In this document: piece by piece, positions 1 to 37,044 of the stretch | Position numbering within the stretch: position 1 is the stretch's first letter | Layout: each line of letters begins with the position of its first letter | Assembly (NCBI GenBank): GCA_938002655.1 | Contig: CALLAC010000024.1 | Location: forward strand, 1-37,044 | DNA length: 37,044 bases | Direction of reading: 5' to 3' | Source: an uncultured Cytophagales bacterium | Lineage (GTDB): Bacteria; Bacteroidota; Bacteroidia; Cytophagales; Thermonemataceae | Translations under genes and position numbers: made by a program | The notes under the pieces: generated by a model | What the model was told of the DNA's origin: nothing | The model's input: only the letters and a program-made list of their open reading frames with translations | The model's database searches: none

Positions 1-2109
1 AGCTCTTGGGGACCCACAGACGATGGGCGTATCAAACCTGATATTTCAGGTATGGGGGTAAATGTATATTCTACTTCAAGCAGCAGTAATACTGCTTACA
101 ATACCAAATCGGGTACTTCGATGGCAAGTCCGAATGTAACAGGAACATTGGTTTTATTACAACAACATTACAAAAATCTCAACGCAGGACAATTTATGCG
201 TTCGGCAACGCTTCGAGGCTTGGTAATTCACACAGCTGACGAAGCAGGAGCCAATCCCGGTCCTGATTATGCTTTTGGTTGGGGGCTCCTGAATGCTGAA
301 AAAGCCGCTAATGTAATTTCTCAAAAAAATGTAACTTCTATCATTGATGAAAAAATATTACATAATGGTGGCTCTTATACCTTGAACGTTACAGCACTGA
401 GCAACACCACCCCTTTGGAAGTTACCATTTCTTGGACAGACCCCGCAGGAACACCTCTGCCTCCTAATACCTTAAACTCTACCTCGCCACGTTTGGTAAA
501 TGATTTAGACGTAAGAGTAACGCATGGTTCAACTACTTTTTTCCCTTGGGCTTTAGACCCTGCTAATCCTGCTGCTGCCGCAACCCAAGTAGATAATTTC
601 AGAGATAATGTAGAAAAAATCATTATCCCCAATCCCATAGCAGGAGCCACTTACACTATTACAGTAACTCACAAAGGAATGCTACAAGGAGGAAATCCAC
701 AGGCTTATTCACTCATAGTATCGGGGATTGCCGCTAATCCGAACGCTGTTTTTGCCGATTTTACTACTTCTGCTAGTGTAATTTGCATTGGGCAAAGCAT
801 TACCTTTACAGATGCTTCTACCAAAGCCCCTGCCGCCCCTGCTATCAACTCTTGGACTTGGAATTTTGACGTTGGAAATATCGGAGGTGCTACACCTGCC
901 ACTACCAATACTCAAGGTCCTCATACGGTTACTTTTACACAAAGCGGTACATACCAGATTAGCCTTACCGTAAGCAATGGTATTGAAACAGATACGAAAA
1001 CAAAAACAATCCTTGTCCGAACGAACAACCCACTTCCTCTCACCGAAGGCTTTGAAAGTACACCCGTAGGCTGGACAGCTACGAATACAGGAGGAGGTGT
1101 GAACTGGGTAATTGTTAATGTAGGGCAAGCAAGTACTCGCTCTGCTGCAGTAGATTTGTATAACAATAATATAGGAACAAATGCTTTATTTCTGAATGCT
1201 CCGGCTGTAAATTTACAAAGCTTTGTAAGTGTCAATTTTGCTTTTTATGTGGCTCATAGAGGCTATGGCTCTAATCCTGCTACAGCTGTTTACGCTACTT
1301 TGGAGCTACAAGCAAGTAACGATTGCGGTCAAACTTTCACAACAATATGGAGCAAATCAGGGCAAACACTTGCTACTACTTCACCAGCTTCTTCTACTGC
1401 TCAATTTAACAATCCCGGTGCCAACGATTGGCGTTTAGAAAATGTGAATGTGCCTGCTCCATTTTTAGGTAGTAATTCTGTACTTTTCCGTTTCAGACTT
1501 ACCGATAATTACAGTAACTGGATTTATGTAGATAACATCAACATTACAGGTGTTTTGCCTCCACCTCCTTCTGCACCGACGTCTTTGGTGGCGACGGCGG
1601 TATCTCAGACGCAAATCAATTTGAGTTGGACGGATAATGCGAGCGATGAGACGGGCTACAAAGTGGAGCGTTCGTTGGATGGTGTAAATTTCACGGAGAT
1701 AGCGAGCAGTTTGCCTGCGAATACGACTTCATACAGCGATAATGGTTTAACGGCGAACACGACGTACTATTACCGAGTGCGTGCATTCAATGCAGGGGGC
1801 AACTCTCCATACAGCAACGTAGCGAATGCAACGACACCAAACGAGGTAACAGCTATCAATCCCAAATTAGATAAGGCTATTCGAGTAAGTCCTGTGCCTT
1901 CGGCAGATTGGGTAACTATTGACTTTTCTACTATACGTTTGCAAAAAATTGAGGTAAAGATTTATACTAGTACAGGTTCTTTGTTGAGCGAGATAAAATC
2001 CACTGCCAACTTACTAAAACTTGACTTCACGCAATATGCTCGTGGTACGTATTACTTGCATATTCAAACAGATGTAGGTTTTGTCGTCAAGAAAATAATT
2101 CTTCAATAG
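1..2109 (+). CDS. Secreted subtilisin-family (S8) serine protease with PKD, FN3 and T9SS sorting domain, 5' end cut off by window
   Basis: The frame is open from base 1, so the gene starts upstream; the ATG at 52 is internal. The visible part begins at the end of the S8 catalytic domain, with the active-site serine in GTSMASP (Ser codon 118-120). The Asp and His of the triad lie outside the window. A beta-sandwich typical of KP-43-type subtilisins follows (about 360-750), then a PKD-like domain (about 750-1020), a jelly-roll/MAM-like region (about 1040-1555), a fibronectin type III domain (1561-1845) and a C-terminal Por_Secre_tail-type sorting domain (about 1860-2106) ending in VVKKIILQ. This architecture is typical of proteases exported through the type IX secretion system and either released or anchored at the surface. 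The FN3 module has markedly different codon use from the rest of the gene. A strong hairpin terminator follows directly. Confidence 0.93.
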   Translation, partial: SSWGPTDDGRIKPDISGMGVNVYSTSSSSNTAYNTKSGTSMASPNVTGTLVLLQQHYKNLNAGQFMRSATLRGLVIHTADEAGANPGPDYAFGWGLLNAEKAANVISQKNVTSIIDEKILHNGGSYTLNVTALSNTTPLEVTISWTDPAGTPLPPNTLNSTSPRLVNDLDVRVTHGSTTFFPWALDPANPAAAATQVDNFRDNVEKIIIPNPIAGATYTITVTHKGMLQGGNPQAYSLIVSGIAANPNAVFADFTTSASVICIGQSITFTDASTKAPAAPAINSWTWNFDVGNIGGATPATTNTQGPHTVTFTQSGTYQISLTVSNGIETDTKTKTILVRTNNPLPLTEGFESTPVGWTATNTGGGVNWVIVNVGQASTRSAAVDLYNNNIGTNALFLNAPAVNLQSFVSVNFAFYVAHRGYGSNPATAVYATLELQASNDCGQTFTTIWSKSGQTLATTSPASSTAQFNNPGANDWRLENVNVPAPFLGSNSVLFRFRLTDNYSNWIYVDNINITGVLPPPPSAPTSLVATAVSQTQINLSWTDNASDETGYKVERSLDGVNFTEIASSLPANTTSYSDNGLTANTTYYYRVRAFNAGGNSPYSNVANATTPNEVTAINPKLDKAIRVSPVPSADWVTIDFSTIRLQKIEVKIYTSTGSLLSEIKSTANLLKLDFTQYARGTYYLHIQTDVGFVVKKIILQ

Positions 2110-2123
2110 TCTCATTGAGTGAT

Positions 2124-2163
2124 GAGAGGATGCGTGAAAATTTAGGCATCCTCTCTTTTTCTT
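2124..2163 (+). terminator. Rho-independent terminator after the S8 protease
   Basis: A perfect 10-bp stem (GAGAGGATGC at 2124-2133 with GCATCCTCTC at 2146-2155) has a 12-nt loop and is followed by a T-rich run. It starts 15 bases after the protease stop codon. Confidence 0.9.
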
Positions 2164-2218
2164 TTGAACTTTTTCAAGAAAAAAAGTGTTTCTGATTTTC
2201 GAAAAATTAAAGGTTTCA

Positions 2219-3316
2219 ATGAAAAAATTTTTTCTCTTTTTTCTAATCAAATTGTATAGTTTGACGCTTTTGGCTCAGCTACAGGTAAAAATCAAAGGTA
2301 CGGTTGCAGGAGTTAAAAGCAAAGAGTTTAGTCTTTTTCGTATAGAAAGTTTAGAAAACGGACTAAAACTTGGTGAATTTGATAAAATTCAAATCAAAAA
2401 TACCACCTTTGAAAAAACAATACAACTTTTAGAGCCAGGCATTTGTCTGATGAAAATTGATGACAAATCGTTGTTGCTTATGGTAGAAAACAACGAAGAT
2501 ATCACCTTAAAGATTGATTTTACCAAAACACCTGCTTACGAAGTATCAGGAAGTAAAGGTTCACAATTATGCAAAGAATATATTTTACAAAAAGAAAGTC
2601 TTGAAATGCTTCATCTTAAACCTATCAAAGAAAAATTTTTACAAACCAATGACGAAAATCGGAAAGAAGAAATTTTAAACGAATTTCTTCAAAAACAGCA
2701 AGAGCTTCGGCAGGCTATGCAAAAGTGGGTGTTAGAAAAATTTGATAACTCTATTGCTTTGTTTATGATTACTATTGAGTGGGACGATGACACCGAAGTG
2801 AGTTTTATCAAAGAAGTAAATCGACGTTTTCAGAGCAGATTTAAAGGTACAAGTATTGCAAAATATGTAAATGATTTAGCAGAAGCCTATCAAAAGCTTG
2901 CTATTGGAGCTGTAGCCCCTGATATTGAACTACCCGATACAGAAGGCAAACCAGTAAGGCTTTCTGCATTGCGTGGCAAATATGTACTTTTAGACTTTTG
3001 GGCGGCTTGGTGTGGACCCTGCCGATACGAAAACCCTAATATCGTAGAAGTTTTCCAAAAATATAAAAATAAAGGCTTTACCGTATATGGTATTTCTCTT
3101 GATGAAGACCGAGATAAATGGCTCAAAGCTATCGATAAAGATAGACTTACCTGGACAAACGTATCCGACCTGAAAGGCTGGAACAACGTAGCCGCCAAAG
3201 CCTATGGAGTTAATGCTATTCCCAAAAATTTTCTTTTAGACAAAGAGGGTAGAATTATCGCTAAAAACCTACGAGGAAAGGCTCTTGAAAAAAAATTAAA
3301 AGAACTTATGCCCTGA
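2219..3316 (+). CDS. TlpA-like thiol-disulfide oxidoreductase with DUF4369-type N-terminal domain
   Basis: This is a 365-aa exported thioredoxin-fold protein. I chose ATG 2219 over an in-frame ATG at 2186 because it gives a clean signal peptide (MKKFFLFF... up to LLAQ), whereas the upstream start adds a charged, unhelpful extension. The N-terminal half (about residues 25-220) resembles the DUF4369 domain common in Bacteroidota; the C-terminal AhpC/TSA-thioredoxin domain carries the redox motif WCGPC (Cys265 and Cys268) and a cis-proline region in NAIPKNF. Members of this family reduce or exchange disulfides of periplasmic proteins, for example in cytochrome maturation or stress response; the substrate cannot be read from the sequence. 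It lies between two secreted peptidases and has a terminator before it. I saw no clear TAnnTTTG promoter directly upstream. Confidence 0.88.
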   Translation: MKKFFLFFLIKLYSLTLLAQLQVKIKGTVAGVKSKEFSLFRIESLENGLKLGEFDKIQIKNTTFEKTIQLLEPGICLMKIDDKSLLLMVENNEDITLKIDFTKTPAYEVSGSKGSQLCKEYILQKESLEMLHLKPIKEKFLQTNDENRKEEILNEFLQKQQELRQAMQKWVLEKFDNSIALFMITIEWDDDTEVSFIKEVNRRFQSRFKGTSIAKYVNDLAEAYQKLAIGAVAPDIELPDTEGKPVRLSALRGKYVLLDFWAAWCGPCRYENPNIVEVFQKYKNKGFTVYGISLDEDRDKWLKAIDKDRLTWTNVSDLKGWNNVAAKAYGVNAIPKNFLLDKEGRIIAKNLRGKALEKKLKELMP

Positions 3317-3343
3317 TTTTTGATAATCATTTTTGTTTAATTT

Positions 3344-3378
3344 TTGAGCTTTATTGCATACCATTTTTTTTATTTTTG
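3344..3378 (+). promoter_or_regulatory. Putative Bacteroidota promoter of the M14 carboxypeptidase
   Basis: A perfect -7 element TATTTTTG (TAnnTTTG) lies at 3371-3378, about 38 bases before the start codon. The nearest TTG-type -33 element is at 3344-3346 with a 24-base spacer, slightly longer than usual. The -7 match is stronger evidence than the -33. Confidence 0.5.
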
Positions 3379-3415
3379 CGTTTGCTACAAAAAAACACAT
3401 AAAAAACAGTAGCTT

Positions 3416-5179
3416 ATGCAAAAAAATATTGCTTTATCTGTCGTTTTTGGAGTAATAGTATCTTTTACTTTCGCTCAAAAACAAGACGAATTAGGCTTGC
3501 GAGCTTTGGGTACACCGCCCAATCCGAAGGTGAAAATTGCCTGGAATAGGTATTATACTTATGATGAAGTAACAAACATTTGTCGGCAAATACAAAAAGC
3601 TTATCCGGACCTGGTAACAATGGAAAGCATCGGTAAATCGTATTTGGGTAAAGATATTTGGGCTCTTACGATTACCGATTTCAAGGCAGGAAAACCTGAA
3701 AACAAACCTGCTTTTTACATTGATGGCAACATTCACTCCAACGAAGTGCAAGGTACAGAAGTAGCTCTGTACACGGCTTGGTATCTTACCGAAAACTACA
3801 AAGATGTTAAATTCATCAAAGAACTTTTGCAAGAAAAAACTTTTTACATTTTACCTACTATCAATCCTGACGGCAGAGACGATTTTCTCAAAAATCTTAA
3901 CAATGCCAATACTCCTCGTTCAGGATTAGTTCCCGTAGACGATGATGAAGATGGACTGGTTGATGAAGATGATTTTGACGACCTCAACGGTGATGGTGAA
4001 ATTACACTGATGCGTAGAAAGTCTAAAACAGGTAGATACATTCCGCACCCCGAAGACCCCCGACAAATGATTATGGCAAAGCCTGGTGAGCCTGGCGAAT
4101 ACGAACTGCTAGGCTATGAAGGATTGGATAACGACGGTGACGGACTGGTAAACGAAGACCGAAAGGGCTACTATGACCCAAATCGCGACTGGGGCTGGGG
4201 TTGGCAACCCGATTACATTCAGTTCGGAGCTTATAGGTATCCTTTCTCATTGCCCGAAAGCCGAGCCGTAGCTAATTTTGTAATGAAGCATCCCAATATT
4301 GCAGGCTCACAACATTACCACAACTACGGTGGTATGCTTTTGCGAGGACCCGGCTCCGAAGAAGACGCTTTCACCTTTACCCCCGCTGATATTGCTATCT
4401 ACGATGTGCTCGGCAAAACAGGGGAGAAAATGATACCTGGCTACAAGTATCTTATCTCTTACAAAGACCTTTACTCTACTTATGGCGATTTCTCGAATTG
4501 GATGCATGCAGGCAGAGGGGTTGTCTCGTTTGTAAATGAACTGATGACTTCATATTTACTCTTTGACAAAAAAGAAGGAACAAACATCGGACGCTTCGAT
4601 AACAACGAATTCTACGAATTTGATAAACTGCTCCTTTTCGGTGATGCTTTCGTAGAATGGAAACCTTACAAACACCCTAATTATGGAGATATTGAAATAG
4701 GTGGCTTTAAGAAAAATTATGTCCGCAATTATCCCGGCTTTCTGATAGAACAAGATGCTCATCGTAATATGGCTTTTACGCTGTTCCACGCTTATCATAC
4801 TCCCAAACTTGAAGTGATAGATGTGAAAAGCAAGCCTTTGGGCAACGGATTAACCCAAATTACTGCTACTATTACCAACATGCGTCTCATACCTACGCAT
4901 CTAGCTCATGATGTGAAACATAAAATCAATCCACCAGATTTGATTACACTCAAAAACGAAAACGTAGTAGCAAGTATGCTAATGGAAAATGCTGATTTGA
5001 ACATCGGCAAAGAAATTAAAGGATTTCCTCCTGCTACCGTAGCTGTGGAAAACATTGCAGGTATGGCAACTGTGAAAGTTCGCTGGATTGTGCGTGGTAA
5101 TCCTAAAACTTATAGTATTGAAATCAACAGTGCCAAAGGTGGTCTCAAAACCCATACAGGCAACCTACAAGCCGAATAA
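3416..5179 (+). CDS. Secreted M14 family zinc carboxypeptidase with Ca-binding-like inserts
   Basis: The 587-aa protein has a signal peptide ending near TFAQ (residue 21). The zinc and catalytic residues of M14 peptidases are recognisable: HSNE (His107, Glu110), NRDW (256-259, matching the Asn-Arg pair of carboxypeptidase A), SQHYHN (a histidine at 300 or 302) and a probable general-base Glu375 in FVNELM. It should remove C-terminal residues from peptides outside the cytoplasm. Two Asp-rich segments, around residues 175-195 (DDDEDGLVDEDDFDDL) and 238-249 (DNDGDGLVNED), look like DxDxDG calcium-binding loops inserted into the catalytic domain. About 150 residues of beta-rich C-terminus follow, without a recognisable T9SS tail. 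A strong hairpin follows the stop codon. Confidence 0.9.
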   Translation: MQKNIALSVVFGVIVSFTFAQKQDELGLRALGTPPNPKVKIAWNRYYTYDEVTNICRQIQKAYPDLVTMESIGKSYLGKDIWALTITDFKAGKPENKPAFYIDGNIHSNEVQGTEVALYTAWYLTENYKDVKFIKELLQEKTFYILPTINPDGRDDFLKNLNNANTPRSGLVPVDDDEDGLVDEDDFDDLNGDGEITLMRRKSKTGRYIPHPEDPRQMIMAKPGEPGEYELLGYEGLDNDGDGLVNEDRKGYYDPNRDWGWGWQPDYIQFGAYRYPFSLPESRAVANFVMKHPNIAGSQHYHNYGGMLLRGPGSEEDAFTFTPADIAIYDVLGKTGEKMIPGYKYLISYKDLYSTYGDFSNWMHAGRGVVSFVNELMTSYLLFDKKEGTNIGRFDNNEFYEFDKLLLFGDAFVEWKPYKHPNYGDIEIGGFKKNYVRNYPGFLIEQDAHRNMAFTLFHAYHTPKLEVIDVKSKPLGNGLTQITATITNMRLIPTHLAHDVKHKINPPDLITLKNENVVASMLMENADLNIGKEIKGFPPATVAVENIAGMATVKVRWIVRGNPKTYSIEINSAKGGLKTHTGNLQAE

Positions 5180-5181
5180 AA

Positions 5182-5213
5182 CAACTTCCCTCCTAAAATA
5201 GGGAGGGAAGTTG
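5182..5213 (+). terminator. Strong hairpin after the carboxypeptidase, probable terminator
   Basis: A perfect 12-bp GC-rich stem (5182-5193 with 5202-5213) starts two bases after the stop codon. No run of T follows, only GCAATTATTTATT. It may terminate inefficiently or protect the 3' end of the mRNA. Confidence 0.6.
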
Positions 5214-5260
5214 GCAATTATTTATTGCAGAAATAATAATGATAGTTTCGATAATTTTAC

Positions 5261-5268
5261 TAACTTTG
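5261..5268 (+). promoter_or_regulatory. Putative -7 element upstream of the DUF6992-like gene
   Basis: TAACTTTG matches TAnnTTTG. No TTG occurs at the right distance upstream, so the promoter is incomplete. It would give a leader of about 85 nt before ATG 5359. Confidence 0.35.
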
Positions 5269-5358
5269 TAAGGTACTACTTTTATTGGAAATTCTTTAAA
5301 TAGCGGCAATTGATTAGAGTAGAGAATAGAAATTCATTATGTTTAACTCTAATTTTTG

Positions 5359-5985
5359 ATGAAAAGTCCTTACATAAGATATTTCGTTTGCATATTTTTT
5401 ATTTTGAGTAACTATGTAGTTCTGGCTCAAAGCGATATCTTTTTGAAAGACGCTAAGAACCTTCACTATCAGTATAAAAAAACAAACCGAACGGGAATGT
5501 GGGTCTTAGGTTCTTGGGCCATAGGAAATATGCTTGTCAGTGGAGCAGTGCTTGCTTTTGCTAAGCCCCAAGGCGAAAGTAACTATTTCTATCAAATGAA
5601 TATAATGTGGAATACGGTAAATTTGGGACTTGCAGGGCTTGGGCTCTACCAAAACTATCAGTCAGATGAGATAATTTCTTGGCAATCAGTACTTAATGAG
5701 CATCATCAAATGCAAAAGATTTTACTTTTTAACGCAGGGTTAGATGTAGGATACATTATGACGGGCTTTTTTTTGAAAGAGAAAGCAAAAACGGCTCAAA
5801 ACTTACCCGCTCGTTTGCAGGGTTGGGGAAAATCCTTAATTTTGCAAGGTGCTTTTCTGCTTGCCTTTGATGTAGGGCTGACAATAGCTCATAGCAAAAA
5901 TGGCTCAAAGATACAGAAGTTTTTAGAAAATATACAACTAAAAAGCACCGAAAATGGTGTAGGTTTGATTTATTTTTTACATTAG
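5359..5985 (+). CDS. DUF6992-like membrane protein of unknown function
   Basis: The 208-aa protein has a signal peptide (ends near VVLAQ) and several hydrophobic stretches, around residues 45-67 (GMWVLGSWAIGNM), 78-98 (MNIMWNTVNLGLAG), 118-138 and 158-178, so it is probably a small inner-membrane protein. The pattern GMxVLGxWAxGN followed by FYQMNxMWNxVN resembles a Bacteroidota family I know as DUF6992; this assignment is from memory and the function is unknown. The ATG at 5359 is preferred over an adjacent in-frame TTG. Its stop codon abuts the ATG of rfaE2 directly, so the two are probably co-transcribed and translationally coupled, together with the YugP-like peptidase downstream. Confidence 0.75.
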   Translation: MKSPYIRYFVCIFFILSNYVVLAQSDIFLKDAKNLHYQYKKTNRTGMWVLGSWAIGNMLVSGAVLAFAKPQGESNYFYQMNIMWNTVNLGLAGLGLYQNYQSDEIISWQSVLNEHHQMQKILLFNAGLDVGYIMTGFFLKEKAKTAQNLPARLQGWGKSLILQGAFLLAFDVGLTIAHSKNGSKIQKFLENIQLKSTENGVGLIYFLH

Positions 5986-6465
5986 ATGACGGCAAGTAAA
6001 ATACTGAACATCAATGATTTACTTAAAAAAATCAAGGCTTGGAAACAGGCAGGTCTGAAAGTAGTTTTTACAAATGGCTGTTTTGATATACTGCACCTTG
6101 GGCATATAGATTATTTAGAAAAAGCACGAGCATTGGGAGATAGGCTAATTGTAGGGCTAAATTCAGATGCTTCGGTAAGGCGTCTGAAAGGAGCAGAGCG
6201 TCCGATCAATCCTGAATATGCTCGGGCAAGAGTGATAGCGGCTTTAGAGTTTGTAGATGCTGTCTGCATTTTTGAAGAAGATACGCCAAAAAGTCTGATT
6301 GAGAAAATTTTTCCTGACATTCTGACAAAAGGAGGCGATTATACAGTCGAAAACATAGTTGGTGCGGATTTTGTTAGAAGCTATGGTGGGCAAGTGCAAA
6401 CGATTGATTTGGTAGAAGGATTCTCTACAACAAAAATACTTGACAAAGCCAAAAATTTTTTGTAA
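5986..6465 (+). CDS. rfaE2: D-glycero-beta-D-manno-heptose 1-phosphate adenylyltransferase
   Basis: The 159-aa nucleotidyltransferase transfers AMP from ATP to D-glycero-beta-D-manno-heptose 1-phosphate, making the ADP-heptose precursor used for lipopolysaccharide core. The cytidylyltransferase fold is clear: [16 protein letters not shown] (residues 30-45) contains the HxGH nucleotide-binding motif, and [16 protein letters not shown] is the conserved C-terminal motif of the RfaE domain II family. It is the free-standing form, as opposed to the HldE kinase-adenylyltransferase fusion, so the kinase must be encoded elsewhere. The start directly follows the TAG of the upstream gene, and the YugP-like gene starts 31 bases downstream. 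Confidence 0.93.
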
Positions 6466-6496
6466 TCTTACAATTAAAACCCAAAATATAAGAGCT

Positions 6497-7198
6497 ATGT
6501 ATTGGATAATTTTAGGTGTAACTATGCTAATGAGTTGGCTTGTAAGTAGCCGCTTACGCTCTAAATTTGCATATTATTCGCAGATACGTTTGCGTAATGG
6601 AATGACAGGTAAAGAAGCAGCCGAGCAGATGCTACGCGATTATGGCATTTATGATGTAAAGATTACCTGCGTACCTGGTCAGCTAACCGACCACTACAAC
6701 CCAATAGATAAAACCGTCAATTTAAGTGAAGAAGTATATTATGGTAGTTCGGCGGCAGCTGTGGCTGTAGCGGCTCACGAATGCGGGCATGCTGTGCAGC
6801 ATGCTACGGCGTATAGTATGCTACAATTTCGTTCAGCTCTGGTGCCTTTGCAAAGTGTGAGTGCTACTATTCTAAATTTTGTAATGATTGCTTCTTTTAT
6901 TGGTGGATATGCTTTGTATAGAACTATTCCTATTACCAGTATCTTGTGGGTGATAGTGATTGCATACAGTGTAATAACCTTATTTAGTTTGGTAACGCTT
7001 CCTGTGGAATTTGACGCCAGCAAACGAGCTCTGGCTTGGATGACTAATAGAGGAGTAGTAAGTAGCCAAGAACATACTATGGCGAAAGATGCTCTCTTTT
7101 GGGCGGCAATGACTTACGTTGTAGCGGCGATAGGCTCTTTGGCTATGCTTGCTTACTATATCTTGCAATTGATTGCCGCTTCTAGTAGAGAACGCTAA
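6497..7198 (+). CDS. YugP-type membrane zinc metallopeptidase (Zn_peptidase_2 family)
   Basis: A 233-aa membrane protein. I chose ATG 6497 because it begins directly with the N-terminal membrane segment (MYWIILGVTMLMSWLV); the upstream ATG at 6440 overlaps rfaE2 and adds a polar extension. The zinc motif HECGH is in VAAHECGHAVQHA at about residues 94-106, and hydrophobic helices follow around 125-145, 150-175 and 205-228. The conserved VEFDASKRAL, which supplies the third metal ligand in such peptidases, is present near residue 170. Substrates are unknown. It is probably the last gene of the operon with the DUF6992-like gene and rfaE2, and is followed by three hairpins, the last with a T run. 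Confidence 0.88.
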   Translation: MYWIILGVTMLMSWLVSSRLRSKFAYYSQIRLRNGMTGKEAAEQMLRDYGIYDVKITCVPGQLTDHYNPIDKTVNLSEEVYYGSSAAAVAVAAHECGHAVQHATAYSMLQFRSALVPLQSVSATILNFVMIASFIGGYALYRTIPITSILWVIVIAYSVITLFSLVTLPVEFDASKRALAWMTNRGVVSSQEHTMAKDALFWAAMTYVVAAIGSLAMLAYYILQLIAASSRER

Positions 7199-7263
7199 AC
7201 GAAAAAAGTATTGTGTTTTTACACAATAATGACGATTAACGCGTGCCAATAGCACGACAAAAG

Positions 7264-7296
7264 AAAAACCTACAAAAGCTTTTTTGTAGGTTTTTT
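7264..7296 (+). terminator. Intrinsic terminator after the YugP-like gene
   Basis: A 14-bp perfect stem (7264-7277 with 7282-7295) carries CCTAC/GTAGG at its core, has a 4-nt loop and ends in a T tract. It lies just upstream of the tsf promoter. Confidence 0.88.
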
Positions 7297-7308
7297 ATGC
7301 AGAAAAAA

Positions 7309-7339
7309 TTGCCTTTACTATAAAATTTTTATACCTTTG
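7309..7339 (+). promoter_or_regulatory. Promoter of tsf (TTG-N20-TACCTTTG)
   Basis: The -33 TTG at 7309-7311 and the -7 TACCTTTG at 7332-7339 are separated by 20 bases, the typical Bacteroidota arrangement. The predicted leader before ATG 7379 is about 33 nt. Confidence 0.8.
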
Positions 7340-7378
7340 TAGCCTAATTTACGTATCACTTAAAATTTTACAACCTAT

Positions 7379-8209
7379 ATGGCAATTACTGCACAAGATG
7401 TGAATAAACTTCGTCAAATGACAGGTATGGGTATGATGGATTGCAAGCAAGCCCTTACCGAAGCCAACGGTGATTTTGAAAAAGCCATTGAGTTCTTACG
7501 CAAAAAAGGTGAAAAAATTTCTGCAAAGCGTGCCGATAACGAAACCAAAGAAGGGGTTGTGATGATTTACACCAACGAGGCACAAAACGAAGGCATAATG
7601 TTTGCTTTCAACTGCGAAACTGAATCTGTTGCTAAAAATGCTGAATTCAATGCCTTAGCAGAAAGAATAATGAAAGAAGCCATTGCTCAAAAACCTGATA
7701 CTATTGAGCAACTCATGCAGCTGGTTTCAGAAGGTAGAACTTTGCAAGAGCATATTACAGATTTCGTTGGAAAAGTAGGAGAAAAGATTTTAGTTACGGC
7801 TTATACCAAAGTAACAGGCGAAAAAGTAGTCTCTTACTTACATAGCAACAACAAACTTGGAGTATTAGTTGTTTTGCAAGGTACTGATGGCATAAATTAC
7901 AAAGAAATAGGCAAAGATTTGGCTATGCAAATAGCCGCAATGAACCCTATTGCCGTAGATAGAGCCGATGTACCTCAGCATATTTTAGATAAAGAGCTTG
8001 AAATTGGTATGGAGCAAGCTCGCAACGAGGGCAAACCTGAAAATATGCTTGAAAAAATTGCACAAGGAAAAGTAAATAAATTTATCAAAGAAAGCACTTT
8101 ACTTAATCAGGAATTCGTGAAGGATAGCTCAAAAACAGTAGCTCAATACTTACAAAGCATTAGTAAAGACTTGAAGGTTATTACTTTCAAGCGTATTGCA
8201 GTAGCCTGA
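7379..8209 (+). CDS. tsf: Translation elongation factor Ts
   Basis: The 276-aa protein recycles EF-Tu by exchanging GDP for GTP. The N-terminal UBA-like domain with LRQMTGMGMMDCKQAL (residues 11-26) and NGDFEKAIEFLRKKG is diagnostic, followed by the core domains with FNCETESVAKNAEF and LAMQIAAMNP. Length and sequence are normal for the family. It stands alone: it has a promoter 40 bases upstream and a terminator just downstream, and rpsB is not adjacent, although rpsB-tsf is the common bacterial arrangement. The flanking genes are an envelope peptidase and a lytic transglycosylase. Confidence 0.98.
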   Translation: MAITAQDVNKLRQMTGMGMMDCKQALTEANGDFEKAIEFLRKKGEKISAKRADNETKEGVVMIYTNEAQNEGIMFAFNCETESVAKNAEFNALAERIMKEAIAQKPDTIEQLMQLVSEGRTLQEHITDFVGKVGEKILVTAYTKVTGEKVVSYLHSNNKLGVLVVLQGTDGINYKEIGKDLAMQIAAMNPIAVDRADVPQHILDKELEIGMEQARNEGKPENMLEKIAQGKVNKFIKESTLLNQEFVKDSSKTVAQYLQSISKDLKVITFKRIAVA

Positions 8210-8228
8210 AAAGTAATTTCTGTACTTG

Positions 8229-8264
8229 AAACGCTGTAAGGAATGTGTTTCTTTACAGCGTTTT
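8229..8264 (+). terminator. Intrinsic terminator after tsf
   Basis: A perfect 11-bp stem (8229-8239 with 8253-8263, core CGCTGTAA/TTACAGCG) can extend inward by several more pairs and is followed by TTTTGTTTT. It argues against the upstream in-frame ATG at 8226 as the start of the next gene. Confidence 0.88.
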
Positions 8265-8288
8265 GTTTTCTTGAAAAATGTAAAAACT

Positions 8289-9269
8289 ATGAAAAACTTT
8301 CAGAGTATTGTGTTGTGGATACTTGTTTTGGGGCTGATAAGTTACACCATCTATGATAAAAAATTTAATAAAATATTGTATGAGCAATACCAAGATGGCT
8401 CTTGGCATCAGATGCAACTCATAGATTTTCGTTTGCCTGAAAAGCTATATTTTGCCGATGAACCCGTACCCTTAGAAGATATGAGTGTACGACAACGCTT
8501 AGACAGAGAATTTTATGTATTTATTTTTTCTCATGCAACTACAGCAATGATTATCCGCAGAGCCAATCAGTGGCTTCCTCGTTTCGAGAAAATTCTTTCG
8601 GAAATGGGTGTACATACAGATTTTAAGTATTTACCTATTATTGAAAGCAGTTTAATTCCTCAGGCGGTTTCACCTATGGGAGCGGCAGGTTTGTGGCAGA
8701 TTATGCCCGAAGTAGGCAAGCAATACGGCTTGGAAATCAATGAAGAAGTAGATGAACGTTTTCATCCGATCAAGGCAGCGTATGTAGCGGCTCGGATACT
8801 GAAAGAAAATTACCAAAAATTTGGCAGTTGGGCATTGGCAGCAGCAGCTTACAACGCAGGGGCAGGATATTTGGAAGGAGTTATTCACTTTCAAAAGCAA
8901 AAGTCTTATTACAATTTGTTTTTGTATCCCGAAACTGCTCGTTATGTAATTCGTTTGGTAGCTTTTAAGCATATTTACGAAAATCTCCAAAAATATGGTT
9001 ATCAGATGAGGCAGGAGCATATGTATTATTTCCCAGCTTTACGAAAAATAAAAATTACAGAAAATATTCAGGATTTGGCTGAATTTGCCGAAAAATATGG
9101 AGTTTCTTATCGAACACTTATAGAGTATAATCCTTGGTTAAAAGGTAAAACTCTTAGTATCAAGGAAGGAAAAACCTATGAAATAGAGTTGCCTTATTCT
9201 TCTCGTAGCAAGCATGAGGTAAATACTGACATGAAAGACACTCTGAAAAAGATGAAAACAGAAGAATAA
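8289..9269 (+). CDS. Lytic murein transglycosylase (SLT domain) with one LysM-like domain
   Basis: A 326-aa membrane-anchored or exported enzyme that cleaves peptidoglycan between MurNAc and GlcNAc, forming 1,6-anhydro products. ATG 8289 gives an N-terminal hydrophobic segment (IVLWILVLGLISYTIY). An in-frame ATG at 8226 lies before the tsf terminator and is rejected. The SLT fold shows the catalytic Glu in IESSLIPQAVSPMGAAGLWQ (about residues 118-137), then IMPEVGKQYGL, and AAAAYNAGAGYL, all hallmark motifs of MltD-like enzymes. The C-terminal part (about 250-305, ITENIQDLAEFAEKYGVSY) looks like one LysM-type peptidoglycan-binding domain. MltD enzymes often have two or more LysM, so this one is compact. 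Confidence 0.9.
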   Translation: MKNFQSIVLWILVLGLISYTIYDKKFNKILYEQYQDGSWHQMQLIDFRLPEKLYFADEPVPLEDMSVRQRLDREFYVFIFSHATTAMIIRRANQWLPRFEKILSEMGVHTDFKYLPIIESSLIPQAVSPMGAAGLWQIMPEVGKQYGLEINEEVDERFHPIKAAYVAARILKENYQKFGSWALAAAAYNAGAGYLEGVIHFQKQKSYYNLFLYPETARYVIRLVAFKHIYENLQKYGYQMRQEHMYYFPALRKIKITENIQDLAEFAEKYGVSYRTLIEYNPWLKGKTLSIKEGKTYEIELPYSSRSKHEVNTDMKDTLKKMKTEE

Positions 9270-9280
9270 AAATAAATAAG

Positions 9281-9297
9281 AAAAGTGTGGCACTTTT
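9281..9297. terminator. Bidirectional hairpin between transglycosylase and MerR genes
   Basis: Perfect 7-bp stem AAAAGTG-TGG-CACTTTT. On the minus strand it is followed by a T-rich stretch, so it mainly serves the MerR gene, whose stop codon (9296-9298) it overlaps. It separates two convergent genes. Confidence 0.7.
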
Positions 9298-9661
9298 AGG
9301 CTGGTAATTCTTTTTTCAGTAAAATAAGAAATTCTTTCATACGTTTGAGAGATTCAATAACTTTTAGTTTCTCTTTCATCTCTTTGGAACGATTACGCAT
9401 AATTTCTTTGGCGGCTTCCAAACGGTAGCCTTCTACTTTTGTGAGTTGGTAAATAAGTTTTAGGTCTTCAATATTTTCTTTGGTAAAGCGTCTGTCGCCT
9501 TTACTATTTTTAGGAAATTGAAGCATATCAAATTCATTTTCCCAAAAACGGATGGTAGAAGGATTTACCTGTAACATTTCTGCTACCTCGCTAATAGTGT
9601 AAAAAAGTTTAACCTCTTGAGAAAGGTCTAAAATTGTATTTTTCTCATAATTGTCTTTCAT
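9296..9661 (-). CDS. MerR family transcriptional regulator
   Basis: The 121-aa protein has the winged helix-turn-helix of MerR regulators near its N-terminus: YTISEVAEMLQVNPSTIRFWENEF (about residues 21-44) followed by the wing with GDRRFTKENIEDLKLIYQL. A basic coiled-coil-like tail (about 85-121) should mediate dimerisation. There is no C-terminal effector domain and no cysteine cluster for metal sensing, so this is the short form widespread in Bacteroidota, where the ligand is unknown. It faces the transglycosylase gene. The 131 AT-rich bases upstream (9662-9792) show no recognisable promoter box, so it may be read as the last gene of the minus-strand group above it. Confidence 0.88.
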   Translation of the reverse strand: MKDNYEKNTILDLSQEVKLFYTISEVAEMLQVNPSTIRFWENEFDMLQFPKNSKGDRRFTKENIEDLKLIYQLTKVEGYRLEAAKEIMRNRSKEMKEKLKVIESLKRMKEFLILLKKELPA

Positions 9662-9792
9662 AAGTGTAAAAGTTTAAGAAAAGATGAAAAAGATATTCTA
9701 AAATATTCATTATAAAAATACGAAATAAAAAATTAAAAATCAAGTTTTTAGCATTTTTTATTTTTAAATTTTTTTTAGTAAAATATTAAAAT

Positions 9793-11073
9793 CTATTCAT
9801 AAAAATTAAAATCAGATAAATCTGGATTGTACTTTTTTTCGCGAGCAAGCTCATACTTGTAAACTACTTCGCCGAGAAGCTTCAAAAAAGGCATAGCTTC
9901 AGTGGCGTACTCGTAGTAATTATCATTGAGAATTTCGTTGCGATTGGTGTGAATAACAGCGGTAAGAAAAAACTCTACTTTGTTTTCAAAATCTACAATG
10001 TAGGCAGAGTCAATAGCAAAACCATAAGCTAAGCCTACAATATTAAATATTCTGATTTGAGGCTTGATAGTAGCAACAGGGTTTTGCCCATAGATGAAAT
10101 ACTTTTTGTAGGCATCAAAAAATCCTTGTTCAGGACGATAGCTGGTAAGTTTGCCTTCACGAGGATATGCTCCCATTGTTCTTCTGATGAAAGCGAGTTG
10201 TTCTTGGCTTAGATTAAATCGTTTTTGTGGTGGCAAGGCTTCAGGCAAAATAGCTGAAATGGTAAATTCATGTAAATATTGCAGAGGCAAGAAGTTATTT
10301 TTCGAAAAATCCATAGGACCATACTGCAATTTGCCATTCATATCCACAAAGGCTTTTCCCAACGAAACATTCAAGATAGGATGAAGCGTGGAATCGTTGC
10401 AAGTTTCGGGTTCTTTGTAAATAAGGTGAAGTTCTGAATCATAAAATAAAGTAGCATTGGTGCATTTGTTTTGTTCGGCAGTATAACAAGAACTCCCAAG
10501 CCTTCGGACTATTCTGACGCTATCATAACCTTTTTGCCTAAGTTGTGTATGAATGTATTTTTGTCCTAAAAAATCATATATGCGAGCAAAAGAAGGATTA
10601 TCACTTACTAAAAGCATTTGTTCAAGGTATTTAGCCAGACAAGGTGGAGAAGGGTCGTTAGCGAAATTACCAATAGCTCCCTCAGGGCATTGTTTGCTTG
10701 CCAGACTGCTCATGCGAGTAAAATGATTGATAATAGCATCTCCTTTTGTTTTGTTGATTTTATTAACTTTTTCCAAACTTAAAAGAGCAACAGGTAATTT
10801 AACTGTACTTGCAGGATAAAAATAGTTATTTATATCAACTTTATATTGAAAGGTTTGCAGAGTAGCTTTGTTTTGTTCGTCTCTATCTATTTGCGAGTAA
10901 ATAATCTGAATGTTATATTCTTTTCTTTCTAAATATTTTTTGAAATGATTGTATTGGGAGTAGAGTATAAACTCCAAAGGGTTAGGGGGATGATTTTTTT
11001 GGGCTAAAAGAACTTTGAAGCTGAAAGTAAAAATCAAATAAATAAAGAGCGTATTTAATTTCATAGTACTCAT
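9793..11073 (-). CDS. Exported serine hydrolase of the class A beta-lactamase/PBP fold
   Basis: A 426-aa protein with a signal peptide (MKLNTLFIYLIFTFSF up to LLAQ); ATG at 11073 or the in-frame ATG three codons later are both possible. The acyl-enzyme motif SxxK is present as PASTVKLPVA, and the SDN loop as LLVSDNPSFARIYDFLG, both in beta-lactamase-like order. The third motif, KTG in active beta-lactamases, aligns with IVG in RIFNIVGLAYGF (about 10030-10060), so the usual lysine is missing. I therefore infer a peptidoglycan or peptide hydrolase or a divergent member and would not call antibiotic resistance. It is 43 bases downstream of the lipoprotein gene and is probably in the same minus-strand operon. 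Confidence 0.8.
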   Translation of the reverse strand: MSTMKLNTLFIYLIFTFSFKVLLAQKNHPPNPLEFILYSQYNHFKKYLERKEYNIQIIYSQIDRDEQNKATLQTFQYKVDINNYFYPASTVKLPVALLSLEKVNKINKTKGDAIINHFTRMSSLASKQCPEGAIGNFANDPSPPCLAKYLEQMLLVSDNPSFARIYDFLGQKYIHTQLRQKGYDSVRIVRRLGSSCYTAEQNKCTNATLFYDSELHLIYKEPETCNDSTLHPILNVSLGKAFVDMNGKLQYGPMDFSKNNFLPLQYLHEFTISAILPEALPPQKRFNLSQEQLAFIRRTMGAYPREGKLTSYRPEQGFFDAYKKYFIYGQNPVATIKPQIRIFNIVGLAYGFAIDSAYIVDFENKVEFFLTAVIHTNRNEILNDNYYEYATEAMPFLKLLGEVVYKYELAREKKYNPDLSDFNFYE

Positions 11074-11116
11074 TATTTGCAGTTGAAGTACAGATGAAAA
11101 TATATAAGTTTCTGAT

Positions 11117-12469
11117 TTACATTTGTTTGTGATAATTTTTTTGTAGTAAAGATTCTTTTTTCTTTTGGGCAGATTTTTTGGGAGTTTCTTTTTTCTCTTC
11201 TATTGTTTCTACTTCTAAATCTTTATCTGTTACTTGTCCTATTTTTTTGGCAAGCATTAGGTTAGAGGTTCCTTCTCTGAACTGATAACCAATACCGAAA
11301 GGTAAGGGCTTTACATTTTCTTTGTTTCGGTATGCTTCACGCATTGCAATTTGATAACGATTACTGAACAAACTGATAGGGCCTGCATATACGCCATAGA
11401 ATGTTTTTTGCCATTTGCTATCATCCGAAAAATTCGAAAGAGGTATACCTGAATCATCTTGTAAAACGTATTGACTATTTTTCAAAATTATATCGCGAAT
11501 AATTTTAAAGTTATAGTTTTTACCTGGTGCCTGAACAGAATACATAAGATAAGAAGCGGCTTTTAGGTAAGTAGCTGTGGGTTTGAGTTTTTCTAAATAT
11601 TTTCTGAAATCAGGGTTTTCTTCTAATAAACCATAGTCAGAAAGGTTAGCACTGAAATAAATTACTGAGCGAATTGTATCATCATTTTTTCTTTTGAAAA
11701 ACAATCGGTTGCCATATACAACTTTTTTATTTTTGTTGTTATTATCAACTTTTTCTTTGTATTCGCTTACAGGTATTAAATTTCCTTCGGTATCTACTAC
11801 AACTTTTTCATAATAAGTGATAGTATTGTCTAATTGGGCGAGATACAGCATAATCAAATGAATAGTACCATCGACTTCGATGGATCGTTTACCTGTTAAA
11901 TCTACGGCCATATCATTGGTACGGAAAAAACTAAATTCGGCTAGAAAATATCCTGCTTTATTGAGTGCCGAGAAGTAATTGGTTTGTTTTTTGGCGATTT
12001 TTTCTACATTGAGCGGATTACCAATAGGCTCTAAGCCTATCATTATGATTTCATCAAGATTAGGAAAAAATACTTGGGCATGCAAAAAATCAGCCCCACT
12101 GAAAGGATAGAATAATGTACCTCCTCTTTGGTTAATTTCTTTTAGTTCTACATCAGCCCAAGCTCGCATTTTAGCAAGTTTGCCTTCTTTCAGCTTTTGC
12201 CATTTCCGATTACTTTCTTGAGAATATTTTTTCCAAGTTTCTGTTTTCTCGTATTCTTGCAAGGGATTGTTTTCTTCTTGTGGCAACCCTGCAATGAAAC
12301 GAGCAATTTCGTTATACTTTTTTTCTATTGGAACTACTCTTTCCTTTTTAGGTTCTTTTTCTAAGGTATCGGTAGCCTGAACAGATTGATTTGAATTTTT
12401 ATCATTTTTACAGTTTGTAAAAAGAGTAATACTTACAACTATTGTAAGCAATAAACTTCTTTTTTTCAT
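11117..12469 (-). CDS. Uncharacterised lipoprotein
   Basis: The 450-aa protein begins with a lipoprotein signal peptide and lipobox (LFTNC, Cys20), followed by a polar low-complexity linker rich in Lys and Glu. The body (about residues 50-420) contains FYPFSGADFLHAQVFFPN near residue 120, conserved-looking but of unknown meaning, and a Lys-rich tail. I do not recognise a functional domain. It begins 13 bases after the APC permease stop codon and precedes the serine hydrolase by 43 bases, so the three are probably one transcript from the promoter at 13933-13964. A role at the membrane linked to the permease or the hydrolase is possible but not shown. Confidence 0.8.
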   Translation of the reverse strand: MKKRSLLLTIVVSITLFTNCKNDKNSNQSVQATDTLEKEPKKERVVPIEKKYNEIARFIAGLPQEENNPLQEYEKTETWKKYSQESNRKWQKLKEGKLAKMRAWADVELKEINQRGGTLFYPFSGADFLHAQVFFPNLDEIIMIGLEPIGNPLNVEKIAKKQTNYFSALNKAGYFLAEFSFFRTNDMAVDLTGKRSIEVDGTIHLIMLYLAQLDNTITYYEKVVVDTEGNLIPVSEYKEKVDNNNKNKKVVYGNRLFFKRKNDDTIRSVIYFSANLSDYGLLEENPDFRKYLEKLKPTATYLKAASYLMYSVQAPGKNYNFKIIRDIILKNSQYVLQDDSGIPLSNFSDDSKWQKTFYGVYAGPISLFSNRYQIAMREAYRNKENVKPLPFGIGYQFREGTSNLMLAKKIGQVTDKDLEVETIEEKKETPKKSAQKKKESLLQKNYHKQM

Positions 12470-12482
12470 AAAAGTTGATATG

Positions 12483-13901
12483 TTATACTTTTTTTTCTTT
12501 TAATCTTTTTTGGTTGATTTTATCACTGATTAAGAAGATGATAAAACCAGAAAGCAGAGAGCCTATCGCCAAAACAGCAGGCATTACTTGCGAAATATAG
12601 CTTTTTTCAGGATGTAGTCCGATACCAAAAATGGCTTTGAGAGAAGGAAATATGCGTTGTTCGAAAAGGAAAAACATTGTCCAAGCAGTACCTGCAATAA
12701 AAATAAGTGTAGTGATAGGGTAGCCCCAGGTTTTATAGGCTAAAAAACTTTCTTTCTCTCTAAATCTTAAAACAAATACTCCGAATACTGTCGAGATAGT
12801 GAAGATTTCAAGCACAAAGGCAATGGCATATAGCACGTCGTTAAAGCTAGAAGTAAGTACCAGTACTATGGCAATAGTTGATTGGAAGAAGATAGCCCAA
12901 ACAGGTACCCCTTTGCTGTTGGTAGTAGCGATATGCTTGAATATTTCAAAATCTTCGCCTATGGCTTTGGTTACACGAGGACCCGCAAAAACCATAGCAC
13001 TGATAGAGGAAACAAGTAACAAGGCTATCATGCTTGCCATTATTTTACCGCCTGCTTTACCAAAAATCATCATCGCAGATTCATACCCAACATCTAATTT
13101 TCCTGCAAGTTGCTCAATGGGAGTAGTGTATAGGAAAACAAAATTGAGCAAAACATAAGTAAACATCACAATTATTGTGCCTAAAAAAAGTGATTTAGGA
13201 ACATTTTTACGAGGATTTTCAATTTCGCCTGCAAGGTAAGCCGAGGCGTTCCAGCCCGAGTAAGCAAAAGATACGTACGCCAAAGATATAGCAAAAGCAG
13301 GTTGCCACACATAATTCCAATCTTTACTTTCTGGAAGTACCGAAATGCTTTGTGGATTGGGTGTAATGAGAAAGCCTGCAAGTATGAAAATGCTAATTAA
13401 AAGCAATTTCATAGCTGTTGAGTATTGTTGGAAAAAACTACCTTTTTTTACATCGGTAGCATGAATGAGCGAAATAAACAAAATGGTAGCTACTGCAATA
13501 ATTTTTTGAAAAATAGGATGTTCGTTTTTAGAAGCAAAAATCGCATCACTAGCGTACTCTCCGAGAGCCATAGCAGCCAGAGCAATAGGGGCGGCAAAAC
13601 CTACACTTGCCGAAATCCAACCTGAAAGAAAACCAAAACCTCGATGATAAATTTGAGAAAGATAATGATACTCTCCTCCTGAACGAGGCATGCGGGCTGC
13701 AAGTTCTCCGTAATTGAATGCTCCGCAAAGAGCAATCACTCCTCCCACTATCCACAGAAGTAACAGAGAAAAAACAGATTTGATATCCAGAGCTTGAAAT
13801 CCCAAACTGGTGAAAACACCAGCTCCTATCATATTAGCAATAACAATAGAAACCGCAGTCAAAAAACTTACTTGTGTTTGCGATTGAGTGGTATTGTACA
13901 T
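12483..13901 (-). CDS. APC superfamily amino acid permease
   Basis: A 472-aa polytopic membrane protein with about 12 hydrophobic helices. The N-terminal signature VSIVIANMIGAGVFTSLG and the following GGVIALCGAFNYGELAARMPRSGGEYHYL are the classical substrate and sodium/proton-binding helices TM1 and TM2 of amino acid-polyamine-organocation transporters. It likely imports or exchanges amino acids across the inner membrane; substrate and coupling ion cannot be read. It is the first gene of a minus-strand group with the lipoprotein and serine hydrolase downstream. The promoter just upstream is well formed (see 13933-13964), with a leader of about 25 nt. Confidence 0.92.
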   Translation of the reverse strand: MYNTTQSQTQVSFLTAVSIVIANMIGAGVFTSLGFQALDIKSVFSLLLLWIVGGVIALCGAFNYGELAARMPRSGGEYHYLSQIYHRGFGFLSGWISASVGFAAPIALAAMALGEYASDAIFASKNEHPIFQKIIAVATILFISLIHATDVKKGSFFQQYSTAMKLLLISIFILAGFLITPNPQSISVLPESKDWNYVWQPAFAISLAYVSFAYSGWNASAYLAGEIENPRKNVPKSLFLGTIIVMFTYVLLNFVFLYTTPIEQLAGKLDVGYESAMMIFGKAGGKIMASMIALLLVSSISAMVFAGPRVTKAIGEDFEIFKHIATTNSKGVPVWAIFFQSTIAIVLVLTSSFNDVLYAIAFVLEIFTISTVFGVFVLRFREKESFLAYKTWGYPITTLIFIAGTAWTMFFLFEQRIFPSLKAIFGIGLHPEKSYISQVMPAVLAIGSLLSGFIIFLISDKINQKRLKEKKV

Positions 13902-13932
13902 TTTGATTAGTCTGTTTTTTGTGCGTAAAGTT

Positions 13933-13964
13933 CAAAACTATACCATTTGCGTTATTATCACAAA
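13933..13964 (-). promoter_or_regulatory. Promoter of the APC permease operon (TTG-N20-TAGTTTTG)
   Basis: Read on the minus strand, TAGTTTTG (13940-13933) is a perfect TAnnTTTG element and TTTG (13964-13961) lies 20 bases upstream of it. This is the canonical Bacteroidota spacing. Confidence 0.75.
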
Positions 13965-14083
13965 TTTGCAGAAAAAATATTTTGTAAGAAGCAATAAGTA
14001 AGATATTGTTGTAAATTTGAAGCAATATTGAAAAAAATTAGAACTATACCCCAAAAATTTTCTTTAAACTTTTTGATTGATTT

Positions 14084-15094
14084 TTATTCTTTAATTGTGA
14101 TTTTTCGGGTATCTACGGCTCCGAGAGAGCGATTTTGTCGGGAGGCGAGTTCTAAAATCTTATCGTATTGTTCAGGTGAGAGGTCGTTGTAGAAATAATA
14201 TACAGGATTGACTTTCTCACCTTTGTAAATTACTTCATAGTGCAAATGGGGTGCAGTTGAAAAGCCTGTACTACCTACATAGCCGATGCATTCACCTCGT
14301 TTTACTTTTTGTCCAAGTCTTACATTGAAACGAGAAAGGTGTGCATAAAGCGTTGTATAGTCTTCGCTATGCTTGATTTGAATTTCGTTGCCATAGCCGC
14401 CAAAATTGTTATTGGCTGCGATTACTTGGCCATCTGCTGTGGCATAAACGGGTGTACCGTGTGGAGCGGCAAAGTCTATACCAGGATGAAACTGAGCACC
14501 ACCAAAAATAGGATGAAAACGCATTCCAAAGCCAGAAGAAAGGCGAGTAAGCTCTTTGTTAGAAATAGGTTGAATTGCAGGAATGCGAGCCAGGCGGTCT
14601 TCTTTACTTTTAGCCATCTGCATTATTTCATCGTAAGATTTGCTTTGTATGTACATTTTACGTTTGAGCATGTCTACTTTCTGTAAAGTATTGAGAATAA
14701 GTTTTTCGGTTTGCAGACCTTTTTGTAGTAAATCGCTATATTTTTCAGTTCCACCGGCTCCTGCAATACGTACTTCTTTGGGAATGGGGTCTGCGGCAAA
14801 AATTACTCTATACACTTTATCATCTCTTTCTTGCAAAGAATTAAGAACCTTATCTGCTTCATCTAATTTTTTATTGATAATTTGGTAGTAGCTCTTGAGC
14901 TCTTCTACTTCGCGAGCAAGTTCAAGCTCTTTATCCGACTTATGAAATTTTGTGTACAAAAAGGTAAATAAAACACCAAATAAAGAAGCTAATACAATAA
15001 TACCTGCTACATTGAGAAACAATTCCCATTTACTAACTTGAACTCTTTCGTAACGGCAAGAGTCCGTATCATAGTAATATTTGATTTTAGCCAT
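14084..15094 (-). CDS. M23 family metallopeptidase (LytM-type, membrane-anchored)
   Basis: The 336-aa protein has a short cytoplasmic N-terminus, one membrane segment (NVAGIIVLASLFGVLFTFLY, residues 29-48), a periplasmic coiled-coil region (about 55-165) and a C-terminal peptidase M23 domain. The zinc ligands are visible as HPGIDFA and HLHYE (HxH), with HPIFGG and YGNEIQIKH also conserved. Such proteins are endopeptidases or activators of amidases acting on peptidoglycan cross-links. The N-terminal MAKIKYYYDTDSCRYERV is a motif I associate with a conserved Bacteroidota M23 family, which supports this start. The gene is monocistronic, with its promoter at 15228-15257. Confidence 0.92.
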   Translation of the reverse strand: MAKIKYYYDTDSCRYERVQVSKWELFLNVAGIIVLASLFGVLFTFLYTKFHKSDKELELAREVEELKSYYQIINKKLDEADKVLNSLQERDDKVYRVIFAADPIPKEVRIAGAGGTEKYSDLLQKGLQTEKLILNTLQKVDMLKRKMYIQSKSYDEIMQMAKSKEDRLARIPAIQPISNKELTRLSSGFGMRFHPIFGGAQFHPGIDFAAPHGTPVYATADGQVIAANNNFGGYGNEIQIKHSEDYTTLYAHLSRFNVRLGQKVKRGECIGYVGSTGFSTAPHLHYEVIYKGEKVNPVYYFYNDLSPEQYDKILELASRQNRSLGAVDTRKITIKE

Positions 15095-15438
15095 AGAGCA
15101 AAAATAGTTTTGTTTGTAAAGTAATTAGCTGTTTAACTGCAAGTTAAGAATAATAAAGAAAAACATTTAGTATATGTACGTTGTTTAGTAAAAAAAAGTT
15201 TCACCCAAATATACATACATTGCTCGGCAAAACTAAAAATTTCATCTTTCAATTCAAAAAAAACTTGTAAAAATCTAATAGTTTTTCAAAATTTTTTCTT
15301 TGTTAAATAAAAAACTTTGTTTTTCAAAGTAAATAAAAAAACAAAAAAAATAAAAAGCATCCCGAAAAAAACATAGATTTTAAGAAAAATTGATAAATTG
15401 CCGCTGTAAATTTTTTGTAAAAAATATTATGTTAATCT
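15095..15438. other. AT-rich divergent intergenic region
   Basis: 344 bases between the divergent M23 and thioesterase genes. It is very AT-rich with long A runs (15300-15360). I find a good minus-strand promoter (15228-15257) and no exact plus-strand TAnnTTTG element before the thioesterase. No open frame or RNA gene was recognised. Confidence 0.6.
15228..15257 (-). promoter_or_regulatory. Promoter of the M23 peptidase gene (TTG-N19-TAGTTTTG)
   Basis: On the minus strand, TAGTTTTG (15235-15228) matches the -7 consensus, and TTG (15257-15255) lies 19 bases further upstream. The leader would be about 125 nt. Confidence 0.6.
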
Positions 15439-15954
15439 ATGACAACAAAAGCTAAATATGCTCGCGAATCCTATACGACAATGACTGAAATGGTACTTCC
15501 CAATGATACAAATACACTTAATAATTTGATGGGAGGGAGGCTGATGTATTTTATGGACGTGGTTTCGGCAATCGCCGCTCTCAAACATTGCAACAGAGTA
15601 GTGGTAACGGCTTCGGTGGATAATATTTCTTTCAAAGAACCTATTCCTTTGGGAAGTGTTATCACATTGCAAGCGAAAGTAACACGTGCCTTTAATTCGT
15701 CTATGGAAGTTCATATTGAAGTATTTGCTGAAAATCCTATCAAGCAAACCAAAGTTAAAACAAATAGTGCTTTCTTTACTTTTGTAGCCGTAGACCAAGT
15801 AGGTAACCCTATCAATGTACCTGAACTCATACCCGAAACAGATGAAGAAAAAACGCTTTATGAGGGAGCTTTGCGTAGAAGGCAATTACGCCTGATTTTA
15901 GCAGGAAAAATGAAACCCGAAGATGCAGGCGAGTTGAAGGCTTTGTTTCAGTAA
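15439..15954 (+). CDS. Acyl-CoA thioesterase (hotdog fold, BACH/YciA-like)
   Basis: The 171-aa hotdog-fold protein hydrolyses acyl-CoA to free fatty acid and CoA in the cytoplasm. The motif NLMGGRLMYFMDVVSAIAA (about residues 29-47) contains the Asn and the Asp that line the active site in this family, and the strand VVTASVDNISFKEPIPLGSVI is the second conserved block. The length is normal for a single-hotdog protein. The predicted helicase gene starts 46 bases downstream on the same strand with no terminator between them, so read-through into that cluster is possible. It marks the left border of the unusual three-gene cluster. Confidence 0.9.
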   Translation: MTTKAKYARESYTTMTEMVLPNDTNTLNNLMGGRLMYFMDVVSAIAALKHCNRVVVTASVDNISFKEPIPLGSVITLQAKVTRAFNSSMEVHIEVFAENPIKQTKVKTNSAFFTFVAVDQVGNPINVPELIPETDEEKTLYEGALRRRQLRLILAGKMKPEDAGELKALFQ

Positions 15955-16000
15955 AGTTAGCAACAGAATTTAATCTTTCTCTGTACTCAAAAGGAAAATT

Positions 16001-18127
16001 TTGACAATATTTGAAATTTTCAAAAATTATAGTCTAACCAACGGACAGCAAGAATTACTAACAAACTTAAACGAGTTTTTAGTAGACAAAACCTCTTGCT
16101 TTCTGCTAAAAGGTTACGCAGGCACGGGAAAAACTTTTATGATGAAAGGTTTAACAGATTTTCTCAAATCTACTAACAGACCTTTTGTTTTGGCTGCACC
16201 AACAGGACGTGCCGCAAAAGTCATTTCAAAAATAACGAAATCAAAGGCTTACACTATCCATAAAACCATTTATTCAAATAAAGACATCAGGGAATTTAAA
16301 ACCGAAAATACAGACGGAACAGAAACCTTTAAATTTTATTACAACCTTAAAAACAACGACGACCCAACCAATACGGTTTATATCATAGATGAAGCCTCTA
16401 TGATTTCCGATATGTACTCGGAAGGTGAGTTTTTTCGGTTTGGTTCGGGTTTCTTGCTCAAAGACCTTTTCAAGTATATCAATTTTGACAACAACGACCA
16501 TAAGAAAAAAGTCATTTTCATTGGCGATAATGCACAGCTGCCACCTGTGAATATGAACTTTTCCCCTGCACTCAACGAACAATATCTGCGTGAAAAATAC
16601 CAAGTTTCTGTAAGCAGTTATGAACTAACAGAAGTCGTAAGACAGCAAAATGATAGTGGCATTTTATACAATGCAACTAAAATTCGTGATTCTTTGAAAA
16701 ACAATATTTTCAATCAAATTGATATTGAAACTCATTTTTCGGACATAAAGCCTGTTCAACACCAAGATTTACTAAAAACTTATTTACAAGCCTGCGAAAA
16801 TCAAATTGATGATGAAACTATAATCATTGCCTATTCCAATTCATCTGTTAAGGAATACAACGATTTTGTAAGAAGACATTTCTTTCCGAACCAAAGCACA
16901 ATTACAAAAGGCGACAGAATAATTCTAGTTAGTAATAATTACAATTACCCAATTGAGTTACTGAATGGCGATTTTGGCATTATACAAGAAGTAAGTCCTA
17001 TCAATGAAACACGAAATATAACCTTAAAGCGTAAAAATAACTCAGGAAACGTAATAGAAACAAAAATTCCTTTACACTTTCGGAATGTAATCATTCAATT
17101 CAAAGATACAGACGACAAAACCTACAATATTGAGTGTAAAATCATTGAAAATATTTTGTATTCCAAAGAACGGGATTTGAGTTCAGACGAGCTAAAGGCT
17201 TTGTATATTGATTTTAAAATCCGTCATCCAAACTTAAAAGCAGGCACAAAAGAATTCAAAGATGCTTTGCAAACAGACAAGTATTTTAATGCTTTGCGTA
17301 TCAAGTTTGGTTATGCTGTAACTTGTCATAAATCACAGGGAGGAGAGTGGAAACGAGCATTTGTAAATTGTAAAACATCAATGGGTTATTTTAATCAGTC
17401 TTATTTTCGTTGGCTTTACACAGCAATTACAAGAGCAAAAGAAGTTTTATATACCCTTGACGAACCGCATTTCAAAATTGACAGTAACCTAAAACCACCT
17501 AAAATAGAGAATTTCACTCCAAGACAAGATTTGATAGTTCTAAACCCCGAAGTTTTGGAAACTGAATTGGCTTTTGATTTTTCTGATGAACAAGAACACT
17601 TAAAAGCCATATTCTTTGCTGTTTTTGACTTGATAAAAGACGAAGGAATAAGTATTGAAAGCATTAAGCACTCTCAATGGCATGAGCATTACACCTTTGC
17701 AAAAGGCAATGATAAATCTACACTTAAAATTTATTACAATAAAAAAAATCAAATAAGCTATATTCAAAAAACCTGTAGCTCTGAACTAGGAAATTATCTT
17801 GCTATGAAATTAGAAATAATTGTTAAAAAAATAATATTCATAGACAAAAGAAACGAAGATGAGCCTAAACATTTTTATTTCCCACACGATTTTCTGAAAG
17901 ATTTTTATGATAGCATTTTATCAAAAATAAAACCACTGGGAATATTCATAGATGAAATAGAGCATAAGCCATTTCACGAAATTTATAAATTTCGTAAGAA
18001 TAATCTTGTAGCTTTTTATAAATTTTGGTATAATAGCGAAGGTTTATTTGGGAAAATAGAAATTATAGAAAACAAAACTACTGGACTAAAAGAAGAAATA
18101 AACAGAATACTCTATGGAAAGTTTTGA
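16001..18127 (+). CDS. SF1B (RecD/Dda-like) ATP-dependent helicase with duplicated unknown C-terminal module
   Basis: A 708-aa helicase, probably translated from TTG 16001 behind a purine-rich AAGGAAAA; the first internal ATG would delete Walker A. Motifs in order: GYAGTGKT (38-45), IIDEAS (127-132), GDNAQLPPV (174-182), EVVRQ (210-214), TCHKSQGGEW (440-449, UvrD_C_2 domain) and LYTAITRAKEVLY (471-483). These define a 5'-3' type SF1B DNA or RNA helicase similar to RecD2 and Dda. After about residue 525 comes an unknown region with two related copies (about 533-598 and 629-703) sharing IK-x2-GI-x-I-x2-I-x-H-x3-HE-x-Y-x-F-x-K and YN. The next gene overlaps its last 14 bases. The Walker A and B residues are intact, so it should be active. 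Its partner genes both carry cold-shock domains. Confidence 0.88.
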   Translation: MTIFEIFKNYSLTNGQQELLTNLNEFLVDKTSCFLLKGYAGTGKTFMMKGLTDFLKSTNRPFVLAAPTGRAAKVISKITKSKAYTIHKTIYSNKDIREFKTENTDGTETFKFYYNLKNNDDPTNTVYIIDEASMISDMYSEGEFFRFGSGFLLKDLFKYINFDNNDHKKKVIFIGDNAQLPPVNMNFSPALNEQYLREKYQVSVSSYELTEVVRQQNDSGILYNATKIRDSLKNNIFNQIDIETHFSDIKPVQHQDLLKTYLQACENQIDDETIIIAYSNSSVKEYNDFVRRHFFPNQSTITKGDRIILVSNNYNYPIELLNGDFGIIQEVSPINETRNITLKRKNNSGNVIETKIPLHFRNVIIQFKDTDDKTYNIECKIIENILYSKERDLSSDELKALYIDFKIRHPNLKAGTKEFKDALQTDKYFNALRIKFGYAVTCHKSQGGEWKRAFVNCKTSMGYFNQSYFRWLYTAITRAKEVLYTLDEPHFKIDSNLKPPKIENFTPRQDLIVLNPEVLETELAFDFSDEQEHLKAIFFAVFDLIKDEGISIESIKHSQWHEHYTFAKGNDKSTLKIYYNKKNQISYIQKTCSSELGNYLAMKLEIIVKKIIFIDKRNEDEPKHFYFPHDFLKDFYDSILSKIKPLGIFIDEIEHKPFHEIYKFRKNNLVAFYKFWYNSEGLFGKIEIIENKTTGLKEEINRILYGKF

Positions 18128-20531
18128 AAGTTTTGAAGGAAAAATTATTAGTTTCAACGGTAAGTATGGTTTTATAAAGTTTGAAAAAGGAACTGCATAT
18201 TTTCATTCTAGTTACGTAAAACCAGAGTTGTTACCTAATTTGGAAGTGAATAGCAGAGTAGTTTGCGAAGTTATGCCCTCTACCAAAAAACCAGGCACTT
18301 GGCAAGTGGTTCGCTTTATTAGCATTGAAAAATATGAGAAAAAAGAACATCCACCTAATAGTGTTGCAATTGTGAAGTTTTTTGATGATAATAGAAGATT
18401 TGGTTTTCTAAGTAATGAAAATGGAGATTACTTTGTGCATGGTAATGACTTGAAAAACACCACTTCTATAAATAAAGATGAGATGTGTTTATTTTATCCG
18501 GTTCCTTCCATAAAAAAAAACTCATCATACGATGCCCGCAGCGTATATGTTTTGAGAAAAAACATTGAAAATTTAGAAAGTTTGGTTGATGAATATTTGA
18601 AAATAATTCAAAAATTGGATAATGCTACCAAGTACGAGCAAGTAAAGGAAATTTATAAATTCCTGAATCAATCACAACAGAGTGAATTTATACAAAAAGC
18701 TTATCAAATTGCTGATGAAGATAGAAAAATTTATTTTTGGATAGATGGTTATACCAATCAAGTAAATTTAGATTACTTACCTAAGGTTTTAGAAAAAACT
18801 ATTGATTTTTATTTTTATGAAATTTACGAAAGCATTTATAAGAAGCTAACCGAGGAGGAACGCCTCAAGGTTAGTATGGATTTTCTCATACACATTCAAA
18901 AATTGGATAATGATACCAAGTACGAGCAAGTAAAGAAAATATACGAACAATTATCTTTAAATAATAAATTCTATTTCATCAGAAAAGCCTATGAAATGTT
19001 CAATAAGGAGTCTGAAGAAGTTTTCAATCTTGCAAATCATCAATTTGAGGATTTAAGATTAAAAGATTCAATAGAAGAATTTTTATTTTTATCTTCGTTC
19101 TTACTACTCAAACCTAAAAAAAATAAATATTATGGTATTCCTCTATTGAAACTAATACAAAAGGATATACTTTATGTGAAAAATAATGTTGAGGTTTTTG
19201 ATAGTAGTCTATTAAAGTTCTTTTATGGCTTATTAAAATTTGAATACTTCAGGTATTATCCTAGTGATGAATACAAAGAAATTGAAAATTTTATATCATA
19301 CAAGTTGGAAAACTTTGATTTTAAGAGTCTTCTATCAAGTGGAAATTTATCAGAAAGTTTAAAAATTGAAATAGTAGCCACTATTGGGGAATTGAGTAAG
19401 TATTTAACATCTCCTTACAAAAGCGATTTTTTTGAGAAATATGCAAATATTTTTATAGAAAATTTAGAACAAAATATTGATAAATACTTAAAAAATGAAG
19501 AAGACCTTATAAATAAATTGATGAAAATCAATATAATTGATAAAGAAATCTGTAACAATTTTATCAATAGAAATGCCATCTATTTCAGTACATATACGAA
19601 AATGAAACTTTGGTTACATGATTTATACGAAATATTCGATTACAATAACTATGGTTTTTATTATTTCAGGCTTAATAAATACGAGAAAAAGAGATATAAC
19701 CAAAAAGCTCGTGAGCTAATGAAAGAAGAAGTAAAAAAAATGATGATTGCTCAAAGGATACCTTGGCAATACCAATATACCGACGAGAAAAATATAAATC
19801 ATTATACAGCTACGTGGCGTAGTATTTGGTTTCTTGATAAAAAAATTAAATTTTGCATAAAAGAAATAGATGATGAAAATATCTTTTCTGTTCCTTATGA
19901 GTGGGAATACAGCAAAGAAGAATTTAACTTTTTGTATGGTTATTTATCAAAAAAACGAATTGAAGAAGTAATAGTACAAGAAAAAGAAGGAGTTATACTA
20001 AAAGTAAAAGGATTGGATATATTAGAAGAGTATATCTATAAAGCAATTATAGAAAAAGAAGTAAAAGAAAAAGGGCTAGAAAATTTTGTGAAAAAAGAAG
20101 GAGAAAACAAAATTCCACCTAGTTTGATTATCAGAAATCAGTGTATAAATTATCTGAATGATTTACAAGATGCAGGAATAAGTCCTATTGTAATATATGA
20201 AATTAGCCGCGACTATACAACAGGTAATATTTATACAGATACTTCATTGCTATTTAGTATTACAAGAAATGAATATGTGTTTATTATATGGGAGAGTTTA
20301 GAATTTAATAAAGCCAAGGCTACTCACATTTTCAAAGTAGAAAAAGAAATATATGGGGAATATTTTGAAAATATCTCAAATTTTATTCAAAATAACTTAA
20401 AAGTTCGCTCAAAATTGAATTCAAATGATTTTGAAGAAAAAGAAAAACTCAAATACTTGTGTAGAATAGACCATGATAATTTTGACTTTAAAAAGTGGGA
20501 AAACCAATTATTGAATATATTAGAAAATTAA
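18114..20531 (+). CDS. Large protein with two N-terminal cold-shock-like OB folds and an unknown body
   Basis: An 805-aa protein. Residues 8-72 form one cold-shock-like domain (GKIISFNGKYGFIKF with AYFHSS) and 83-148 a second (VAIVKFFDDNRRFGFLS with DYFVHGND); both keep the aromatic RNP1/RNP2-type positions, so nucleic acid binding is likely. The remaining 650 residues are helical, rich in Lys, Glu, Tyr and Phe, and unlike any family I recognise. A short internal duplication occurs at residues 165-180 and 261-276 (IQKLDN-x-TKYEQVK-x-IY). The gene is exceptionally AT-rich; for example, bases 19441-19500 contain only 9 G or C. It overlaps the helicase by 14 bases, and its stop overlaps the next start by one base. 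I cannot assign a catalytic function; a nuclease or sensor role is neither shown nor excluded. Confidence 0.82.
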   Translation: MESFESFEGKIISFNGKYGFIKFEKGTAYFHSSYVKPELLPNLEVNSRVVCEVMPSTKKPGTWQVVRFISIEKYEKKEHPPNSVAIVKFFDDNRRFGFLSNENGDYFVHGNDLKNTTSINKDEMCLFYPVPSIKKNSSYDARSVYVLRKNIENLESLVDEYLKIIQKLDNATKYEQVKEIYKFLNQSQQSEFIQKAYQIADEDRKIYFWIDGYTNQVNLDYLPKVLEKTIDFYFYEIYESIYKKLTEEERLKVSMDFLIHIQKLDNDTKYEQVKKIYEQLSLNNKFYFIRKAYEMFNKESEEVFNLANHQFEDLRLKDSIEEFLFLSSFLLLKPKKNKYYGIPLLKLIQKDILYVKNNVEVFDSSLLKFFYGLLKFEYFRYYPSDEYKEIENFISYKLENFDFKSLLSSGNLSESLKIEIVATIGELSKYLTSPYKSDFFEKYANIFIENLEQNIDKYLKNEEDLINKLMKINIIDKEICNNFINRNAIYFSTYTKMKLWLHDLYEIFDYNNYGFYYFRLNKYEKKRYNQKARELMKEEVKKMMIAQRIPWQYQYTDEKNINHYTATWRSIWFLDKKIKFCIKEIDDENIFSVPYEWEYSKEEFNFLYGYLSKKRIEEVIVQEKEGVILKVKGLDILEEYIYKAIIEKEVKEKGLENFVKKEGENKIPPSLIIRNQCINYLNDLQDAGISPIVIYEISRDYTTGNIYTDTSLLFSITRNEYVFIIWESLEFNKAKATHIFKVEKEIYGEYFENISNFIQNNLKVRSKLNSNDFEEKEKLKYLCRIDHDNFDFKKWENQLLNILEN

Positions 20532-21835
20532 TGCAAGACACTCAAACTCTCAAAATCCAAGCTGAACAGCTTCGTAAAGCCAAAAAATACGCTGATGCTT
20601 TGCCTCTTTACAAAAAACTATGGGAAGAACACCGAGAAAGTTGTAACGTGTGGGAAGGCTGGGCATATGCTTATTGTCTAAAACAACAGAAAGAATATAG
20701 CAAAGCCTTGGAAATTTGTAGAGAAGTGTATAAACTCAAACCTAATTTTGAGAATATAAAAGGTGTTTATGCGTGGTGCATTTATTATACAGAAATTGCC
20801 GTTGAGAAAGTCAATGATGAACAAAGGTTTCTTAAAGCAGGAGAAGCCATTTTAAAGCTATCAAAACAAGAAGACCCATACTCGCCTTACACACAAACCG
20901 TTTTCAAAATTTTGCAGTATCTCAATGATAAAGCCATTTACCCAACCGATAAAATTTTAGAATGGACAAATAAACTAAATTTTGAAATTTTGGATAATAC
21001 ACCTTTTTCATTTACGGATAACGAAGGAAAAACAAGGGAGATAGCACCTAAAAAAGAGCAATATTTTATGTGGCGAACTAAGGCATTGCTCGAAAAAGGC
21101 TTATTTGATGAATGTATAAAATTGAGCCAAAAGGCTTTAAATACATTCGAGAAGTTTCATTACAACAACGATATTTGGTTTGTTAGGCGTATTGCCTTGT
21201 CTTACAAAGGTTTAGGACAATCAGAAATAGCTTTAGAACAATTAAAATCATTATTAAAACGAAAAAATGAATGGTTTATTCATAAGGAAATAGCAGAGAT
21301 TTATTTTGAGCAAGGTAACAATGAGCAAGCCCTTAAATTTGCCATTGACAGTGCTTTGAGTTTTGGAGATGCAGATAAAAAACTAAATGTCTATAAACTT
21401 TTGTTCGAAATTTTGATGAGCAATAATCAAAAAGAGGAAGCCAAAAAGCATATTGAATTTATCTATCAAATTCGTAAGGCAATGAACTGGAAAATAGACA
21501 ACGATTTACAAAATCTTATCAATCAATTTCAAATTGACACGACAAAAACAATTGATTTGAGAAATTTTGAGAGAGAATTAAAACAAATTTGGGAAAAACT
21601 AAAATTCAATAACCAAACACAACTAACAGGAACGATAAAAGCAATACTTCCGAACGGCAAAGCAGGCTTTATTGAAACTGAAAATAAAAAATCGTATTAT
21701 TTCCAATTACGAAATTTCAAAGCAAAGCCCGAATTGGCAAAAGTAGGACAAAAAGTAACTTTCTTTTTAGAAGAAGGTTTTGATGCAAAAAAGAACCAAA
21801 AGACAGAGAATGCAGTAAATGTGAAAATATTTTAA
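20531..21835 (+). CDS. TPR-repeat protein with C-terminal cold-shock-like OB fold
   Basis: The 434-aa protein starts at ATG 20531, whose A is the last base of the upstream TAA (TAATG), so translation is coupled; an ATG at 20495 inside the previous gene is less likely. Tetratricopeptide-like helix pairs are visible at about residues 5-75 (AKKYADALPLYKKLW, KEYSKALEICREVYKLKP) and 185-310 (GLGQSEIALEQLKSLL, EQGNNEQALKFAIDSAL). The C-terminus (about 365-434) is a cold-shock-like domain (GTIKAILPNGKAGFIET, SYYFQLRNF, GQKVTFFLEEGFDAKKN). TPRs bind proteins and OB folds bind single-stranded nucleic acid, so this may be an adaptor between the helicase and its substrate; that is inference. It converges on tamL, with only 26 bases between stops. 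Confidence 0.85.
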   Translation: MQDTQTLKIQAEQLRKAKKYADALPLYKKLWEEHRESCNVWEGWAYAYCLKQQKEYSKALEICREVYKLKPNFENIKGVYAWCIYYTEIAVEKVNDEQRFLKAGEAILKLSKQEDPYSPYTQTVFKILQYLNDKAIYPTDKILEWTNKLNFEILDNTPFSFTDNEGKTREIAPKKEQYFMWRTKALLEKGLFDECIKLSQKALNTFEKFHYNNDIWFVRRIALSYKGLGQSEIALEQLKSLLKRKNEWFIHKEIAEIYFEQGNNEQALKFAIDSALSFGDADKKLNVYKLLFEILMSNNQKEEAKKHIEFIYQIRKAMNWKIDNDLQNLINQFQIDTTKTIDLRNFERELKQIWEKLKFNNQTQLTGTIKAILPNGKAGFIETENKKSYYFQLRNFKAKPELAKVGQKVTFFLEEGFDAKKNQKTENAVNVKIF

Positions 21836-21861
21836 TTTTGTAAAATAACCTGACAGGTCGC

Positions 21862-24540
21862 CTAAAACGGATACCCAATACCAATATTGAGGACGGCTAA
21901 ATTAGAACCAGCGAAAAGCCTTTTCAGACGAACTTCTGGTAAAACGAAACGGCTTTTTTCAGGACGAGCAGGGTCAAATACTCGTAATCCTAAATCTATG
22001 CGAATAAGCAGAAAAGTAAAATCCATACGTAAACCTGTGCCCGTAGCTACACCTAATTCTTTGTAAAAATTTGTACTGAATTTGCCACCCAACAAGCCTA
22101 CATCTTGTAAAGTCCAAATATTGCCTATATCGATAAACCAAACTGAATGGAAAAAGCTCCATAGCTTGAAACGCCATTCAACATTGGCTTCAATAACTAT
22201 GTTGCCCTGTTTTTCTACATTCACAAGGCTATCAGGTGGATTGAACGAACCAGGTCCTAAACGACGTTGTATCCAGCCTCGCATTGTGTTGCCTCCTGAA
22301 AAGAAAAATTTTTCATAAGGTAAAATATCAGAGTTACTGTAAGGAGAAGCTACTCCTACAAATAAACGAGTAGCTATTTTAGAATGACTGTTTCTCTGAT
22401 GCGATAGCGGTTGATAGTACTTGAACTCTGTAGAAACTCGCCAAAACTTAAAATATTCTAAACCAAAAATTTTATTTCTTTCTAAAAAATCCCTATTGAA
22501 TAAATTGAGCACTGTACCGCCGAGTTCGGTACCAAATCGCCCATAATACTGAACATCGTTTATTCTGTGATTGATAGTATTGTATTCGTAATAAAAATGA
22601 GAGCTAGTTATCAGAGCATTCCGGAAACTTAGTTCCAAGTTGTTGCCTTGTAATCTAAAATTTTCTAGTAATTTACTGAACCTCTCATCTTTTCGATAAG
22701 TATTTATAACGTTTAGGTCAATAGGGGAAAATCCAAAATTTTTGTAAGGAAATTGATACCAATTGTACGTAAGAGCTAAACGAAAATTTCTTCTGCCATA
22801 TTCAGGACGACGAACAAAGGCTATCCCTGCATTGAAACGCGTACTTGGTGCAAGAGTATTGATAGAAGGCTTGTATTTGATTTTTCCTGGTACGAATAAA
22901 AGAGGCGTAATATAAGTAGAGTTAAAGCCAATTTGTGTAGTTTGATACACTTCGCCTAGATTGATAAAACTTGCTTGCCCATCAATAGAAAAAAGAAAAT
23001 TATTTTCTAAAATACCACAACCTTTCCATAAATTTCTGATTTTTAGAGACGTATTGAAAAATGGACCTGGAACGTTCTGAGCAATTGAACCGCCGATTTC
23101 ATTGACCATCTCAAATTTATCATTGGGGGTGGCAAGTATGGCAACATCTAAACCACCTCGCTTATCATCACGAGTTTGCAAGCTACGAAATTTAAAAAGG
23201 TTCAAGCTAGAAAGATTATGCCCTGTTTGGTCGAAAACAGATTTATTGTAAGGTGCATTCGGGCGTAAAAGAATTTTCGTATAAAGAATTTTCGGAGAAT
23301 ACTCTCTTTGTGATGTAAGATGAATAAATTTGATAGCTTTATCAGGTTCTTGGCTGGGAAAATAATAGCCCATTTGGGTAGTATCTTTCGGGTTAAATAC
23401 AGTTTCATCTTTTACAATGAAATAAACTTTGTTAATTTTGTATTGAATGTGTTTTCCTAAGATTTCATCCAAATAGATTTGAGATAAGGCATTTCCTATG
23501 GTATTTTGCTGAATAAATGAAGTATCTCGTTTTTTAGGATTATTGATAATAAAACGCAGGTGAGCTAAATTTTTCTTTTTCACTATTATTTCACTATCCA
23601 TAGCTTCACCTGTAAATATTCCTTCTTTCTTTGTAATGCTTGTATCTACTTGTATGATGATATATTGTTTATCAAAACGATAAAAACCATTTTCTAAAAG
23701 CAGTTTTTCGATGCGTTCTCGCTCTTGAAGGGCTTTATCACGTTCTAAAATTTGTCCTACTTTTAATTTACCTGACGAATATTTTATAAGAGAGTCTATG
23801 ATTGGATTATCGGTTACGTAGTAAATGCTGTCAATACGATGCGGCTCACCTTCTTGAATAAAATACGTAACCTTGATGGTCTTTACTGCACTTTTTCCAA
23901 GCTTTACTATCGATGAATCTACCTTATAGCTTACTTTGCTTGCAAAAAAACCTTTGATGTAAAGATACTCTTGCATTTCTTTACGAGTTTTTTCAATATT
24001 TTCAGGATTATAAATACTGAAAGGCTCACCAATAGCTCGCATACGAAAGGTGCCTTTTTCTTTTTCTAGTTCTAGCCTAGCAATTACTTTATCTCGCTTT
24101 TTCTTAATTTTATTGTATCGTTTTTGGTTATTTTGTTTTATAGCATTTTGTAGTAATGTATCGTAATGGATTTGTTGTGCTTCCAATCTATAATCAACAT
24201 AGCCATTTTTTTTTCTCTTCTTGTTCAATTCAGCTTGCAAAATTTTTATTTTTTCAGGATTTTTTTCGATTTTTTCGGCGTACTCGGCCAGTAAAATACT
24301 ATCTTTGAGCCTTTGCATTTCTACACGTCTACGACTGCTTTCATAAATAGAAGCATAAGGCATAAATTTCCAAAAAATTTTTCTATTGGCTTTTTGCCTG
24401 TAAAGAGCTTCTAATTCTTCGGTTGTGATATATTTATTACCTTTGATACTTTGTTTGTAAAGAATGTAATCTTTCGGTAAAAATGAAGAACAAGATGAAA
24501 CAAATAAAACAAAAGAGAAAAAGCTGATAAATTTTTTCAT
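21862..24540 (-). CDS. tamL: BamA/TamA-family outer membrane lipoprotein (TamL-like)
   Basis: An 892-aa outer membrane protein of the Omp85 superfamily. It has a lipoprotein signal peptide with lipobox ending in FVSSC (Cys17), unlike classical BamA, and matches TamL, the lipidated TamA homologue of Bacteroidota that works with TamB in envelope biogenesis. A Lys/Glu-rich helical stretch (about 60-170) precedes POTRA-like domains (about 175-320). The beta-barrel fills roughly the last 400 residues and carries the conserved GGNTMRGWIQRRLGPGSF (about 748-765), the RGF-type barrel lid loop. The protein ends in an outer-membrane beta-strand, LAVLNIGIGYPF. It is divergent from the SpoU methyltransferase, with 36 bases between the starts. 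Confidence 0.88.
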   Translation of the reverse strand: MKKFISFFSFVLFVSSCSSFLPKDYILYKQSIKGNKYITTEELEALYRQKANRKIFWKFMPYASIYESSRRRVEMQRLKDSILLAEYAEKIEKNPEKIKILQAELNKKRKKNGYVDYRLEAQQIHYDTLLQNAIKQNNQKRYNKIKKKRDKVIARLELEKEKGTFRMRAIGEPFSIYNPENIEKTRKEMQEYLYIKGFFASKVSYKVDSSIVKLGKSAVKTIKVTYFIQEGEPHRIDSIYYVTDNPIIDSLIKYSSGKLKVGQILERDKALQERERIEKLLLENGFYRFDKQYIIIQVDTSITKKEGIFTGEAMDSEIIVKKKNLAHLRFIINNPKKRDTSFIQQNTIGNALSQIYLDEILGKHIQYKINKVYFIVKDETVFNPKDTTQMGYYFPSQEPDKAIKFIHLTSQREYSPKILYTKILLRPNAPYNKSVFDQTGHNLSSLNLFKFRSLQTRDDKRGGLDVAILATPNDKFEMVNEIGGSIAQNVPGPFFNTSLKIRNLWKGCGILENNFLFSIDGQASFINLGEVYQTTQIGFNSTYITPLLFVPGKIKYKPSINTLAPSTRFNAGIAFVRRPEYGRRNFRLALTYNWYQFPYKNFGFSPIDLNVINTYRKDERFSKLLENFRLQGNNLELSFRNALITSSHFYYEYNTINHRINDVQYYGRFGTELGGTVLNLFNRDFLERNKIFGLEYFKFWRVSTEFKYYQPLSHQRNSHSKIATRLFVGVASPYSNSDILPYEKFFFSGGNTMRGWIQRRLGPGSFNPPDSLVNVEKQGNIVIEANVEWRFKLWSFFHSVWFIDIGNIWTLQDVGLLGGKFSTNFYKELGVATGTGLRMDFTFLLIRIDLGLRVFDPARPEKSRFVLPEVRLKRLFAGSNLAVLNIGIGYPF

Positions 24541-24576
24541 AGCATCTTTTAAACAATAACTATACGCAAAATAGCA

Positions 24577-25329
24577 ATGATTTCACAAAAATGGAAAAAA
24601 CTTGTTAAATCTTTACATCAAAAAAAATACCGAGACCAAGAAAAACTCTTCTTAGTAGAAGGAGAAAAGCCGATTTTAGAATTACTTACTTCCAATTTTC
24701 ATATTGAAAAGATTTTTGTAACTGATTTATTTCTGAAAAGAAATCCTAATTTTTTGCAAGATTTTGAGATACTATCTGCCTCAGAACTTGCTCAAATCAG
24801 TGCTATGGAAAATAATCAGATGGCTTTGGCAATCGTAAGACAATACGAAAACAAGCCTCTGTATCCCGATAATAATATAATTCTTGCTTTGGATAATATC
24901 CAAGACCCAGGGAACTTAGGTACAATACTAAGAATTTGTGATTGGTATGGAATACGTAAAGTTGTTTGTAACAACCAAACAGTTGATTTATACAACTTAA
25001 AAGTTATCAATGCTAGCAAAGGAAGTTTTTTAAGAGTACAATGCTTTTATACAAACTTGCAAAATTATTTGAAGTATTGTGTCGAAAATTTTAGTGAAGC
25101 ACTTATTTATGCGAGTACCTTGCAAGGGAAAAGCGTCTACGAAATAAAATTTCAGAAGCCTGCTATCTTGATAATGGGAAATGAAGCAAGAGGTATCAGC
25201 AAAGATATTTTATCTTATGTTAAGCAAGAAATTTCTATACCTCGCCCTAAGGGTGGGGGAGCTGAATCATTGAATGTAGCCATTGCTACTGCTATTATAG
25301 TAGATAAATTTTTTCAGAATTTTAAATAG
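24577..25329 (+). CDS. SpoU/TrmH-family RNA 2'-O-methyltransferase
   Basis: A 250-aa SPOUT-fold enzyme that transfers a methyl group from S-adenosylmethionine to a ribose 2'-OH in tRNA or rRNA. An N-terminal L30e-like substrate-binding part (KLFLVEGEKPILELL) precedes the catalytic domain with motif 1 LDNIQDPGNLGTILR (about 105-119), motif 2 ILIMGNEARGIS and motif 3 ISIPRPKGGGAESLNVAIA, which forms the knotted cofactor site. The position modified (for example 23S G2251 as in RlmB, or another site) cannot be determined. Its last bases overlap the convergent transporter gene by 8 bases. Confidence 0.92.
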   Translation: MISQKWKKLVKSLHQKKYRDQEKLFLVEGEKPILELLTSNFHIEKIFVTDLFLKRNPNFLQDFEILSASELAQISAMENNQMALAIVRQYENKPLYPDNNIILALDNIQDPGNLGTILRICDWYGIRKVVCNNQTVDLYNLKVINASKGSFLRVQCFYTNLQNYLKYCVENFSEALIYASTLQGKSVYEIKFQKPAILIMGNEARGISKDILSYVKQEISIPRPKGGGAESLNVAIATAIIVDKFFQNFK

Positions 25330-26131
25330 TCTTATGTCCTGCTTCTGTCACCATTCTTTTAGAAAATTCGTAGCCCAGATATCTTTCAATCATGAAATGA
25401 ATAAGATATAAAACAGGAATCATAATAATAGCTACAACAAATTTGTAAATATAGTTGATAATGCCAATTGATAAAATTTCTGCAAAAGAAAATTGAGGAT
25501 AAAAAGCAATAAACAAAACAATAAAGCTGTCGAAAAATTGAGATATTAGTGTAGAGGTTGTTGCTCTCAACCAAATATTTTTACTACCTGTAATTTTTCT
25601 TAAACGATAAAATATATATGCATCAAGAATCTGTGCAATGATAAAGGCTGTGAGCGAACCTGCAATTATTCTATTACTTTGACTAAATATTTTTTCAAAA
25701 GCAAAATTGATATTAAATTTTTGGTTGTTATTATCAACTGAATTATATTCTAGCCAATTATCAGAGGGTTTTAAATAGATAGCAATAGCAATAGTTATAA
25801 AAGCATACAAAATCAATCCAGCTGTGATAAAGCTGATCTGTCTTACTCCTTTTATACCAAAGTATTCATTGATAATATCAGAACAAACAAATACCACAGG
25901 CCATAAAATAACTCCCGCAGTTAGGTTAAAATCTAAAAGAAAATCCGCAAATAATCGAATTTGAGCAGGAGCAAAACCTAAAGTTTTTTCCAAAGAAAAG
26001 ATTTTTGTTCCTATCATTTCTGCCATAAGAGCATTGGTAATAACCACTGCTCCAAGCAAAAAGTAAAGATTTTTTTTCTTAGTTTGATAGATAATTTCTT
26101 TATTTACTTCAAAAGAGTTTACATTTTGCAT
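25322..26131 (-). CDS. yhhQ: Queuosine precursor transporter (YhhQ/VUT family)
   Basis: A 269-aa membrane protein with about 6-7 helices. The family motifs are visible: GVILWPVVFVCSDIINEYFGIKGVRQ (near residues 75-100) and ISQFFDSFIVLFIAFYP (about 195-210), as in the VUT proteins that import queuine or preQ0/preQ1 for the tRNA modification queuosine. The length is somewhat longer than the E. coli YhhQ protein because of a polar insert (SVDNNNQKFN) between two helices. It ends in an 8-base convergent overlap with the SpoU methyltransferase gene; the overlap of two tRNA/rRNA modification-related genes is probably coincidental. The STAS gene lies upstream, separated by a terminator. Confidence 0.88.
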   Translation of the reverse strand: MQNVNSFEVNKEIIYQTKKKNLYFLLGAVVITNALMAEMIGTKIFSLEKTLGFAPAQIRLFADFLLDFNLTAGVILWPVVFVCSDIINEYFGIKGVRQISFITAGLILYAFITIAIAIYLKPSDNWLEYNSVDNNNQKFNINFAFEKIFSQSNRIIAGSLTAFIIAQILDAYIFYRLRKITGSKNIWLRATTSTLISQFFDSFIVLFIAFYPQFSFAEILSIGIINYIYKFVVAIIMIPVLYLIHFMIERYLGYEFSKRMVTEAGHKTI

Positions 26132-26173
26132 AAAGGTTGCTTTTATTAACTTTTTATTTTGTTATAAAGAACT

Positions 26174-26202
26174 AAAAAAGTCCGGACATAAGCCAGACCT
26201 TA
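26174..26202 (-). terminator. Terminator downstream of the STAS gene
   Basis: On the minus strand a 6-bp core stem (GTCTGG with CCGGAC, one G-U pair) extends through A-T pairs and is followed by five Ts. It lies 26 bases after the STAS stop and separates the purC-STAS unit from the transporter. Confidence 0.7.
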
Positions 26203-26227
26203 CAACAAAGAATACTTGAAGTTTGAG

Positions 26228-26632
26228 TTATTTTGTAAAATCATCTTCCTCAGCCCCAAATTCTTTTTCCAATTCTTTCATAAAAACTGCATCTATAGCC
26301 TCTTCTTCAGTAGGGAGTATATCTAAAACTTTATCTAACTGCGAAATTTTGATAAGTTTTAAGACATGTTCACTTATACCACAAAGAATCATAATTCCTT
26401 GTGCTTCTGTACATATTTTATGAGCTAACAAAATAGCACTTAAACCTGAAGAATCAATGTATTTGACTTCATTGAGATTGATAATGAGATTTTTAACATT
26501 TTTATCTCTCAATCCAAGAACCGTTTGTTTGATATTTAAAGAATTAGAAGCATCTAGTTTGTTTACTAAAATTTTTAATAAAAAGTATTTTTCTGCTTCC
26601 TTGATTTCAAAAATAGCCCTTGTTGTATCCAT
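26228..26632 (-). CDS. STAS-domain protein (anti-sigma factor antagonist-like)
   Basis: A 134-aa single STAS domain. The conserved loop YIDSSGLSAIL (DSSG at 60-63) contains the serine that is phosphorylated in SpoIIAA/RsbV-type anti-sigma antagonists. The preceding strand LIINLNEVKYID and the rest of the fold are typical, with an acidic tail (GAEEDDFTK) at the C-terminus. In a partner-switching model it would bind an anti-sigma factor kinase elsewhere; none is encoded here. It starts only four bases after the stop of purC on the same strand, so it is almost certainly in the same transcript, and a terminator follows it. Confidence 0.88.
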   Translation of the reverse strand: MDTTRAIFEIKEAEKYFLLKILVNKLDASNSLNIKQTVLGLRDKNVKNLIINLNEVKYIDSSGLSAILLAHKICTEAQGIMILCGISEHVLKLIKISQLDKVLDILPTEEEAIDAVFMKELEKEFGAEEDDFTK

Positions 26633-26636
26633 ACTA

Positions 26637-27572
26637 TTAGTTTTTGTTCAGGTATTCAATGATACTTTCGTGGATAAATTTAAGAGAATTATCGCAAGGT
26701 ATGAATTTTTTTCCTAAGATTTGTTCGTAAAGTTCTTGATAACGTTTGGCGATATGCTCTACAACTTCATCTGTAATAGTAGGAATTTGCTGTCCTTCTT
26801 TACCTTGAAAATTATTTTCAATTAGCCACTGACGCACAAACTCCTTGGAAAGTTGTCTTTGAGGTAATCCTTTACGTTGGTTTTCTTCATAGGTATCTGC
26901 ATAAAAGTAGCGAGAAGAATCTGGTGTATGTACTTCATCTATTAAGTGAATTTTCCCTTCGTACAAACCAAACTCATACTTGGTATCAACTAAAATAAGA
27001 CCTTTTTGTTTGGCAACTTCTGTTCCTTTCTTAAATAAAGCGTGTGTATAATACTCTAACAGCTCATAATATTCAGAAGAAACTAAACCACGTCTTATGA
27101 TTTCGTCTTTGCTGATATCCTCATCATGTCCTTTTTTAGCTTTGGTGGTAGGCGTAATAATAGGAGAGGGCAGAGGATCGTTTTCTTTCAAACCTTCGGG
27201 AAGTACTTCGCCGCAGAGTTGTCTTTTTCCTGCTTTGTATTCACGGGCCGCATGTCCTGCCAAATAGCCTCTTATTACCATTTCTACGGCAAAAGGTTCG
27301 CATTTCTTACCTACGGTTACTTGTGGGTGAGGTGAGGCTTCTGCCCAATTGGGAACTATATCGCGGGTCATTTCCAAAAACTCCCAAGCTATCTGATTGA
27401 GGACTTGCCCTTTGTAGGGAATAGTGCGTGGTAAAATTACATCAAAAGCTGAAATTCTATCTGTAGCTACTGTTACCATTTGATTTCCTTCTAAATAATA
27501 TACATCACGCACTTTCCCTTGATAAAAGCCTATTTGTTTCGGTAGTTGAAAATTAGTTGCTTGAATTGACAT
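26637..27572 (-). CDS. purC: Phosphoribosylaminoimidazole-succinocarboxamide synthase
   Basis: The 311-aa SAICAR synthase joins CAIR and aspartate using ATP in purine biosynthesis. [32 protein letters not shown] at the N-terminus is the diagnostic ATP-binding region, followed by [19 protein letters not shown] and [32 protein letters not shown]. It is the long form (about 300 residues), as opposed to the short bacterial type of about 240. The start ATG is 119 bases after the predicted promoter start. The STAS gene follows four bases after its stop. Confidence 0.97.
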
Positions 27573-27697
27573 TTACTAAATTTTTTGTTAAGTTGCTTAT
27601 TTTTTGATTTTTAATAAAAAAGTTAGCATTATTTTTATAGAAAAAAGATTTGTGAAGAATAGAATAAAATGCCTCTTTTTTGTTTTTATCTTACACG

Positions 27698-27728
27698 CAA
27701 ATATAGATACAAATACAGAATTTTCAAA
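27698..27728 (-). promoter_or_regulatory. Promoter of the purC-STAS operon (TTTG-N19-TATATTTG)
   Basis: On the minus strand TATATTTG (27705-27698) is a perfect -7 and TTTG (27728-27725) the -33, separated by 19 bases. The leader to ATG 27572 is about 120 nt. Confidence 0.75.
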
Positions 27729-27924
27729 TTGCCCATAAATCACCTTTTCGCAAATATAAATGCTATTTGACTTTTTTACTTATTTTTTATCTCAAATTTC
27801 GCATTTCGCACTTTTCAAGAGTTTAAAAGTTTTATGCTTAAAACTAAACTCCCGATAGTCTTTGTCTTGTAAAATTGTATAAATATTTGATTGGCAAAAT
27901 GAACAAATGTTTACCCACAAAAAC

Positions 27925-27943
27925 CTACTGCTCTAAAAAGTAG
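27925..27943 (-). terminator. Weak hairpin downstream of the MORN-repeat gene
   Basis: CTACT (27925-27929) pairs with AGTAG (27939-27943); T-runs flank it on both strands (GTTTTT on minus, TTTTT on plus). The stem has only five pairs, so termination is a modest inference. Confidence 0.4.
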
Positions 27944-27957
27944 TTTTTCTGCAAAAT

Positions 27958-29211
27958 TTAAAAGTTTTCTACATGCTCTTTCCCATCTTCATTATAAAAT
28001 AGCCATTTTCCTATTTTCTTACCCATTTTATATTGTCCTTTTATCTTTAACTTACCATTTTCGTCATATTCTGTATATTCGCCATCAAGGAGATTATTTT
28101 TGTAAGAGGCTTTACTTTTCAGTTTTTTAGAAGATTTGTAATAAGTCTTACTCTCACCTTCTTTTTTACCTAGTTTATAAAGGGTTTCAGTCCAAAAATT
28201 TTCATTAGGCTTATTTTCTTTCACCAAGCCATTGAGCAAATTATTTTGATAAAAGGCTTCAAAACTTACTTCTCCGTTTTCAGTGTAGGTAATTACTTTT
28301 TTATTTCGCTCTTGATTGCTATATATGGTCATCTTTGCAATTTTTTGATCTTTGTAATACTCTATTTCTTTACCCACTCTATAACCTTCTTTGTAGATAG
28401 CTTCATAGATAAGTTCGCCTGTTTCTTCGCTCCAACGTTTTACGCTTCCATGTAACTGCCCCGAAACATATTCGCTCTCCATAAGAATTTTACCTTTGAT
28501 ACTATAAAGTATCTCTTTACCCTCTTTGGTGTTATTTTTCATAGTAAATTCCAGCATAATAGGAGAGGAGGGAGCATCGTAAAACTCTTTTTGCAAACCT
28601 TCTCGTAAGCCATTTTGATAGTATTCTTCGTATTGTAAATTCCCAGAAGGATAAAATGTTTTGGCTATTCCATGCATTTTCCCCTTAACAAAACTTAATT
28701 CTTTGAAAATTTTACCATCTTCATAGTATTCTCTTACAACACCTTCGAGTTGTCCTTCTATAAAATTTCCTTCACGAAGCAATTTGCCATTGTCATAATA
28801 CATGAAAACTTTTCCTGTAATTTGATCATCGTTGAAATAGGCTTTCTGTAAAGTATCACCTTTTAAGCTGAATACGCACATCAATCCTTTTTTCTTGCCA
28901 TCTTCATAAAAAACCTGTGATTTTAGGATAGGTTTTTGGTTGACTAACGTATCGTAAAATTCTCTAAACCAACCATTTCGTACATTCAGCCTAAAATTAC
29001 CTTCTACGGCGAGCCTACCCGAAGGGTAGAAACTCTTGTAATAACCGTTTTTTTCCCATCCCAAGCTGCCTACATCTACTTGATATTCCTCTTTTAAGTT
29101 TTTTTCTTCTTCGTCATAATATACTCGCATCAATTTAGTTTGTGAAAAACTCTGATAGCCATCAAAGATAATACCAAAGAAAAATGCCAAACGAAAACAA
29201 TACGTTCTCAT
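27958..29211 (-). CDS. Exported MORN-repeat (YwqK-like) protein
   Basis: A 417-aa protein with a signal peptide (MRTYCFRLAFFFGIIF up to SQT), which is why I chose ATG 29211; an in-frame ATG at 29244 gives an unlikely basic extension. The rest is a chain of at least ten MORN_2-type repeats of about 22 residues with the pattern G-x-x-x-x-Y-x-x-G-x-L-x-x-E (for example MHGIAKTFYPSGNLQYEEYY and LEGVVREYYEDGKIFKELSF). Databases often label such proteins as YwqK family antitoxins, but no toxin gene is adjacent and the exported location argues against that role. A surface or periplasmic binding function is more likely. A -7-like box lies at 29261-29268 without a -33. Confidence 0.85.
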   Translation of the reverse strand: MRTYCFRLAFFFGIIFDGYQSFSQTKLMRVYYDEEEKNLKEEYQVDVGSLGWEKNGYYKSFYPSGRLAVEGNFRLNVRNGWFREFYDTLVNQKPILKSQVFYEDGKKKGLMCVFSLKGDTLQKAYFNDDQITGKVFMYYDNGKLLREGNFIEGQLEGVVREYYEDGKIFKELSFVKGKMHGIAKTFYPSGNLQYEEYYQNGLREGLQKEFYDAPSSPIMLEFTMKNNTKEGKEILYSIKGKILMESEYVSGQLHGSVKRWSEETGELIYEAIYKEGYRVGKEIEYYKDQKIAKMTIYSNQERNKKVITYTENGEVSFEAFYQNNLLNGLVKENKPNENFWTETLYKLGKKEGESKTYYKSSKKLKSKASYKNNLLDGEYTEYDENGKLKIKGQYKMGKKIGKWLFYNEDGKEHVENF

Positions 29212-29327
29212 AGTAGGGAAGTTTCGATTTCTTTTACTTAACATAATGTAACTTATACAACAAAATTAAAATTCTGAAAATCATTGTTTTAATTTTGAAT
29301 ATTTGAAAAATATAGATAAAGTAACAT

Positions 29328-29795
29328 TTAGTTTTTAAGTTTGTAAGGATTGAATAAATGAAATACTTCAAAAGTTTTATCTGTATAAAAAACCAAAATT
29401 CGTTCAATTTCTTTTTCTTTATTCGGAGCTGTTTTTCTCTGTTCAATTTCCGTACTAGTCTCTAAATTTTTTTCTAAGATTTCATCATCATTTTTTTGCT
29501 CTACAATAGGCTCGCCTATTCCTGTAAGTAGCCAGTTTACATTTATATCAGCATATTTCTGTATTAATTTTTGCAAAAAATCTACACTGGGTTTGTTCCT
29601 GCCTGTAATAATGTGCGAAAGCCCTGAGCGTTGTACGCCAATTTCGTCTGCAAATCGTGAAGGTTGTAAACCTTTCATATCTATCAGAATTTTCAGACGC
29701 TCGGCAAAATCTTCATTCAAGTTGTTATCACTTTGTTTATTTTCTATCGATAATTCTTCTTTTCCTTTGAGTAAATTTTTATCTTCTAACTCCAT
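29328..29795 (-). CDS. XRE-family transcriptional regulator, probably autoregulated
   Basis: The 155-aa protein has a Cro/CI-type helix-turn-helix: FAERLKILIDMKGLQPSRFADEIGVQRSGLSHIITGRNKPSVDFLQKLIQKY (about residues 30-82), followed by WLLTGIGEP, common in phage-type and Bacteroidota repressors. The N-terminal 28 residues and a charged linker (98-130) are disordered-looking. The end (IERILVFYTDKTFEVFHLF) is a short beta-rich tag typical of this Bacteroidota group. The upstream region has two perfect 17-bp operator-like repeats, one of them covering the promoter -7. It is divergent from the hbd gene, separated by 314 bases. Ligand and targets are unknown. Confidence 0.87.
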   Translation of the reverse strand: MELEDKNLLKGKEELSIENKQSDNNLNEDFAERLKILIDMKGLQPSRFADEIGVQRSGLSHIITGRNKPSVDFLQKLIQKYADINVNWLLTGIGEPIVEQKNDDEILEKNLETSTEIEQRKTAPNKEKEIERILVFYTDKTFEVFHLFNPYKLKN

Positions 29796-29818
29796 GACCT
29801 CTTGCTTGGTTTTGTTTT

Positions 29819-29835
29819 ATTTACAAATGTAAACT
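29819..29835. repeat. Operator-like inverted repeat, copy 1 (overlaps XRE -7)
   Basis: The 17-bp sequence ATTTACAAATGTAAACT has the symmetrical core TTTAC-N4-GTAAA. Its minus strand contains TACATTTG, the -7 of the regulator's own promoter. An identical copy lies 52 bases away at 29871-29887 and a degenerate one at 29847-29860. Confidence 0.75.
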
Positions 29836-29854
29836 TTTTTTACTGAATTTACAA
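29824..29854 (-). promoter_or_regulatory. Promoter of the XRE gene (TTG-N20-TACATTTG)
   Basis: On the minus strand TACATTTG (29831-29824) and TTG (29854-29852) are spaced by 20 bases. The -7 sits inside operator copy 1 and the -33 inside the degenerate middle copy. The predicted leader before ATG 29795 is about 22 nt. Confidence 0.75.
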
Positions 29855-29870
29855 GTTGTATTTTTTTACT

Positions 29871-29887
29871 ATTTACAAATGTAAACT
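29871..29887. repeat. Operator-like inverted repeat, copy 2
   Basis: Identical over 17 bases to copy 1; the start-to-start distance is 52 bases, close to five turns of B-DNA, which would place bound dimers on the same face of the helix. Confidence 0.7.
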
Positions 29888-30054
29888 GTATTATTTTTAT
29901 TTGTTAAATTATTGAAAATAAAAATTTTGTCAAAAATACTAAAATTTACTAAAAAAATTAAAATTTAACTTTTTTAATTAAAAATTTTAGTAAAACTTCA
30001 AAGTAAAATCAAGTACATTAAAAAAATGCAATTCTAAAAAAATACTTTTTTTAC

Positions 30055-30084
30055 TTTGCTCTACTATTTTTTTAATTATTTTTG
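30055..30084 (+). promoter_or_regulatory. Promoter of hbd (TTTG-N18-TATTTTTG)
   Basis: TTTG at 30055-30058 and TATTTTTG at 30077-30084 are separated by 18 bases. The leader before ATG 30110 is about 20 nt. Confidence 0.7.
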
Positions 30085-30109
30085 AGAAAGTTATAATAAT
30101 TTAAATCTT

Positions 30110-30997
30110 ATGAAAAAAATCGCAGTAATTGGCTCCGGCACAATGGGCAATGGTATTGCCCACGTTTTTGCTCAATACGGCTATCAGGTAACCCTGATAG
30201 ATATTTCTCAGGCCGCTTTAGATAAAGGCTTACAAACCATTGCTTTTAATTTAGATAGGCAAATTAAAAAAGGAACACTTTCCCAAATTCAAAAAGCTGA
30301 AATATTGGCTCGTATTTCTCCTTTCACTTCGCTTGCCGAAGGGGTAAAAGAAGCAGATTTGGTCGTGGAAGCCGCTACCGAAAATGTAGAGTTAAAGCTG
30401 AAAATATTTGCCGATATGGACGCAAATACCCGTCCCGACACAATTTTAGCCACGAATACCTCCTCTATTTCTATTACAAAAATTGCTTCGGCTACCCAAC
30501 GCCCCGATAAAGTTATTGGTATGCATTTTATGAATCCTGTGCCTGTAATGAAACTCGTTGAAATTATTAGAGGTTACTTGACTTCCAATGAAACCACTCA
30601 AATCATTACTGAGCTCTCTCGGAAAATAGATAAAGTTCCCGTAGAAGTAAATGATTATCCGGGCTTTGTATCAAACCGAATTCTAATGCCAATGATAAAC
30701 GAGGCAATTTACACCCTTTGGGAAGGCGTAGCAGGCGTAGCCGAAATAGACGAGGTAATGAAACTCGGTATGGCTCACCCAATGGGTCCGCTTCATTTAG
30801 CTGATTTTATCGGTCTGGACGTATGCTTGGCAATTCTAAACGTACTTTACGAAGGCTTTAAAAATCCAAAATATGCCCCTTGCCCTCTGCTTATCAATAT
30901 GGTACAAGCCGGACACAAAGGAGCAAAATCGGGACAAGGTTTTTACGATTGGGCAAACCCCAAAGAGTTGAAGGTTGCAAGCCAATTTGTTAAATGA
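30110..30997 (+). CDS. hbd: 3-hydroxybutyryl-CoA dehydrogenase
   Basis: A 295-aa NAD(P)-dependent enzyme that interconverts acetoacetyl-CoA and 3-hydroxybutyryl-CoA in fatty acid or butyrate metabolism. The Rossmann motif GSGTMGNGIAHVFA is at residues 8-21. The catalytic residues appear in NTSSISI (Ser), GMHFMNPVPVMKLVEII (His) and DYPGFVSNRILMPMINEAI (Asn), and the C-terminal domain has MAHPMGPLHLADFIGLDV and SGQGFYDW. It is the short monofunctional type of about 285-295 residues, without the enoyl-CoA hydratase fusion. It has its own promoter (30055-30084) and converges on dapD through a shared hairpin. Confidence 0.95.
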   Translation: MKKIAVIGSGTMGNGIAHVFAQYGYQVTLIDISQAALDKGLQTIAFNLDRQIKKGTLSQIQKAEILARISPFTSLAEGVKEADLVVEAATENVELKLKIFADMDANTRPDTILATNTSSISITKIASATQRPDKVIGMHFMNPVPVMKLVEIIRGYLTSNETTQIITELSRKIDKVPVEVNDYPGFVSNRILMPMINEAIYTLWEGVAGVAEIDEVMKLGMAHPMGPLHLADFIGLDVCLAILNVLYEGFKNPKYAPCPLLINMVQAGHKGAKSGQGFYDWANPKELKVASQFVK

Positions 30998-31002
30998 CTA
31001 TG

Positions 31003-31040
31003 AAAAAAAGTAAGAAAGCTAAGTGCATAGCTTTCTTACT
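31003..31040 (-). terminator. Terminator of dapD, also between convergent hbd and dapD
   Basis: A perfect 12-bp stem (31009-31020 with 31029-31040, core GTAAGAAAGCT) has an 8-nt loop. On the minus strand it runs into seven Ts, so it mainly terminates dapD; on the plus strand it lacks a T run. Confidence 0.85.
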
Positions 31041-31063
31041 CTATCTAATGAAAAATGAAAAAA

Positions 31064-31882
31064 TTATACTGCTACGTTGTTTTCTCGCAAAGCCTCGTTG
31101 AGCGAAGTTTTCAGGTCGGTGCTTTCTTTGCGTTTGCCGATAATTAGGGCACATGGAACATAGTATTCGCCACTGCTAAATTTTTTAGCAATATTGCCCG
31201 GAATAACTACACTACGAGGTGGCACAAATCCCCTGTATTCTACGGGCTTCTCACCCGTTACATCTATGATTTTTGAGCTTGCTGTAAGCGTAACACCTGC
31301 TCCAATGACAGCTTCTTTGCCAACTCTCACACCCTCCACAATAATAGCTCTTGAACCAATAAATGCTCCGTCTTCGATAATTACAGGACTTGCTTGTACA
31401 GGCTCTAATACTCCTCCAATACCAACTCCTCCGCTTAGATGTACGTTTTTACCAATTTGAGCACAACTACCTACCGTAGCCCAAGTATCAACCATCGTAC
31501 CCTCGTCTACATACGCTCCGATATTTACATACGAAGGCATCATAATTACGCCTTTTGCTAGATAGCTTCCATAGCGAGCAATAGCGTGAGGTACTACCCT
31601 CACTCCCTTAGCGGCATAATCTTTTTTGAGCGGTATTTTATCGTGGAATTCAAAAATTCCTACTTCCATTGTTTGCATTTGCCTGATAGGAAAGTATAAA
31701 ATAACCGCTTTCTTAATCCATTCATTTACTTGCCATTCGCCATTTGCTAAAATTTGTGCCACTCGGATATTACCTGCATCTAATTCCGAAATAACTTGCT
31801 CAATAGCTTTTACACTTTCAGGTTCTTTTAAAAGGCTTCTATCTGCCCAAATTTGCTCGATTTTTTCTTGTAAATTTTGCAT
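31064..31882 (-). CDS. dapD: Tetrahydrodipicolinate N-succinyltransferase
   Basis: The 272-aa enzyme transfers succinyl from succinyl-CoA to tetrahydrodipicolinate in lysine and meso-diaminopimelate biosynthesis, which also feeds peptidoglycan. The left-handed parallel beta-helix built of hexapeptide repeats is visible from about residue 95 to 225 (GVIMMPSYVNIGAYVDEGTM, VGSCAQIGKNVHLSGGVGIGGVLEP, VIIEDGAFIGSRAIIVEGV). The VRVVPHAIARYGSYLAKGVIMMPSYVNIG block and the C-terminal VVIPGNIAKKF are diagnostic for DapD. I found no clear promoter box; its upstream region (31883-32166) is shared with the metal regulator. Confidence 0.96.
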   Translation of the reverse strand: MQNLQEKIEQIWADRSLLKEPESVKAIEQVISELDAGNIRVAQILANGEWQVNEWIKKAVILYFPIRQMQTMEVGIFEFHDKIPLKKDYAAKGVRVVPHAIARYGSYLAKGVIMMPSYVNIGAYVDEGTMVDTWATVGSCAQIGKNVHLSGGVGIGGVLEPVQASPVIIEDGAFIGSRAIIVEGVRVGKEAVIGAGVTLTASSKIIDVTGEKPVEYRGFVPPRSVVIPGNIAKKFSSGEYYVPCALIIGKRKESTDLKTSLNEALRENNVAV

Positions 31883-32032
31883 AAAATTTTTAATTTAAAA
31901 ATTTGAAAATCAGTAACTAATAAGTATTCAGTTAATTTCTTAGTTTAGTTGATTTTTAAAACTAAATAAAACATCAATAACAAAATGAACAATGTTATTT
32001 TTATTATTTACTAATTGACGTTTTTTGATTTT

Positions 32033-32066
32033 TTTGCTAAAAATTTTAGCTAAAATTTTTAGCAAA
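32033..32066. promoter_or_regulatory. Perfect 34-bp palindrome, candidate metal-regulator operator
   Basis: The 34 bases read identically on both strands, from TTTGCTAAAAA at the left end to TTTTTAGCAAA at the right, with TTTAGCTAAA at the centre. A further TTTAGC follows at 32067-32072. It lies in the divergent region between dapD and the DtxR/MntR gene, about 100 bases before the latter's ATG. Confidence 0.6.
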
Positions 32067-32108
32067 TTTAGCATTACTTTTTATTTTTTAGGCTTATCTA
32101 AAAAATAT

Positions 32109-32140
32109 TTTGTTTTTGCTCTATTTTTTTTGTATACTTG
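32109..32140 (+). promoter_or_regulatory. Putative promoter of the metal-uptake operon
   Basis: TTTG at 32109-32112 and TATACTTG at 32133-32140 are 20 bases apart. The -7 differs from TAnnTTTG at one position. The predicted start is about 20 bases before ATG 32167. Confidence 0.45.
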
Positions 32141-32142
32141 CC

Positions 32143-32160
32143 TTATATTTTCAAATATAA
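32143..32160. promoter_or_regulatory. 18-bp inverted repeat at the predicted transcription start of the metal operon
   Basis: TTATATTT (32143-32150) and AAATATAA (32153-32160) are perfect inverted arms separated by TC. It ends six bases before the ATG, a typical place for a repressor operator. Confidence 0.5.
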
Positions 32161-32166
32161 AAAACA

Positions 32167-32832
32167 ATGCTAAGTTACACAGAAGAAAATTACTTGAAAA
32201 TTATTTTTATTCTCTCCTACCCTACTGCTAAGGAAATCAGCACGAATGATATTGCTAAAAATCTGAATATCAATGCCGCATCAGTAAGCGATATGCTGAA
32301 AAAACTTAAACAAAAAAATTTAATTGATTATGCCAAATATCAGGGAGTATCGCTTACGCAAGAAGGACGTAAAATTGCTGTAAATATTATACGCAAACAC
32401 AGACTTTGGGAAACTTTTTTAGTTAATACCCTCAACTTTTCGTGGGACGAGGTGCACGATATTGCCGAACAATTAGAACATATTCAATCTAATTTATTGA
32501 TAGAAAAATTATATCAGTTTTTAGGCTTTCCAAAGTTCGACCCCCACGGCGAACCTATACCCGATGAAAATGGTACCTTCCCAGAAACCAAAGATTGGAT
32601 TTGTCTGAATAGTTGTAAAAAACAACAAAAAATAGAAGTTAAAAGTATTACCGATGATTCTTCAGATTTGTTACAACACCTTGATAAAATATCTGTAAAT
32701 ATCGGAGTAAAAATAGAAGTAATAGAAAAAAATTCCTACGATAAATCAATAGATGTACTTATCAACGATATAAAACAATGTACGTTATCAAAAGAAATAT
32801 CAGAAAAAATATATGGTGTGTTACTGGATTAA
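32167..32832 (+). CDS. DtxR/MntR-family metal-dependent transcriptional regulator
   Basis: A 221-aa regulator with an N-terminal winged helix (ISTNDIAKNLNINAASVSDMLKKLKQKNLI, about residues 22-51) and the dimerisation/metal-binding domain with HRLWETFLVNTLNFSWDEVHDIAEQLEHIQS (about 78-108) and FPKFDPHGEPIPDENG (about 120-135), both hallmark DtxR/MntR segments. The C-terminal 70 residues are FeoA/SH3-like but divergent. With Mn2+ or Fe2+ bound it would repress uptake genes. It is the first gene of the transporter operon and overlaps the next gene by 20 bases, so it probably controls its own operon through the inverted repeats upstream. The metal is inferred from the transporter type, not shown. 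Confidence 0.9.
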   Translation: MLSYTEENYLKIIFILSYPTAKEISTNDIAKNLNINAASVSDMLKKLKQKNLIDYAKYQGVSLTQEGRKIAVNIIRKHRLWETFLVNTLNFSWDEVHDIAEQLEHIQSNLLIEKLYQFLGFPKFDPHGEPIPDENGTFPETKDWICLNSCKKQQKIEVKSITDDSSDLLQHLDKISVNIGVKIEVIEKNSYDKSIDVLINDIKQCTLSKEISEKIYGVLLD

Positions 32833-33733
32833 AAGAATTACAATAACAGGAAATTTTATTTCCCTTATATTGATATTGTATGCATGTAGAGAAATCAGAG
32901 AAGATGAAAGTTATATTCTTGCTACTACGGGAATGTTGTATGATATAACTAAAAATATTTCGCCTAATTTTTTAAAAGTAGATTATTTGATGGGAGAAGG
33001 AGTTGACCCACACTTATATAAATTTTCACAGATAGATTTACAAAAGTTGAATAAATCAACAATTATCGTTGCTAATGGTTTGCATTTAGAAGGAAAAATG
33101 AATTATGTACTAAAAAAAATTTCTAAAAAGAAAATGGTAGTAAGTGTCGGCGATTCTTTGAATAAAAATTTTCTTATACCCATTAGCTCTACACTCTACG
33201 ACCCACATATTTGGTTTGATATAAATTTATGGAAAGAATGTGTAAAAGTTGTTTCTAACAACTTGCAATTAAAGTATCCTTTATACAAGAAGGAAATACA
33301 AGAAAAAACTCAAAAATATATCATAGAATTAGAAAGGTTGCAGGTGTATACTAAAAAAAGAATAGAAGAAATTCCTGAAAAGCAAAGAGTGCTCATTACC
33401 TCACACGATGCGTTTCGCTATTTTGAAAAAGCATACAACTTTCAAGTGAAAGCCTTGCAAGGCATTTCCACCACTGCCGACTACGGATTGAAAGATATAA
33501 AAGAGTTAGTTGATTTTATTAACGAAAATAATATTAAAGCAATTTTTGTGGAAACCTCTCTCCCAACAAAAGGAATGGAAGCTGTATTGAAAGGCGTAGA
33601 GACCAAAGGAAAAACAATCCAACTTATTGAAGGTTTGTACTCTGATGCGATGGGTGCTTTCGGAACACCCGAAGGAACGTATATCGGAATGTATAAAAGT
33701 AACATAGATAAAATTGTAGAAGCTCTCAAATAA
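32813..33733 (+). CDS. Metal ABC transporter substrate-binding lipoprotein (ZnuA/TroA-like, cluster A-I)
   Basis: A 306-aa lipoprotein with lipobox LILYAC (Cys25). The cluster A-I metal ligands appear in order: GVDPHLYKF (His), DPHIWFD (His), ITSHDAFRYFEKAYNF (His) and YSDAMG (Asp), as in TroA/MntC-type Mn/Zn/Fe-binding proteins. There is no His-rich loop as in many zinc-specific ZnuA proteins, which favours manganese or iron, though weakly. The first codons overlap the regulator gene by 20 bases; the start codon ATG 32813 gives a proper lipoprotein signal. It delivers the metal to the two permeases downstream. The ATPase gene starts eight bases after it. Confidence 0.92.
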   Translation: MVCYWIKRITITGNFISLILILYACREIREDESYILATTGMLYDITKNISPNFLKVDYLMGEGVDPHLYKFSQIDLQKLNKSTIIVANGLHLEGKMNYVLKKISKKKMVVSVGDSLNKNFLIPISSTLYDPHIWFDINLWKECVKVVSNNLQLKYPLYKKEIQEKTQKYIIELERLQVYTKKRIEEIPEKQRVLITSHDAFRYFEKAYNFQVKALQGISTTADYGLKDIKELVDFINENNIKAIFVETSLPTKGMEAVLKGVETKGKTIQLIEGLYSDAMGAFGTPEGTYIGMYKSNIDKIVEALK

Positions 33734-33741
33734 AAATTATT

Positions 33742-34491
33742 ATGTTAAGTTCAGAAGCAAAGAAACCAAAAGTAATCACAATAAAAAGCGTATCAGTAGC
33801 GTATCAAAAGAAACCAGTAATTGAGAATTTTTCTTGCGATTTTCCTGAAAATGAAATTATTGGAATTGTGGGAGCTAATGGTTCGGGAAAATCTACCTTG
33901 CTGAAAGCAATTATGGGAATTATTCCTTTTCAAGGAAGTATCTTGATTTTTGGAGAGAAAATTGAAAAAGTCAGGAAAAAAATAGCTTATCTCCCCCAAC
34001 GCAGTAGTGTGGATTGGGATTTTCCTGCTTCAGTTTTAGATGTAGTGCTGATGGGATTGTATCATAAAGTAGCTTGGTACAAGCCGTTTCGTAAAGAACA
34101 CAAAGAGTTGGCTTTGAACTATTTAGAAAAAGTGAAAATGTTAGATTTTGCTAAAAAACATATTTCCGAGCTTTCAGGCGGACAGCAACAACGTGTTTTT
34201 TTGGCAAGAGCCTTTGCCCAAGAAGCTGATTTATTTGTTTTAGACGAGCCACTTGCAGGCGTCGATGTCAGTACCGAAAATATTATTATCGATTTGCTGA
34301 AAGAATTGCAAAAAAATGGTAAATCTATTGTAATGGTACATCATCAAATAGAAAATTTCAAAGAATATTTCAACTACTTATTGATGCTAAAAGACGGCAA
34401 GAAAATCGCTTTTGGAGAAACCGATGAAGTTCTTACTAACGAAAATATTTTTAAAATTTATGGATTTAAACCATTATTAGTCAATGGATAA
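33742..34491 (+). CDS. Metal ABC transporter ATP-binding protein
   Basis: A 249-aa ABC ATPase with Walker A GANGSGKST (about residues 50-58), Q-loop in YLPQRSSVDWDFP, signature LSGGQQQR, Walker B LFVLDEPLAG and the switch histidine in MVHHQ. The PQRSSVDWDFPASVLDVVLMG block is characteristic of Mn/Zn/Fe cluster transporters. The ATPase drives import with the two permeases and the binding lipoprotein. Its stop codon overlaps the start of the small 87-aa gene (ATGGATAA, 34484-34491). Confidence 0.95.
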   Translation: MLSSEAKKPKVITIKSVSVAYQKKPVIENFSCDFPENEIIGIVGANGSGKSTLLKAIMGIIPFQGSILIFGEKIEKVRKKIAYLPQRSSVDWDFPASVLDVVLMGLYHKVAWYKPFRKEHKELALNYLEKVKMLDFAKKHISELSGGQQQRVFLARAFAQEADLFVLDEPLAGVDVSTENIIIDLLKELQKNGKSIVMVHHQIENFKEYFNYLLMLKDGKKIAFGETDEVLTNENIFKIYGFKPLLVNG

Positions 34492-34747
34492 TTTAACTTT
34501 ACAAGAAGCTCAAAAGATAGCTTCGGCTATCCAAAATGGTAAAAGTTATTATTTTGAAGAATATCAGAGTAACGCCAAAGGAATATTTTTCAAAGATGGT
34601 TACTATCAGATAGAACATTATTATTTTGATTTCCAAAAAGAATACAAAAGAGAAACCGTGTATTCCAGTCGACTTGATGAAAAGCAAATTACTGCTTATC
34701 TGCTCCAAAAGCCTAAACATTATTTCCACGATTTTCTGAAAAATTAA
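34484..34747 (+). CDS. Small uncharacterised protein within the metal-uptake operon
   Basis: An 87-aa protein with no signal peptide or membrane segment. It contains 11 tyrosines, many in pairs (SYYFEEYQ, GYYQIEHYYFDF), and three histidines. I do not recognise a family. It overlaps the ATPase gene by eight bases and ends one base before the first permease start, so it is translated as part of the operon. Clean start/stop overlaps on both sides support it as a real gene. Its position inside a metal transporter suggests, without proof, an accessory role such as ATPase regulation or metal handling in the cytoplasm. Confidence 0.8.
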   Translation: MDNLTLQEAQKIASAIQNGKSYYFEEYQSNAKGIFFKDGYYQIEHYYFDFQKEYKRETVYSSRLDEKQITAYLLQKPKHYFHDFLKN

Positions 34748-34748
34748 G

Positions 34749-35561
34749 ATGAATATTTGGTATGTTCTTTTGGGAGCAAGCCTGATTGCCGCTACCGCAG
34801 GAATTGTAGGCGTTTGGTTGGTATTACGCAAAGAAGCCCTGCGAGGCGATGTAGTTTCGCACAGCGTACTGCCCGGTTTGTGTGTAGCGTTTTGGTTGTT
34901 TCAAGAGAAAAATCTGTTTATCTTACTCATTGGGGCTTCGGTAAGTGCTTTGCTCTCTCTTTTGGTAATGGATTTTTTACAAGAGCAAACTAAATTAAAA
35001 AAAGATGCCATCATGGCAATCGTTTTGGCTTTTTTCTTCGCATTGGGGCTTTGGCTTTTAATAAAAATTCAGTATTTGGGAAATTCGGCTAAATCGGGCT
35101 TGGATAGCTTTTTGTTTGGAAAAACAGCCTCACTACTCCCCCAAGATGTTTGGATAGCTCTAGTAGCGTTTTTATTAGTTGTATTTATCAACTATTTTAT
35201 GAAAAAATGGTTGTTTTATACAACTTTTGACCCTGAATTTAGCAAAAGCATTGCTTTATCACCCAAAATTGCTAATTATACCATCACTTTTTTGAGTATT
35301 ATAGCGATTGTTTTAGGTTTGCAAGCGGTTGGGGTAGTCTTGATGTCGGCTTTATTGATTACGCCAGCTTCCATAGCGATTGTGTTAGTGCGAACAAATT
35401 TATCAAAAATATTTCTAATCAGTGTTTTCATCAATATCATAGTTGTTGTTTTAGGAACGCTCCTCTCCTACTACTTTCCTAAAAGTCCTACGGGACCTTG
35501 GATAGTAGTGATTTGCTCTCTTTTGGCATTTGTTGTATTTTTTACAAAAAACAATAGGTGA
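34749..35561 (+). CDS. Metal ABC transporter permease, first subunit
   Basis: A 270-aa permease of the ABC-3 family with about eight membrane helices. The conserved motif GVWLVLRKEALRGDVVSHSVLPGL (about residues 21-44) and QAVGVVLMSALLITPASIAIVL (about 194-215) identify it as a Mn/Zn/Fe-type transporter membrane subunit. It starts one base after the stop of the small gene. The second permease starts right after it, so the channel is probably a heterodimer instead of the homodimer often made from a single gene. Confidence 0.93.
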   Translation: MNIWYVLLGASLIAATAGIVGVWLVLRKEALRGDVVSHSVLPGLCVAFWLFQEKNLFILLIGASVSALLSLLVMDFLQEQTKLKKDAIMAIVLAFFFALGLWLLIKIQYLGNSAKSGLDSFLFGKTASLLPQDVWIALVAFLLVVFINYFMKKWLFYTTFDPEFSKSIALSPKIANYTITFLSIIAIVLGLQAVGVVLMSALLITPASIAIVLVRTNLSKIFLISVFINIIVVVLGTLLSYYFPKSPTGPWIVVICSLLAFVVFFTKNNR

Positions 35562-35612
35562 TTGAACGGAGCCGAAATCATCTATTCTTTACAGAAAAGA
35601 AAAAATAATTGT

Positions 35613-36452
35613 ATGCAAGATTTTTGGATTTTGATAGTAGTAATCTTGTTAGCAGTAACGGCAAGTTTGCTCGGAACATTCCTGATGCTTAGAAAAATGA
35701 CAATGCTTACCGATGCCATTTCGCATAGTATTTTGCCTGGTATTGTGATAGCGTATTTGTTTTCGGGAAAAAAAGATAATTTCTTGGTATTGCTACTTGC
35801 TTCGCTTTTCGGACTGATTACAGCTATTTTTACTGCTTGGATAGAAAAAAGAATAAAAAACCGAACAGATGCCGCTACGGGAATAAGTTTTACTTTTCTT
35901 TTTGCTGTTGGCATTATTTTAGTAACACTTTTTGGCGAGCAAGCCGATTTAGATGCCGATTGTGTACTTTTTGGAGAAATGCTTTATATTCCTTTTGAAA
36001 CGCTACTTATAGGAACTTGGGAAGTTCCTCGCTCCTTGCCTACAACTACACTGATATTTCTTTTAGTTGTTTTTTTTATAGTTATTGCTTATCGGAAATT
36101 ACAGATTATTTCTTTTGATGAAGTTTTTGCTATAAGCATTGGTATTTCGGTGGCTATATGGCATTATCTACTGATTGCTTTGGTTTCAGTGCTTACTGTT
36201 GCTTCTTTTGAGGTTTTAGGTTCGGTTTTGGTGATAGCTTTGTTTGTCTTTCCACCTGCTACGGCTTTTTTGCTGACCAAAGAATTAAAAAAAATCATAT
36301 ACGTAGGCGTAGCGATTAGTATTTTTTCAGTAATTTTAGGATATTATTTTTCAGTTTGGCAGGGAGGTTCTTCGGCGGCGAGCATTGTGCTTGTACAGGG
36401 AGTTTTTTTGGCAGGGGCTTTACTTTACAAGAAAGCTATGCACCAAACCTAA
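35613..36452 (+). CDS. Metal ABC transporter permease, second subunit
   Basis: A 279-aa ABC-3 permease. The open frame reaches back to a TTG at 35562 next to the upstream stop, but ATG 35613 starts directly with the first membrane helix (MQDFWILIVVILLAVTA), as in relatives, and is preferred. GTFLMLRKMTMLTDAISHSILPGIVIAYLF and FEVLGSVLVIALFVFPPATAFLL are the family motifs. It has about eight helices and pairs with the preceding permease. It is the last gene of the operon; a short inverted repeat (36445-36450 with 36460-36465) at the stop codon may be a weak terminator. Confidence 0.92.
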   Translation: MQDFWILIVVILLAVTASLLGTFLMLRKMTMLTDAISHSILPGIVIAYLFSGKKDNFLVLLLASLFGLITAIFTAWIEKRIKNRTDAATGISFTFLFAVGIILVTLFGEQADLDADCVLFGEMLYIPFETLLIGTWEVPRSLPTTTLIFLLVVFFIVIAYRKLQIISFDEVFAISIGISVAIWHYLLIALVSVLTVASFEVLGSVLVIALFVFPPATAFLLTKELKKIIYVGVAISIFSVILGYYFSVWQGGSSAASIVLVQGVFLAGALLYKKAMHQT

Positions 36453-36511
36453 CCCTATGAGGTTTAAAAAATTTTATCATAAATCATAGTGTCAATTTAC
36501 TATCAACGATT

Positions 36512-37044
36512 ATGTTTTTTATACTCTTGAACTGGCTTAATACTTTTTTTTTAAGCTATATATGGGGAAGTTTGATTTTACATCTAATAAATCATTTGTT
36601 AAAAGTAAAATTAAAAATTATAGGTTTACCTTTCTTTATAGGTTTAGTTACTATCAATTCAATAGTTGATGCGTTTGCTATTTTTACTCCAATTAACTTC
36701 TCGGCTAAAATTTTTATAGAACTAATCTCTATATGTTTAGCAATTTGGCTTTTTTTGAGAAAAATCATTGCTCTTAATATTTTTTCTAATTATCGTTTTA
36801 ATGCAAAAAAAATATTTATAGTTCTAATAGGCTTATATCTTTTTATAGCTACTTGGATAAGATGTTTTTTCCCTACAAGCCATTATGACGAAGGATTGTA
36901 CTACATACAACATGTTAAATGGATACAAGAATATGGATTTGTAAAAGGATTAGCCAATCTTCATATAAGATTAGGGATAAACAGTAATTGGCATAATTTG
37001 TCAGCTTTTCTTGATGGTTTCTTCTCTTCTAAATCATATTTTTT
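36512..37044 (+). CDS. Polytopic membrane protein, LIC_10190-like, 3' end cut off by window
   Basis: An open frame from ATG 36512 runs to the window end (177 codons visible). Four hydrophobic helices are visible (about residues 1-30, 38-60, 67-84, 103-116), followed by CFFPTSHYDEGLYYIQHVKWIQEYGFVKGLANLHIRLGINSNWHNLSAFLDG. I recognise the pattern YDEGLYYxQxxKWxxxY followed by GLxNLHxRxGxNSxWH from LIC_10190-type membrane proteins, which resemble GT-C glycosyltransferases and may act on envelope polysaccharides; the acidic Asp-Glu after the first helices fits that fold. Family assignment is from memory. It begins 59 bases after the metal operon and is very AT-rich. Confidence 0.7.
   Translation, partial: MFFILLNWLNTFFLSYIWGSLILHLINHLLKVKLKIIGLPFFIGLVTINSIVDAFAIFTPINFSAKIFIELISICLAIWLFLRKIIALNIFSNYRFNAKKIFIVLIGLYLFIATWIRCFFPTSHYDEGLYYIQHVKWIQEYGFVKGLANLHIRLGINSNWHNLSAFLDGFFSSKSYF

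Follow-up and report, generated by a model that had tools for sequence, protein, structure and literature searches.

A probable TOTE-type cluster with an additional double cold-shock protein in an uncultured Cytophagales bacterium

Closest described systems

TOTE conflict systems combine TPR, OB, TBP and Effector components (Aravind, Iyer and Burroughs, 2022, as cited in PMC12458937). Pfam holds three families for them (PF22721, PF22707, PF22708), and PADLOC lists a candidate system, PDC-M16, with the components PDC-M16A and PDC-M16B. PMC12458937 was the only TOTE-relevant paper among those listed from the open-licence literature searched, and no experiments on any TOTE system were found there.

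The window, by which we mean the whole 37,044-nucleotide stretch analyzed (contig CALLAC010000024.1 of assembly GCA_938002655.1), contains three genes in tight succession on the forward strand: a helicase gene (16001..18127, 708 aa, TTG start), a middle gene (18114..20531, 805 aa, ATG start) and a TPR-cold-shock (TPR-CSD) gene (20531..21835, 434 aa from its ATG). For the last of these, an in-frame GTG upstream, at 20495, would give an alternative product of 446 aa. The overlaps of exactly 14 and 1 bases, already described in a first-pass annotation, agree with the ORF coordinates. That annotation knew of no named system with this composition, a claim that did not hold, as a helicase with TBP-like domains paired with a TPR-CSD protein is the make-up of TOTE and of the PDC-M16 candidate.

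The cluster very probably belongs to TOTE. Like other members, it couples a helicase bearing tandem TBP-like domains to a TPR protein and OB/CSD folds, within a family that is patchily distributed, carried on plasmids and found beside defence genes. It differs in having a third gene in between, which adds two further cold-shock domains and a body without family match, in a helicase lacking a fused effector domain, and in a helicase and TPR partner that come from different branches of the family. With respect to PDC-M16, the helicase matches PDC-M16A over residues 1-704 (E 5.9e-272, 903 bits), whereas the partner matches a separate TPR-CSD model, PDLC01170, and PDC-M16B only weakly (best E 1.2e-9, 35 bits). 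TALON shares the TPR-CSD fusion and the TBP theme with the cluster, but uses a YprA helicase together with a NERD nuclease, where the cluster has an SF1B Dda/RecD2-like motor; neither a YprA-type nor a NERD match, nor any other nuclease match, was present in the three proteins (Pfam, PADLOC). The helicases of type IV CRISPR (RecD-like) and the RecD2/Dda helicases have the same SF1B motor fold, and are not known to have TBP domains or a TPR-CSD partner. The window helicase matches the typeIV_RecD model weakly, with 82 bits (E 5.2e-24) in contrast to the 903 bits for PDC-M16A.

The helicase and its TPR-cold-shock partner

Gene 1 encodes an SF1B helicase, as first proposed; by its sequence the motor belongs to the Dda/RecD2/Pif1 type, and its motifs are intact. 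It carries the Pfam domains AAA_30/UvrD_C_2, and its AlphaFold model (mean pLDDT 83.7) gave tied best PDB matches to T4 Dda (3upu, Z 29.0) and RecD2 (3gp8, Z 28.9), which span mainly residues 1-493. Two TBP-TOTE domains at the C-terminus had been overlooked. Both PF22721 stretches lie above cut-off, the first at 17600..17803 (aa 534-601) and the second at 17888..18109 (53.2 bits), and the helicase as a whole scores 98.2 bits against a cut-off of 27. In the model the first domain forms a helix, four strands and a helix, and the second repeats this order. The TBP-like fold of the tail is thus predicted from Pfam and from the order of secondary structure in the model; the fold comparison, with matches that barely cover this part, gave no TBP match. 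None of the three proteins matched a known effector domain in Pfam or PADLOC.

The third protein consists of TPRs and DUF7017 (TPR_19 and DUF7017 over cut-off), in line with the original TPR call, followed by a cold-shock/OB domain at 21626..21823 that Pfam recognizes below cut-off (CSD, E 0.083). The PADLOC model PDLC01170, described as a TPR fused to a cold shock-like domain, matches residues 1-433 with an E of 8.4e-107, and hhalign relates the protein to the long TPR/S1-CSD partners of other TOTE loci (97.8% probability, E 1.2e-12). The S1CSD-TOTE Pfam models matched none of the three cluster proteins at E<=1. Counted with the two CSDs of the middle protein, the cold-shock/OB domain of the third protein agrees with the three cold-shock-like folds over two proteins that had been annotated. 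The clades of the helicase and of TPR-CSD are discordant (AU p 4e-6), pointing to partner exchange.

The pairing itself is conserved. We compared 41 distinct TBP-bearing helicases longer than 580 aa, the window included, one of which stops at a contig edge so that its downstream side is unreadable. A TPR/S1-CSD gene lies downstream in all 39 other loci with a readable downstream side. The two search profiles had been built from 17 seeds that include 15 of these 39 partners, which bear the label by construction; the nature of these 15 was seen in separate analyses. It is the next ORF in 38, with 37 at distances of -26 to +27 bases; at one locus (L076) the distance of -323 bases is due to a mis-called start, and at another (L067) a spurious antisense ORF precedes the partner. 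The expectation that the three genes occur together elsewhere therefore stood for the helicase with TPR-CSD or its homologue, at every readable TBP-helicase locus collected, and failed for the middle gene, which was found with the other two in the window only. Chance as the cause of the cluster is excluded by the matches to known families and by a gene pairing that is conserved between loci.

Within the phylum, TBP-TOTE was detected at E<=0.001 in 16 of 395 genomes (13 over cut-off), and among 59 relatives in three (two over cut-off), each count including the genome studied here. Helicase homologues (E<=1e-20) occur in 75 of 72,556 plasmid records, 65 with at least 80% query coverage, a count by helicase match in which TBP was not checked record by record; 48 of the 75 records are mobilizable and 14 conjugative. 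No TPR-CSD was found on plasmids at E<=1e-8. A search of 5,426 E. coli genomes for one TOTE pair found it in 53, of which 42 have 80% or more of it, at 29 chromosomal and 24 plasmid places. TBP-bearing helicases also occur on L164 and L165, two contigs that are classed as viral.

As to enrichment near defence genes, which the first-pass annotation proposed to look for, the 89 proteins flanking 26 TOTE loci matched 77 PADLOC families at E<=1e-30, and the controls, 89 of the 103 proteins collected beside RecD-like helicases, matched none. The TOTE neighbours named include Csm5, a retron-type RT, PglX, TmtA and a type I R subunit (6/10 proteins), with BrxC and others among further ones (3/10 proteins). 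Some of the pairs adjoin retron-type RT, Csm5, BREX or restriction genes, and some sit on plasmids.

The middle protein and its relatives

The middle protein (18114..20531, 805 aa) carries two cold-shock domains, followed by a body with an internal repeat and by a C-terminal domain that is conserved. Cold-shock domain 2 (18366..18518, aa 85-135) corresponds to Pfam PF00313, which scores 37.7 bits on the whole protein against a cut-off of 27; cold-shock domain 1 (18132..18293, limits approximate) is a second Pfam CSD stretch, over which a family profile of the protein matches CspB (2i5m, E 0.0012). Apart from CSD, Pfam gave a single sub-cut-off match of 9.7 bits at E<=1, so that CSD is the only family named and the body of about 650 residues is indeed without one, as annotated. 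The longest repeat found lies within this body (18606..18943), as 50-nt copies at 18606 and 18894 that are 94% identical and 96 codons apart.

The C-terminal domain (19734..20528, aa 541-805) is common to the relatives. Invariant residues in the alignments include E696, W726, E727, T737 and F740, in which no nuclease motif is recognized. A single-sequence structure model of the domain gave no usable fold (pLDDT 41.6), and a PDB profile search returned one match with an E of 0.5. We considered whether the middle protein is a split-off piece of a long TOTE partner and dropped this, as hhalign gave a probability of 0.3% against the long partners; against the short TOTE TPR partners it gave 9.7%, limited to the N-terminal cold-shock region.

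Relatives are few. Used alone as a query against the genome collection the protein found none, and both the whole protein against 395 phylum genomes and a C-terminal profile against 296 matched only the genome of origin. A two-row profile matched 10 of 291 genomes of the order at E<=0.001, again including the genome of origin, five of them resting on one match each (E 1e-6 to 7e-4). Relatives of 977 aa (G003) and 1012 aa (G619), a partial one (G508) and a C-terminal part without cold-shock domains (G612) were obtained; four genomes whose sole match lies in the cold-shock part (G507, G575, G607, G633) were not counted. The profile matched no viral contig, and tblastn with the protein matched no plasmid or phage. 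Neither PF22721 nor TPR-CSD was found in the genomes with relatives (G003, G508, G619, G612, G595), but this is weak proof of absence, since the PF22721 search of the last four was blank in controls too and the TPR-CSD search was blank in every genome it covered; the same queries did match in other genomes. A middle gene beside a TOTE helicase is new, and occurs in no other TOTE locus collected.

Genomic setting and interpretation

On one side of the cluster lies a YciA-like thioesterase (15439-15954), whose score falls short of the curated cut-off of the model, and on the other TamL (21862-24540), whose score exceeds it; for the immediate neighbours this agrees with the housekeeping flanks noted before. 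These neighbours are not defence genes, an observation that speaks against a defence reading. In two congeneric genomes (G002, G003) the interval between thioesterase and TamL is empty; the missing segment spans 15955..21861 (no strand assigned). In the window, the cluster forms an insertion between the two genes, and no target-site duplication was noticed among the repeats. In a sister species (G001) a CRISPR array with 23 exact repeats lies at the TamL flank. An Rfam scan of 15000-22500 gave no match at the gathering threshold, and promoter and terminator patterns around the cluster did not exceed chance level. Codon usage of the three genes resembles that of the neighbours and gives no sign of recent transfer. 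A scan of ten window proteins close to the cluster gave no Csf-like product.

The cluster is probably an acquired TOTE-type conflict (anti-phage) system of three subunits with coupled translation, and we consider it likely that it acts against mobile elements. Defence, one of several roles initially suggested, is kept as the best reading. What we infer for function, effector and mechanism is as follows. The three subunits would be made by coupled translation; the TBP module and motor may bind and travel along invading, replicating or transcribed DNA, and TPR-CSD may act as a scaffold that binds single-stranded RNA or DNA and the motor. The middle protein would contribute more single-strand binding, and its C-terminal domain might supply effector activity or regulation, with foreign nucleic acid destroyed or blocked as the outcome.

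The main question within this reading concerns the middle protein, and we slightly favor a functional subunit. It might instead be an independent passenger that landed between the two genes of a TOTE pair and works alone. Its relatives in genomes without detected TBP-TOTE or TPR-CSD are consistent with this, as is its GC content of 26.8%, the lowest of the 31 window genes measured. However, overlaps with both adjacent genes suggest that translation is coupled, a chance insertion that keeps both is in our judgement implausible, and cold-shock domains are shared with the adjacent TPR-CSD, which makes a passenger rather unlikely. A special case of the preferred conflict system is a middle protein that serves as a toxic or nucleolytic effector in trans, replacing the NERD, kinase or DUF4145 domains that are fused to other TOTE helicases and were not found in the window. 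The C-terminal domain, common to the middle family even where cold-shock domains are missing (G612), would fit such a role. Yet an N-terminal extension of at least 179 residues is present in only 9 of the 41 TBP-bearing helicases and missing from 31, the window included (one is truncated), so that most systems manage without and there is no need for an effector in trans; the lack of a recognized nuclease motif and of a modelled fold also argues against it, and we regard it as doubtful.

Two readings would place the cluster outside defence. Cold-shock domains, a helicase and TPRs between housekeeping genes could represent a housekeeping or cold/stress RNA-remodelling operon, but the site is empty in the two congeneric genomes, the distribution is patchy with helicase homologues carried on plasmids, relatives adjoin defence genes and the motor is nearest to the DNA helicases Dda/RecD2, all of which renders this highly improbable. 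Alternatively, a plasmid or integrative element could have left the cluster behind as a remnant, or could carry it as cargo, and the helicase would then serve the element's own replication or transfer. The mobilizable and conjugative plasmids and the viral-filed contigs that carry related helicases are in favor; against it, none of the ten nearby window proteins that were scanned is a relaxase, integrase or replication protein, and among relatives the pair is found within a BREX operon and next to CRISPR, RT and restriction genes. We hold this to be very unlikely.

More tentatively, the locus may define a new subtype of TOTE. Its obligatory third subunit would be a separate, repeat-bodied protein with two cold-shock domains, sensing single-stranded RNA or DNA and acting as effector through its C-terminal domain, and its TPR partner would have been exchanged between anciently separated branches of the family. 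TOTE systems have so far been named and catalogued computationally. Here a version with three genes occurs naturally, in which the motor is intact, the partner has been swapped and a subunit is added; together with the two-gene relatives in E. coli, the locus makes the distinction between a sensing and an acting part testable.

Cluster layout and the TOTE core

The first-pass annotation had described an overlapping cluster of three genes, and this arrangement holds. The helicase gene (gene 1, 16001-18127), the gene for an 805-residue middle protein (gene 2, 18114-20531) and the TPR-CSD gene (gene 3, 20531-21835) all lie on the + strand, with overlaps of 14 bases between genes 1 and 2 and 1 base between genes 2 and 3. 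The cluster is flanked by a YciA-like thioesterase gene before gene 1 (15439-15954) and TamL beyond gene 3 (21862-24540). The gap between these two neighbors is 5,907 bases in the window, 95 bases in the congeneric genome G003 and 40 bases in the congeneric G002. In a third congeneric genome, G001, a CRISPR array (23 exact repeats of 30 bases) adjoins TamL where the window has the cluster (L158:1672-3157); the thioesterase was not seen on this contig stretch, so that only the TamL side of the site is placed in G001. From these two cases, the thioesterase/TamL site appears to be a landing site for defence loci.

Residues 1 to ~490 of the gene 1 protein form an SF1B helicase with its motifs in place: GYAGTGKT (Walker A), DEAS (Walker B) and YTAITRA (motif VI). 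A structure model from 23 aligned sequences (mean pLDDT 83.7) has T4 Dda (Z 29.0, rmsd 4.2, 406 aligned) and RecD2 (Z 28.9, rmsd 2.7, 339 aligned) as tied closest structures. The C-terminal 180 residues contain two TBP-TOTE domains (98.2 bits, Pfam cut-off 27), each modeled as a helix, four strands and a helix; as the fold comparison barely covers this part, its TBP-likeness rests on Pfam. Gene 1 encodes the sole protein with a TBP-TOTE match in its own genome, and PADLOC names it PDC-M16A (E 5.9e-272, residues 1-704).

The gene 3 protein consists of TPRs, DUF7017 and a C-terminal cold-shock/OB domain (CSD match below cut-off). It matches the PADLOC model PDLC01170, 'TPR repeats containing protein fused to cold shock-like domain' (E 8.4e-107), and an hhalign comparison (97.8%, E 1.2e-12) shows homology with the long TPR/S1-CSD proteins that accompany other TOTE helicases. 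The TPR-CSD family profile also matched, in the cold-shock region, part of a 'ribosome hibernation promoting factor' chain (9t0z_9, E 3.3e-5). Another genome, G353, has two TPR-CSD genes (L054:9510-11174 and L055:9502-10929) and gave no TBP-TOTE match.

TBP, TPR and OB are present across genes 1 and 3. PMC12458937 spells TOTE out as 'TPR, OB, TBP, Effector' and attributes it to Aravind, Iyer and Burroughs (2022). The CoCoNuTs paper (PMC11090510) reports that further predicted defence systems, which target RNA, also have cold-shock domains. Among the mainly open-licence papers searched, none gives an experiment on TOTE.

We examined 41 distinct TBP-bearing helicases of >580 aa, that is 42 rows minus L141 (same contig as L052), leaving out five RecD-like rows of ~475 aa (L099, L100, L113, L130 and L166). 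As the L049 helicase ends at a contig edge, 39 remain besides the window. By script label, the next ORF is a TPR/S1-CSD gene in 38 of the 39, where 15 of the 39 partners had themselves served as seeds for the partner profiles (17 seeds in all) and carry their label by construction; these 15 were identified by BLAST, Pfam or PADLOC (the BLAST match of L048 being weak, E 4e-4). At L067, such a gene follows if a spurious antisense ORF is discounted. The loci were collected by helicase and not by partner, and in none of them except the window does a further gene separate helicase and partner. The core of the cluster is of a known kind, TOTE/PDC-M16; new here are the third gene and the partner exchange.

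The middle protein

The gene 2 protein starts with two cold-shock domains. Its body contains a near-identical direct repeat (50 nt, 94% identity, 96 codons apart, 18606-18943), which suggests that a repeat unit of the body was recently duplicated or underwent gene conversion. Relatives are encoded in G003, of the same genus (977 aa), in G619 (1012 aa) and, partially, in G508 (38% identity over 362 residues), with the C-terminal part only in G612 and a short C-terminal match in G595. Common to these relatives are the C-terminal domain and, by eye, putative 'LW..G' helical units in the body. For the C-terminal domain, structure prediction did not yield a usable fold and no relative was found in the PDB; profile comparison with the TPR partners found no homology outside the cold-shock region. 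Two scans of phylum genomes, one of 395 and one of 296, each detected gene 2 in its own genome only; within the order it was detected in 10 of 291 at E<=0.001, own included, where five of the ten have one weak match each, four of these within the cold-shock part alone. In G508, the partial relative is followed by a weak RelE/ParE-like ORF (L155:1675-2055; E ~0.005, below cut-off).

Probable exchange of TPR partners between branches

By helicase phylogeny, the window clusters with L064 and L065 (support 100/99; 65% identity to L064), whose partners are TPR/S1-CSD proteins of 859-888 aa. In the partner tree, the window protein falls in the other deep clade, with L054, L055, L042, L052, L039, L043 and L046 (100/100). 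Constraining it with the partners of L064 and L065 was rejected (AU p 3.7e-6), as was the reverse mismatch of L051 (AU p 7.0e-5), both p values being weakened by the naming of the groups after both trees had been seen, and by some long rows and the odd amino-acid make-up of the window row in both trees. Partner exchange thus has a second example in L051 (6646-12208), where a NERD-type TOTE helicase is accompanied by a TPR protein like those of L064 and L065. Although outside the NERD/kinase branch, the L042 and L052 helicases have the window partner type as well, which brings the helicase lineages paired with it to at least three. Our reading is that TPR partners were swapped between TOTE branches more than once.

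Defence context and proposed mode of action

The flanks of 26 TOTE loci, window excluded, were taken as up to two nearest ORFs (150-1200 aa) per side. Their 89 proteins matched 77 PADLOC families at E<=1e-30, a tally of families and not of proteins, as many are overlapping RT models (among the matches listed, each RT model matched three proteins). The flanks of 26 RecD-like control helicases matched none at this threshold, with 89 of the 103 proteins collected being scanned; these came from 23 helicases, and several loci have the same neighbors. Named neighbors come from two hand-picked sets, in which 6/10 and 3/10 proteins were matched and the others were without a match: Csm5 beside L044 and L045, a retron-type RT near L069 and L068, TmtA near L071, type I restriction near L051 and a DrmD/SNF2-like helicase near L076. 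In Pseudoxanthomonas winnipegensis (L074:3106-12620), BrxC lies 5 bases upstream and PglX 13 bases downstream of the TOTE pair on one strand, which looks like a pair inside a BREX operon.

Helicase homologs occur in 75 of 72,556 plasmid records at E<=1e-20 (65 over at least 80% of the query). Among 5,426 E. coli genomes, 53 contain one particular TOTE pair, at 29 chromosomal and 24 plasmid places; in 42 of the 53, 80% or more of the pair is present. Two TBP-helicase and TPR pairs (L164:5177-9906 and L165:3397-6901) are on contigs filed as viral in IMG/VR, the L164 helicase having a DUF4145 extension.

N-terminal extensions of 179-297 residues are found in 9 of the 41 helicases: a protein kinase in L039, a NERD nuclease in L046 and L051 (the domain scan left out L043, a close relative of L046 by phylogeny) and DUF4145 in L161-L164 and L067. 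The window helicase is without one, as are 30 others, and L072 is truncated; an effector in trans is therefore possible, not required. In the NERD and kinase branches the helicase motifs are altered, whereas those of the window helicase are unaltered.

The cluster combines a motor, a TBP module and a TPR-OB protein in overlapping genes, inserted between thioesterase and TamL, and belongs to a family with the defence context described above. In the proposed mode of action, the motor and its TBP module would engage foreign DNA, the OB domains would hold exposed single strands and the TPRs would tie the parts together. The gene 2 protein would contribute two further single-strand binding domains and perhaps supply the active end.
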